A stretch of 41,024 nt of DNA from an uncultured Bacteroidales bacterium (lineage in GTDB: Bacteria; Bacteroidota; Bacteroidia; Bacteroidales; Paludibacteraceae): positions 1-41,024 of the forward strand of contig CACZOA010000001.1 in NCBI GenBank assembly GCA_902782665.1. Direction: 5' to 3'. Below the pieces are notes generated by a model. That model had not been told where the DNA came from and ran no database searches. It worked only from the letters and a program-made list of their open reading frames with translations. The position numbers and the translations under genes are program-made. The first letter of the stretch is position 1, and the number at the start of each line of letters is the position of its first letter. This document shows, piece by piece, positions 1 through 41,024 of this stretch.

Positions 1-51
1 CTGGTAAGAACTTGATCTCAAAGTAATTTGAGGATTGAGAAAACAATATTT

Positions 52-86
52 GTAGAGACGTGGACATCCACGTCTCTACTTTTTTA
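52..86 (+). terminator. Intrinsic terminator of an upstream gene, built from a palindromic repeat
   Basis: A perfect 13-bp stem (52-64 with 67-79) is followed by a T run at 80-85. It would end transcription of a gene left of the window. The arm sequence GTAGAGACGTGG recurs in degenerate form near 10953-10976, so this may be a mobile or amplified palindromic repeat used as a terminator. Confidence 0.75.
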
Positions 87-181
87 TAGATGAAATGAGT
101 TTGGACAATCATCATAATTCATCGTTTTTGCCTTTTTATGCAATTTTTTTACTTTATTTGCATCATATAAAAACAAACGCC

Positions 182-931
182 ATGAAAATGAAAAAGCCCA
201 TTTTAGTCACATTCTCAATATATATGATGTTATGTTCTGCTGATCTTTATGCGGCAGATAGGAATAGAATAGCTCATGGTCATCTATATGAGTACAATTT
301 TCCATCACAACAAACAAAAGACACACTGGGGAAAGCCACAATTTATATGCCAGAAGCGAAGTCGGACCTGGACAGAGAAGTTCCGCCAGGACAACTGCCA
401 CAGTATATGAACCCGAACTACTACGGATACAAAGAGATCAGACAGAACACTTCAACAGAAACAAACTATAGCAATGACATTAACGCACCACATTATGGTG
501 AAAAAGTGTCAAAGAGACGTGCGACAAAAAACTCTTTTCAGATAAACTATTCAGATGGCATTTATCACTATCGCAATGGCATTTTCTATTTGCAGAAAAA
601 TGACCAATATGAGATTCACAAACCACACATAGGATTCAGAGTTCCGTCAATACCTGCAGAGCGACGCAAATATATGTTCGACGGCGTCGCATACTACTAT
701 TACTATGGCACATTCTACGTTTATGACCAAACAATCAAGATGTACGATGTCACCATTCCACCTGTGGGCGCGATTGTAGATTGGATTCCAGGGAATGCAG
801 AAAAAATTGAGATTGATGGCGAACTATTTTACGTCGCAAACGGAATACAATACAAAGACATATCATTGAATATGGCTAAACCAAAGTGGTATCAGATTGT
901 CGCTGTTGACGCAAACAAATACAAGGATTAA
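182..931 (+). CDS. Secreted DUF6515-like protein
   Basis: Predicted 249-residue exported protein of unknown function. The reading frame opens at 95, but the ATG at 182 gives a proper signal peptide (basic MKMKK start, hydrophobic stretch, cleavage near Ala-Asp). A promoter-like TTTATTTG at 153-160 lies just upstream of that ATG. The C-terminal half carries two Tyr-rich modules: a GIYHYRNGIFY segment, then a VAYYYYYGTFY segment, each followed by a Pro-rich PSIP/IPPVGA stretch. It ends in a GELFYVANGIQY segment and a YQIVAV tail. This matches my memory of the DUF6515 family of secreted proteins, whose role is not known. It is separated from the lipoprotein operon by about 130 bp and that operon has its own promoter, so the two are probably independent units. 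Confidence 0.7.
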   Translation: MKMKKPILVTFSIYMMLCSADLYAADRNRIAHGHLYEYNFPSQQTKDTLGKATIYMPEAKSDLDREVPPGQLPQYMNPNYYGYKEIRQNTSTETNYSNDINAPHYGEKVSKRRATKNSFQINYSDGIYHYRNGIFYLQKNDQYEIHKPHIGFRVPSIPAERRKYMFDGVAYYYYYGTFYVYDQTIKMYDVTIPPVGAIVDWIPGNAEKIEIDGELFYVANGIQYKDISLNMAKPKWYQIVAVDANKYKD

Positions 932-1000
932 ATAATCCGGCACTCATTAAATTAACTGTACAACATCCATAGTAGTCAAACATTTTTTAACATAAAAAAG

Positions 1001-1031
1001 TTGTGGGTTCAACGCACTTGGATTATATTTG
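1001..1031 (+). promoter_or_regulatory. Bacteroidetes-type promoter of the rSAM/lipoprotein operon
   Basis: TTG at 1001-1003, a 20-bp spacer and TATATTTG at 1024-1031 fit the primary sigma factor consensus of this phylum. Transcription should begin near 1037. That excludes the GTG at 1003 as the start of the first lipoprotein and favours the ATG at 1063. Confidence 0.75.
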
Positions 1032-1062
1032 CAATTATAATAATTCGTGCGACGAGATGCCT

Positions 1063-1509
1063 ATGAGTAAATCTAAACTATATGCATGGCTTTTATCCAT
1101 ACTTGGATTTCAAATGCAAGGTTGCCATAACGGTGACTACTATGAGGAAATTGAAGATGTTGAATATGGATGTCCATATATACAGTTAAAAATTGATGGT
1201 GCTGTAAAGGACGAAAACGGCAATATAATACCAAGGGCAAACGTTTCAGTAAAGATCGAAGCGGTCACTAAAAAAGAAGAGCATAAAGATGTGAAGGTCG
1301 ATAATTCACTCACATGCGACAACGATGGAAAATTCCAAGTAGCTAATGGATTTTGCAACATGAGAAAATACGAAAAACTTAAATATGAAATCATCACACA
1401 CAGATACGGATACGAAAACGATACCATCCATAAAGAAAAAAAAGATCTGGAATCATCAAACGTTAACCTTTTGGACGAAATAAACATCGTCCTAAAGAAA
1501 AATAAATAA
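1063..1509 (+). CDS. rSAM-associated putative lipoprotein, paralog 1
   Basis: First of five tandem paralogs. From the ATG at 1063 the protein is 148 residues, and its N-terminus aligns residue for residue with paralog 4: both have Trp9 followed by the LGFQ motif and a lipobox Cys. An ATG two codons earlier (1057) is possible. After the lipobox come an acidic linker, the family motif VEYGCPY, a DENGN turn in a segment resembling a carboxypeptidase-regulatory beta-sandwich, a YEIIT..YGY segment and the C-terminal EINIVLKK. Besides the lipobox and YGC cysteines it has two more (in LTC and GFC). It is the most divergent copy in the middle region. It should be anchored to a membrane facing the periplasm or the surface. 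The family is known to me only as the lipoprotein partner of a dedicated radical SAM enzyme. Confidence 0.8.
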   Translation: MSKSKLYAWLLSILGFQMQGCHNGDYYEEIEDVEYGCPYIQLKIDGAVKDENGNIIPRANVSVKIEAVTKKEEHKDVKVDNSLTCDNDGKFQVANGFCNMRKYEKLKYEIITHRYGYENDTIHKEKKDLESSNVNLLDEINIVLKKNK

Positions 1510-1517
1510 AGACGAAT

Positions 1518-1958
1518 ATGAGATTAAAGAATTTTTTCCCTTGGCTGCTTGCCCTACTTGGATTCCAAATGCAAGGTTGCTTTCCTTTTTCAGGATTGGA
1601 ATACGGATGTTTGTACACGGAATTCAAAACCAGTGGCACTATACAAGATGAAAATGGCAAAAAAATAAAAAACGCTCATGTCAATGTAAAGGTCCAAGCC
1701 TATGACAGTAAAAACAATATTGTTTTTACTCAGACTAAAAATGAATCCAGCGACAATATTGGAAAATATGAAGTCAAATGTGGAGAATGCGATCTGACTA
1801 CTGATTTAGAAAAGATTGAATATGAAGTAATCACCAATGGTTTTAAAGATACTACCCGTAAAGAGATCGGAAAAAATGATATAAAAATCATTAAGAAAGG
1901 TGACGAAAAAAGAGTAATCAATCAAGAGATAAATGTAACCTTAAAAAGTAAATTATGA
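1518..1958 (+). CDS. rSAM-associated putative lipoprotein, paralog 2
   Basis: 146-residue paralog, 8 bp after paralog 1 and overlapping paralog 3 by 4 bp (ATGA), which points to translational coupling. It has a hydrophobic leader with the LGFQMQGC lipobox, then LEYGC followed by LYTEF instead of the PYTTF seen in paralogs 4 and 5. A DENGKKI turn, a VNVKV strand and a YEVIT segment follow. The usual DGY is degenerate here. The tail is EINVTLKSK. Extra cysteines lie in a KCGEC pair in the middle. It has no recognised catalytic residues. The fold looks like one small beta-sandwich domain on a lipid anchor. Confidence 0.8.
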   Translation: MRLKNFFPWLLALLGFQMQGCFPFSGLEYGCLYTEFKTSGTIQDENGKKIKNAHVNVKVQAYDSKNNIVFTQTKNESSDNIGKYEVKCGECDLTTDLEKIEYEVITNGFKDTTRKEIGKNDIKIIKKGDEKRVINQEINVTLKSKL

Positions 1959-2404
1959 AACTAGCAAAAATAACCACTTGGCTATTGGCTATACTTGGTT
2001 TTCAAATGCAGAGTTGTAGATATGAGACTGAAGAATACGGATGTCCTCACACAACATTCAAGACGACCGGTACGGTAAAGGATGAAAATGGCAATAAAAT
2101 AGAAGGTGCGGAAGTCAACGTGAAGATAGAAACTATTGTCAACAGACCTGAAGAACCCAAAGTGAAGGCCAACAAATCTACATTAAGTGACAACAATGGA
2201 GCATATCAAGTAAGTGACGGACGTTGCGACGGTACTGACAGATATGAAACTCTTCAATATGAAGTCATAACACGCAAAGATGGCTACAAACCTGACACCA
2301 TCATCAAAGAGGTAAGAAAAGAAGATCTAAAATTCAAGAAAGTTGACTCCTGGGACAAAAGCACGACTCAAGAAATTAACGTAGTTCTAAAAAAACACAA
2401 ATAA
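1955..2404 (+). CDS. rSAM-associated putative lipoprotein, paralog 3
   Basis: 149-residue paralog whose ATG overlaps the TGA of paralog 2. Lipobox region LGFQMQSC, then EEYGCPHTTFK, a DENGNKIEGAEVNVKI core nearly identical to that of paralog 5, a single additional cysteine in GRC, YEVIT..DGY, and EINVVLKK at the end. The near-identity of the core across copies beside very variable middle segments suggests recent duplication with divergence of one exposed loop. The function is not known. The tight packing with the radical SAM gene argues it is a substrate or partner of that enzyme. Confidence 0.8.
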   Translation: MKLAKITTWLLAILGFQMQSCRYETEEYGCPHTTFKTTGTVKDENGNKIEGAEVNVKIETIVNRPEEPKVKANKSTLSDNNGAYQVSDGRCDGTDRYETLQYEVITRKDGYKPDTIIKEVRKEDLKFKKVDSWDKSTTQEINVVLKKHK

Positions 2405-2408
2405 AATC

Positions 2409-2864
2409 ATGAAATTAACAAAACTTCTAACCTGGTTGCTGACCATACTTGGATTTCAGATGCTAAGCTGTACAGGAGAAGACGAATATGGATGTCCATA
2501 CACCACATATAAGACTTCTGGCACAGTAAATGACGAAAGTGGCAATAAAATACAAGGAGCGGAAGTCAATGTGAAGATTGACGCAATTATTGAGAAACGA
2601 GATTCGTCAGGCACATACAACGATACCATTAATCGTACCGTTCAAACAACTTTCTCCGACAAAAAAGGGCATTACGAAACTAATCACGGAGATCTGAATG
2701 GGTATAATGCATTGAGCTATGAGGTCATCACCCAAAAAGATGGCTACGAACCAGACACCATCCGCAAAGAGGTAAATAGATCAGACTTCAGATTCAAAAG
2801 ATCAGGTGATTGGGAAACAATCGCGTCTAACGAAATAAACATTGTGCTTAAGAAAAATAAATAG
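2409..2864 (+). CDS. rSAM-associated putative lipoprotein, paralog 4
   Basis: 151-residue paralog, 4 bp downstream of paralog 3. Short basic leader, LGFQMLSC lipobox, then the EDEYGCPYTTYK motif within ten residues of the lipid anchor. A DESGNKIQGAEVNVKI core is followed by a variable Thr/Ser/Asp-rich segment, YEVIT..DGY and EINIVLKK. It contains only two cysteines, the lipobox Cys and the one in YGC, unlike paralogs 1-3. That makes the YGC cysteine the only conserved free thiol in the mature part of every copy. Confidence 0.8.
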   Translation: MKLTKLLTWLLTILGFQMLSCTGEDEYGCPYTTYKTSGTVNDESGNKIQGAEVNVKIDAIIEKRDSSGTYNDTINRTVQTTFSDKKGHYETNHGDLNGYNALSYEVITQKDGYEPDTIRKEVNRSDFRFKRSGDWETIASNEINIVLKKNK

Positions 2865-2866
2865 AC

Positions 2867-3349
2867 ATGAAAACATCAAAACTTTTCGCTGCTTTATTGG
2901 CTATATTAGGGTTTCAAGTCCAAAGTTGTACAAAAGAAGATGATGGCAACAACGGTGGCGGTTCTGAAGAATATGGTTGTCCATATACAACATTCAGGAC
3001 TAATGGCACCGTACAAGACGAGAATGGCAATAAGATAGAAGGTGCAGAAGTCAACGTGAATATTAACGTCATCATTGAAAGACAGGATTCCACCGGCACT
3101 ACACGCAATGATACTATCGATCATTTAAGCAACTCCTCCTTCAGCAACAAAAAAGGAAACTATGAAGTAGCCATTGGAGGAAATCCCTATCAAGCCACTC
3201 TTAACTACGAAGTCATCACCAACAAAGATGGTTACGAACCCGACACCGTCCGTAAAGAGGTCCAATCAAAGGATTTGGAACAAGTAAAAGAAGGGAAATG
3301 GGGAACCACAATTAAAAATAAAATAGACATCGTTCTAAAGAAAAAATAA
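2867..3349 (+). CDS. rSAM-associated putative lipoprotein, paralog 5
   Basis: 160-residue paralog, 2 bp after paralog 4 and 3 bp before the radical SAM gene. Leader with LGFQVQSC, then a longer Asp/Asn/Gly-rich linker (residues 24-33) before EEYGCPYTTF. A DENGNKIEGAEVNV core, a variable Ser/Asn-rich loop, YEVIT..DGY and IDIVLKK follow. Only two cysteines are present. The glycine/asparagine linker after the lipid anchor would hold the domain away from the membrane. It has the same family assignment as the four preceding genes. Confidence 0.8.
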   Translation: MKTSKLFAALLAILGFQVQSCTKEDDGNNGGGSEEYGCPYTTFRTNGTVQDENGNKIEGAEVNVNINVIIERQDSTGTTRNDTIDHLSNSSFSNKKGNYEVAIGGNPYQATLNYEVITNKDGYEPDTVRKEVQSKDLEQVKEGKWGTTIKNKIDIVLKKK

Positions 3350-3352
3350 AGG

Positions 3353-4423
3353 ATGGCAGAAAAGAAGATTTCTATCCGCAAAAGATTAGGTTTAGAACTT
3401 GCCCGTAAGATAAGGAAAGATACCGATCCTGTACTGCGCACTTTATTTTGGGAATGCACTTTGCGTTGTAATGCGGCATGCAGGCATTGCGGAAGCGACT
3501 GCAAAGCGACTGCGAACAGCAAGGATATGCCGGCTGAGGATTTCTTGAAAGTGATAGACAGTCTGACACCGCATGTGGACACCCACAAAACTTTCATCAT
3601 CTTCACAGGTGGAGAAGCTCTTGTCAGACCGGATATTGACTATGTCGGCACAGAGCTGAACAAACGTGAATATCCTTGGGGCATCGTCTCAAACGGATAC
3701 CTTCTCAACGAAGAACGTCTGAAACGTCTGAAAACAGCAGGAATGCACTCCATCACCATCAGTCTGGATGGTTTCGAAGAGGCTCACGACTGGATGCGTC
3801 GCATACCCAATGGATTCAAACACGCAGTGGAAGCCATAAAACTATTAGCCGCAGACAAAGATCTGATTTACGACGTCGTGACTTGCGCAAACCAGAAGAA
3901 CTATGATTCACTTGCTGAGTTCAGAGATTTTCTCATCAGCATAGGAGTGAAAGCATGGAGAATATTCACCGTATTCCCTGTAGGACGAGCAGCAGACAAC
4001 CCGGAATTACAGCTGAACGACCGACAATTTACAGACCTGATGAAGTTTATCGCAGACACTCGTAAAGAGTGTAAAATAAAGGTGAGCTATGGATGCGAAG
4101 GCTTCTTAGGAGGCTATGAGACGGAGGTGCGTGACACATTCTACCAATGCAATGCAGGCAAACATGTCGGGTCTATCCTTGCCGACGGAAGTATATCAGC
4201 CTGTCCGAGTATCAGAGCCAACTACCACCAAGGCAACATCTACACAGATGATTTCTGGGATGTGTGGACCAACCGCTACCAAGTGTTCCGCGACCGCAGT
4301 TGGATGAAGAAAGACGAATGTGGCGACTGCAAGATGTTCCGTTACTGCGAAGGCAACGGATTCCACTTGCGAGACGAGAATGGCAAACTGCTGTTTTGTC
4401 ATTACCACCGTCTGCTTGACTGA
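3353..4423 (+). CDS. Radical SAM/SPASM enzyme of the rSAM/lipoprotein system
   Basis: 356-residue radical S-adenosylmethionine enzyme. The [4Fe-4S] motif is C39-x3-C43-x2-C46 with an aromatic-poor NAACRHC form, and the SAM-binding GGE motif is at 86-88. A C-terminal SPASM-type region carries Cys 248, 266, 284, 323, 326, 332 and 349, enough for auxiliary clusters. SPASM enzymes commonly modify ribosomally made peptides or proteins. This one follows five lipoprotein paralogs with only 3 bp between, and I recognise the pair as the rSAM/lipoprotein arrangement described by protein family models in Bacteroidetes (TIGR04133/TIGR04134, from memory). The lipoproteins are therefore the likely substrates, but the chemistry is unknown. 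The gene looks more GC-rich than its lipoprotein neighbours. It is the last gene of the operon, before a strong terminator. Confidence 0.88.
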   Translation: MAEKKISIRKRLGLELARKIRKDTDPVLRTLFWECTLRCNAACRHCGSDCKATANSKDMPAEDFLKVIDSLTPHVDTHKTFIIFTGGEALVRPDIDYVGTELNKREYPWGIVSNGYLLNEERLKRLKTAGMHSITISLDGFEEAHDWMRRIPNGFKHAVEAIKLLAADKDLIYDVVTCANQKNYDSLAEFRDFLISIGVKAWRIFTVFPVGRAADNPELQLNDRQFTDLMKFIADTRKECKIKVSYGCEGFLGGYETEVRDTFYQCNAGKHVGSILADGSISACPSIRANYHQGNIYTDDFWDVWTNRYQVFRDRSWMKKDECGDCKMFRYCEGNGFHLRDENGKLLFCHYHRLLD

Positions 4424-4457
4424 CCATTACAAGACAAGAAATTTGAATTCCACATAC

Positions 4458-4494
4458 AAAAAAGGAAGGCTTAACAGTTAAGCCTTCCTTTTTT
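4458..4494. terminator. Bidirectional intrinsic terminator
   Basis: A perfect 17-bp stem (4458-4474 with 4478-4494) around a 3-nt loop, with A runs and T runs at the two ends. It can end the rSAM operon on the plus strand and the convergent Ig-repeat gene on the minus strand. Confidence 0.9.
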
Positions 4495-4529
4495 ATAAGA
4501 TATAGGAGTCTACTTCCCCATCCTATTCA

Positions 4530-6869
4530 TCAATGTAGCAAAGTGACGTGACCAACATACTGTTTGTCAGATTCAACCACATCTATCACATACCAATAAT
4601 CTGTAGACGGAAGGATTCTGCCTCTGTAATCTTTTCCATCCCAGCTGTTTTCTTGATTATCATAGGCATTGAATTCTCTGACAATCTTACCCATTCTATC
4701 ATAGATTGTCACAGTTATGTCAGAATATAATTCGACATTCTTTATGATCCATCTATCATTTTCTCCGTCCGAATTAGGAGTGAAGACCATTTCTGGAATA
4801 AGATCAGCTTTAGACTCATATGCTCGTGTAAGAGTCAAATAAACGATACTATCACAATTTGTCGCACTGACTAGTGTGACTGTATACTCGCCAGCCTCTG
4901 AATACTCGGCATCTCCTATTTTATAGGTCTCATCACCCTTAATGACCGCCTTGACATGCTGTTTCTTGGCACTGTTGATTACTACTGGCGTCGTCAAACT
5001 GAATGATTTTCCTTTATATTCATATTTGACGGAATAAATACCAGAATTCGATTTTGTGACACCGTCAATAGTTGGGTTTTGTTCTGTCGACTTAAACTTG
5101 TTTGGTCCGGTCCATTCATAAGAGACTCCTTCAGGAGCATCATCGATGTAGAGAGACAAACTTTCTCCCTCACACAATGGACTATTACTAGAAACTATAG
5201 CAGGGGCAATCTCCTCAACAAACAACTTAAGAGTGACTATACTGTCACATCCAGTTGCTGAACTAACCAACGTGTCTTGATATGTGCCAGGAACGGATAT
5301 CTGCTGGCCATTGAATGAGATCGTTTCTCCCTGACGAATAGTAGAATCTATCTCCACACGTGTTTTTTCTGTTATCACAACCTCTGTTTCAACTACAGGC
5401 AATTCGTAGCCGTTGACAGTAGCTACAAGCGAGTATAATCCAGCATTATCACTAGTTGTCATATTGATGACAGGCTCTTTTTGGTCGGAAGTGAATCCAT
5501 TTGGACCAGTCCATAAGAATGTAGCGTCTTCAGGAGATTTGAGAACTTCAAAAGAAATTGCATTTCCTTCGCATACAGGACTATTACTAGAAACCACAAC
5601 AGGATCATATTTCAATACCGTAAGTGAAAGGTTGACAATACTATCACAACCAGTGACCTCACTTGTAAATGTCTTTTGATATTCTCCAGTAGTTGTTAAA
5701 ATCTCATCTCCGAATATGTAAGATTCGCCCTCTTTAATCTCCTTCGTTATATCAACGACATGTCGTTTGTTAACCACAACAGGCACCTCAACTTCATCAG
5801 AAGAGACCCCGTTAGAAACCATCACAACAGTATATATACCAGCATTCTCTTGTGTGACATTGGAGATAGTAGGGTTCTTTTCCGTCGAAACAAATCCATT
5901 TGGACCTGTCCATAAGAATGTGGCGTTCTCAGGAGCATTGTTGACATCCAATTCAAAAGACTCCCCTTCACACACTGGGCCGACAGTCATTGCGTCAACA
6001 ATAATCTTACAATTGGTTGTTGCAGATCCCGAAGTCTTATCAAAAGAAATTGTACCTGGTTTTTGAGAATAGTTTGTAACTAAGAATAAATACCACTCGC
6101 CAGTTTTTGCATCTGGAATATAGCAAAATTCCTTACTACTGGTACTATAACTACAATCGACTATAGATTCCAATGGATAATTGTCATTATAACCTCTAAA
6201 ACAAGGATTTGTTATATCAAATTGTACTGGATCCGGAGGATAAATTGCATGTTCTTTCTGTGCTGTTTCATCAATACATTCCATTAAATTTTCATATTCT
6301 GCCTCACAATATTCCTCATATTCTTGATCAGAATTAAAATCAAAATAATTCAACAGGAAAAAACGACTACTGCAATCATTATATATGCTATCCTCCAAAT
6401 CCATTACTCGATTATATTCATCCAAATAACTCTGAGTATAACATGTGTCTGATGGGCTATATACATCAAAGATACTGAGGTCATCCTCAACATTATATAT
6501 TGTAATATCTTCATTAATACTATTGATCACCTCCTGTTTGTTCTTTCCCTTGAATGGTCCATAACAAGCAAAATCAACATCATATCCTTCAGAATGTTCC
6601 ATTGTGATACCCAGCATTCCAGGTTCATCAATCTGCATAATAAACCATTGAGGAGACAATGTACTTCCTAAACATCCGCTAGAAAAATCAAACGCTTCTT
6701 CTCCAGAAGTTCCTGCAGGAAAACTAATTGCCAAATCATTCTCTTCTGTACAAAAAGGAACTACATCTTCATTAGAAAAGAACTCCTGTGCTTTTATCTG
6801 CATGTCAATTCCAATCATAATGAAAAACAGTAACAAAATTCTACCTGTTATTCTTTTTCTCATACACAT
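4530..6869 (-). CDS. Large surface protein with Ig-like repeats and T9SS type B sorting domain
   Basis: 779-residue exported protein. It begins with a basic signal peptide (about 1-27), then a Cys-rich N-terminal domain (30-290) with WFIMQI and GTISF strands, resembling the jelly-roll modules common in T9SS cargo. Next come three Ig/PKD-like repeats (about 295-365, 425-500, 555-632), each opening with VCEGE or a close variant and carrying WTGPNGF or a variant. They alternate with small modules ending in GCDSIV or NCDSIV. The last 85 residues (from FTPNSDGENDRW) form the gliding-motility-associated C-terminal (type B) domain that sends proteins through the type IX secretion system. It probably serves as an adhesin or surface structural protein. 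No enzyme motif is visible. It has its own promoter at 6922-6952. Confidence 0.88.
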   Translation of the reverse strand: MCMRKRITGRILLLFFIMIGIDMQIKAQEFFSNEDVVPFCTEENDLAISFPAGTSGEEAFDFSSGCLGSTLSPQWFIMQIDEPGMLGITMEHSEGYDVDFACYGPFKGKNKQEVINSINEDITIYNVEDDLSIFDVYSPSDTCYTQSYLDEYNRVMDLEDSIYNDCSSRFFLLNYFDFNSDQEYEEYCEAEYENLMECIDETAQKEHAIYPPDPVQFDITNPCFRGYNDNYPLESIVDCSYSTSSKEFCYIPDAKTGEWYLFLVTNYSQKPGTISFDKTSGSATTNCKIIVDAMTVGPVCEGESFELDVNNAPENATFLWTGPNGFVSTEKNPTISNVTQENAGIYTVVMVSNGVSSDEVEVPVVVNKRHVVDITKEIKEGESYIFGDEILTTTGEYQKTFTSEVTGCDSIVNLSLTVLKYDPVVVSSNSPVCEGNAISFEVLKSPEDATFLWTGPNGFTSDQKEPVINMTTSDNAGLYSLVATVNGYELPVVETEVVITEKTRVEIDSTIRQGETISFNGQQISVPGTYQDTLVSSATGCDSIVTLKLFVEEIAPAIVSSNSPLCEGESLSLYIDDAPEGVSYEWTGPNKFKSTEQNPTIDGVTKSNSGIYSVKYEYKGKSFSLTTPVVINSAKKQHVKAVIKGDETYKIGDAEYSEAGEYTVTLVSATNCDSIVYLTLTRAYESKADLIPEMVFTPNSDGENDRWIIKNVELYSDITVTIYDRMGKIVREFNAYDNQENSWDGKDYRGRILPSTDYWYVIDVVESDKQYVGHVTLLH

Positions 6870-6921
6870 AATATCTAAGCAACCACACTAAATACCAAGT
6901 GAAATACTGCATCACCTCCGA

Positions 6922-6952
6922 CAAATGTATTGATAATATACAAACAAACAAA
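6922..6952 (-). promoter_or_regulatory. Promoter of the Ig-repeat surface protein
   Basis: Read on the minus strand: TTTG (complement of 6949-6952), a 19-bp spacer and TACATTTG (complement of 6922-6929). Transcription would start near 6916, giving a leader of about 46 nt before the ATG at 6869. Confidence 0.7.
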
Positions 6953-7179
6953 TTTTTATTTGATATATATACAAACTCTATCGCTATTTTCCAATATTTT
7001 TCTACATATCTATTTGATTTTGCACACAACCCAACAAAATTGTATATCCATATTTTCAATTATAAGGAAATTCTTCAGAATATCTGCAGAAAAAAAATCA
7101 CTCAATCACAATATATAATAAAAACAATCACATCCAAAAGGAGACTTGGTTACGACTAATAAAAAAATTGCAATAACAA
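6953..7179. other. AT-rich intergenic stretch
   Basis: This is the rest of the gap between the surface protein promoter and the terminator of the dehydrogenase gene. It is very AT-rich. I see no gene, RNA-like hairpin or further TAnnTTTG promoter here. Confidence 0.5.
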
Positions 7180-7210
7180 GAAAAAAAAAGGAGAGTCAAA
7201 CGACTCTCCT
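7180..7210 (-). terminator. Terminator of the short-chain dehydrogenase gene
   Basis: Nine-base-pair stem 7189-7197 with 7202-7210, loop 7198-7201, and an A run at 7181-7189 that reads as the U tract on the minus strand. Confidence 0.85.
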
Positions 7211-7250
7211 CTATTTAAAAATGTCTAATCTTAACATCCTAATATTATTC

Positions 7251-7982
7251 TTACTTTAATTTTGCCAACGCCTGTTCAAGCGTCATTCTAGCATAATCCT
7301 GAGCTGAAATTATTCTGCCTGACTTCTTATCGTCTGCAAACACACCCAACACAACTCCTGGCAATGCACTTTCTGGTGCATTTGGTGCGTTAGGTCCACC
7401 CAAATCTGTACGGCACCAACCTGGATCTGTAAGGCTGAGCACGACATCAGTACCGTCGATCTTAGAAGCCAAATCCTTAGTGATCTTATCAAGACCTGCC
7501 TTGCTTGCCGAATAAGCAGCCTGCTCTGGCTCAAGATTGATACCACTTGTAGTGTTAACGATTCTGCCGAAACCAGCCTTGATCATACGTGGCAAGTAGT
7601 GGTAACAAATAAGCATTGGCGCGATTGTGTTGACTTTCAAACTCTCCACAAAATCCTCGGCTGGAGTATTATAATACTCTGGATATGCACGATATGTCAC
7701 CTGGATACCTGCATTGTTAAGAACGATTTCAATGTTTGTTCCATTGTCGTCGATTTCCTTAAGCATGCGCTTAACATCCTTGTCGTCTTCCAACTGGCAC
7801 TCCACAGAGTAAGCCTCAACACCCATATTCTTAACTTCTGCCAAGACCGCATCAAGATGCGATTTCTTTCTACTCTGAAGAACGACGTTGCAGCCTCTTT
7901 CCGCTAGAAATTTAGCCGCCAAAGCTCCGATACCTCGTGATGCACCTGTAACAAGTGCCCACTTACCTTTAATTTCTGTCAT
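7251..7982 (-). CDS. Short-chain dehydrogenase/reductase (SDR)
   Basis: NAD(P)-dependent oxidoreductase of the classical SDR family. From the ATG at 7982 it is 243 residues: cofactor-binding TGASRGIG at 12-19, NNAG at 89-92, and catalytic Ser146, Tyr157 and Lys161 (YxxxK). The reading frame extends upstream to 8027. That would place the start before a TAnnTTTG -7 box (8003-8010) and add 15 residues not typical of the family, so the internal Met is preferred. The substrate cannot be read from sequence. FabG-like 3-oxoacyl reductase is one possibility, but the N-terminal acidic and C-terminal regions do not decide it. It is monocistronic, with its own terminator. Confidence 0.87.
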   Translation of the reverse strand: MTEIKGKWALVTGASRGIGALAAKFLAERGCNVVLQSRKKSHLDAVLAEVKNMGVEAYSVECQLEDDKDVKRMLKEIDDNGTNIEIVLNNAGIQVTYRAYPEYYNTPAEDFVESLKVNTIAPMLICYHYLPRMIKAGFGRIVNTTSGINLEPEQAAYSASKAGLDKITKDLASKIDGTDVVLSLTDPGWCRTDLGGPNAPNAPESALPGVVLGVFADDKKSGRIISAQDYARMTLEQALAKLK

Positions 7983-8002
7983 AAATGTTTGTTTTGTTTT
8001 TG

Positions 8003-8010
8003 CAAATTTA
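8003..8010 (-). promoter_or_regulatory. -7 box upstream of the SDR gene
   Basis: The complement reads TAAATTTG, matching TAnnTTTG. No clear -33 TTG is present at the expected distance. Transcription would start about 15 nt before the ATG at 7982. Confidence 0.4.
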
Positions 8011-8154
8011 GTCATTAATATCCACATTTCCGCATTTACCTGAATAAAAATTCAAAAATATCATTCATTAAAACACAACACAATAAAATTCTATAAAAAA
8101 TAGATCAAACATACAATTAATCACAAATCCTGCATCGCATTATATATTTTTTTA

Positions 8155-8162
8155 TAATTTTG
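8155..8162 (+). promoter_or_regulatory. -7 box upstream of the conserved leader and T9SS gene
   Basis: TAATTTTG matches TAnnTTTG, but the -33 region lacks a clear TTG. It is the only plus-strand consensus hit in the long gap before the gene at 8456, so the transcript would have a leader of almost 290 nt. Confidence 0.35.
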
Positions 8163-8189
8163 CACTGTTGTCAAATAAAAAACATAATT

Positions 8190-8440
8190 AGTTACGTCAA
8201 AACTAAAAAAGCTTATTTTAGTATTTTCCGGTTTAGCTACTAATTTTAATGCGATGGTTTGTGGAGATGATTTCAACGTTGTATATTAAGGACACTTTCA
8301 TTCTGTAGAGGACTGGTTTTGTTTGAAACCCCATTCTACTTATTTCATAGAAATTATTTAATACGACATGGCTTTTTATTTTGTTTTTATTACAACAGAC
8401 AACTAAAAAAATATGGCATTTGAAAATTTATTAATTCACA
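8190..8440 (+). promoter_or_regulatory. Long structured leader, diverged copy of the element at 13234-13511
   Basis: The 430-bp gap before the gene at 8456 holds no credible gene. Its right half (8328-8440) aligns closely with 13377-13511, starting at ACCCCA, running through TTATTTCA.AG and ACGRCRTGGC, and into a T-rich TTTTGTTTTTAT tract. The putative closing helix survives mainly through G-U pairs: GTTACGTC at 8191-8198 against the GACATGGC near 8365-8372, with one mismatch. A hairpin at 8305-8338 (GTAGA with TCTAC) lies inside. It could be a leader RNA controlling the downstream gene or a decayed copy of the RNA at 13.2 kb. Confidence 0.4.
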
Positions 8441-8455
8441 AAAAGTAATAAGATT

Positions 8456-9103
8456 ATGAGTATTATGAAAAAATTTCTTCTACCAGGGCTGATTGCATTA
8501 GCAACTAACGTCTCTACATACGCAGTGGAAGAAGTTCATCTTGACACATTGATCTGTAAAGAGCAGGTTTTGTTTGGAGACACATTCACGGTAGCCGGCA
8601 CATTCCAAAAGACAATAACCGGTCTCTCTGAATCAGGAAGTCCTATAGACACAATTTGGAACATCGAAGTTGTGGATATCAATCTTCGACTAAGATTAAT
8701 TGCCAATAAGACTGAACTAAAACCAGGAGATGAGGTAGCATTGAACGCTGCCATAAAAGCATACGAATCAAAAGGCAGAGCACTAAATCTGACTTACCAC
8801 TGGGAGCCAGAAATCCCATCAAACACGCTAAGTCCAACATTCACAATCGAGCAGACTACAACATACACAATTTTTGCTGACATAGATTTGCCATCCGACG
8901 TCGACAAAAATGCGAAAGGTTGCCACGCAAAAGAATCGATCACGATCAAGGTAGGCTCCAATCAGGAATTGGATATAGATGACATTCTTGCAGATCCTTC
9001 TTCAAATGAAAATGTGTACTACAACATGAAGGGACAGAAAGTGGATCATCCTGAGCGAGGAAACGTTTATATAAACAAAGGAAAGAAAATAATGTACAAA
9101 TAA
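8456..9103 (+). CDS. Small exported protein with type A T9SS-like C-terminus
   Basis: 215 residues from the ATG at 8456. Met4 at 8465 gives an equally good signal peptide, MKKFLL followed by a hydrophobic stretch ending near Tyr-Ala. The mature part is a single module starting HLDTLICKEQ. It is clearly homologous to an internal module of the 930-residue surface protein at 13532 (LDTLICREQ; shared WEPE.PSN, TTTYTI.AD and DKNAKGCHAKES stretches). The last 30 residues (YYNMKGQKV ... GNVYINKGKKIMYK) resemble the short type A C-terminal sorting signal of T9SS cargo, whereas the larger paralog ends in a type B domain. It is probably exported to the cell surface. Its function is unknown. Confidence 0.75.
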   Translation: MSIMKKFLLPGLIALATNVSTYAVEEVHLDTLICKEQVLFGDTFTVAGTFQKTITGLSESGSPIDTIWNIEVVDINLRLRLIANKTELKPGDEVALNAAIKAYESKGRALNLTYHWEPEIPSNTLSPTFTIEQTTTYTIFADIDLPSDVDKNAKGCHAKESITIKVGSNQELDIDDILADPSSNENVYYNMKGQKVDHPERGNVYINKGKKIMYK

Positions 9104-9123
9104 ATCATTTTCTGATTCAACTT

Positions 9124-9155
9124 AAAAGGCATGTCTTTCAGGCATGCCTTTTTTT
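9124..9155 (+). terminator. Intrinsic terminator
   Basis: Ten-base-pair stem AAAAGGCATG (9124-9133) with CATGCCTTTT (9143-9152), continuing into a T run. It ends the transcript of the small T9SS gene. Confidence 0.88.
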
Positions 9156-9166
9156 AATATTTTTTG

Positions 9167-9174
9167 TATATTTG
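9167..9174 (+). promoter_or_regulatory. -7 box of the nitroreductase-fold lipoprotein gene
   Basis: TATATTTG fits TAnnTTTG. The -33 region overlaps the preceding terminator's T run and has no clear TTG. Predicted leader is about 55 nt. Confidence 0.45.
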
Positions 9175-9233
9175 CATCCGGCTTGAGAAGACAAATCTCA
9201 TGCATTTATTAATCATTCAACACTCACTAAAAC

Positions 9234-9959
9234 ATGAAAAAACTTTTTATTTCTGCTTTTTCTGTTGCTTGTGTTCTTTCCTCTCTATCTTCATGCGGAA
9301 AGACTGAAAATGCAGATTCAACAAACACAGCGAATTCAGTATGCAATGCGACTGCAGAAAACCAGGTTTATTCAATCGACACTTTGGTGGCTGACTCAAT
9401 AATTCTTCCTGCTGCACAAACAACCGGAGGAACACCTATCTACGACGCTTTGTCAGCACGTGCCACATTCCGCAACTTCACTCCAGACGCTTTGTCTGAC
9501 CAGACTATCTCCAACCTTCTTTGGTCAGCATCAGGAGTCAACAGACCATCTGCTGACGATCCACGTCTGACTGCTCCTACAGCAAGAAACGCACAAGAGA
9601 TTGATATTTACGTCTGCACAAAGAAGGCAGTCTACCTATACCAGCCTGTCGGCCATAAATTGAAATTGGTCAACACTGGAGATTTCCGTGCTCAGGCAGG
9701 AAAGAATCCATTCCATGCGAACGCAAGTGTAGATTTGATTTATGTTGCGAACTACGACAAAATGGAAGGATTCGACGACAATGGAAAGGCATTCTACGGA
9801 GCCACAGACTCTGGAATCATAAGCCAGAACGTCTATCTGTTCTGTGCTGCTGAAAACTTGAAGACTTGTGTCTGCGGCCATATCGACAGAGAAGAGATCG
9901 CTAAATTCATCAACTTGAAGAATGGATATGTAACTCTTACTCAGCCAGTAGGAAAGTAA
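9234..9959 (+). CDS. Lipoprotein with nitroreductase/SagB-type dehydrogenase fold
   Basis: 241 residues. Signal peptide with lipobox ending LSSLSSC (Cys21), then a low-complexity Thr/Asn/Ala linker. From about residue 65 there is a domain with the nitroreductase-family pattern: RATFRNF near the start, LSDQTISNLLWSASGVNRP, TAPTARNAQ, then IYVC and a VYLYQP strand. This matches the flavin-binding SagB/ThcOx-like branch found in many Bacteroidetes lipoproteins. Members use FMN to reduce or oxidise small molecules, but the substrate here is unknown and I cannot verify the flavin contacts. It is an independent gene with terminators on both sides. Confidence 0.8.
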   Translation: MKKLFISAFSVACVLSSLSSCGKTENADSTNTANSVCNATAENQVYSIDTLVADSIILPAAQTTGGTPIYDALSARATFRNFTPDALSDQTISNLLWSASGVNRPSADDPRLTAPTARNAQEIDIYVCTKKAVYLYQPVGHKLKLVNTGDFRAQAGKNPFHANASVDLIYVANYDKMEGFDDNGKAFYGATDSGIISQNVYLFCAAENLKTCVCGHIDREEIAKFINLKNGYVTLTQPVGK

Positions 9960-9982
9960 TTTGTTGCATTCATATAAAATAC

Positions 9983-10014
9983 AAAGCCGGACTTTCAAGT
10001 CCGGCTTTTATTGT
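9983..10014. terminator. Intrinsic terminator between convergent genes
   Basis: Stem AAAGCCGGACT (9983-9993) with AGTCCGGCTTT around a 4-nt loop, followed by TTTATTG. It can also serve the minus-strand gene ending at 10051. Confidence 0.88.
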
Positions 10015-10050
10015 TTCATAATGGCGGTCACAAGGGTCGCCAATACATAT

Positions 10051-10833
10051 TTATTTTTCTTCTGTTGATGTTGGTTTCACAATGACCTCACGCCAAGTCT
10101 CACACAACACCCATTGATAATCCTCACCTAAAAACTGTCCGTAGTCAAGCGGATGTTCCTTACGTGCCTCCTGAATATCCCTGCGTTGTTCCGCGGCATT
10201 ACTGAATGTATTTTTCAACTCAGTATAATCCACTTTGATATTCGCTTCCTCACGATAAAGGATTTTGATCTTCTCATAGCCGAGCGGAGTGTAGACGATG
10301 GATGTCTTCATTCTGTCGGAATCTGCCTTATACTGCCATACCTCATAATATTTTCCTCTATAGCATGCGATCGACGAAGGGTCTTTCCTCAAATCAATCA
10401 TCAAACTGTCTGCTGGCTTTTCTTCAGGATCATAATAAAAACCATTTTGTTTCAATGCGGAAGGCAGGATTGTATCCCTTACCAAATCAAGGCTGTTCTC
10501 AAGCTGGTCGATTGCAGGAATAACGAACATTTGGGTATAGCGTATTCCGAATTCATCTGGGTATTTCTTCATCATCTCCTGCATTTCCGCTTTCTTTGAA
10601 TCCACTTCCGAATTCATATTGGTGACAAAAAGTGCATTCTGATAATCGACAGCCATTTCAGTGATCAACTTCTCTCCCATCTCACTCCAGACGAACTCAC
10701 ATTTTTTCTGTGTTCTCTCCTTTTTCAACTCTTCAGGAGTAATGCGACGGTAATAGTCAGATGCTGTAGCAGTAGATGTCAAACCAATCAATGTTAGGCA
10801 ACTACAGGCAAATCTCACAAAATTCAGTTTCAT
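10051..10833 (-). CDS. Exported protein of unknown function
   Basis: 260 residues from the ATG at 10833. The reading frame opens at 10896, but that lies on top of a -7 box (10894-10901), and the internal Met gives a clean signal peptide (MKLNFVRFACSCL, then STATASD). The mature protein is rich in charged residues and likely helical at the N-terminus (EELKKERTQKK) and in a QEMMKKYPDEFG stretch. It has FYYDPEEK and YEVWQYK segments and a C-terminal GQFLGEDYQWVLCETWREV. I do not recognise a family. A chaperone-like or stress-related periplasmic role is possible but unsupported. It is convergent with the nitroreductase-fold gene and stands alone. Confidence 0.65.
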   Translation of the reverse strand: MKLNFVRFACSCLTLIGLTSTATASDYYRRITPEELKKERTQKKCEFVWSEMGEKLITEMAVDYQNALFVTNMNSEVDSKKAEMQEMMKKYPDEFGIRYTQMFVIPAIDQLENSLDLVRDTILPSALKQNGFYYDPEEKPADSLMIDLRKDPSSIACYRGKYYEVWQYKADSDRMKTSIVYTPLGYEKIKILYREEANIKVDYTELKNTFSNAAEQRRDIQEARKEHPLDYGQFLGEDYQWVLCETWREVIVKPTSTEEK

Positions 10834-10893
10834 TTTGAATAAAAGTTTAGTCAGTTTTCTACTAATCAAATTCGTCGATTTGTATATCGCGTG

Positions 10894-10901
10894 CAAAATT
10901 A
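10894..10901 (-). promoter_or_regulatory. -7 box upstream of the unknown exported protein
   Basis: The complement reads TAATTTTG, with no clear -33 element. It places the transcript start near 10888, about 54 nt before the ATG at 10833. Confidence 0.4.
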
Positions 10902-10902
10902 A

Positions 10903-10935
10903 TAAAAAATGGAGACGTGAATGCTCGCGTCTCCA
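10903..10935 (-). terminator. Terminator of the trpB2 gene
   Basis: Eight-base-pair stem TGGAGACG (10910-10917... ) with CGTCTCCA (10928-10935). The A run at 10904-10909 reads as the U tract on the minus strand. Confidence 0.75.
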
Positions 10936-10950
10936 ATATTTTCAAAAAGC

Positions 10951-10977
10951 ATAGACGGGACTAGCCACGTCTCTACA
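10951..10977. repeat. Degenerate copy of the GTAGAGACGTGG palindrome
   Basis: The right arm CCACGTCTCTAC (10965-10976) equals the arm of the terminator at 52-79. The left arm AGACGGG has lost one base. Together with the related stem at 10910-10935, this suggests a family of palindromic repeats that sits in intergenic regions. Confidence 0.5.
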
Positions 10978-10979
10978 TA

Positions 10980-12353
10980 TTATAAATCAACCTTTGGCAT
11001 TGTAGCCCAACCCTTCTGGATATCCTCATCAGTTGGGATATAATCACCCATTTCGCCATTGTTGTACTTCTCGTAAGCAACAAGGTCGAAATATCCAGTA
11101 CCAGTAAGACCAAACAAGATCTTCTTCTTCTCTCCAGTCTCCTTACATTTCAAAGCCTCATCGATTGCGACGCGGATTGCGTGTGAGCTCTCTGGTGCTG
11201 GAAGGATACCCTCAACACGAGCGAACATCTCAGCAGCCTCAAATACGCTTGACTGCTCAACAGCCACAGCCTCCATCATCTTCTGATCATATAGTTCAGA
11301 AAGAGTTGGACACATACCGTGGAAGCGAAGACCTCCCGCATGGCTTGCAGAAGGGATGAATCCACTACCAAGAGTGTACATCTTAGCAAGCGGACAGATC
11401 TTACCTGTATCACAGAAATCAAACGCATACTTTCCACGAGTGAAGCTTGGACAAGACGCAGGTTCAACAGCGATGATTCTGTAATCAGCCTCACCTCTCA
11501 ACTTTTCACCCATGAACGGAGCGATAAGTCCACCAAGGTTTGAACCACCACCAGCACAACCGATAATGATATCTGGTTTAACACCATACTTATCCAATGC
11601 TTTCTTAGCCTCAAGACCAATCACACTCTGGTGAAGAAGCACCTGATTCAACACACTACCCAATACGTAACGATAACCCTCAGTGTGAGTGGCAACCTCA
11701 ACAGCCTCTGAAATTGCACATCCAAGACTACCTGTTGTGCCAGGGAAATCAGCAAGGATCTTGCGACCGATTTCAGTTGTGTTTGAAGGAGAAGGTGTGA
11801 CAGTAGCGCCATAAGTACGCATCACCTCACGACGGAATGGTTTCTGCTCGTATGAACACTTCACCATAAACACCTTACAGTCCAATCCGAAATAAGCACT
11901 AGCCATAGAAAGAGCAGTACCCCACTGTCCAGCGCCAGTCTCTGTAGTGACACCGATCAATCCCTGTTTCTTAGCGTAGTATGCCTGAGCGATTGCGGAA
12001 TTTAGTTTATGGCTACCTGATGTATTGTTACCCTCAAACTTATAATAGATTTCAGCAGGAGTACCAAGTTTTTTCTCTAGACAGTAAGCGCGAACAACTG
12101 GAGAAGGACGGTACATCTTGTAGAAATTACGGATTTCCTCTGGTATTGCTACGAATGCAGTATCCTCATCAAGCTCCTGAGCAACAAGTTCACTGCAGAA
12201 AACAGCACTCAACTCCTCAGCAGTAAGAGGTTTCAATGTAGCAGGATTAAGAAGCGGAGCTGGCTTCTTCTTCATATCAGCACGAAGGTTATACCAAGCT
12301 GTAGGGATTTCATCCTCCGAAAGATAAATTTTGTATGGTATTTTCTGTTCCAT
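10980..12353 (-). CDS. trpB: Tryptophan synthase beta chain, TrpB2 type
   Basis: 457-residue PLP enzyme of the TrpB2 branch, longer than classical TrpB (about 400 residues). The PLP lysine is Lys116 in the SGSHKLNSA motif. The phosphate-binding loop is GCAGGGSNLGG, and EGILPAPESSHA lies near the C-terminus. TrpB2 proteins condense indole with serine to make tryptophan and often work without TrpA. No trpA or other trp gene lies nearby, which fits indole salvage rather than the full pathway. It has a good promoter and its own terminator, so it is monocistronic. The N-terminal extension (IPTAWYNLRAD) is a TrpB2 hallmark. Confidence 0.92.
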   Translation of the reverse strand: MEQKIPYKIYLSEDEIPTAWYNLRADMKKKPAPLLNPATLKPLTAEELSAVFCSELVAQELDEDTAFVAIPEEIRNFYKMYRPSPVVRAYCLEKKLGTPAEIYYKFEGNNTSGSHKLNSAIAQAYYAKKQGLIGVTTETGAGQWGTALSMASAYFGLDCKVFMVKCSYEQKPFRREVMRTYGATVTPSPSNTTEIGRKILADFPGTTGSLGCAISEAVEVATHTEGYRYVLGSVLNQVLLHQSVIGLEAKKALDKYGVKPDIIIGCAGGGSNLGGLIAPFMGEKLRGEADYRIIAVEPASCPSFTRGKYAFDFCDTGKICPLAKMYTLGSGFIPSASHAGGLRFHGMCPTLSELYDQKMMEAVAVEQSSVFEAAEMFARVEGILPAPESSHAIRVAIDEALKCKETGEKKKILFGLTGTGYFDLVAYEKYNNGEMGDYIPTDEDIQKGWATMPKVDL

Positions 12354-12382
12354 GTAATTATAATGTATCTAAATATTTCCTA

Positions 12383-12413
12383 CAAAGTTAAGGATTTGAA
12401 TTGATTACACAAA
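12383..12413 (-). promoter_or_regulatory. Promoter of trpB2
   Basis: On the minus strand: TTTG (complement of 12410-12413), 19-bp spacer, TAACTTTG (complement of 12383-12390). The leader would be about 23 nt. Confidence 0.75.
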
Positions 12414-12440
12414 TAAAAATGCGAAATGCTATTCCGTCTC

Positions 12441-13154
12441 CTATTTATATATAATGAATATGGAAGGACGTTTGTTCAAATCAGGCAACGTCATCTTTTT
12501 CCATTCAGCCACTGTCTTAGTGACAATATATTCCGTTTCAAGAGTCACATCGCAGGCCACGCAAAGCAGGGTGTTAGGCTGAAGAGTCTGCAGAAGCATC
12601 TGCATCATTTTCATATTACGATATGGAGTCTCTATAAAGATTTGCGACTGATGTTCACTTGAAGCACGATGTTCAAGTTTCTTTATAGCATTCAGTCTAT
12701 CAGCCGATTCAATCGGAAGATAACCCACAAAAGCGAAACTCTGTCCATTGAAACCAGAAGCCATAAGTCCCATAAGGATAGATGACGGGCCGACCAGCGG
12801 AACCACCTTGACATCTTTTCGTTGAGCAATTTTAACCACCTCTGCGCCAGGGTCAGCCACACAAGGGCAACCAGCTTCAGAGATGATACCCACGTCATTC
12901 CCGTCGAAGATAGGATTCAAAAAAGTCGAAATTTCCTCAGGAGACGTATGCTTATTCAAAGTGTAGAAAGACAATGCGTCTATATCAATTTCCTTGTCAA
13001 CCCTTTTTAAAAATCTGCGGACAGTACGGACATCTTCAACGATAAAATGACGCAACTTACGAATCACCACATAATTATATTGTGGGAACAGATTATCAAT
13101 GTCACAATCGCCAAGTGTGTTTGGGATTAGATATATAGTACCTTTCTTTGCCAT
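12441..13154 (-). CDS. RsmI-like SAM-dependent methyltransferase (tetrapyrrole methylase fold)
   Basis: 237 residues. The N-terminal GTIYLIPNTLGD resembles the opening of RsmI (16S rRNA 2'-O-methyltransferase, C1402), and ISEAGCPCVADPGAEVV plus VPLVGPSSILMGLMASG match the SAM-binding motifs of the family. It is shorter than RsmI (about 285 residues) and lacks its C-terminal extension. Bacteroidetes usually carry this shorter form as a second paralog, so the substrate may differ from that of RsmI. Its promoter region faces a plus-strand promoter at 13203-13232, making the two transcripts divergent. Confidence 0.85.
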   Translation of the reverse strand: MAKKGTIYLIPNTLGDCDIDNLFPQYNYVVIRKLRHFIVEDVRTVRRFLKRVDKEIDIDALSFYTLNKHTSPEEISTFLNPIFDGNDVGIISEAGCPCVADPGAEVVKIAQRKDVKVVPLVGPSSILMGLMASGFNGQSFAFVGYLPIESADRLNAIKKLEHRASSEHQSQIFIETPYRNMKMMQMLLQTLQPNTLLCVACDVTLETEYIVTKTVAEWKKMTLPDLNKRPSIFIIYK

Positions 13155-13174
13155 ATCATATTAAAATGCAAAGA

Positions 13175-13182
13175 CAAAATTA
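13175..13182 (-). promoter_or_regulatory. -7 box of the RsmI-like gene
   Basis: The complement reads TAATTTTG, about 14-20 nt before the start codon at 13154. No clear -33 TTG is seen. Confidence 0.4.
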
Positions 13183-13202
13183 AAGAAAAAAAACGTAAAC
13201 CC

Positions 13203-13232
13203 TTGTCGAATGGACAAAAAACGCTATTTTTG
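13203..13232 (+). promoter_or_regulatory. Promoter of the candidate ncRNA/leader
   Basis: TTG at 13203-13205, 19-bp spacer and TATTTTTG at 13225-13232. Transcription should start at about 13237, which is exactly the base of the closing helix of the RNA element. Confidence 0.7.
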
Positions 13233-13235
13233 TAA

Positions 13236-13432
13236 TGCCACGCCGTCAATTGATTGTTAAACTTTACAATTATAACAACATTCCGGGTGAAATTGTCGTA
13301 TACAATGGCGGGCCTCGACTCAAGGTTGCTTGCAGCCTTGTTTTGCATCGCACGGAGGATTACAAAGTAGACGCGTACCCCAATTCCTTATTTCAGAGGA
13401 GTTTAATTTAATCACGGCGTGGCATTTTTGTT
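13236..13432 (+). ncRNA. Candidate rod-shaped structured RNA of about 195 nt
   Basis: The 5' and 3' ends pair perfectly over 13 bp (13234-13246 with 13414-13426). A second helix follows at 13257-13265 with 13398-13406. Inside are GGGT near 13285 with ACCC at 13377-13380, CCTC near 13313 with GAGG, and an 8-bp apical hairpin (13321-13328 with 13333-13340) closed by a CTTG tetraloop. A promoter abuts the 5' end and a T-rich tract follows the 3' arm. The region is locally GC-rich for this genome and has no reading frame. The overall shape and length recall 6S RNA (the Bacteroidales-1 motif), but I cannot confirm a family. It could instead be the leader of the gene at 13532. Confidence 0.5.
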
Positions 13433-13511
13433 TTGTTTTTATGTTATACAATAGGCAACAGTTAAAAAAATCAAAAAAAAGTATACTCCATTTAAAAATT
13501 TATTATTTTTG
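13377..13511 (+). repeat. Segment duplicated upstream of the gene at 8456
   Basis: This aligns with 8328-8440 from ACCCCA to the A/T-rich stretch just before the coding region. The homology spans the 3' arm of the ncRNA, the T-rich tract and the spacer AACARTTAAAAAAAT. A consensus-like TATTTTTG at 13504-13511, without a -33 partner, could give a separate short transcript for the coding gene. Confidence 0.6.
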
Positions 13512-13531
13512 CTAATAAGAAAATTGATTGA

Positions 13532-16324
13532 ATGAAAATAATAGGGTTTACGAGTATGATGAAGAATTTTACTAAAATATTATTAGGACTGATTGCTTCT
13601 GCAATGGCAATTTCAGCCAATGCGATGGAATGGCGTACAGTTTCATATGAGGATTTTGGAGGAAACAGCACGTCTGACCCTGCGATATGTACAGCGTCAC
13701 CACATGACGACGATGCCGATAAAGAAGGAGGATTTTATACTCCTCTTAATTTCACAGGAATCATAAATCCTACACCAGGAAACTATATGGTGATCAAATC
13801 TACTGCAGAGGAAAACTCTTGGGGTGACAAGCTTACAGATTGTGGAAACCAAGGAGCATGTTGGGAAGAATTCACAGATCACACATATAGCGGAGATAAA
13901 ACATTGGGATACTTTATGGTATTCGATGCTATCGACAATGGACCTGCTGTTGACATCAACAACAATCTGATATTGTATAAAAAATCATTAAAAGCGAACT
14001 GTTCAAATGTACAGTTCCGATTCACTGCATATATGGCAAGTGCATCAAAATGGGGAGGAAATACAGTAAGATTGTCTATTCAGGATGAGAATGGAAATGA
14101 TATTACAGACCCAATAAACGACGACTTATCAGCAAGTTCAATAGCTCCAGGAACATGGAAAAAAATGGAGACTGAATTTAAGATAAAAGAGTCTGACGCC
14201 TCAAAAAAGATATATTTTGTGGTTATGGCGACTGCTGTCAGCAGTTCAGGATACGACCTTGCTCTTGACGATATCAAAATCGAAGTCAACCAGCCATCAC
14301 TTACAATAACCGCCGATGAATTCTACTACCAAAAACCTGCACAATTGAAAGTAGAATATCTACAATCTGAATTTGACTCATTTTTTGGTTCTTCATATTC
14401 AGATGTGATGTACAAATGGTATAAATATAACGAATCTACTTCTTCCTATGAAGAAATTGCCAGTGACAATTACGACACAGGCAAAGACATCAGTTATAAC
14501 ATCGACGCATTTGAAAAGGATAAGCATAACGGAAAATATAGAATAATCATTTCAACTAAGGATAATTTCGGGAACAGACTATGTTCAATTCAAGATGAAT
14601 TTGTCATAAACCAGGATAAAGACAAGATTCTAGTTGTAATGTGCAAGGATTCCACAAAAGTAATGCCAGATGGAACTGTTTTGAGCACTAAAACCAATAA
14701 CGACCAATTAATTGAAACGCCATCGGTTGATTATTTCATAAAATGTATACCATATGTCATATTGGATACAGAGTACATTCCTCAATGCTTGAATACGCAA
14801 TATCCGACAGCTGGAGACATCAAGATTGATGATTACATTGAGATTGATCAAGAAACCGGATGTCCAGCAACAATACAGCCACGATATATAAGAGTAGAAG
14901 CTGGAAATGTAAAAGATGACCCTAAACACCTATGCAAGGGCGACAAATATATCACAGATAACAATGTAGAGAAATACTATAATGACGTAGATGAAAATCC
15001 TACTACTCCTATCACTTTCGATTCGGATGGATGCAGTCATGAGCAGTATGTCTTTGTTCATCCGAATAAAGAGGAAGATGTAGATGTCACAGTATGTAAA
15101 GGTGATTCATACGATGGAGTTCCTTACAATAAAGTGGGAACATACAAAGGTACTGCTATAAAGTTAAAGACAATATGGGGATGTGATAGTATAATCACAC
15201 CAACAATTGAAGTAGTTGAACCAGTAGAGGTAACTAAATCAGCAACCGTTTGTCCATCAGACAACTATGAGTTTGCAGGAAAGGTCTACAACTATCCAGT
15301 AGACACCATAATTGTTGAAAAGATAAAGGGAGGTGCAAGCAACGGTTGCGATAGTACAACTACTCTTCACTTGATTGTCAATGACGGAGGTGAAATAAAC
15401 TTGGACACTCTAATCTGTAGAGAGCAGATTTTGTTCGGTGACTCTTTCATGACTGCAGGAACATACAAAAAGAGAATCTCAGGATTTACAGAATCAGGAT
15501 GTCCAATGGATACAGTTTGGACAATCAATGTAGTAGAAATCACATTGAGGTTGAGATTGTTCAATAACCAGGATCAGGTATGTGAAGGACAGCCTTCTTC
15601 CATGGACGTGAGATTGAATGCTTACGAGCCAAATGGAAAAATATTGTCACCGACATACTATTGGGAACCAGAAGTGCCTTCAAACGAATTGTCTCCAATA
15701 CTATACTTGAACGAGACAACAACATATACCATCTATGCCGATTTGGATTTACCTTCGGATATAGACAAGAACGCTAAAGGTTGCCACGCTAAAGAGTCTG
15801 TGACTATCCATGTAAATCCATTACCTGAACTAAGTGTTGATTCTGTAAACCCAGAGGACAGAAGTGTTGAATATACAGTGACTGGAGGAACAATGCCTTA
15901 CCAAATTTTCTTAGGTTCCAAAGACCTAGGCATTTTGGAAAGCAACACAGACAAAAAAGACCACTTGCCATTTGGAACTCATATCCTTCAGGTTCAAGAT
16001 AGCACCGGATGTGCAGCAGAACAGAAAATTGAGATTAAGGCAATAGAACCAGAACCAGATATGTTCTTCACTCCAAATGGAGACGGTGAGAATGATCGCT
16101 GGAAAATCAAGAATCTTAATGCTTATAAAAACGCAAATTCCGCTACTGTTAGAATTTTCGACAGATATGGCAAGATGATATTCTCAGCAAACGGTTCAGA
16201 ATTTGAATCAGGTTGGGATGGAACATATAATGGCGTTAAGATGCCAGCTACAGACTACTGGTATGAAATCGATATTGACGATATCGACAAACAGTATTTC
16301 GGTCACTTCACTTTGATAAGATAA
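13532..16324 (+). CDS. Large surface protein with T9SS type B sorting domain
   Basis: 930 residues. The ATG at 13532 is used here. Met9 and Met10 (13556, 13559) give a more usual signal peptide, starting MKNFTKILLGL and ending SANA. An N-terminal domain (about 35-260) ends in YDLALDDIKIEV, typical of the carbohydrate-binding-like jelly rolls in T9SS cargo. A middle region and repeated short modules with VCKGDSY/VCPSDNY openings and GCDSIITP/GCDSTTTL ends follow. Next is a module starting LDTLICREQ that is duplicated as the protein at 8456. The C-terminal 85 residues (FFTPNGDGENDRW onward, WDGTYNGVKMP, YFGHFTLIR) are the gliding-motility-associated type B sorting domain. It is probably a surface adhesin or matrix protein. 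No catalytic motif is recognised. Confidence 0.88.
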   Translation: MKIIGFTSMMKNFTKILLGLIASAMAISANAMEWRTVSYEDFGGNSTSDPAICTASPHDDDADKEGGFYTPLNFTGIINPTPGNYMVIKSTAEENSWGDKLTDCGNQGACWEEFTDHTYSGDKTLGYFMVFDAIDNGPAVDINNNLILYKKSLKANCSNVQFRFTAYMASASKWGGNTVRLSIQDENGNDITDPINDDLSASSIAPGTWKKMETEFKIKESDASKKIYFVVMATAVSSSGYDLALDDIKIEVNQPSLTITADEFYYQKPAQLKVEYLQSEFDSFFGSSYSDVMYKWYKYNESTSSYEEIASDNYDTGKDISYNIDAFEKDKHNGKYRIIISTKDNFGNRLCSIQDEFVINQDKDKILVVMCKDSTKVMPDGTVLSTKTNNDQLIETPSVDYFIKCIPYVILDTEYIPQCLNTQYPTAGDIKIDDYIEIDQETGCPATIQPRYIRVEAGNVKDDPKHLCKGDKYITDNNVEKYYNDVDENPTTPITFDSDGCSHEQYVFVHPNKEEDVDVTVCKGDSYDGVPYNKVGTYKGTAIKLKTIWGCDSIITPTIEVVEPVEVTKSATVCPSDNYEFAGKVYNYPVDTIIVEKIKGGASNGCDSTTTLHLIVNDGGEINLDTLICREQILFGDSFMTAGTYKKRISGFTESGCPMDTVWTINVVEITLRLRLFNNQDQVCEGQPSSMDVRLNAYEPNGKILSPTYYWEPEVPSNELSPILYLNETTTYTIYADLDLPSDIDKNAKGCHAKESVTIHVNPLPELSVDSVNPEDRSVEYTVTGGTMPYQIFLGSKDLGILESNTDKKDHLPFGTHILQVQDSTGCAAEQKIEIKAIEPEPDMFFTPNGDGENDRWKIKNLNAYKNANSATVRIFDRYGKMIFSANGSEFESGWDGTYNGVKMPATDYWYEIDIDDIDKQYFGHFTLIR

Positions 16325-16343
16325 ACATTCATCTTTCAATATC

Positions 16344-16383
16344 AACAAAAGGAACGCTAATAAGCGTTCCTTTTGTTTTTTTA
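16344..16383 (+). terminator. Intrinsic terminator
   Basis: Fifteen-base-pair stem (16344-16358 with 16363-16377), 4-nt loop, followed by a T tract. It ends the surface protein transcript. Confidence 0.9.
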
Positions 16384-16415
16384 TGCATTTTGCTTTCCGC
16401 ATTTAACATTTATAA

Positions 16416-16446
16416 TTGCATATCACCGCCACAAATATTATTTTTG
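16416..16446 (+). promoter_or_regulatory. Promoter of purU
   Basis: TTG at 16416-16418, 20-bp spacer, TATTTTTG at 16439-16446. The leader to the ATG at 16470 would be about 18 nt. Confidence 0.75.
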
Positions 16447-16469
16447 CAGAATAATAGAAATTAATTGAC

Positions 16470-17336
16470 ATGGAACAGAAAAGCAACACTGCTATACTAC
16501 TTATTCACTGTCCTGACCAGGAGGGTATCTTGGCTGCAGTGACCAGCTTCATAAACGTGAACAAGGGAAATATCCTTTACCTTGACCAACACGTGGATTA
16601 CCAGCAGAACACTTTCTTCACTCGTATCGAGTGGGATCTGACAAACTTTCTTATCCCTAGAGACAAATTAAACGAATATTTCTCGACATTGTTTGGTTCT
16701 CGCTACGATATGCAGTTCAATCTGTATTTCTCTGACATCAAACCTCGCATGGCAATATTCGTATCTAAAATGTCACATTGTCTGTTTGACATTCTTGCCC
16801 GTTATTCTGCAGGTGAACTTAATGTTGACATTCCTTTGATCATTTCAAACCATCCAGACTTGGCTTGGGTAGGAGAAAAATTCGGTATTCCATACCATGT
16901 GTTCCATGTGACTAAGGAAAACAAAGAGGAAATTGAGAAAGCAGAGATGGAACTTCTCGCTGAAAACAAAATCGACTTCATCGTTCTTGCTAGATATATG
17001 CAGATCATCAGCGAGAATATGATCAACTCATATCCTAACAAGATCATCAATATCCACCACTCATTCTTGCCTGCATTCGTGGGAGCCAAACCTTACCACC
17101 AGGCTTTTGAAAGAGGAGTGAAGATTATCGGAGCCACATCTCACTATGTGACTACAGAGCTTGATGCTGGTCCAATCATTGAGCAGGATGTCGCTCGCGT
17201 AACACATAAAGATTCGGTAAAAAGTTTCATCCACAAGGGTGAGGATTTGGAAAAAATCGTACTATCCCGTGCTGTGGAAAAACATATCGACAGAAAGGTG
17301 TTGGTCTACAAGAACAAGACCGTCGTATTCTCATAA
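16470..17336 (+). CDS. purU: Formyltetrahydrofolate deformylase
   Basis: 288 residues, the usual PurU length. It hydrolyses 10-formyl-tetrahydrofolate to formate and tetrahydrofolate, balancing one-carbon pools and feeding formate to purine synthesis. An N-terminal ACT domain (about 7-85, starting ILLIHCPDQEGI) is followed by a formyltransferase domain of the PurN type. The catalytic triad by comparison with PurN is Asn194 and His196 (INIHHSFLP) and Asp232 (TELDAGPI). It has its own promoter and is followed after 3 bp by a methyltransferase gene, so the two are cotranscribed. Confidence 0.94.
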   Translation: MEQKSNTAILLIHCPDQEGILAAVTSFINVNKGNILYLDQHVDYQQNTFFTRIEWDLTNFLIPRDKLNEYFSTLFGSRYDMQFNLYFSDIKPRMAIFVSKMSHCLFDILARYSAGELNVDIPLIISNHPDLAWVGEKFGIPYHVFHVTKENKEEIEKAEMELLAENKIDFIVLARYMQIISENMINSYPNKIINIHHSFLPAFVGAKPYHQAFERGVKIIGATSHYVTTELDAGPIIEQDVARVTHKDSVKSFIHKGEDLEKIVLSRAVEKHIDRKVLVYKNKTVVFS

Positions 17337-17339
17337 TCA

Positions 17340-18518
17340 ATGCAAAACTTTTTCTCTGCCGACACGCTAGACTTTATCGCCGCTCATCAAAATGATGATG
17401 TGGCGAAGTTGGCATTGAAATTCTCGTCGAACAAGGATATTGACATACGTGCCGCCTTACAACAGATTGAAGGCCGTCAGATCGCAAAGGCAAAATTGCC
17501 GACGTTCGCTAATACGGATGATATAGTTTATCCCGTCAAGCTGTCCATGGAGCAATGTTCCTCAGAGAAAACCGCTCTATATAAGCAATCAATTGCTGGC
17601 GACGGTGCAACAATGATAGATCTGACTTCGGGATTCGGGATAGACTTCTACTTTATCTCCCGCAATTTTCAAAATGCAGAATACGTGGAACGCAATGCAG
17701 AGCTATGCAGAATAGCATCCCATAATTTCAAGGCTCTCGGTGCGACGAACGTATCCACGACAAACGCAGACGGCATAGAACTGATAAAAGCATCAGCGTC
17801 TCACTATAATCTGATTTTTCTTGACCCTGCACGCCGCGACAAGAACGGCAAAAAGACTGTGGAGATAAAAGATTGTGAGCCAGACGTCGCTACACTTAAG
17901 GATATGCTTTTGAGCAAATGCGACCGTATGATGCTCAAGCTATCCCCGATGCTCGACATCAAATCAGCGATAAGAGATTTAGACTGTGTGGAAGAAGTAC
18001 ACGTAGTCGCGGTAGATAATGAATGCAAGGAACTACTTTTTGTATGCAAAAAGGATGCTGAATTCAAGCGGATCGTAGCAGCGAACATCAAAACAGATGG
18101 GAAGACGGAGATTTTGGAATCAACAGCATTGTCTTCAGGATGCCCAACATACAGCACTCCCCTCTCCTATCTCTACGAGCCTAATGTTGCGATTCTCAAA
18201 GCTAACATCTGCGATTGCTTAGCTTCTGATAAAATAAAAAAAATAGCTCCATTCAGCCATATATTCACATCTGATGAATTACACGAAAATTTTCCAGGCA
18301 GGAAATTTGAAGTGGAGAAAAGCTTTTCGATGAACAAAAAAGAGCTCAAAGAAAATCTTGACGGCATCAAACGGGCAAACATCACATGCAGGAATTTTCC
18401 TCTTCAGGCAGATGAACTGAGGAAAAAACTTGGAATAAAAGACGGTGGAGACAAATATATCATCGCCACCACAGATGAAAACGGAAACCATTTATTAACA
18501 ATTTGCAGAAAAGTATAA
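17340..18518 (+). CDS. Class I SAM-dependent methyltransferase with THUMP-like domain
   Basis: 392 residues. A helical N-terminal part (1-90) precedes a Rossmann methyltransferase core: motif I MIDLTSGFGIDFYFIS (about 97-112) and the catalytic-type LDPARRD motif (near 161-167), which resembles the DPPY/DPAR motif of RNA or DNA methylases. The C-terminal 90 residues match the THUMP-like domain seen in this Bacteroidetes family (GIKDGGDKYIIAT), which suggests an RNA substrate. The substrate is not known. It starts 3 bp after purU and is probably translated from the same mRNA. Confidence 0.82.
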   Translation: MQNFFSADTLDFIAAHQNDDVAKLALKFSSNKDIDIRAALQQIEGRQIAKAKLPTFANTDDIVYPVKLSMEQCSSEKTALYKQSIAGDGATMIDLTSGFGIDFYFISRNFQNAEYVERNAELCRIASHNFKALGATNVSTTNADGIELIKASASHYNLIFLDPARRDKNGKKTVEIKDCEPDVATLKDMLLSKCDRMMLKLSPMLDIKSAIRDLDCVEEVHVVAVDNECKELLFVCKKDAEFKRIVAANIKTDGKTEILESTALSSGCPTYSTPLSYLYEPNVAILKANICDCLASDKIKKIAPFSHIFTSDELHENFPGRKFEVEKSFSMNKKELKENLDGIKRANITCRNFPLQADELRKKLGIKDGGDKYIIATTDENGNHLLTICRKV

Positions 18519-18581
18519 CTGAAACAAAGCAAAGACGCACAGTGGCATACTTTTTGCAGTGTTTTGAGTGAAACAATAAAA

Positions 18582-19235
18582 ATGATGAGAAAACTATTTA
18601 CAGTAACTTGTGGCATTTTATGTGCTTCATTAGCATTCTCAGCCCCTGCTAAAGGAGGCAAAAAGAAAGGTGCAAGCTCAGCATTCACCGATGGTAGTGT
18701 TGTGATGGACATTACAATCGGTGCTCCTACCCATTCAGGTACAGAATTTCGTGAAGTTATGATTCCGCCTCTAACTTTGTGTGTAGATGGTGGTCTAACA
18801 AGCGTAGGAAAGAGCGGCAAGATGGCAATATCTTTAGGAGGTATGGCAAGTTACTACCTATATGACGTGTGGGGACGCCAGTATGGCTACAACTACCACG
18901 GCTATTACTACAACACCTCTCTATTCTACGACGCAGAGATGCACAATATTTTTGTGGCATTCCGTGGAGCGTTCCACTTCGACCCGACTGACCGCATTGA
19001 TGTATATGCAGGTTTGCTCATGGGTGGACACTGGAAGATTTGGAACTATGTTGATGGTCTTGATTTCCATAGCTACTATGGAGAGAACCCTACTCGCAAC
19101 AAGTTCTGTTTCGGTCCATTCTTAGGCGCAAGATTTTTTATATCGAATGCGTTCGGATTCAAAGCAGAGTTTGGTGCTGACTCAGGTAGCGGATTCCCAT
19201 ACGCTCAAGCCGGAATCTCATTCAAATTAAAATAA
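18582..19235 (+). CDS. Outer membrane beta-barrel-like protein
   Basis: About 217 residues from the ATG at 18582 (18585 is also possible). The longer frame begins at a TTG (18564) and is unlikely. The signal peptide MMRKLFTVTCGILC ends near FSAPA, followed by a short basic KGGKKKG segment. The mature part alternates hydrophobic and polar residues, rich in Gly, Tyr and Phe, with a strongly aromatic loop (YGYNYHGYYYNTS). It closes with AGISFKLK, typical of a small outer membrane barrel ending in beta strands. A TACTTTTTG sequence upstream is one base off the promoter consensus. The specific role is unknown. Confidence 0.7.
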   Translation: MMRKLFTVTCGILCASLAFSAPAKGGKKKGASSAFTDGSVVMDITIGAPTHSGTEFREVMIPPLTLCVDGGLTSVGKSGKMAISLGGMASYYLYDVWGRQYGYNYHGYYYNTSLFYDAEMHNIFVAFRGAFHFDPTDRIDVYAGLLMGGHWKIWNYVDGLDFHSYYGENPTRNKFCFGPFLGARFFISNAFGFKAEFGADSGSGFPYAQAGISFKLK

Positions 19236-19307
19236 GAAAGTTAGCACAACTATGTGGTATTCTCTTTTGAATCACTAAAGAGTCTCCACTATAGGAATGA
19301 AATAAGC

Positions 19308-19347
19308 AAACAGTCACCTTGGTTAAATATAGCCAAGGTGACTGTTT
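19308..19347. terminator. Terminator-like perfect inverted repeat
   Basis: A 15-bp perfect stem (19308-19322 with 19333-19347) with a 10-nt loop. The T tract is short (TTTCATTT), so termination is likely but not certain. A weaker hairpin (GTGG/CCAC with CTCTTT/AAAGAG) precedes it at 19252-19289. Confidence 0.65.
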
Positions 19348-19371
19348 CATTTATAAAAACTGAAAGAGACG

Positions 19372-19402
19372 TTGCATAATTAAAAAAGCATCCATATATT
19401 TG
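19372..19402 (+). promoter_or_regulatory. Promoter of the Rpn-family gene
   Basis: TTG at 19372-19374, 20-bp spacer, TATATTTG at 19395-19402. Leader of about 58 nt. Confidence 0.75.
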
Positions 19403-19466
19403 CATTCGAAATCGTTTAGTCAATTTATGATTAGACATAGTACAAAAAAACATTAACAAATAACCA

Positions 19467-20339
19467 ATGGGAACATACATTGATTTGAGGTGTGATTTCG
19501 GATTCAAATATTGTTTGTCCGACGAAATCATCATGAAATCCTTTCTAAATGCCATTCTGGAAGGAGACGAGGACACAATCACAAGTGTAAAGTTTGAAAA
19601 TGTGGAGATGCCAGCCTCTTTAAAGAGCAAGAGAGGCGTGACGTTCGACCTTCTATGCACCACAAACAAAGGGGACACAATTATGATCGAGATGCAGAAC
19701 TCTTGCCAGAAATTTTTCAAGACACGTGCCAACTTCTACGTCTACAAGCTCATGGACAACAAAATCAGCAAAGGCCTAAAGTGGATAAAAATGGAAGAAG
19801 ACATTTCAAAGATCATCGGAATCTTCATCATGGGAGAGACGATGGCTGGCATCGACAAGGTCGTGACACGCACTGGAGAGTGTGATCTCGACACAGGAGA
19901 TTTATTTTGGGACAGACATCGGAAATATTTTGTATCTTTGCCCAAGTTCTCTTTGGATGTCAACAACATAACCACAAGAGACATTTGGTTTGACTTCTTC
20001 AAAAATTTAGGACGTATGGAAAATATCGACCCATCAGTATACGACCGAGCAGACGAAGGACTTCTTCGGCTTATTGAAAAGGCAAAGATTGGAGCCCTTT
20101 CCGAAGAAGAATACAAAGTTTACGAAGCAAGTATGAAGATACTTGCCGACGAAATGGACATGGAGGAGCATGGATATGAAAGAGGTGTTGAGGTCGGCAG
20201 AAAAGAGGGAATTGAAGAAGGTAAGAAAGAAGGTATGATTTCAACAATCAAAATGTTAGTTGATGGAGGAATGCCTATTTCTGAAATAGCCAAACATCTG
20301 AAGATTTCCGATGAAGAACTTAATGCTTTGCTCGCGTAA
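19467..20339 (+). CDS. Rpn-family PD-(D/E)XK nuclease / putative transposase
   Basis: 290 residues. It begins with the conserved opening YIDLRCDFGFKYCLSDE of the PDDEXK_2 family. The nuclease core shows FDLLCTTNKGDTIMIEMQ, that is Asp followed by Glu-x-Gln, the usual active-site pattern. The C-terminus carries the family's typical ERGVEVGRKEGIEEGKKEG repeat and a small helical tail (ISEIAKHLKISDEEL). E. coli Rpn proteins are DNA nucleases that promote RecA-independent recombination. In Bacteroidetes these genes are abundant and often vary in number between strains. No inverted repeats or target duplications border it here, so it is not seen as part of an intact mobile element. Confidence 0.88.
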   Translation: MGTYIDLRCDFGFKYCLSDEIIMKSFLNAILEGDEDTITSVKFENVEMPASLKSKRGVTFDLLCTTNKGDTIMIEMQNSCQKFFKTRANFYVYKLMDNKISKGLKWIKMEEDISKIIGIFIMGETMAGIDKVVTRTGECDLDTGDLFWDRHRKYFVSLPKFSLDVNNITTRDIWFDFFKNLGRMENIDPSVYDRADEGLLRLIEKAKIGALSEEEYKVYEASMKILADEMDMEEHGYERGVEVGRKEGIEEGKKEGMISTIKMLVDGGMPISEIAKHLKISDEELNALLA

Positions 20340-20387
20340 AGACTCCATTTCTTTCATTAATAGAATTTAGAAATCAAGAATGTAATA

Positions 20388-20425
20388 CGAATTGTTCCAA
20401 ACACAGCATTGGAACTGTTCGTTTT
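20388..20425 (+). terminator. Terminator of the Rpn-family gene
   Basis: Stem GTTCCAA (20394-20400) with TTGGAAC (20409-20415), extended across a 2x2 internal loop by CGAA/TTCG, then TTTTATTG. Confidence 0.65.
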
Positions 20426-20481
20426 ATTGACAACAGATCCATTCTGTTTATAAAAGATAAGCGTTTTATCAACGCAATTGC

Positions 20482-21279
20482 ATGAAATATTATTTAGTCG
20501 CTGTGCTTTTCATGTTTTCATTAGTAGCAGTTTCACAAGAGAAAAGCACACATTCTCAGTCAATGGGATCAGTATCAGTTTACGACGATTACCACACAAA
20601 CTGCTCATTTTCCGCATCGCTCGAACAGACAGAAGTTTGTTTGGGCTATCACAACAGTTTCTTCCTGTCTGAATTGGGAGAAACCATAATCCACATATCT
20701 TTTCCGAAAGCGAACCTGACTCATAGCTACACATTGTCTGTTTTCGGCTATTCCGACTATAACGACATCTCTGCAAAAGCATCGTTGGCCCGTATGTTCA
20801 CACCACGCATGAGTGCTGGAATTTCAGCGGCATACCATCTTCATCACCATGTCGGGGCTGAAGATGGAATGTCTGGATTCTGTGTGGCTCCTGGTTTTTA
20901 TTGCTATTTCGCGGAAGACAATCTAATGGCTTGCTATGCTGAAATCAGAAACGAGCCAAAGGCTATTGAAAAAAATAAATTTGCATATGCGGCATTCGTA
21001 GCCTACAATCTAACTATCAACACCTATGTCGATTGGGCAACAGAAATAGGAGTCGAAAAAAATGAGTTCATCGGGAGAATGGGATTCAAATACAATATCG
21101 AAAAATTCAATCTACGTTGTGGTGCGAGTCTGATGCCGATCCGTCCGTCGGCAGGATTTGGATTGGACATTGATTGCTTCAACTTTTCTTATGCGGCCGA
21201 TTATTGCAGTTCCCTTGGCACACGTATGTCATTGGGATTAAAATGGAAAATCCAAAACAAAAAGAGTTATGCGAAATAG
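20482..21279 (+). CDS. Outer membrane protein paired with the HhH-barrel gene
   Basis: 265 residues, with a signal peptide MKYYLVAVLFMFSLVAVSQ and a mature part of alternating hydrophobic and polar residues (VCLGYHNSFF, ISAAYHLHHHVG, SAGFGLDIDCF, RMSLGLKWKI). A beta-barrel or beta-sandwich outer membrane protein is likely. The general pattern resembles PorP/SprF- or PorQ-like small barrels, but I cannot assign it. It overlaps the next gene by 11 bp, and the two are surely cotranscribed and probably work together. No consensus promoter was found immediately upstream. Confidence 0.65.
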   Translation: MKYYLVAVLFMFSLVAVSQEKSTHSQSMGSVSVYDDYHTNCSFSASLEQTEVCLGYHNSFFLSELGETIIHISFPKANLTHSYTLSVFGYSDYNDISAKASLARMFTPRMSAGISAAYHLHHHVGAEDGMSGFCVAPGFYCYFAEDNLMACYAEIRNEPKAIEKNKFAYAAFVAYNLTINTYVDWATEIGVEKNEFIGRMGFKYNIEKFNLRCGASLMPIRPSAGFGLDIDCFNFSYAADYCSSLGTRMSLGLKWKIQNKKSYAK

Positions 21280-23254
21280 TTTGACTATATTGTTCTGTTT
21301 GCTTTATGCAGTCGTTTTTGCCAACGAAGACAGCATCATCCTGAATTATATGGAAGAATTAGAAAATGCAGATGATGAGACAGAGGTGGACGTGGAACAG
21401 ATAGCTGATGAGATCACAGAACTATTGGCCAACGGAATAGAATTAAACACTGTAGATGAGGCATTTCTAAAAAAGATTCCTCTGCTTGGACAAAATGCGA
21501 TCAACAGCATCTTGCGTCATAGAGAATTGTACCGTCGATTCTATTCAATATACGAATTAAAAAATTGCGATGGAATTAGTGAGAAAGAGTTGGATTTTCT
21601 CAAACAATACGCATACATAAGAGACTGTGACAGCGTGAAACGGGATGACAGCTTCAACCAGATCCATGCTTCATTAACCACTTTTGCAGGGCGAATATTC
21701 CCTGACAAATCAGGATATAAAAGCGGCGCGAAAAATCCATATCTTGGCAATCCATGGCAAACGTATATCAAATTGAAAGTAACCGCTGGCTCAAAAATGT
21801 TCATGAATTTCAGTATGGAAGAAGACGCCGGGGAACGGTTCTTCAGCACCAACGACGGAATAACAGACTATACGTCGGCTAGCGTTGAATTGCGAAACAT
21901 CAAAATGTTTGATAAAATCATCGTTGGAGACTATCATGCGTCTTTCGCACAAGGACTTGTGATCGGAGGTTACAATCTAGGCAAGTCGAACTGCATCAAC
22001 GGAGATATATTATCCTACGAAGGTGTGACTCGACACTCTTCTACTTCCGAATACGGATTTCACAGAGGAGGAGGAGCCATGATTTCTCCTATAACCAAAC
22101 TTCAATTATCTCCTTTTTTTGCAATTCAAAAAGTAGACGCTAACTTGTCCGACTCATCCAGTATCACCAGTCTGAAAACAGACGGATACCACCGCACAAA
22201 GGCTGAACTTGCCAAGCGGAAAAACGCAGAACGTAAAGTGTTTGGAGGAAACATAAAATGGAAACAAAAGCGGTGGAGTGTCGGTGCTACCGGGATATAC
22301 TATAAATACAATCATATTCTCATTCCAAATTCACAACCATACAATATATTTCGCACCAGAAACCGCAAAGACAACTACGATGCGAGTGTGGACTACAAAG
22401 TGAAATTCAGGAACATCCAGTTATGTGGAGAGTTCGCTAAATCTGCCGACGGGGGATATGCCATGGTCAACCATGCACAGATTCACGCCAACAGCAGGAT
22501 GTCGTTTTCTTTGGTGCAACGGCACTACACGCCAGAATACAATGCGGATTTCGCCAATGCATTCGGAGAAAACAGTAGAAACCAAAATGAACGAGGAATG
22601 TTTATTGGAGCAGATTTGCTTCCTTATCCCCACGTACACTTGAGAGGATACATTGACGTTTATAGATTTGATTGGCTGAAATATCAAGTCATCGAACCGA
22701 GTGTCGGATCCGATTGTTTGGCGACCATAGACATCGGGTTGGGATATAACAGAAAATTGACAGCAAAATATCGCAAACACACAAAGTCATTGACAGACAA
22801 CAACAGCCGAGTGTTTGAAAAAGAGATGCACATATGGCGGTTAACCTACAAAGACGAAAGGCACACCACTGTCAACTATAAATCGATTGTGGAGGCAAAC
22901 AAACTGTTTGGATGGGGATATGTCGTGGCTCAAGATTTGACGTTATCCCGCCGCAATAAAAGGGCAAATATCTCTATCAGATATGCGTATTTCAATGCTC
23001 CTGAATACCAGAACAGGATATATCTCTCCGAAAAAGACGTCACAGGCTATTTTTCAATGCCTGTATTCTACGGTAAAGGCCATCACATCGGAGTGACTGG
23101 ACAATGGAAAATAACCCCACGTCTACAGATCTATGCGAAATATAGCGGATTATTTTATACCGATGGAAGAGAACAGATCGGAAGTCAAACCAACGAAATC
23201 ATCGAAGGCAATAAGTCCACCCAAATCAGATTCACTGTAGTTTGTTCGTTGTAA
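21269..23254 (+). CDS. Helix-hairpin-helix outer membrane barrel protein
   Basis: 661 residues. Signal peptide (1-18), an acidic helical segment (about 25-45, rich in Glu and Asp), then a ComEA-like double helix-hairpin-helix region (about 45-120: ELNTVDEAFLKKIPLLG, AINSILRHRELYRRFYSIYEL). The remaining 540 residues are Tyr/Phe/Gly-rich with alternating strands, ending FTVVCSL, consistent with an outer membrane beta-barrel. This architecture is common in Bacteroidetes, but its role is not established. The HhH part could bind DNA, raising the idea of DNA capture at the envelope. It overlaps the upstream barrel gene, which implies coordinated production. Confidence 0.8.
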   Translation: MRNSLTILFCLLYAVVFANEDSIILNYMEELENADDETEVDVEQIADEITELLANGIELNTVDEAFLKKIPLLGQNAINSILRHRELYRRFYSIYELKNCDGISEKELDFLKQYAYIRDCDSVKRDDSFNQIHASLTTFAGRIFPDKSGYKSGAKNPYLGNPWQTYIKLKVTAGSKMFMNFSMEEDAGERFFSTNDGITDYTSASVELRNIKMFDKIIVGDYHASFAQGLVIGGYNLGKSNCINGDILSYEGVTRHSSTSEYGFHRGGGAMISPITKLQLSPFFAIQKVDANLSDSSSITSLKTDGYHRTKAELAKRKNAERKVFGGNIKWKQKRWSVGATGIYYKYNHILIPNSQPYNIFRTRNRKDNYDASVDYKVKFRNIQLCGEFAKSADGGYAMVNHAQIHANSRMSFSLVQRHYTPEYNADFANAFGENSRNQNERGMFIGADLLPYPHVHLRGYIDVYRFDWLKYQVIEPSVGSDCLATIDIGLGYNRKLTAKYRKHTKSLTDNNSRVFEKEMHIWRLTYKDERHTTVNYKSIVEANKLFGWGYVVAQDLTLSRRNKRANISIRYAYFNAPEYQNRIYLSEKDVTGYFSMPVFYGKGHHIGVTGQWKITPRLQIYAKYSGLFYTDGREQIGSQTNEIIEGNKSTQIRFTVVCSL

Positions 23255-23272
23255 ATAAGGGGAACCTCAAAA

Positions 23273-23371
23273 ATGACAGACCTTGTGCAAGGAGGAAAAT
23301 ATATATCAATCAACAGAAGTGAAGCAGAAAGCAAAAACTTTTATAAATGGTTACGTAAATCATGGGGATAA
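23273..23371 (+). CDS. Possible 32-residue small protein
   Basis: A short frame (starts MTDLVQGGKY, ends KWLRKSWG) lies 18 bp after the HhH-barrel gene, preceded by AAGGGG. It ends at the terminator of the minus-strand small RNA candidate. It may be a real small protein, a remnant, or chance. There is no family match I can name. Confidence 0.2.
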   Translation: MTDLVQGGKYISINRSEAESKNFYKWLRKSWG

Positions 23372-23465
23372 ATAAAAAGCGTGGCATTTACACCACACAT
23401 TTTTTAGCCACACAGTATAAGTGTTGGGCTCCAGAGTGACGTTAACTCTGTAGACGGTCTTTTGA
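23371..23465 (-). ncRNA. Candidate small RNA of about 95 nt
   Basis: A consensus promoter (23471-23502) fires leftward into the gap between two convergent genes. The predicted transcript folds into three hairpins: 23432-23437 with 23445-23450; AGCC/GGCT plus ACAC/GTGT between 23406 and 23430; and a GC-rich stem 23379-23384 with 23393-23398 followed on the minus strand by a U run (23374-23378). Promoter, structure and terminator together define a discrete minus-strand RNA. No protein frame of note lies in it. The family is not recognised. Confidence 0.55.
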
Positions 23466-23470
23466 CATGG

Positions 23471-23502
23471 CAAAGATAACAAATATATTTAATAAGGCAC
23501 AA
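23471..23502 (-). promoter_or_regulatory. Promoter of the candidate small RNA
   Basis: On the minus strand: TTG (complement of 23500-23502), 21-bp spacer, TATCTTTG (complement of 23471-23478). The only thing downstream is the hairpin-rich gap. recQ ends upstream, at 23544. Confidence 0.6.
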
Positions 23503-23543
23503 CAAAATAAAGAACAATAAAATCATATATTATATTTCACGTC

Positions 23544-25577
23544 TCATTTACAATACAGCCATCCGCCTTCATTACTTGTGATTATTCCTTTTTCTTTCAT
23601 GTCCGCAAATTCTCTTTCAAAATCGGCAAGACGGAATTGATATATATGGCGGAGAGTGGCCTCGTTGATGTTGCCTTCACGAAGGTGGATTCGCAGTTTG
23701 ATTGACGTACGGAAATCTTCTCTCTGCATCGACTGAATCTCAGCAGGAGATTTCTTTCCAAGTTCACGGCAGACATCGCAAGTGCCACACGGTTTTGCTT
23801 CGACATCTCCGAAATAGTGGAGGAGCATCTGGCTACGGCATTTTGTGTTATACCGCACATACTGTATCATGTTTTCCATACGATATATCGCACGTTCTTT
23901 ACGAATCTCATACGACTCTTTAGAAATGGCCACATGCCGCGGTTCCTGACGATTAACCAGAAACTCGATAAATGTGGCCTGTTTGCCAGGCACATACTTG
24001 ATGATGCCAAACGCACGAAGATTCTGCAACGCATTGTAGATATGCTGTCGTGAATCTCCATATACACCAAGTTCATGAGCAATCTCCGTCTCATCTATAT
24101 GGACATAATCGGCAAAAACACCTGGATAAAGACGCATCACCGTCTCCATCACACGATTGGAGAATTCAGGCACAGTGTCGTAATCATCACTATACAGATC
24201 ATCACGTCGCACATTGAACATCAATCTAGACGGGCGTATGGCATTCGGAGAATAGGTAAGGTATCCATTCTGAGACAATATATTCAGACTCGACTCTATC
24301 CTCTCATATTTATGATTTCTCTCTTTACAGAACTTCCATAAATCAATCTCCGCATTCCAGCCAGCTCCTTCATGAATAGGTATATTCAGATAACGGCAAA
24401 TCTCATCATAGACAATACGGACATAATCCTTCAACGGGAACTCATCCAACAGATGCTTTCTGAATGCTCCAAAATCCTTATTGTCATAAAGCAATATAGC
24501 AAACGAATCCTTCTCATCTCGTCCAGCACGTCCTGCCTCCTGGAAATAAGCTTCAAGATTTTCTGGCAGATTATAATGGATGACGGTGCGAACATCACCT
24601 TTGTCAATTCCCATTCCGAAAGCATTTGTGGCAACAATCACACGTACACTTCCATTCTTCCACTTGTTTTGCTTCTCATCTTTGATACTGGCATCAAGTC
24701 CGGCATGGTAACTTTCAGCTGATATACCTAAAGAATTGAGTCGGGCTGCGACCTCCTCCGTCAACTTACGGGAACGCACATACACAATAGAAGAACCCTG
24801 ACCCTGTTGGCTATCCAGAATTCGTTTGATGTATTCTATCTTATCATCTGTCTGGCGGACAAGGTAAGAGAGATTCTTACGCAAGAACGTTTTGCGGAAA
24901 ACATTCTTCTCCCTAAACTTCAGTTTCTCTTGGATATCATCCACCACCTCCGGAGTCGCAGTAGCCGTAAGAGCCAACACAGGAGTATGCTTAAGCAGAT
25001 CTCTGATTTCGCTTATTTTCAGATAAGACGGGCGGAAATGATAGCCCCATTGTGAGATACAGTGTGATTCATCCACAGCAATCATACAAATATCCATACG
25101 GAAAAGATTGTTGCGGAACGAGTCGAGAGAAAGTCGTTCTGGAGATATATAAAGGAATTTATAAGCGTCGTAACAAGCATTTTCTATCACACGGTAGACT
25201 TGCTTGGGCTCCATTCCGGAATGGATATACGCAGCCTTGATGCCAAGACGTTGCAGATTCTCCACCTGGTCTTTCATCAGCGACACAAGTGGAGTGATGA
25301 CAAGGCAGACTCCATCTTTAGCCATCGTGGGCACTTGGAAAGTGATACTCTTTCCTCCACCAGTCGGAAGAAGAGCCAACGTGTCTTTACCTGATCCGAT
25401 AGATGTTATAATCTCCTCCTGCATCGGGCGGAAAGAGTCGTAACCCCAATATTTCTTCAAAATCTCACGGTACGACAGACCGGCCGATTTAGCATTACGA
25501 TCAATCGGCAAGTTTGCCTCATAATATTGGCGAAGGAGTTCATCTGTCTGCGGATCTATATACGGAGTGTAAGCCAT
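23544..25577 (-). CDS. recQ: RecQ-family ATP-dependent DNA helicase
   Basis: 677 residues. 3'-5' DNA helicase acting in recombination and replication-fork repair. Walker A TGGGKS at 72-77; DESH (169-172) as the DEAH-box form; QWGYHFRPSY; TATATP in motif III; and the arginine-finger motif QEAGRAGRDE. After the two RecA-like domains comes the zinc-binding region with Cys in KCRSQM, then PCGTCDVC, about 20 residues later. A winged-helix RQC part follows. I see no C-terminal HRDC domain, so the protein is a shorter RecQ, as is common for the second RecQ of Bacteroidetes. A -7 box at 25601-25608 lies just upstream. Confidence 0.92.
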   Translation of the reverse strand: MAYTPYIDPQTDELLRQYYEANLPIDRNAKSAGLSYREILKKYWGYDSFRPMQEEIITSIGSGKDTLALLPTGGGKSITFQVPTMAKDGVCLVITPLVSLMKDQVENLQRLGIKAAYIHSGMEPKQVYRVIENACYDAYKFLYISPERLSLDSFRNNLFRMDICMIAVDESHCISQWGYHFRPSYLKISEIRDLLKHTPVLALTATATPEVVDDIQEKLKFREKNVFRKTFLRKNLSYLVRQTDDKIEYIKRILDSQQGQGSSIVYVRSRKLTEEVAARLNSLGISAESYHAGLDASIKDEKQNKWKNGSVRVIVATNAFGMGIDKGDVRTVIHYNLPENLEAYFQEAGRAGRDEKDSFAILLYDNKDFGAFRKHLLDEFPLKDYVRIVYDEICRYLNIPIHEGAGWNAEIDLWKFCKERNHKYERIESSLNILSQNGYLTYSPNAIRPSRLMFNVRRDDLYSDDYDTVPEFSNRVMETVMRLYPGVFADYVHIDETEIAHELGVYGDSRQHIYNALQNLRAFGIIKYVPGKQATFIEFLVNRQEPRHVAISKESYEIRKERAIYRMENMIQYVRYNTKCRSQMLLHYFGDVEAKPCGTCDVCRELGKKSPAEIQSMQREDFRTSIKLRIHLREGNINEATLRHIYQFRLADFEREFADMKEKGIITSNEGGWLYCK

Positions 25578-25600
25578 GATGGATGTTCTCTGATTTGATG

Positions 25601-25608
25601 CAAAGATA
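25601..25608 (-). promoter_or_regulatory. -7 box of recQ
   Basis: The complement reads TATCTTTG, about 17 nt plus spacing before the ATG at 25577. No clear -33 element. It lies against the terminator of the upstream operon. Confidence 0.45.
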
Positions 25609-25610
25609 CA

Positions 25611-25640
25611 AAAAAGGCCGTATCATAAGATACGACCTTT
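25611..25640 (-). terminator. Terminator of the polyphosphate operon
   Basis: Twelve-base-pair stem with one G-U pair (about 25613-25624 with 25629-25640). The A run at 25611-25616 reads as U on the minus strand. It ends the five-gene block above. Confidence 0.75.
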
Positions 25641-25660
25641 ATATTTAAGAAAAAAGATTC

Positions 25661-26317
25661 TTAGAATTTGTAGCTATAACCTAACTGCAAGTAGTAGTTG
25701 TTGGATTTGAGTTTGTCATCAAACAAGAATCCCAAAGCGACGGAATTATGTCTGTTGATTTTTTTCTTTGCTCCAACCGCATACTTGATTCTGTTGCAAT
25801 CTTTTTTTGCGATCTCGTAGTATGCCTCTGCAGAAATATATGGGTATAACTTAATTTTTGCGAATTCATATTCCACTTCTGCCTTACCTCTGACAATCTG
25901 CTTCGGATCCACCTTATGTGTATTTCCATAACTGTCATCCTGGAATGTCGCCTGATAACGTGCGCGAAGAGAAAACTCGAAGTTTCCAGCATTCGTTGAT
26001 CCAGTCAATGTAGCGATTGCTCGATGGTTTAGCAGACAATAGTTTGTCTCATTATACAATAACGCAGAATATGCCACACCACCCTTAAGATGTTTTTTGA
26101 TAAGTTTGAAATCTGCACCAAGTGTAGAAGCCAAACGGTCGAAATGACCCATGTTTTGATTTAGACGCACCTCCTCTTCCAAAGATATGTCTATCTTTTT
26201 ATTGAGTTTTTTCGACAATTCAACCGATATATTACTACCAAAGTCTTCCTCTGCCGACACTGAAAATGCGACACAGGAAAGAAGCAGCAATATATATTTC
26301 ATCAAACTTTTCATCAA
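25661..26317 (-). CDS. DUF2490-like outer membrane protein
   Basis: 218 residues with a signal peptide (cleavage near VSAEED). Repeated amphipathic strands: ELSKKLNKKIDISLEEEVRLN at the start, FDRLASTLGADFKL, LRARYQATFQ, VEYEF, and a final YYLQLGYSYKF ending in Phe, as expected for an outer membrane barrel. It matches the DUF2490 pattern (ends with a strand, contains conserved E..R/Y positions). It is the last gene of the operon with the polyphosphate polymerase and DUF4956, 28 bp after the latter. In this context it may be the outer membrane part of that system, which is inference from position only. Confidence 0.75.
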   Translation of the reverse strand: MMKSLMKYILLLLSCVAFSVSAEEDFGSNISVELSKKLNKKIDISLEEEVRLNQNMGHFDRLASTLGADFKLIKKHLKGGVAYSALLYNETNYCLLNHRAIATLTGSTNAGNFEFSLRARYQATFQDDSYGNTHKVDPKQIVRGKAEVEYEFAKIKLYPYISAEAYYEIAKKDCNRIKYAVGAKKKINRHNSVALGFLFDDKLKSNNYYLQLGYSYKF

Positions 26318-26345
26318 ACTTTATCTTTTTAGGTACAAAACCTTT

Positions 26346-27014
26346 TTATTCTGTGAAATCTTTAGCTCTACGGATACCGTCTACAGTATTGATTGATTTG
26401 TCGGCAGTCTTATAGTAAACTTTTACCAAAGCGATGTCCTTAAGGAAATCAATATGTCCGACCTCAAACTTAGTGATATCCAAACCAGTGCGAGCCTTCA
26501 AATCTGCCATCATCTCATCATACTTGTCTGGAGTGATAAGATTGATTTTCTCATATGTGACAAGCTTCACGTTCACTCTGTCCATCAAGCTGCTACGCTC
26601 CATCACCCATGCTGCGGCAACAAAGATAAGATTAGTCACAACCAACTCAACATAAGAGACACTTGTAGCCAAACCATTGATTACGGCGATACCGATAATC
26701 ATGAACAAGTATGACATCTCACGAATCGCAATGGCCTCCGTACGGTATCGCACAATACCAAAGATCGCGAACAATCCTAAGGCAAGACCAATCTGAAGTT
26801 TCTCGTGTCCAAGCAAGAAGATCAAAAGGAAGACAGTGACCGCAATCATAGTGAAGCAGAAACACCAGTCTTTTCTCTTACTGCGAGAATAATATAACCA
26901 ACCAATGATAATAAAAGAGAAAAGCATTGTAACGGCGAAACGTACAAGCATTTCAATCAGTCCGTCAACATTAATCAACGGAATACCCAAAAGTTCAATT
27001 TGAGATAAATCCAT
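26346..27014 (-). CDS. DUF4956 membrane protein
   Basis: 222 residues with about four transmembrane segments in the first 140 (around 20-42, 52-70, 76-90 and 100-140) and a soluble C-terminal domain (GHIDFLKDIALVKVYYKT). It contains the family's ALGLFAIFGIVRYRTEAIAIREM stretch, split here as GLFAIFGIVRYRT and IREMSY, which marks DUF4956. DUF4956 genes are regularly found beside VTC-type polyphosphate polymerases, as here with only 12 bp between. A role as membrane partner or channel for that enzyme is the usual inference. It has not been shown from this sequence. Confidence 0.88.
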   Translation of the reverse strand: MDLSQIELLGIPLINVDGLIEMLVRFAVTMLFSFIIIGWLYYSRSKRKDWCFCFTMIAVTVFLLIFLLGHEKLQIGLALGLFAIFGIVRYRTEAIAIREMSYLFMIIGIAVINGLATSVSYVELVVTNLIFVAAAWVMERSSLMDRVNVKLVTYEKINLITPDKYDEMMADLKARTGLDITKFEVGHIDFLKDIALVKVYYKTADKSINTVDGIRRAKDFTE

Positions 27015-27026
27015 GGTATTAAAATT

Positions 27027-27848
27027 TTACTTTTTTGACAACATTTTTTCTATATAGCGAAGTTTTCTTTTGAATCTGTTCTGTTTCAGACTAGGATCAG
27101 TAAGAATCATACCAAGACAGTATTTACTGATACTTTTCTTCTTGATTCTTAAATCTGCCATATAGCTTGTAAAAGGGGAATATACATTTCCATCGCGTTT
27201 CACCTCCACGATACAAAGAGCAGGGATCGTATTTTTTGTCCCAGTGACACAGTTCTCAAATTTGATACTGATATCGATGGTCAAACGTTCTGTCTTGCCT
27301 TTGTTGACGAGAGTGATACGAGAGAATTGGTTTCGTAAACGTCCTGATATTTCATCTATACCGTAATTGGCAGATTTGTTGATGAAATCAACGGCATCTG
27401 TATAGGATTTGATATTTTCGTCAGGGACAGAGATACGGATTTTCTTAGTTCTACCCTTATTGCTCTTGTTTTTGATTTCCAAGAAAGTCAGGTTAGACTC
27501 AACATATTCACGGACTCTGATTTTCTGACGATTTAATTTTCTGTCATGATGTATCACATACATTCTAGCATCCGCAGTATCCCAATACAACGTACGGTAG
27601 AACGCTTTACGCTTACCTGCAATCTCCTGCACATAATAGTCGGATTTTGCCTTATCCAAAAGTGCAGGCAGACGACGGACATCAACAAGATACTTCGTGT
27701 CGATTCTATTCATCAGCTTGATACCGCTCATCTGCTCCAATGTGATTGGATCCATCTGAGACAGTTTCGTATCAATAGTAGAAATCAGTTCCTCCATATC
27801 CACATCCGGGAAGACGGGAGTATGAGAAACATTAGTCAACTCCTGCAT
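27027..27848 (-). CDS. Polyphosphate polymerase (VTC domain)
   Basis: 273-residue soluble protein with the VTC catalytic fold (CYTH-like tunnel). Visible features: MNRIDTKYLVD (early basic pair), FYRTLYWDT, then RKLNRQKIRVREY with several Arg and Lys that would line the phosphate tunnel, FLEIKNKSNKGRTKK, and a late LCIVEVKRDG Glu/Lys pair. VTC enzymes make polyphosphate from ATP. In bacteria they occur with DUF4956 and with CotH or exported partners. The gene lies in a minus-strand operon with DUF4956 (12 bp) and two exported proteins upstream. The fit to the family is strong. The product and its location are inferred. Confidence 0.85.
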   Translation of the reverse strand: MQELTNVSHTPVFPDVDMEELISTIDTKLSQMDPITLEQMSGIKLMNRIDTKYLVDVRRLPALLDKAKSDYYVQEIAGKRKAFYRTLYWDTADARMYVIHHDRKLNRQKIRVREYVESNLTFLEIKNKSNKGRTKKIRISVPDENIKSYTDAVDFINKSANYGIDEISGRLRNQFSRITLVNKGKTERLTIDISIKFENCVTGTKNTIPALCIVEVKRDGNVYSPFTSYMADLRIKKKSISKYCLGMILTDPSLKQNRFKRKLRYIEKMLSKK

Positions 27849-27864
27849 GATATTGTTTGTTTAA

Positions 27865-28272
27865 TTACTCGGTGATATACTCCACCTCTTTAACACTCTT
27901 TACCTTGCCCTTGGCGTCGTAAGATGTTTCTTTTGATCTCTTTCCGAACGAGTTGTATTCAATTACAGTTGTCTTCTCCAACTTGTTGAACTCATCGTAC
28001 TTGGTCTCTTTTATACACTTGCCATTAGCGTTGTACTCAAAAACAGTACGCTCCTTTTGGCTTCCGTTTGTTTCATACTTGATCTGCTCAATTCTCTCTC
28101 CATTTGCGTCATACTTTGACAACTCAGAAAGAGTACGCTTGCCAGAATCAATCTTCCACTCCTTAATCTCCTTGATCTTCTTTCCATCGATTGTCTTTTT
28201 CTGGGCATCAACCGAAGAAAAAGCAATTAAAGAAAGGATAACAGGGAAAATAATCTTCATTGTTTTCATCAT
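27865..28272 (-). CDS. Small exported repeat protein
   Basis: 135 residues with a signal peptide (MKIIFPVILSLIAFSSVDAQ). The mature part consists of repeated units of about 22 residues: KYDANGERIEQIKYE, EYNANGKCIKETKYDE, EYNSFGKRSKETSYDA, ending VKEVEYITE. This is a YD/RHS-like beta repeat in miniature, highly charged. It is the second gene of the polyphosphate operon, 16 bp before the polymerase. The function is unknown. A scaffold in the periplasm or on the surface fits the composition. Confidence 0.7.
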   Translation of the reverse strand: MMKTMKIIFPVILSLIAFSSVDAQKKTIDGKKIKEIKEWKIDSGKRTLSELSKYDANGERIEQIKYETNGSQKERTVFEYNANGKCIKETKYDEFNKLEKTTVIEYNSFGKRSKETSYDAKGKVKSVKEVEYITE

Positions 28273-28293
28273 ATTTTTTGATTTTGTGTTAGA

Positions 28294-29025
28294 TTAATAA
28301 ACCTTAGCTTTCAAATCATCACACTTAACGATTTCACCAGTCTTACCTGTGGTCACATTAACTGTGTAAGCTTTAACAATTCCATTTTTTCTCTGTTCAG
28401 CTTCAACCCATACCACATAATCTGTTTCTGGTTCAAGACGTGAGAAATAAAAACTTCCTTCATCATCAGTACGAGTGTCTGACACAGCCATTCTGCCCAC
28501 TGCTCTTATATAGACACGTACAGCAACCGCAGGTACATATTCATCATCATCGTCATCATAAAGTGCAGCATAGAGAATTTTCACATTACCGACAACAGCA
28601 GTTTTACCTGTATTCTTGCCATCAAAAATATAGATAGGCTCCACATCTGTTGTGCCTTTCTTGCCACAATGTACACTACGCATCACGTATGTGTCGTCAT
28701 CATTGCAAGCATAAACTGAATAATCACCCTCACGAAGATAGTTGAATTCAAATTTGCCATTGTGGGATGTCTTTGTCTTATCGTCGTAAACATCCTCCTG
28801 ATTGCCACCATATATCACAAAAACATCAATATCAGGTGCTGCAACAGTGTCACGAACAAAGCTGTAACTGTCGCCAGACTTTACGATATCTCCGTCATCC
28901 AAGACCTTGTATACGATACCTGAAATCTTTGCTTTTCCACCTTCTCCTTCCTCATCTGTACAAGAGAAAAGAGACACTAATGGCAATACTGCCAAAAAAA
29001 GAATTAATTTTCTGAAAATCTTCAT
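28294..29025 (-). CDS. Lipoprotein with two carboxypeptidase-regulatory-like domains
   Basis: 243 residues. Lipobox LVSLFSC with Cys22, an acidic tether (TDEEGEGG), then two beta-sandwich domains: residues about 32-120 (ISGIVYKVL, GKFEFNYLREGDYSVYA) and 140-240 (VVGNVKILYAAL, EGSFYFSRLEPETDYVVWVEA). These match the CarboxypepD_reg pattern often seen in Bacteroidetes surface proteins. A DDDDDE acidic loop could bind calcium or cations. A good AAGGA Shine-Dalgarno-like sequence precedes the ATG. It is the first gene of the polyphosphate set, 21 bp before the repeat protein. Confidence 0.75.
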   Translation of the reverse strand: MKIFRKLILFLAVLPLVSLFSCTDEEGEGGKAKISGIVYKVLDDGDIVKSGDSYSFVRDTVAAPDIDVFVIYGGNQEDVYDDKTKTSHNGKFEFNYLREGDYSVYACNDDDTYVMRSVHCGKKGTTDVEPIYIFDGKNTGKTAVVGNVKILYAALYDDDDDEYVPAVAVRVYIRAVGRMAVSDTRTDDEGSFYFSRLEPETDYVVWVEAEQRKNGIVKAYTVNVTTGKTGEIVKCDDLKAKVY

Positions 29026-29046
29026 ATCTTCCTTTTTGTTTGAACA

Positions 29047-29598
29047 TCAATAATCCTGATGTCCGAAATAATCATCATCTATATTCAACCCCTCCGACTC
29101 CAATTCCTCTGCATCAAAGTCATCACTTCCAAACTCGTCAAGGTAAACACCATCGTCCGCTGCTGAAAGGAACTTGTCATTGTAATCTATGTCTTCAATC
29201 TGCTTAGGTGCTTCACCTTTGCTCTTGACACAAGTAGGCTTAATCAAAGTGCCTTTCTTGATAGCTGTCAACTCAATGAAAAACATTCTTTCATTAAGGC
29301 TGTCGAACATAAACAATAGTCGCTGTCCCTTATCCTGCACAAGTTCTTCCAAACGTGTGTCTGCCATAACATAGTTATCCTCATCAGATGCAGTGAACTT
29401 CATCTCCATCAAAGTAATCTCTGTCTCTCTTTCCCATCCTTCATCACAGATAAAGAAAGATGTCATCTGATCCTTTGTGTACCCTACTGAATCCAACAAA
29501 GCATCGTTGAAATCTAGAAATGTACTCTCGGCATCAATTTCTATTACGCGAGCAAATTTATCATTTTCGTTTGAAATGATAGTAAAACTGTATATCAT
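29047..29598 (-). CDS. Plasmid pRiA4b ORF-3-like protein
   Basis: 183 residues, cytoplasmic (no signal peptide). It opens with IYSFTIISNENDKFARVIEID and has FLDFNDALLDSVGY and SFFICDEGWERE segments, which match the pRiA4b ORF-3 / IS1096 TnpR-like family. The C-terminal 40 residues are very acidic (DDFDAEELESEGLNIDDDYFG). Despite the family name, nothing around it is mobile. It sits 34 bp after dnaA and 21 bp before the carboxypeptidase-regulatory-like lipoprotein, so it bridges the two sets of genes. The function is unknown. Confidence 0.8.
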   Translation of the reverse strand: MIYSFTIISNENDKFARVIEIDAESTFLDFNDALLDSVGYTKDQMTSFFICDEGWERETEITLMEMKFTASDEDNYVMADTRLEELVQDKGQRLLFMFDSLNERMFFIELTAIKKGTLIKPTCVKSKGEAPKQIEDIDYNDKFLSAADDGVYLDEFGSDDFDAEELESEGLNIDDDYFGHQDY

Positions 29599-29632
29599 AA
29601 TGCAATTTTTTATGATTTTTTTTCGTTTTTTC

Positions 29633-31018
29633 CTATTTCAACCCCTTTTCGATAGTCGAAACGCTCTCTCTGATTTCTCGATCTGTCTCACAAAGGTCCA
29701 TCACTGTCTTCACCGCATGAAGCACTGTAGCATGGTCTCTGTTACCTATTTGCTCTCCGATCACAGTCAAAGAACTCTTTGTGTACTTTCTTGCAAGATA
29801 CATCGCAATCTGACGTGCCTGCACTACATCACGTTTTCTCGACTTTGTCTGTATCTCATTCACTGAAAGTTTGTAATAGTCGCACACCTTCTCCTGAATA
29901 TCGCTGATGCTCAAGGTCTTCTCTCTGAAAGTGACCATATCGCTTACAATACGAGAAGCCAACTCAATATTGATTGGAGCACCAAGGAACATTGACTGTG
30001 CAAGGATCGACGCGATGACTCCGTCCAACTCACGCAAATTATCAGGAACTCTCTCTGCGACGAAACGAAGTACGTCGTCAGGAATCTCGACTCCCTGCTC
30101 CTTCGTTTTCTCTTTCAAGATAGAATATTTCAATTCGAAATCAGGCGACGCCAATTCCGTCTGCAATCCCCACTTGAAACGAGACAAAATACGCTGTTCG
30201 AATCCTTGGATATCCTTTGGAGCCTTATCAGCCGTGATCACAACCTGTTTTCCTGACTGATATAGGTGATTAAACACGTTAAAGAACAAATCCTGAGTGG
30301 CGGTTTTATTTCCACCGATTTCCTGAATATCATCGATGATGAAAACGTCGACGCTCTGATAGTATGACAACAATTCAGGGATCTTCTGTTCCATCACTGC
30401 ACGCTGCATGAAATTCAAGAAATCATTTGCAGTCAAATATAGCACGTTAAGTTCAGGATGTGCCTTGACGCAGGCCATACCCAAAGCGTTAACCAAATGA
30501 GTCTTTCCTAGACCAGAATGACCAAACACGAATAAAGGATTATAGAACTGAGCTCCTGGTTTCTGAGCCACGTTCATCGCAATTTTTCTGGCAAATGTAT
30601 TGCTTTTGCCTTCTATGAAATTGTCGAATGTCCATTGTCTGTTCAAATGATTTTCAAACGAACGTCTGCGTACGGCAAACGGATCATAACCTAGCTCCTG
30701 TAGTTTTGCCGGCTGGGATACCGATACAGAATCACTTTCATTGCGACTTGCAACGACCTTGACTCTCCACTTTAGGTTGACCTTGCCAAAGCATCTTCCG
30801 ATACATGCAGTAAGAATCTGAGAGAAATGATCCTCCAAATATGCACGCACCATATCACTTTCTACAGCAAGCACTAGATTGCCATCTGCAAAAGAGACAG
30901 GTACTATCGGTGCGAACCAAGTGACATATTGCTCATCAGAGACAATATCCTTAATACGCGAAAGGCATTCGCCCCATTTCGTCTGACATTCATTCAAACT
31001 TTCGTTCTGATCCTTCAT
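29633..31018 (-). CDS. dnaA: Chromosomal replication initiator DnaA
   Basis: 461 residues. An N-terminal DnaB-interacting domain (1-90), then an AAA+ domain with Walker A GHSGLGKT (166-173) and Walker B FIIDD (226-230). The C-terminal DNA-binding domain has the DnaA signature GNRDHATVLHA. It binds DnaA boxes at the origin and melts DNA to start replication. It lies downstream of amidase and mlaD genes on the same strand. dnaN is not adjacent, and no cluster of DnaA boxes (TTATCCACA) is visible nearby, so the origin is not evidently here. It has no clear promoter of its own in the 50-bp gap. Confidence 0.97.
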   Translation of the reverse strand: MKDQNESLNECQTKWGECLSRIKDIVSDEQYVTWFAPIVPVSFADGNLVLAVESDMVRAYLEDHFSQILTACIGRCFGKVNLKWRVKVVASRNESDSVSVSQPAKLQELGYDPFAVRRRSFENHLNRQWTFDNFIEGKSNTFARKIAMNVAQKPGAQFYNPLFVFGHSGLGKTHLVNALGMACVKAHPELNVLYLTANDFLNFMQRAVMEQKIPELLSYYQSVDVFIIDDIQEIGGNKTATQDLFFNVFNHLYQSGKQVVITADKAPKDIQGFEQRILSRFKWGLQTELASPDFELKYSILKEKTKEQGVEIPDDVLRFVAERVPDNLRELDGVIASILAQSMFLGAPINIELASRIVSDMVTFREKTLSISDIQEKVCDYYKLSVNEIQTKSRKRDVVQARQIAMYLARKYTKSSLTVIGEQIGNRDHATVLHAVKTVMDLCETDREIRESVSTIEKGLK

Positions 31019-31068
31019 AATTGCTATATTTTGTCCTAATTCGTGATTTACTCTTCGTGATTTAACTC

Positions 31069-32004
31069 TTATTTAGCCGATTCTGTCTCCTCTGCCTCTC
31101 CCTTCTTCTTACGAGAGAATAGTGAGAACTGAACATATCGACCAGGATTCTTTTCTAAGTCTTGCAACAACGAGTTTGCACTGTTCGCTGTGCTTGACAA
31201 ATTATTATATAGAGAAGGGTCTTTTAGCAAAAGGCTAATCGAACCGCTTCCGTTTTGGATTTCATTAGATAGTGAGTTGAAACTAGCAAGCGTAGAATTT
31301 ACTTTTGTGAAAGTCAACTGGAAATCCACCTGACTCAAGTTGCTTCCTACCTTGTTGAATGTGTTTACCATTGTACGGGCATCGCTCAACAATGGCTGTA
31401 CCTCCGTCGACATCATAGCATTGAATTTTGCGGATGCTCCCTTCAAATTGTTTGTGATGTCATAGAAATTCGATATAGACTGTGATAGTTTCTGATCCTT
31501 GCTTATCATGCTCAAAGAAAGCATCAAAGAATCAAGCTGTGGTATGATCTCTGCGACTCTCGGCATGATCTCATTAGAAACAGCATCAAGCATTCCTGGA
31601 ACGAATAGCGACGGAATTGTGTCTCCACTCTTGTAATATTCACCTGAACCATCACACTTCAAATCAAGGGAAAGTGTGGCTCCACCCAAAAGTTCACAAG
31701 CAAGCAACGCTTTTGTGCCCTTTGGCAACACAAGTTGATTGTCACAATTAAGTCTGACAACTACAGGTGCATTAGGATCCTTATAATTATAATCAATAGA
31801 ATGCACATTTCCGACTGCCACTCCTCGCGACATGATCTTGCTTGACTCAAGCAGTCCGTTCACATTCTCAAATTTCACAAAATATAGATTGCTGGGGGTC
31901 ATGACCTTGACACCCTTCAGATAATGTATTCCGAAGTATAGTATAGCGACAGTAGCTATAACACATAAACCGATTAAAAATTCTCGACTATATTTAAAGT
32001 TCAT
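31069..32004 (-). CDS. MlaD/MCE-family protein
   Basis: 311 residues. One N-terminal transmembrane anchor (about 9-29) and an MCE domain (about 38-115: YFVKFENVNGLLESSKIMSRGVAVG). A long helical C-terminal region (140-290) with Asn/Ser/Leu-rich heptads could form a coiled-coil tunnel. MCE proteins of the Mla type carry phospholipids between membranes. The lipid ABC transporter genes (MlaE, MlaF) are not in the window, and the amidase gene precedes it by 24 bp. The amidase-MlaD pair is a recurrent Bacteroidetes arrangement. Cargo is not known. Confidence 0.85.
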   Translation of the reverse strand: MNFKYSREFLIGLCVIATVAILYFGIHYLKGVKVMTPSNLYFVKFENVNGLLESSKIMSRGVAVGNVHSIDYNYKDPNAPVVVRLNCDNQLVLPKGTKALLACELLGGATLSLDLKCDGSGEYYKSGDTIPSLFVPGMLDAVSNEIMPRVAEIIPQLDSLMLSLSMISKDQKLSQSISNFYDITNNLKGASAKFNAMMSTEVQPLLSDARTMVNTFNKVGSNLSQVDFQLTFTKVNSTLASFNSLSNEIQNGSGSISLLLKDPSLYNNLSSTANSANSLLQDLEKNPGRYVQFSLFSRKKKGEAEETESAK

Positions 32005-32028
32005 TGTTATATAGTTTTTCTTTGTTCT

Positions 32029-33093
32029 TTATTTCAGATATGGACGGGCTTCAGCACCGACCAATTTCTCTCCGTTCTTGAACACCACGATAAAAGCATC
32101 CGGGAACTCCATTTTTGCTTTGCTTCGTAGCAACTGAGCATCCGCAAAAGTTGTAACCTTACCATACATGTATTTGTAAAGTCCTCCTTCTTGCAGCTCA
32201 ATAGCCGGAGTACATGTCTTGAATTTCGCAGAATTCGCAGGCAGCTTTTGGTTTGACGAAAATAGTTGGACACGATACACAATTTCATCTTCAACAGACT
32301 CGTCCTTTACATCATCAAGCGTCTTGCTCTTCTTTATGAATTCATCTTTATACATCACGATTGCCTGATAAATAGACAATGCGACTTTCTCCAAATTCTC
32401 TTCTTTAGATAGATAATCTTCCTCAATTGTGTTGGAAAGATATCCCATTTCTATCAAAACTCCAGGCATCAATATATGTTTCAACACCCAGAAATTTGCT
32501 TGTCTCACTTCTCTGTCGACACGGTCGGTATTCTCTTTGAATTGAGACTGCACCAATTGTGCTAATCTGATGCTCATCTCTCCTCCACTACCAGCGTCCA
32601 GCATCATATTGCTGAATATGAAATTTTCATCCGTGTCGTCCTTGAAGTTATACTTATTACGGTAGTTTTCCTCAAGTTCTGCCACCTTGTTTTCTCGCAC
32701 AGACACATCGTTTCTGCTTTCTCCCAATGTGTAGGTCTCAAAGCCATTCACTGCAGTCGACTCGGATGCGTTGGCATGAATCGAAATGAACAAATCCGCC
32801 TGAGCTCTGTTGGCAATCTTAGGTCTTTCATCCAACGGAATGAAGAAATCCTTCTTTCGTGTGAAAATGACCTCAGTGTTTTCATCTGGTTTCAAGAGTT
32901 CACCGACTCTCAGTGCGACTTTCAAATTCAAATCCTTTTCATAGATTTTCTTCTTTATTCCGATAGCTCCACAATCTCGGCCACCATGGCCAGGGTCTAG
33001 GACTACCTTGAACTTTTCAGCCGACATACATTGTAACGGTAAAAACAACGTTACAATAATGAAACTCACTATTTTATAAGTCAAAGCACGCAT
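32029..33093 (-). CDS. N-acetylmuramoyl-L-alanine amidase (Amidase_3)
   Basis: 354 residues from the ATG at 33093. The frame opens at a GTG (33108) next to a likely transcription start. Signal peptide (1-26, hydrophobic FIIVTLFLPL). Amidase_3 domain with zinc ligands in DPGHGG, the Glu of YEKDLNL, the His of FISIHANA, and the catalytic Glu of LIEMGYLSN. It cleaves the amide bond between MurNAc and the stem peptide in peptidoglycan and helps cell separation. The last 75 residues (VYRVQLFSSNQKLP through FIVVFKNGEKL) look like a divergent SPOR domain that would direct it to septal peptidoglycan. The mlaD-like gene follows after 24 bp. Confidence 0.9.
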   Translation of the reverse strand: MRALTYKIVSFIIVTLFLPLQCMSAEKFKVVLDPGHGGRDCGAIGIKKKIYEKDLNLKVALRVGELLKPDENTEVIFTRKKDFFIPLDERPKIANRAQADLFISIHANASESTAVNGFETYTLGESRNDVSVRENKVAELEENYRNKYNFKDDTDENFIFSNMMLDAGSGGEMSIRLAQLVQSQFKENTDRVDREVRQANFWVLKHILMPGVLIEMGYLSNTIEEDYLSKEENLEKVALSIYQAIVMYKDEFIKKSKTLDDVKDESVEDEIVYRVQLFSSNQKLPANSAKFKTCTPAIELQEGGLYKYMYGKVTTFADAQLLRSKAKMEFPDAFIVVFKNGEKLVGAEARPYLK

Positions 33094-33113
33094 TGCACAA
33101 GAAAACACAATAG

Positions 33114-33121
33114 CAAAGATA
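33114..33121 (-). promoter_or_regulatory. -7 box upstream of the amidase
   Basis: The complement reads TATCTTTG in the 25-bp gap after the glycosyltransferase gene, with no clear -33 TTG. If used, it starts the transcript for amidase, mlaD and probably dnaA near 33107. Confidence 0.4.
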
Positions 33122-33132
33122 AAAATAAATTT

Positions 33133-34848
33133 TTATTTCACCACCTCAAAATGCATCAAACAAATTATATCTTTAAACGATCCATAGTTGCGGTCGGTAT
33201 GCAACACCTCGTCAAATATATAATTATCAACCACTTTCGATTCTGAATCCTTGTCAAAATATTGCTGAAAATCTTTTCTTAAAACTATCAAATAACCCTC
33301 AGACGGTTTTTCTTTTACAAACAAATGAACTCTATCATTAAGATAGTAGTCAAGTTCAAAAAAATGAAGCGGATTGCCATCAGGTGTCAGGTCGACAGGC
33401 AAAAAAGAATAGATCTCTCCCGTCGGAACAACTTTCTCTATATCCGCAGCAAATCTTTTAACACTCTTTGCATTCAACACCGTCGGCAAATAGATGGCAT
33501 CAAGCAACGCAAAAAATATTATAGAAAGAGCCACCATCGCAGTAAGCAATTTCTTCCGAGCGAAATATACCACCAATGAAGCCACTGTTATTATCGCGAT
33601 CACTAATGTTGTCTTACTGTAGTTTGCCAATGCCAATACCATCGCGAAATCCAAATCTTTCTTTGGATAAACACTCTCTGGGACTATACCCGACACAAGC
33701 GATATATGAATCACAAACACTGTGATTATCAATCCAATCATAACATTTTTGAAAATCCGGCAACATTTCGGAAATTCATCCGCCAGATACTTGATGTATT
33801 CAGCCATGAAATATGCTATGAATGGGAACGATGGCATCAAGTAGACACTTCTCTTGCTCTTCGGTATACAGAAAAACAAGACAATCAATACTGCACACAG
33901 AAGTGTATATAATCTGGCATCAGGCATAGACACCAACTCATCATACTTTTTCTTGAGCCACTCCTTTACGCCCAAACCACTTGCAAATGAATATGATTTC
34001 CATGGCAAAAAGAATAAAGAGATAAGCAAAACAAATGTCCAAGGCAAAAAACCAGAGATCAGGTAGACAAAATTGATTATAGCCGGACCTTCATGCGACG
34101 AATAAGTCATCGTTCCTGTCAGACGGCCAATATTCTCCTCATACACAAGTGCCCAAAAACTGTCTCCTCCTTGATTATAAGCTGCGACATACCATAATGC
34201 CGGAGCAATCATTGAAATGATGACAACCAACGCCAGTTTCCATACTATTGTCCAGAAACTGACTCCACGAATCAGTAGGAATACTGCGAAAACAGCACAA
34301 GGCAGACAGACCCCGATCGGTCCCTTCGTAAGAGTAGCGCAACTCATAGTGATGAGGGCCAACCACGGAAGTTGTTTCATCCCATTTTTCCACCATCGGA
34401 AAAGAAGATATTGCGAACAGACCATAGCCATAGTCAGCATCATGTCGACGCGACAATTCATTCCTGCACGGTGAAGCTCAAATGTAGAAAGAGAGACCAT
34501 CGCAGTCAGCATAGCCAACTTTTTGTCGGAATATTTTGCATAGAACGCAAAAGTTGCGACAATCATTGCCACCAAAGATAAAGATGATGGGATACGTGAC
34601 GTGAACTCACTCACCCCACCTAAAATCATAGACACTACTGCTATGCACCAATGGAAAAAAGGTGGCTTATACGGAATGTCACCACCATTATTGACAGGAA
34701 GGATCCAATTGTCCTGCAGCAACATGGAAAGGCTCACCACAGCCTCTCTAGGTTCTCCTTTAGTGTGAAATTCATTCAGACCAATGAATGGCAAAACAGT
34801 CAACAGTGCGACAACCGCTACAAATAACGTCGCCTTTTTTCTGTTCAT
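33133..34848 (-). CDS. Glycosyltransferase family 39 (ArnT-like) membrane protein
   Basis: About 571 residues from the ATG at 34848 (34860 is also possible). It is a polytopic membrane protein with about ten hydrophobic segments. The first periplasmic loop has GEPREA (31-36), matching the acidic active-site motif of GT39/ArnT-type lipid-linked sugar transferases, followed by KPPFFHW (61-67). Such enzymes transfer a sugar or aminosugar from a polyprenyl phosphate donor to lipid A or a protein. The acceptor here is unknown. It follows the DUF4270 gene almost without gap and precedes the amidase. Confidence 0.87.
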   Translation of the reverse strand: MNRKKATLFVAVVALLTVLPFIGLNEFHTKGEPREAVVSLSMLLQDNWILPVNNGGDIPYKPPFFHWCIAVVSMILGGVSEFTSRIPSSLSLVAMIVATFAFYAKYSDKKLAMLTAMVSLSTFELHRAGMNCRVDMMLTMAMVCSQYLLFRWWKNGMKQLPWLALITMSCATLTKGPIGVCLPCAVFAVFLLIRGVSFWTIVWKLALVVIISMIAPALWYVAAYNQGGDSFWALVYEENIGRLTGTMTYSSHEGPAIINFVYLISGFLPWTFVLLISLFFLPWKSYSFASGLGVKEWLKKKYDELVSMPDARLYTLLCAVLIVLFFCIPKSKRSVYLMPSFPFIAYFMAEYIKYLADEFPKCCRIFKNVMIGLIITVFVIHISLVSGIVPESVYPKKDLDFAMVLALANYSKTTLVIAIITVASLVVYFARKKLLTAMVALSIIFFALLDAIYLPTVLNAKSVKRFAADIEKVVPTGEIYSFLPVDLTPDGNPLHFFELDYYLNDRVHLFVKEKPSEGYLIVLRKDFQQYFDKDSESKVVDNYIFDEVLHTDRNYGSFKDIICLMHFEVVK

Positions 34849-34866
34849 AGAGTCTACCATCACCAA

Positions 34867-36348
34867 TTACTGTCTGCGTGTATAAACGAAATCCAAACTT
34901 GGACGTTTTTTGTCATTTTTCACATCACTGGAATGAAAACGTATAGCAGCTGTGGTCAAAGATTGCTTATAACAAGCAATATTACCAGCAGACACAGCTG
35001 TAACAGGCAAAAGAACCATGTCATCGAACACCTGCTCATTACCCTTCAAATACTGTTGTGCTGCAAAGGCTATATCGAAAGAATACGACGAAGAAGCAGT
35101 GTCGTAAACCGCAACAAACGACTCCAACGCATCCGGTCCTTCATTATTATAGAAGAAATCCACAATCTTATCACGTTTTATCATCATAAGATAAGTGCTA
35201 GGAGTTTTGCTCAAATAAGTTTTCCAATTGATTTTCTCTACCGGCAATTTAAATTTTGCAGCATTAAACATCACATTTGACACATTACCGGCACCGACTG
35301 CTTTGACTATACTATCCTTTACATCCGCAATAGGAATTGTCACATTAGCGTACAATCCGGCAGGAGTAAAGATATAAGAGTATGGCTTAGTTTCAAGTGA
35401 CGCAAATTTTTCATCCAAATCAGGATGAGAGAACAAGTTCACTTGATTTACACCTTTATTAGCTGTAAGCAAAAAGCTCGACACCAATGGATTTATATAC
35501 TTGCCATTGACTGCGACACTTCGTCCTTTAACCACAGTATCTCTATCGTCATACTTAGTATAGATATCTCCATCGAACGAATAATAAACCTGCAGGCCTA
35601 CAGATGTACAAGTTATTATAGCACCTTCATTAAATGAATGGCTGATATAGAAGCCTTTATATAAGTCACAGAACTCCTCTTGAGTAGAAACAGTCTTGTT
35701 GACATAGACATCCATAAGTTTCTTGGCATATTCATCATCAAGTTTGATTCTGATTGTCTTATCTCCACAGATTCGATAAGTAGCTTTACCTAAAAGGACC
35801 GATTTGTCACAATAATCCTCCACCTTCATGTTTGAGAATGCAGCATTCATTCCAGGCAAAGTCTTGTTCAATTCATATAGTTTGATAGTCTGCAGAGCAG
35901 TACTGTCGCCGACATAGTTGTTAGAATACTGTACATAAAAAATGACAGAATCGACTTTGACATCACGACCGTTACGGATAGAATCAATATTTCCATAATG
36001 GTCATCAATAGCATTCAATATTCCAGTACTGATTCCAGACACAGTATTCGAAGTAGAGACTGTCATATCAGGGATTTGCAAATCACCAAGACGTCCGTCA
36101 ATCTGAGTCATGAATTCAGCACGAGTGATACCGAACACATCGTCGGCATACTGACCAAGATATAGATAATCGGATTTTGCTAAGACAGAATCGCACTTCT
36201 CCGTGCCAGTAGAGCAATATACTCTCGCTGAATATGTGGACAAAAAATCCTCATCAGGTTGGATTGACAGGCCAATTCCATCGTCATCTTTACATGAAGT
36301 AAACACAAATGCCAAAAGGCATGTGAAATATAAAAAGAATCTATTCAT
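34867..36348 (-). CDS. DUF4270 lipoprotein
   Basis: 493 residues. Signal peptide with lipobox FVFTSC (Cys19) followed by KDDDGIG, the acidic sequence expected for a Bacteroidetes surface lipoprotein. The mature protein shows the DUF4270 pattern: SARVYCSTGTEKCDSVLAKSDYLYLGQY, VFGITRAEFMTQI near the N-terminus, repeated beta strands, and RPSLDFVYTRR at the end. The function is unknown. The family is regularly found next to the short starch-synthase gene and panC. Its start overlaps the upstream gene's stop by 1 nt (TAATG), so the two are translationally coupled. Confidence 0.87.
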   Translation of the reverse strand: MNRFFLYFTCLLAFVFTSCKDDDGIGLSIQPDEDFLSTYSARVYCSTGTEKCDSVLAKSDYLYLGQYADDVFGITRAEFMTQIDGRLGDLQIPDMTVSTSNTVSGISTGILNAIDDHYGNIDSIRNGRDVKVDSVIFYVQYSNNYVGDSTALQTIKLYELNKTLPGMNAAFSNMKVEDYCDKSVLLGKATYRICGDKTIRIKLDDEYAKKLMDVYVNKTVSTQEEFCDLYKGFYISHSFNEGAIITCTSVGLQVYYSFDGDIYTKYDDRDTVVKGRSVAVNGKYINPLVSSFLLTANKGVNQVNLFSHPDLDEKFASLETKPYSYIFTPAGLYANVTIPIADVKDSIVKAVGAGNVSNVMFNAAKFKLPVEKINWKTYLSKTPSTYLMMIKRDKIVDFFYNNEGPDALESFVAVYDTASSSYSFDIAFAAQQYLKGNEQVFDDMVLLPVTAVSAGNIACYKQSLTTAAIRFHSSDVKNDKKRPSLDFVYTRRQ

Positions 36349-37166
36349 TACAATTTAGGACTACTTGCTACTTTATCATACAAAGCATCAATAGGATCAA
36401 CGTAATTCTCTCCCTGATATGGGACAAATCTATCGCCCATGTTCTGCAAATCTGCGACCAAATCAGGATTGATATTCTCACTTCCCTGCACAGCACCATC
36501 CGAATACTTCAATGCAAAACGAGTGAGATCAACAAAACTTACCTCTTTGTCCTTGATATCGGCAACGTCTTCATCAGAGATGCCATTTATCTTCAACTTT
36601 TCAGCGAATTTAGCTGAGAAATTATTCTTGAAGTCATCATCGTATACAGAGTAAACGATGCGGGAATCCTTGAAGAAAGGATCATTGCTATAAGCACGCT
36701 TAATATAGATAGGTGCCAACGCTGAAATCCATCCATGACAATGGATGACATCCGGAGACCAACGTAGTTTCTTGACCGTTTCTAGAACACCGCGAAGGAA
36801 GAAAATCGCACGATCCTCATTATCTTCAAACTCTCCATTTTCATCAGCAATATCATACTTACGCTGGAAGAAATCCTCATTATCAATAAAATAGACCTGC
36901 ATGCGAGCCTGTTGTATTGAGGCAACCTTAATGATCAAAGGATGGTCAGTATCGTCAATACAAATATTCATGCCAGACAAACGGATAACCTCATGCAATT
37001 GGTTTCTACGTTCATTGATATTACCAAACTTAGGCATGAATATACGCACCTCCTTGCCTTTCTCAAGCACAGCCTGAGGAAGTTGCCTACACAAATCTGC
37101 TCGTACAGTCGACGGCAAATATGGGGTAATTTCTTGCGAAATGTATAAAACTTTTAATGCGCTCAT
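36348..37166 (-). CDS. Short glycogen/starch synthase-like protein (GT5 N-terminal domain only)
   Basis: 272 residues from the ATG at 37166. Upstream sequence in the frame would lie before the -7 box (37193-37200). It resembles the N-terminal Rossmann domain of GT5 glycogen synthase (VLYISQEITPYLPST, IFMPKFGNINERR, YFIDNEDFF, PDVIHCHGWIS) but stops where the second domain should begin. The usual KxGGL substrate motif at the start is replaced by STVRADL. It probably is not a complete glycogen synthase. In Bacteroidetes this short form sits beside DUF4270 and panC. It may bind nucleotide sugar or regulate. Confidence 0.85.
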   Translation of the reverse strand: MSALKVLYISQEITPYLPSTVRADLCRQLPQAVLEKGKEVRIFMPKFGNINERRNQLHEVIRLSGMNICIDDTDHPLIIKVASIQQARMQVYFIDNEDFFQRKYDIADENGEFEDNEDRAIFFLRGVLETVKKLRWSPDVIHCHGWISALAPIYIKRAYSNDPFFKDSRIVYSVYDDDFKNNFSAKFAEKLKINGISDEDVADIKDKEVSFVDLTRFALKYSDGAVQGSENINPDLVADLQNMGDRFVPYQGENYVDPIDALYDKVASSPKL

Positions 37167-37192
37167 CTGCGATTTTATAATTATAGAATATA

Positions 37193-37200
37193 CAAAAGTA
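37193..37200 (-). promoter_or_regulatory. -7 box of the leftward long operon
   Basis: The complement reads TACTTTTG. No clear -33. It would give a leader of about 20 nt before the ATG at 37166. Confidence 0.45.
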
Positions 37201-37275
37201 GTCAAAAATGCGCAAAGTTTGGCTGGTTTGGCCAAAAAAATATTTTTTTATGTTCTATAATAACTTTTTAATGAC

Positions 37276-37283
37276 TACTTTTG
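37276..37283 (+). promoter_or_regulatory. -7 box of panCD
   Basis: TACTTTTG matches TAnnTTTG. The -33 region is weak. Leader of about 20 nt before the ATG at 37310. It is divergent from the box at 37193. Confidence 0.5.
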
Positions 37284-37309
37284 TGCGTCTTTAGCAAAAT
37301 TATACGGAC

Positions 37310-38155
37310 ATGAAGATTGTAAAAAAAACATCTGAGTTAGAAGTTTTAGTTTCTCTATTCAAGGAATTAGGACTAAAAATAGGTTTGGTACCAACTATGG
37401 GTGCGCTTCACAACGGACACGCATCATTGGTAAAAAAGGCGGTTGCTGAAAACGACATTGTTATCGTAAGTGTTTTTGTCAACCCAACTCAGTTTAACAA
37501 TAAGAATGACTTGGCCACTTATCCACGCACTGTGGAAGCGGATTGTGCTTTGCTTGAGAGTTTGGGAGCCAACATCGCTTTCACACCTACTGTGGAGCAG
37601 ATTTATCCATATCCTGACACACGCCAGTTTGATTTCACACCACTCGACAAGGTGATGGAAGGTCCAATGCGTCCAGGTCATTTCAACGGTGTCGCACAGG
37701 TGGTTTCCCGCTTGTTTGATATCGCCCAGCCAAATAAGGCTTACTTCGGAGAGAAGGACTACCAGCAGTTGGCAATCATCCGTGAGATGGTACGTCAATT
37801 CAACTATCCGATCGAAATCATAGGATGCCCAATCATAAGAGAGGCAGACGGAATGGCGTTGAGCAGCCGTAACACTCTTTTGTCTGCGAATGAGAGACAG
37901 ATCGCAGTCCGCATATCACAGACTTTGGCAAAAAGCCAATCTCTACTTAAAGAGAAGAGCGTCAAAGAGCTACAGCAATGGGTTATTGACGAGATCAACA
38001 AAGGTGGCGAACTTGAGGTTGAGTATTATGAAATCGTCAACGGCACTACCCTACAGCCAATCAGCAGCTGGGATGACTGTGACAATCCAGTAGGATGCAT
38101 CACTGTATATTGCGGAAAGGTGAGACTAATCGACAATATCCAATATAAAAAATAA
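37310..38155 (+). CDS. panC: Pantothenate synthetase
   Basis: 281 residues. It joins D-pantoate and beta-alanine using ATP to make pantothenate (vitamin B5), the precursor of coenzyme A. The HIGH-like ATP motif is PTMGALHNGHASLV. FGEKDYQQL and LSSRN carry further conserved ATP and pantoate residues. Length is typical for the family. panD follows after 6 bp, so the enzyme for beta-alanine is made from the same mRNA. Confidence 0.96.
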   Translation: MKIVKKTSELEVLVSLFKELGLKIGLVPTMGALHNGHASLVKKAVAENDIVIVSVFVNPTQFNNKNDLATYPRTVEADCALLESLGANIAFTPTVEQIYPYPDTRQFDFTPLDKVMEGPMRPGHFNGVAQVVSRLFDIAQPNKAYFGEKDYQQLAIIREMVRQFNYPIEIIGCPIIREADGMALSSRNTLLSANERQIAVRISQTLAKSQSLLKEKSVKELQQWVIDEINKGGELEVEYYEIVNGTTLQPISSWDDCDNPVGCITVYCGKVRLIDNIQYKK

Positions 38156-38161
38156 AAGACG

Positions 38162-38512
38162 ATGTTTGTTCAGATTCTAAAATCAAAGATTCATAGAGCC
38201 GTTGTGACGGAAGCAAACCTAAACTACATCGGCAGCATCACAATCGACGCCGAGCTTTTGGACAAAGCAGGCATACTGCCAAACGAAAAGGTTTATATCG
38301 TCAACAACAACAACGGAGAACGTTTCGAGACATACGTCATCCCAGGCGAAAGAAACTCTGGCGTCATCTGTCTTAACGGAGCTGCCGCAAGAAAAGCCGA
38401 GGTCGGCGACGTGGTGATCATCATGGCTTACGGTTGGATGACTGAGGAAGAGGCGCAAACAAGACAGCCTAAAATTGTCTTCTTGGATGCAAAAACAAAC
38501 AAGATGGTATAA
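38162..38512 (+). CDS. panD: Aspartate 1-decarboxylase
   Basis: 116 residues. It converts L-aspartate to beta-alanine for pantothenate synthesis. The proenzyme cleaves itself between Gly24 and Ser25 (YIGSITID) to form the pyruvoyl cofactor. Conserved Lys9, NGAAAR and VIIMAY segments are visible. It is cotranscribed with panC (6-bp gap) and followed by a 7-bp tandem repeat and a terminator. Confidence 0.96.
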
Positions 38513-38515
38513 AAT

Positions 38516-38561
38516 AAATGCTAAATGCTAAATGCTAAATGCTAAATGCTAAATGCTAAAT
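38516..38561. repeat. Tandem repeat of AAATGCT (six copies plus a partial)
   Basis: Copies at 38516, 38523, 38530, 38537, 38544 and 38551, then AAAT. It lies between the panD stop codon and the terminator, outside any gene. Such short repeats change copy number by replication slippage. Confidence 0.95.
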
Positions 38562-38562
38562 A

Positions 38563-38607
38563 AAAAAAATGGTGCGCCAAACTGAAGTTTGGCGCACCAT
38601 TTTTTTG
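38563..38607. terminator. Bidirectional intrinsic terminator
   Basis: A nearly perfect stem of about 20 bp (38563-38583 with 38586-38606), with A run on the left and T run on the right. It ends panCD (+) and the BspA-like gene (-). Confidence 0.93.
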
Positions 38608-38620
38608 TCTTCTATCTGTT

Positions 38621-40651
38621 TTATTTTAGATATGTGACAGACTTGCAGCCCTCAAATGTGCTAGTTCCAACCTTCACATTATCCTTTGAATTATCAATTA
38701 CAACATCAAGATTTGTACAATTGTAAAAGGCACCATTTTCAATATTTGTGACATTCGATGGTATCACAACTTTTGTCAAACCTGTACAATTGATAAATGC
38801 AGCCTCTCCGATAGAAGACAAAGTGGATGGGAACACAACACTAGTAATATTTACACAATCCATAAATGCTGACATATCAATGTTCGTCACATTGTATACC
38901 ATGTTATCGATCTGGACTTTAGCCGGAATAATCAATGTGTCCGACAGTTTTGAAGGATCATTGTTTGCAATACCTGCAGTATAATTATAAGCATCTAACA
39001 CATAGAAATTTATTGGAGATTCAGAGGCAATCACGACTGTTGAGTCAAAAGCAATAGGTTCTGGATCATTTTGTGTGAATGTAACTGATTTACAACCACT
39101 ATAAGCATACATGCCTCGTTCTACTTTACTAGGTGCATTATCAATAATAATATCTAGCTTGTTGCAAGATTCGAAAGCATGACCTTGAACCCAACTTACG
39201 CTCGAAGGAACAAACACACTTTCCAAATCAACACACTCACAAAATGCATAACCTCCAATTGTATGGACAGTCGAAGGAATAACTACACTTGTCAATCCTT
39301 TAACTTTCCAGAAAGACTCTGGACTAATCTCACGAACCTTATATACAACTCCATCAATCCGTACATTTGCTGGAATAACTATTGAACCCAAAATCTGAGT
39401 TGTGTCTTTACAATAAACAGAAACATAGTCGGATGATTTAATACTGAATCCAAATGGAGAATCAGCTGCATCTACCACAATCGAATCATTATATGCAATT
39501 TCATACACCGATCTATCTTTTAAGTATCTCACCGACTTACATCCTGCAAAAGCATTTTCTCCAACAGATAATCCATCTTTTGAATTATCTATAACAACAT
39601 CAAGTATGTTCCATCCATAAAATGCATTTGCTCCTATGGTCTTGATACTAGATGGAATTTCCACGTATGTCATATAAAAGTTTTGTATATTTCCACCAAA
39701 TGCATTTGCTCCAATGCTCGTCACATCATAAAAATTTCCTCCAATCTGAACTTTAGAAGGAATGATAAAAGTATCAAGATGAGCGGAATAATCAGTAGAA
39801 GAGACTTCAACAGTAGAATCTGGCATTATAGTATACCTCAATCTGGAATCTGCAACCGAAGAATCGTATGGCTTTGTAAATGTGACAGACTTACAATTAA
39901 AGAAAGCCGCCTCTCCAACTCTCACATTATTCCTTGAATTATCAATCACCAAATCAAGATTTTCACATTCTCCAAACGCGCCTTCTCTAATAGAAGTAAT
40001 ACTCGATGGAAGTACAAGAGTTTTCAAGCTAGAACATCCAAAAAATCCGTATTTGCCAATATTTTCAACTCCTGGTTCTATTTCGACATGTTCCAAACCA
40101 GAACATCCATAAAATGTTCTATGACCAAGATAAACACCAGAACGGACAACTACACTTTTCAAAGCACAATTTTTAAATGCTTCATATTCAACCGAAACAT
40201 TCTCCGGAAGAACAACACTCTTCAAACCTGAATACTCAAATGCATTAGACCCGATCATTTCTACACTTGATGGAATAACCACGTCTGTCAATTTTTTACA
40301 CATAGAAAATGCTTGTATACCAATTCTTGTGACATCATATACATTCCCGTCGATTCTGACTTTTTCCGGAATAACAACAGAATCTAATTCCAGATAGTCA
40401 CCTGAAACAACTTCGGCTGTGGAATCGGATATGATTTTAAATTTCAAAGGTGTATCAGACACATCCACCACAGTTGAATCATAGGCAGTGGTGTCAATCG
40501 GAGTTGAAGGACCAAAAAACACTTCTTCTACATCGTCTACACTATACTCGACGATTTTACCATCTTTTAATTTGACAAACATGTTGTCTGCTGCAAACAT
40601 CAGCACACATAACGCAATTGATGCGATCAGTGAAAACAATTTCTTTTTCAT
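38621..40651 (-). CDS. BspA-like leucine-rich-repeat surface protein
   Basis: 676 residues with a signal peptide (MKKKLFSLIASIALCVLMFAA). Residues 20-50 form a segment (MFVKLKDGKIVEYSVDDVEEVFF) seen at the start of many Bacteroidales exported proteins. The rest is four similar modules. Each opens with a DST..V-type strand, then VVIP..V.IDG..YDVT.I, and continues with BspA-type (LRR_5) repeats such as AFSMCKKLTDVVIPSSV and AFYNCTNLDVVIDNS, closing on GCKSVTYLK or a variant. BspA-like proteins bind host matrix proteins or other bacteria. I see no typical T9SS C-terminal domain: the protein ends at GCKSVTYLK. It has its own promoter and a leader of about 100 nt. Confidence 0.88.
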   Translation of the reverse strand: MKKKLFSLIASIALCVLMFAADNMFVKLKDGKIVEYSVDDVEEVFFGPSTPIDTTAYDSTVVDVSDTPLKFKIISDSTAEVVSGDYLELDSVVIPEKVRIDGNVYDVTRIGIQAFSMCKKLTDVVIPSSVEMIGSNAFEYSGLKSVVLPENVSVEYEAFKNCALKSVVVRSGVYLGHRTFYGCSGLEHVEIEPGVENIGKYGFFGCSSLKTLVLPSSITSIREGAFGECENLDLVIDNSRNNVRVGEAAFFNCKSVTFTKPYDSSVADSRLRYTIMPDSTVEVSSTDYSAHLDTFIIPSKVQIGGNFYDVTSIGANAFGGNIQNFYMTYVEIPSSIKTIGANAFYGWNILDVVIDNSKDGLSVGENAFAGCKSVRYLKDRSVYEIAYNDSIVVDAADSPFGFSIKSSDYVSVYCKDTTQILGSIVIPANVRIDGVVYKVREISPESFWKVKGLTSVVIPSTVHTIGGYAFCECVDLESVFVPSSVSWVQGHAFESCNKLDIIIDNAPSKVERGMYAYSGCKSVTFTQNDPEPIAFDSTVVIASESPINFYVLDAYNYTAGIANNDPSKLSDTLIIPAKVQIDNMVYNVTNIDMSAFMDCVNITSVVFPSTLSSIGEAAFINCTGLTKVVIPSNVTNIENGAFYNCTNLDVVIDNSKDNVKVGTSTFEGCKSVTYLK

Positions 40652-40756
40652 TATTATTAGATTTTAAGCTTTTTCATTTTCGTGTATTATCATATTTCAA
40701 CCTACAGGACTAACAATCAAGTAGAAAATTGGACTAAAACCATGACAATAACACCG

Positions 40757-40787
40757 CAAAATTAAAAACAAAAATTATAAAACCAAA
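40757..40787 (-). promoter_or_regulatory. Promoter of the BspA-like gene
   Basis: On the minus strand: TTTG (complement of 40784-40787), 19-bp spacer, TAATTTTG (complement of 40757-40764). Confidence 0.72.
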
Positions 40788-40810
40788 GATTACAGCACGA
40801 AAATATAGAC

Positions 40811-40837
40811 AAAAAAAAAGGAATGAATTTTCATTCA
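40811..40837 (-). terminator. Second terminator-like hairpin
   Basis: Seven-base-pair stem GAATGAA (40821-40827) with TTCATTC (40830-40836). A run at 40811-40819 reads as U on the minus strand. The very small loop makes it weaker than the hairpin at 40889-40928, which it follows on the same transcript. Confidence 0.4.
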
Positions 40838-40888
40838 TCCCTTCATATTTGAGATATTTCATCTGACAGACTTCACTGATATATACTA

Positions 40889-40928
40889 TAAAAAAAGAGA
40901 ATGTATCAACAACTGATACATTCTCTTT
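40889..40928 (-). terminator. Terminator of the gene at the right edge
   Basis: A perfect 15-bp stem (40894-40908 with 40914-40928) with a U tract on the minus strand. Confidence 0.88.
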
Positions 40929-40950
40929 ACATTTTTTAATTACTCAAAAA

Positions 40951-41024
40951 TTACTTCTTGATGATTATCTGAGTAAATACCTCTCCACCATAGATAGCAC
41001 GAAGAGTGAACTGACCAATTCCGA
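40951..41024 (-). CDS. Partial gene: C-terminus of a probable T9SS cargo protein
   Basis: Only the last 23 residues are in the window (GIGQFTLRAIYGGEVFTQ, then IIIKK and a stop at 40951-40953). A glycine followed by a hydrophobic strand and a basic KK end is the pattern of the short type A T9SS C-terminal sorting signal. It is followed by a strong terminator. The rest of the gene lies to the right. The identification rests on a very short tail. Confidence 0.5.
   Translation of the reverse strand, partial: GIGQFTLRAIYGGEVFTQIIIKK

Follow-up and report, generated by a model that had tools for sequence, protein, structure and literature searches.

In a window of 41,024 nucleotides from an uncultured Bacteroidales bacterium, five lipoprotein genes (1063-3349) and one radical SAM/SPASM gene (3353-4423), all on the plus strand, form a single tight operon (Table 1). 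EYG is kept in all five lipoproteins. The Y-G-x-P site, common to otherwise dissimilar partners of related enzymes, is the new element here as the likely substrate site, and its sharing strongly suggests that the lipoproteins are modified. An earlier note on this DNA had left the chemistry open; we propose that it narrows to tyramine excision at X-Tyr-Gly. To the whole proposal, in which the lipoproteins would be spliced by loss of tyramine and then displayed as ketoamides, we assign a probability of roughly 0.58.

Table 1. Features of the lipoprotein operon and its flanks (TIGR04134 cut-off: 39.8 bits)
Feature	Position	Strand	Remarks
Promoter-like site	1001..1031	+	TTG, 20 bp (N20), TATATTTG; Bacteroidetes -33/-7 type; consensus match only
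Lipoprotein 1	1063..1509	+	alternative ATG 1057; TIGR04134 44.6 bits
E-Y-G-C-P, lipoprotein 1	1162..1176	+	
Lipoprotein 2	1518..1958	+	TIGR04134 36.0 bits, under cut-off
E-Y-G-C-L, lipoprotein 2	1599..1613	+	without Pro
Lipoprotein 3	1955..2404	+	TIGR04134 51.8 bits
E-Y-G-C-P, lipoprotein 3	2033..2047	+	
Lipoprotein 4	2409..2864	+	TIGR04134 49.8 bits
E-Y-G-C-P, lipoprotein 4	2484..2498	+	
Lipoprotein 5	2867..3349	+	TIGR04134 55.5 bits; predicted structure made
E-Y-G-C-P, lipoprotein 5	2969..2983	+	
Radical SAM/SPASM enzyme	3353..4423	+	TIGR04133 576.8 bits; Pfam Radical_SAM and SPASM; predicted structure made
17-bp perfect hairpin	4458..4494	.	between operon and convergent gene; likely terminator

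Calling of open reading frames reproduced the operon layout that had been read from the letters, with the gaps given there (8, -4, 4, 2 and 3 bp along the operon). The single promoter is a candidate only: the site upstream of lipoprotein 1 matches the Bacteroidetes -33/-7 consensus, and TAnnTTTG occurs on the plus strand between 800 and 4600 at this site only, but a scan for sigma-70 promoters gave results no better than those for shuffled sequences.

All five lipoproteins open with a signal peptide ending in LGFQxxxC (in lipoprotein 1 the lipobox Cys is residue 21, counted from 1063), and their pairwise identity is roughly 40-60%. The lipoprotein family named in the earlier note, TIGR04134, was recovered by a profile search against NCBIfam, in which lipoproteins 1, 3, 4 and 5 passed the cut-off and lipoprotein 2 failed it. 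Matches to Pfam CarboxypepD_reg stayed under the gathering score. In the predicted structure of lipoprotein 5, a low-confidence tether bearing the EYGCP site, with the residues E35-Y36-G37, precedes a beta-sandwich that begins at residue 40, with the site placed between the tether and this transthyretin-like beta-domain; the VIA-align rows behind the fold comparison are a re-examination of Foldseek's candidates, and unlisted folds are possible. According to the model, the site is on a flexible tether leading from the lipidated Cys to the domain. Transthyretin-like or CarboxypepD_reg domains include the one at the N-terminus of BT3090, a SusC-type transporter; in the window, by contrast, the domain comes after a short lipid-anchored stretch that carries YG and serves as a tether.

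The motif was counted around 114 enzymes, of which 12 (L190, L209-L219) score under the TIGR04133 cut-off and some come from related genomes that are not independent. In 95 of these loci YGxP lies in a same-strand open reading frame at most 1.5 kb upstream of the enzyme, which ranks it first of 8000 a-b-x-c motifs; the runner-up, LLxL, reaches 61-63. On the opposite strand it was present at 9 of the 114 loci, and GYxP, FGxP and YAxP were found at 4, 1 and 3. Lipobox reading frames directly upstream of the enzyme carry YGxP in 120 of 146 cases, against 6 of 100 for the remaining lipobox reading frames of the same loci, a comparison in which some loci (e.g. L072, L095) overlap in species with the genomes drawn from the order. 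These counts, like the copy numbers below, were computed over all rows. Where an upstream YGxP is lacking (19 loci), six loci have an upstream YG minus the Pro and seven a downstream YG partner; no YG partner was seen in 3 of the 114. Among the loci listed, the partner scaffolds differ widely and the YG motif persists: it is found in beta-domain lipoproteins, in short lipoproteins without a beta-domain, in two or three copies per partner (L121, L157, L158) and, as AQYGAP, in non-lipidated exported partners.

Enzyme and lipoprotein families also tend to be present in the same genomes. In 393 genomes of the order, TIGR04134 was over its cut-off in 58 and TIGR04133 in 87, with both in 53 genomes where 12.8 were expected; 53 of the 58 TIGR04134 genomes thus have the enzyme family too. 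In a class-wide draw of 375 genomes, four had TIGR04134 over the cut-off, and one of these was the genome of the window. A comparison of orphan copies, looking at loss of YG where the enzyme is absent, is small and mixed and covers 18 of 20 stretches (L262 and L263 were left out). One genome, given as 94% complete (G227), has YG proteins of the lipoprotein family and no TIGR04133 enzyme over cut-off; YG is absent from the TIGR04134-family proteins of G306 and G369, the latter only 75% complete, and G129 has the enzyme plus a YG-less family copy. L258 adjoins an enzyme, and the sub-cut-off match L261 has YG only far from the N-terminus. The three YG-less TIGR04134 proteins, one of them in an enzyme-bearing genome, indicate that the domain serves some purpose even where the site is missing. 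They would suit lipoproteins that are mere partners while another molecule is modified, YGxP being a docking or structural motif. However, the model puts the motif in a flexible tether, some partners repeat it two to six times, and scaffolds unrelated to each other bear it; this is typical of a core that is modified and not of a structural element. A pure partner role is highly unlikely in our view, and the lipoproteins are very probably the substrates of the enzyme.

PlpXY spliceases excise tyramine from X-Tyr-Gly, with a change of -135 Da. Like the window operon, they combine a radical SAM/SPASM enzyme with an X-Tyr-Gly partner; their partners are Nif11/NHLP-leader precursors, whereas those of the window are exported lipoproteins. 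By analogy with these systems, tyramine excision is probably the reaction in the window as well. The enzyme could instead act at Tyr-Gly of the same lipoprotein substrates by another radical reaction, such as a Tyr cross-link, Gly alpha-carbon chemistry, epimerisation or Tyr oxidation. We regard this as doubtful, since Tyr and Gly are kept jointly and the next residue is variable (T 66, S 19, V 19 and C 10 in 164 partner reading frames), which fits X-Tyr-Gly, unlike a Cys-directed thioether. In addition, the same YGxP recurs in the precursor beside a TIGR04103-named PlpX-like enzyme of Nostoc, with the C-terminal end ALYGLPPELF, and in a PlpXY splice tag, which reads RPLYGLPI (PMC10533398). 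PlpX of Pleurocapsa is WP_019503880.1 (PMC11002830). An enzyme intermediate between the families (G165; TIGR04103 218 bits, TIGR04133 181 bits) adjoins a protein with six KYGYP units, among the loci listed. A Cys-directed thioether at E-Y-G-C-P was considered separately and rejected because the residue after YG is elsewhere mostly Thr, Ser or Val.

The enzyme family named in the earlier note, TIGR04133, proved to be the right one: the match covers residues 8-354 and lies above the cut-off of 425 bits. Pfam Radical_SAM (71.9 bits, cut-off 29.5) and SPASM (32.4 bits, cut-off 21.5) are matched too, and the predicted structure is closest to SPASM enzymes; a PDB sequence search gave three distant matches only. 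The CxxxCxxC motif (C39, C43, C46), GGE (86-88) and seven C-terminal cysteines (248, 266, 284, 323, 326, 332, 349), which had been noticed before, are all present and invariant in an alignment of 23 sequences including the window enzyme. The canonical SPASM block is CX2CX5CX3C within a seven-Cys pattern. The window enzyme deviates from that set, contrary to the first reading: Gly336 stands where CX3C would have its final Cys, and the invariant C248 is extra. Enzyme and lipoproteins thus belong to the NCBIfam pair TIGR04133/TIGR04134 (rSAM_w_lipo/lipo_with_rSAM), models that name no function; in most relatives among the loci listed the lipoprotein gene adjoins the enzyme gene, as in the window. 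A strain of Parabacteroides distasonis, a commensal relative that can be cultivated, has a single pair of this kind.

Profiles of other families also match the window enzyme (NirJ2 133, AhbD 128, TIGR04053 128 and TIGR04103 123 bits), and since these ranks fail to single out TIGR04103, trees were used. Joining TIGR04133 to NirJ/TIGR04053 was rejected (AU p 0.006), as was joining it to MftC (AU p 0.004). In a second tree, one group of TIGR04133 and splicease-type rows had a support of only 69/59; from this tree PqqE, a TIGR04347, a Rhizobium enzyme, L220-L222 and L236 had been dropped, mainly for long branches, and two NirJ, AcgM, a second MftC and a second TIGR04053 had been added. The trees weakly favour a position of TIGR04133 nearer to PlpX-type enzymes than to NirJ, TIGR04053 or mycofactocin enzymes. 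Their nearest peptide-modifying group comprises TIGR04103 (nif11-class peptide radical SAM maturase 3) and GDL/DUF1843-associated maturases, some of them beside XYG-bearing small proteins. PlpX is presumably a member of TIGR04103, whereas the window enzyme, which scores 123 bits where the cut-off is 725, is related but no member. The Nostoc PlpX-like enzyme is 26.8% identical to it and differs in the SPASM cysteines. PlpX acts together with a small helper protein, PlpY; among the reading frames called in the window, none from the end of the enzyme gene to the convergent gene looked like a candidate for it. A survey by Scott et al. from 2022 reportedly predicts 939 splicease systems and may already cover TIGR04133 enzymes. 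Literature searches on TIGR04133, TIGR04134 and their name forms, and on splicease-type radical SAM chemistry combined with lipoproteins or Bacteroidetes, found no paper.

Each of the five lipoproteins has a single X-Tyr-Gly-x-(Pro) site shortly after the lipidated Cys. Under tyramine excision, the one dedicated enzyme would act there in the cytoplasm, before export, with loss of C8H9NO; export and lipidation would follow and bring the products to the envelope. In 40 of the 164 partner reading frames Tyr immediately follows the lipobox Cys, so that splicing would require signal-peptide cleavage to be still possible. The electrophilic ketoamide near the anchor could trap a nucleophile, for example a protease active site, although display on the outside together with such trapping is only weakly suggested. 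The surface-export signal of Bacteroidetes lipoproteins is described as K-(D/E)2 or Q-A-(D/E)2 near the mature N-terminus (PMC5080379). Only lipoprotein 5 has C-T-K-E-D; lipoproteins 1-4 are acidic near the Cys and the motif is absent there. For a pair that is common in Bacteroidales and has no named function, the proposal names a specific substrate site and predicts how the mass should change. If the proposal is true, backbone splicing by tyramine loss would reach beyond peptide natural products and also equip the cell envelope with keto groups that are reactive and would be open to chemical labelling.

Five lipoproteins in a row is the maximum among the 114 loci, in agreement with the earlier view of a notable expansion. 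One upstream lipobox-YG reading frame was counted in 64 loci, two in 19 and three in 8, by a regular expression that overlooks some genuine partners (e.g. L097, L146, L186) and may include false ones. A single such reading frame suffices in those 64 loci and the number of lipoproteins differs between arrays of close relatives, as would be expected if the five copies were ordinary local duplications without functional meaning beyond dosage. We think this unlikely, since the copies are no more alike than stated above and yet keep the site in all five, while array members have been gained, lost and exchanged beside a nearly constant enzyme, which looks like diversification. It is conceivable, but quite improbable, that the five lipoproteins form a rapidly changing repertoire of covalent protease traps tethered to the membrane. 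One constant splicease-type enzyme would then install a Glu-derived alpha-ketoamide close to where each of five different display domains is lipid-anchored, and strains with an almost identical enzyme would come to differ in their sets through gain, loss and recombination. Ordinary duplication would itself be compatible with the excision of tyramine.

Part of the window is one compact plus-strand operon, five lipoprotein genes and then the radical SAM/SPASM gene (ORFs 1063-4423; gaps of 8, -4, 4, 2 and 3 bp in order), which bears out the tight arrangement described in the earlier note. The assignment to the families TIGR04133 and TIGR04134 made there stands for the enzyme and for lipoproteins 1, 3, 4 and 5; lipoprotein 2 scores below the cut-off.

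Features of the operon and its neighbours in the window
Feature	Position	Strand	Match or remark
DUF6515 gene, upstream of operon	95-931	+	78.7 bits, cut-off 24.9
TTG-N20-TATATTTG site	ahead of operon		
Lipoprotein 1	1063 or 1057-1509	+	TIGR04134 44.6 bits, cut-off 39.8
Lipoprotein 2	1518-1958	+	TIGR04134 36.0 bits, cut-off 39.8
Lipoprotein 3	1955-2404	+	TIGR04134 51.8 bits, cut-off 39.8
Lipoprotein 4	2409-2864	+	TIGR04134 49.8 bits, cut-off 39.8
Lipoprotein 5	2867-3349	+	TIGR04134 55.5 bits, cut-off 39.8
Radical SAM/SPASM enzyme	3353-4423	+	NCBIfam TIGR04133 576.8 bits, cut-off 425
17-bp perfect hairpin	4458-4494		at operon's end
Convergent neighbour, 779 aa	4530-6869	-	Ig/PKD-like domains; type B type IX secretion sorting domain, 78.7 bits, cut-off 35
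Bacteroidales-1 RNA	13241-13430	+	Rfam RF01693, suggested 6S-like; 66 bits, gathering score 60

Adjoining upstream ORFs with a lipobox and Tyr-Gly (YG), counted at 114 enzyme loci with regular expressions that miss some, numbered none in 22, one in 64, two in 19, three in eight and five in the window only; 99 loci had such an ORF up- or downstream. Five copies are thus the maximum among these 114 loci. L068, a close relative, likewise carries five lipoproteins, and L066 and L067 (enzymes 99 and 98% identical) carry four each. Lipoproteins 1-4 are 92-98% identical to their L068 counterparts, lipoproteins 2 and 3 lack a close counterpart in L066 and L067, and lipoprotein 5 is nearer to its counterpart in L067 (85.6%) than to that in L068 (73%). 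The membership of arrays thus shifts through gain, loss and exchange, with little change in the enzyme.

One constant noticed on reading the ORFs beside the enzymes was Tyr-Gly-x-Pro (YGxP). The motif test was made independent of it by counting all 8000 a-b-x-c motifs in same-strand ORFs at most 1.5 kb upstream of 114 enzyme ORFs (the window, L092-L191 and L209-L219; phmmer score to the window enzyme at least 230). YGxP ranked first, in 95 of 114 loci, which include related genomes and are therefore not independent, and 12 of whose enzymes lie below the TIGR04133 cut-off; the runner-up LLxL reached 61 to 63 and the median was 6. YGxP was found on the opposite strand in 9 of the 114 loci, and the near-miss motifs on the same strand in 4 (GYxP), 1 (FGxP), 3 (YAxP) and 6 (YGxA). 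The 19 loci lacking upstream YGxP comprise six with upstream YG minus the proline, seven with a downstream YG partner, one with YGxP 2.75 kb upstream, two broken by the contig end and three with no visible YG partner. Within 120 residues past the cysteine, YGxP occurred in 120 of 146 lipobox ORFs directly upstream of the enzyme, versus 6 of 100 other lipobox ORFs at the same loci.

The partners vary: beta-domain lipoproteins, short lipoproteins without this domain, proteins bearing the motif two or three times, and some exported without a lipobox, where the sequence is AQYGAP. Because the motif persists through these changes of scaffold, YGxP would most simply be the place of enzyme action. 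Four window lipoproteins carry E-Y-G-C-P and one E-Y-G-C-L, and M1, L14, G15, C21, Y36, G37 and D126 (lipoprotein 5 numbering) are invariant in 26 aligned lipoproteins; as a guess, L14-G15 of the signal peptide might be part of a recognition element. At L157, three YGPPPG units at intervals of 20 residues occur in a protein encoded 134-254 bp past a TIGR04133 enzyme.

In the window's own genome (88% complete), profile searches found a single protein above the TIGR04133 cut-off and, for TIGR04134, the five window lipoproteins and no others. The two families co-occur: of 393 genomes sampled within the order, 58 exceeded the cut-off for TIGR04134, 87 that for TIGR04133 and 53 both, with 12.8 expected. 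In a class-wide draw of 375 genomes, TIGR04134 exceeded its cut-off in four, of which three, including the own genome, belong to the order. Among named genomes, those with the closest full-length relatives (enzymes 91-99% identical) are MAGs labelled Paludibacteraceae or Bacteroidales. A lipoprotein-enzyme pair with the site SCYGMPENYY is located on plasmid pTS1 of the spirochaete Treponema saccharophilum (L205, 3556-5032, plus strand), possibly through transfer out of Bacteroidales; a serine recombinase gene lies upstream of it.

A Nostoc enzyme annotated as nif11-class peptide radical SAM maturase 3 (TIGR04103) adjoins a precursor ending in ALYGLPPELF. PlpX, of the splicease pair PlpXY (tyramine excised from X-Tyr-Gly), presumably belongs to TIGR04103 too, to judge by its description in PMC11002830. 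According to PMC10533398 and PMC11002830, one PlpXY tag that was tested is RPLYGLPI, part of a longer peptide, and others, such as AAGYGVVFP, have no proline there. The G165 enzyme is intermediate between the families (218 bits to TIGR04103, 181 to TIGR04133), and downstream of it (L223, 5825-6050, plus strand) lies a protein without lipobox whose six KYGYP units make it look like a multi-site substrate. This does not extend to every PlpX-side enzyme: the short stretches flanking those at L196, L198, L208 and L224, for example, showed no convincing YG partner. DUF1843-type small proteins adjoin the PlpX-like enzymes at L192, L193, L207 and L229 (Flavobacteriia, Aureibacter and Azospirillum), and several of the small proteins that were read have YG near the N-terminus.

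The window enzyme differs from the Nostoc enzyme in its cysteine pattern (26.8% identity) and, unlike in PlpXY, no PlpY candidate was seen beside it; NirJ2, AhbD and TIGR04053 profiles give it slightly higher scores than the TIGR04103 profile does. A tree of 56 rows places TIGR04133 on the TIGR04103-like side, with weak support (69/59) for this grouping; AcgM, on a long branch, is placed unsurely. Joining TIGR04133 with NirJ/TIGR04053 (AU p 0.00589) or with MftC (AU p 0.00429) was rejected. On the shared motif and this moderate kinship, TIGR04133 enzymes are putative lipoprotein spliceases. Against this stand, besides the differences and profile scores above, genome G227, which retains YG proteins although no TIGR04133 enzyme there exceeds the cut-off, and three TIGR04134 proteins without YG, two in enzyme-free genomes and one in a genome with the enzyme.

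Both families were already known, their models name no function, and a literature search by family names found no paper naming either. PMC10533398, citing Scott 2022, counts 939 predicted splicease systems and 27 other characterised ones, and these could include TIGR04133 enzymes. Spliceotide products are protease inhibitors, as PMC11117315 states with reference to Scott 2022, which suggests a possible role for modified lipoproteins. Lipoprotein 5, with C-T-K-E-D, contains the export signal K-(D/E)2 given in PMC5080379, suggesting that it may be displayed outside.
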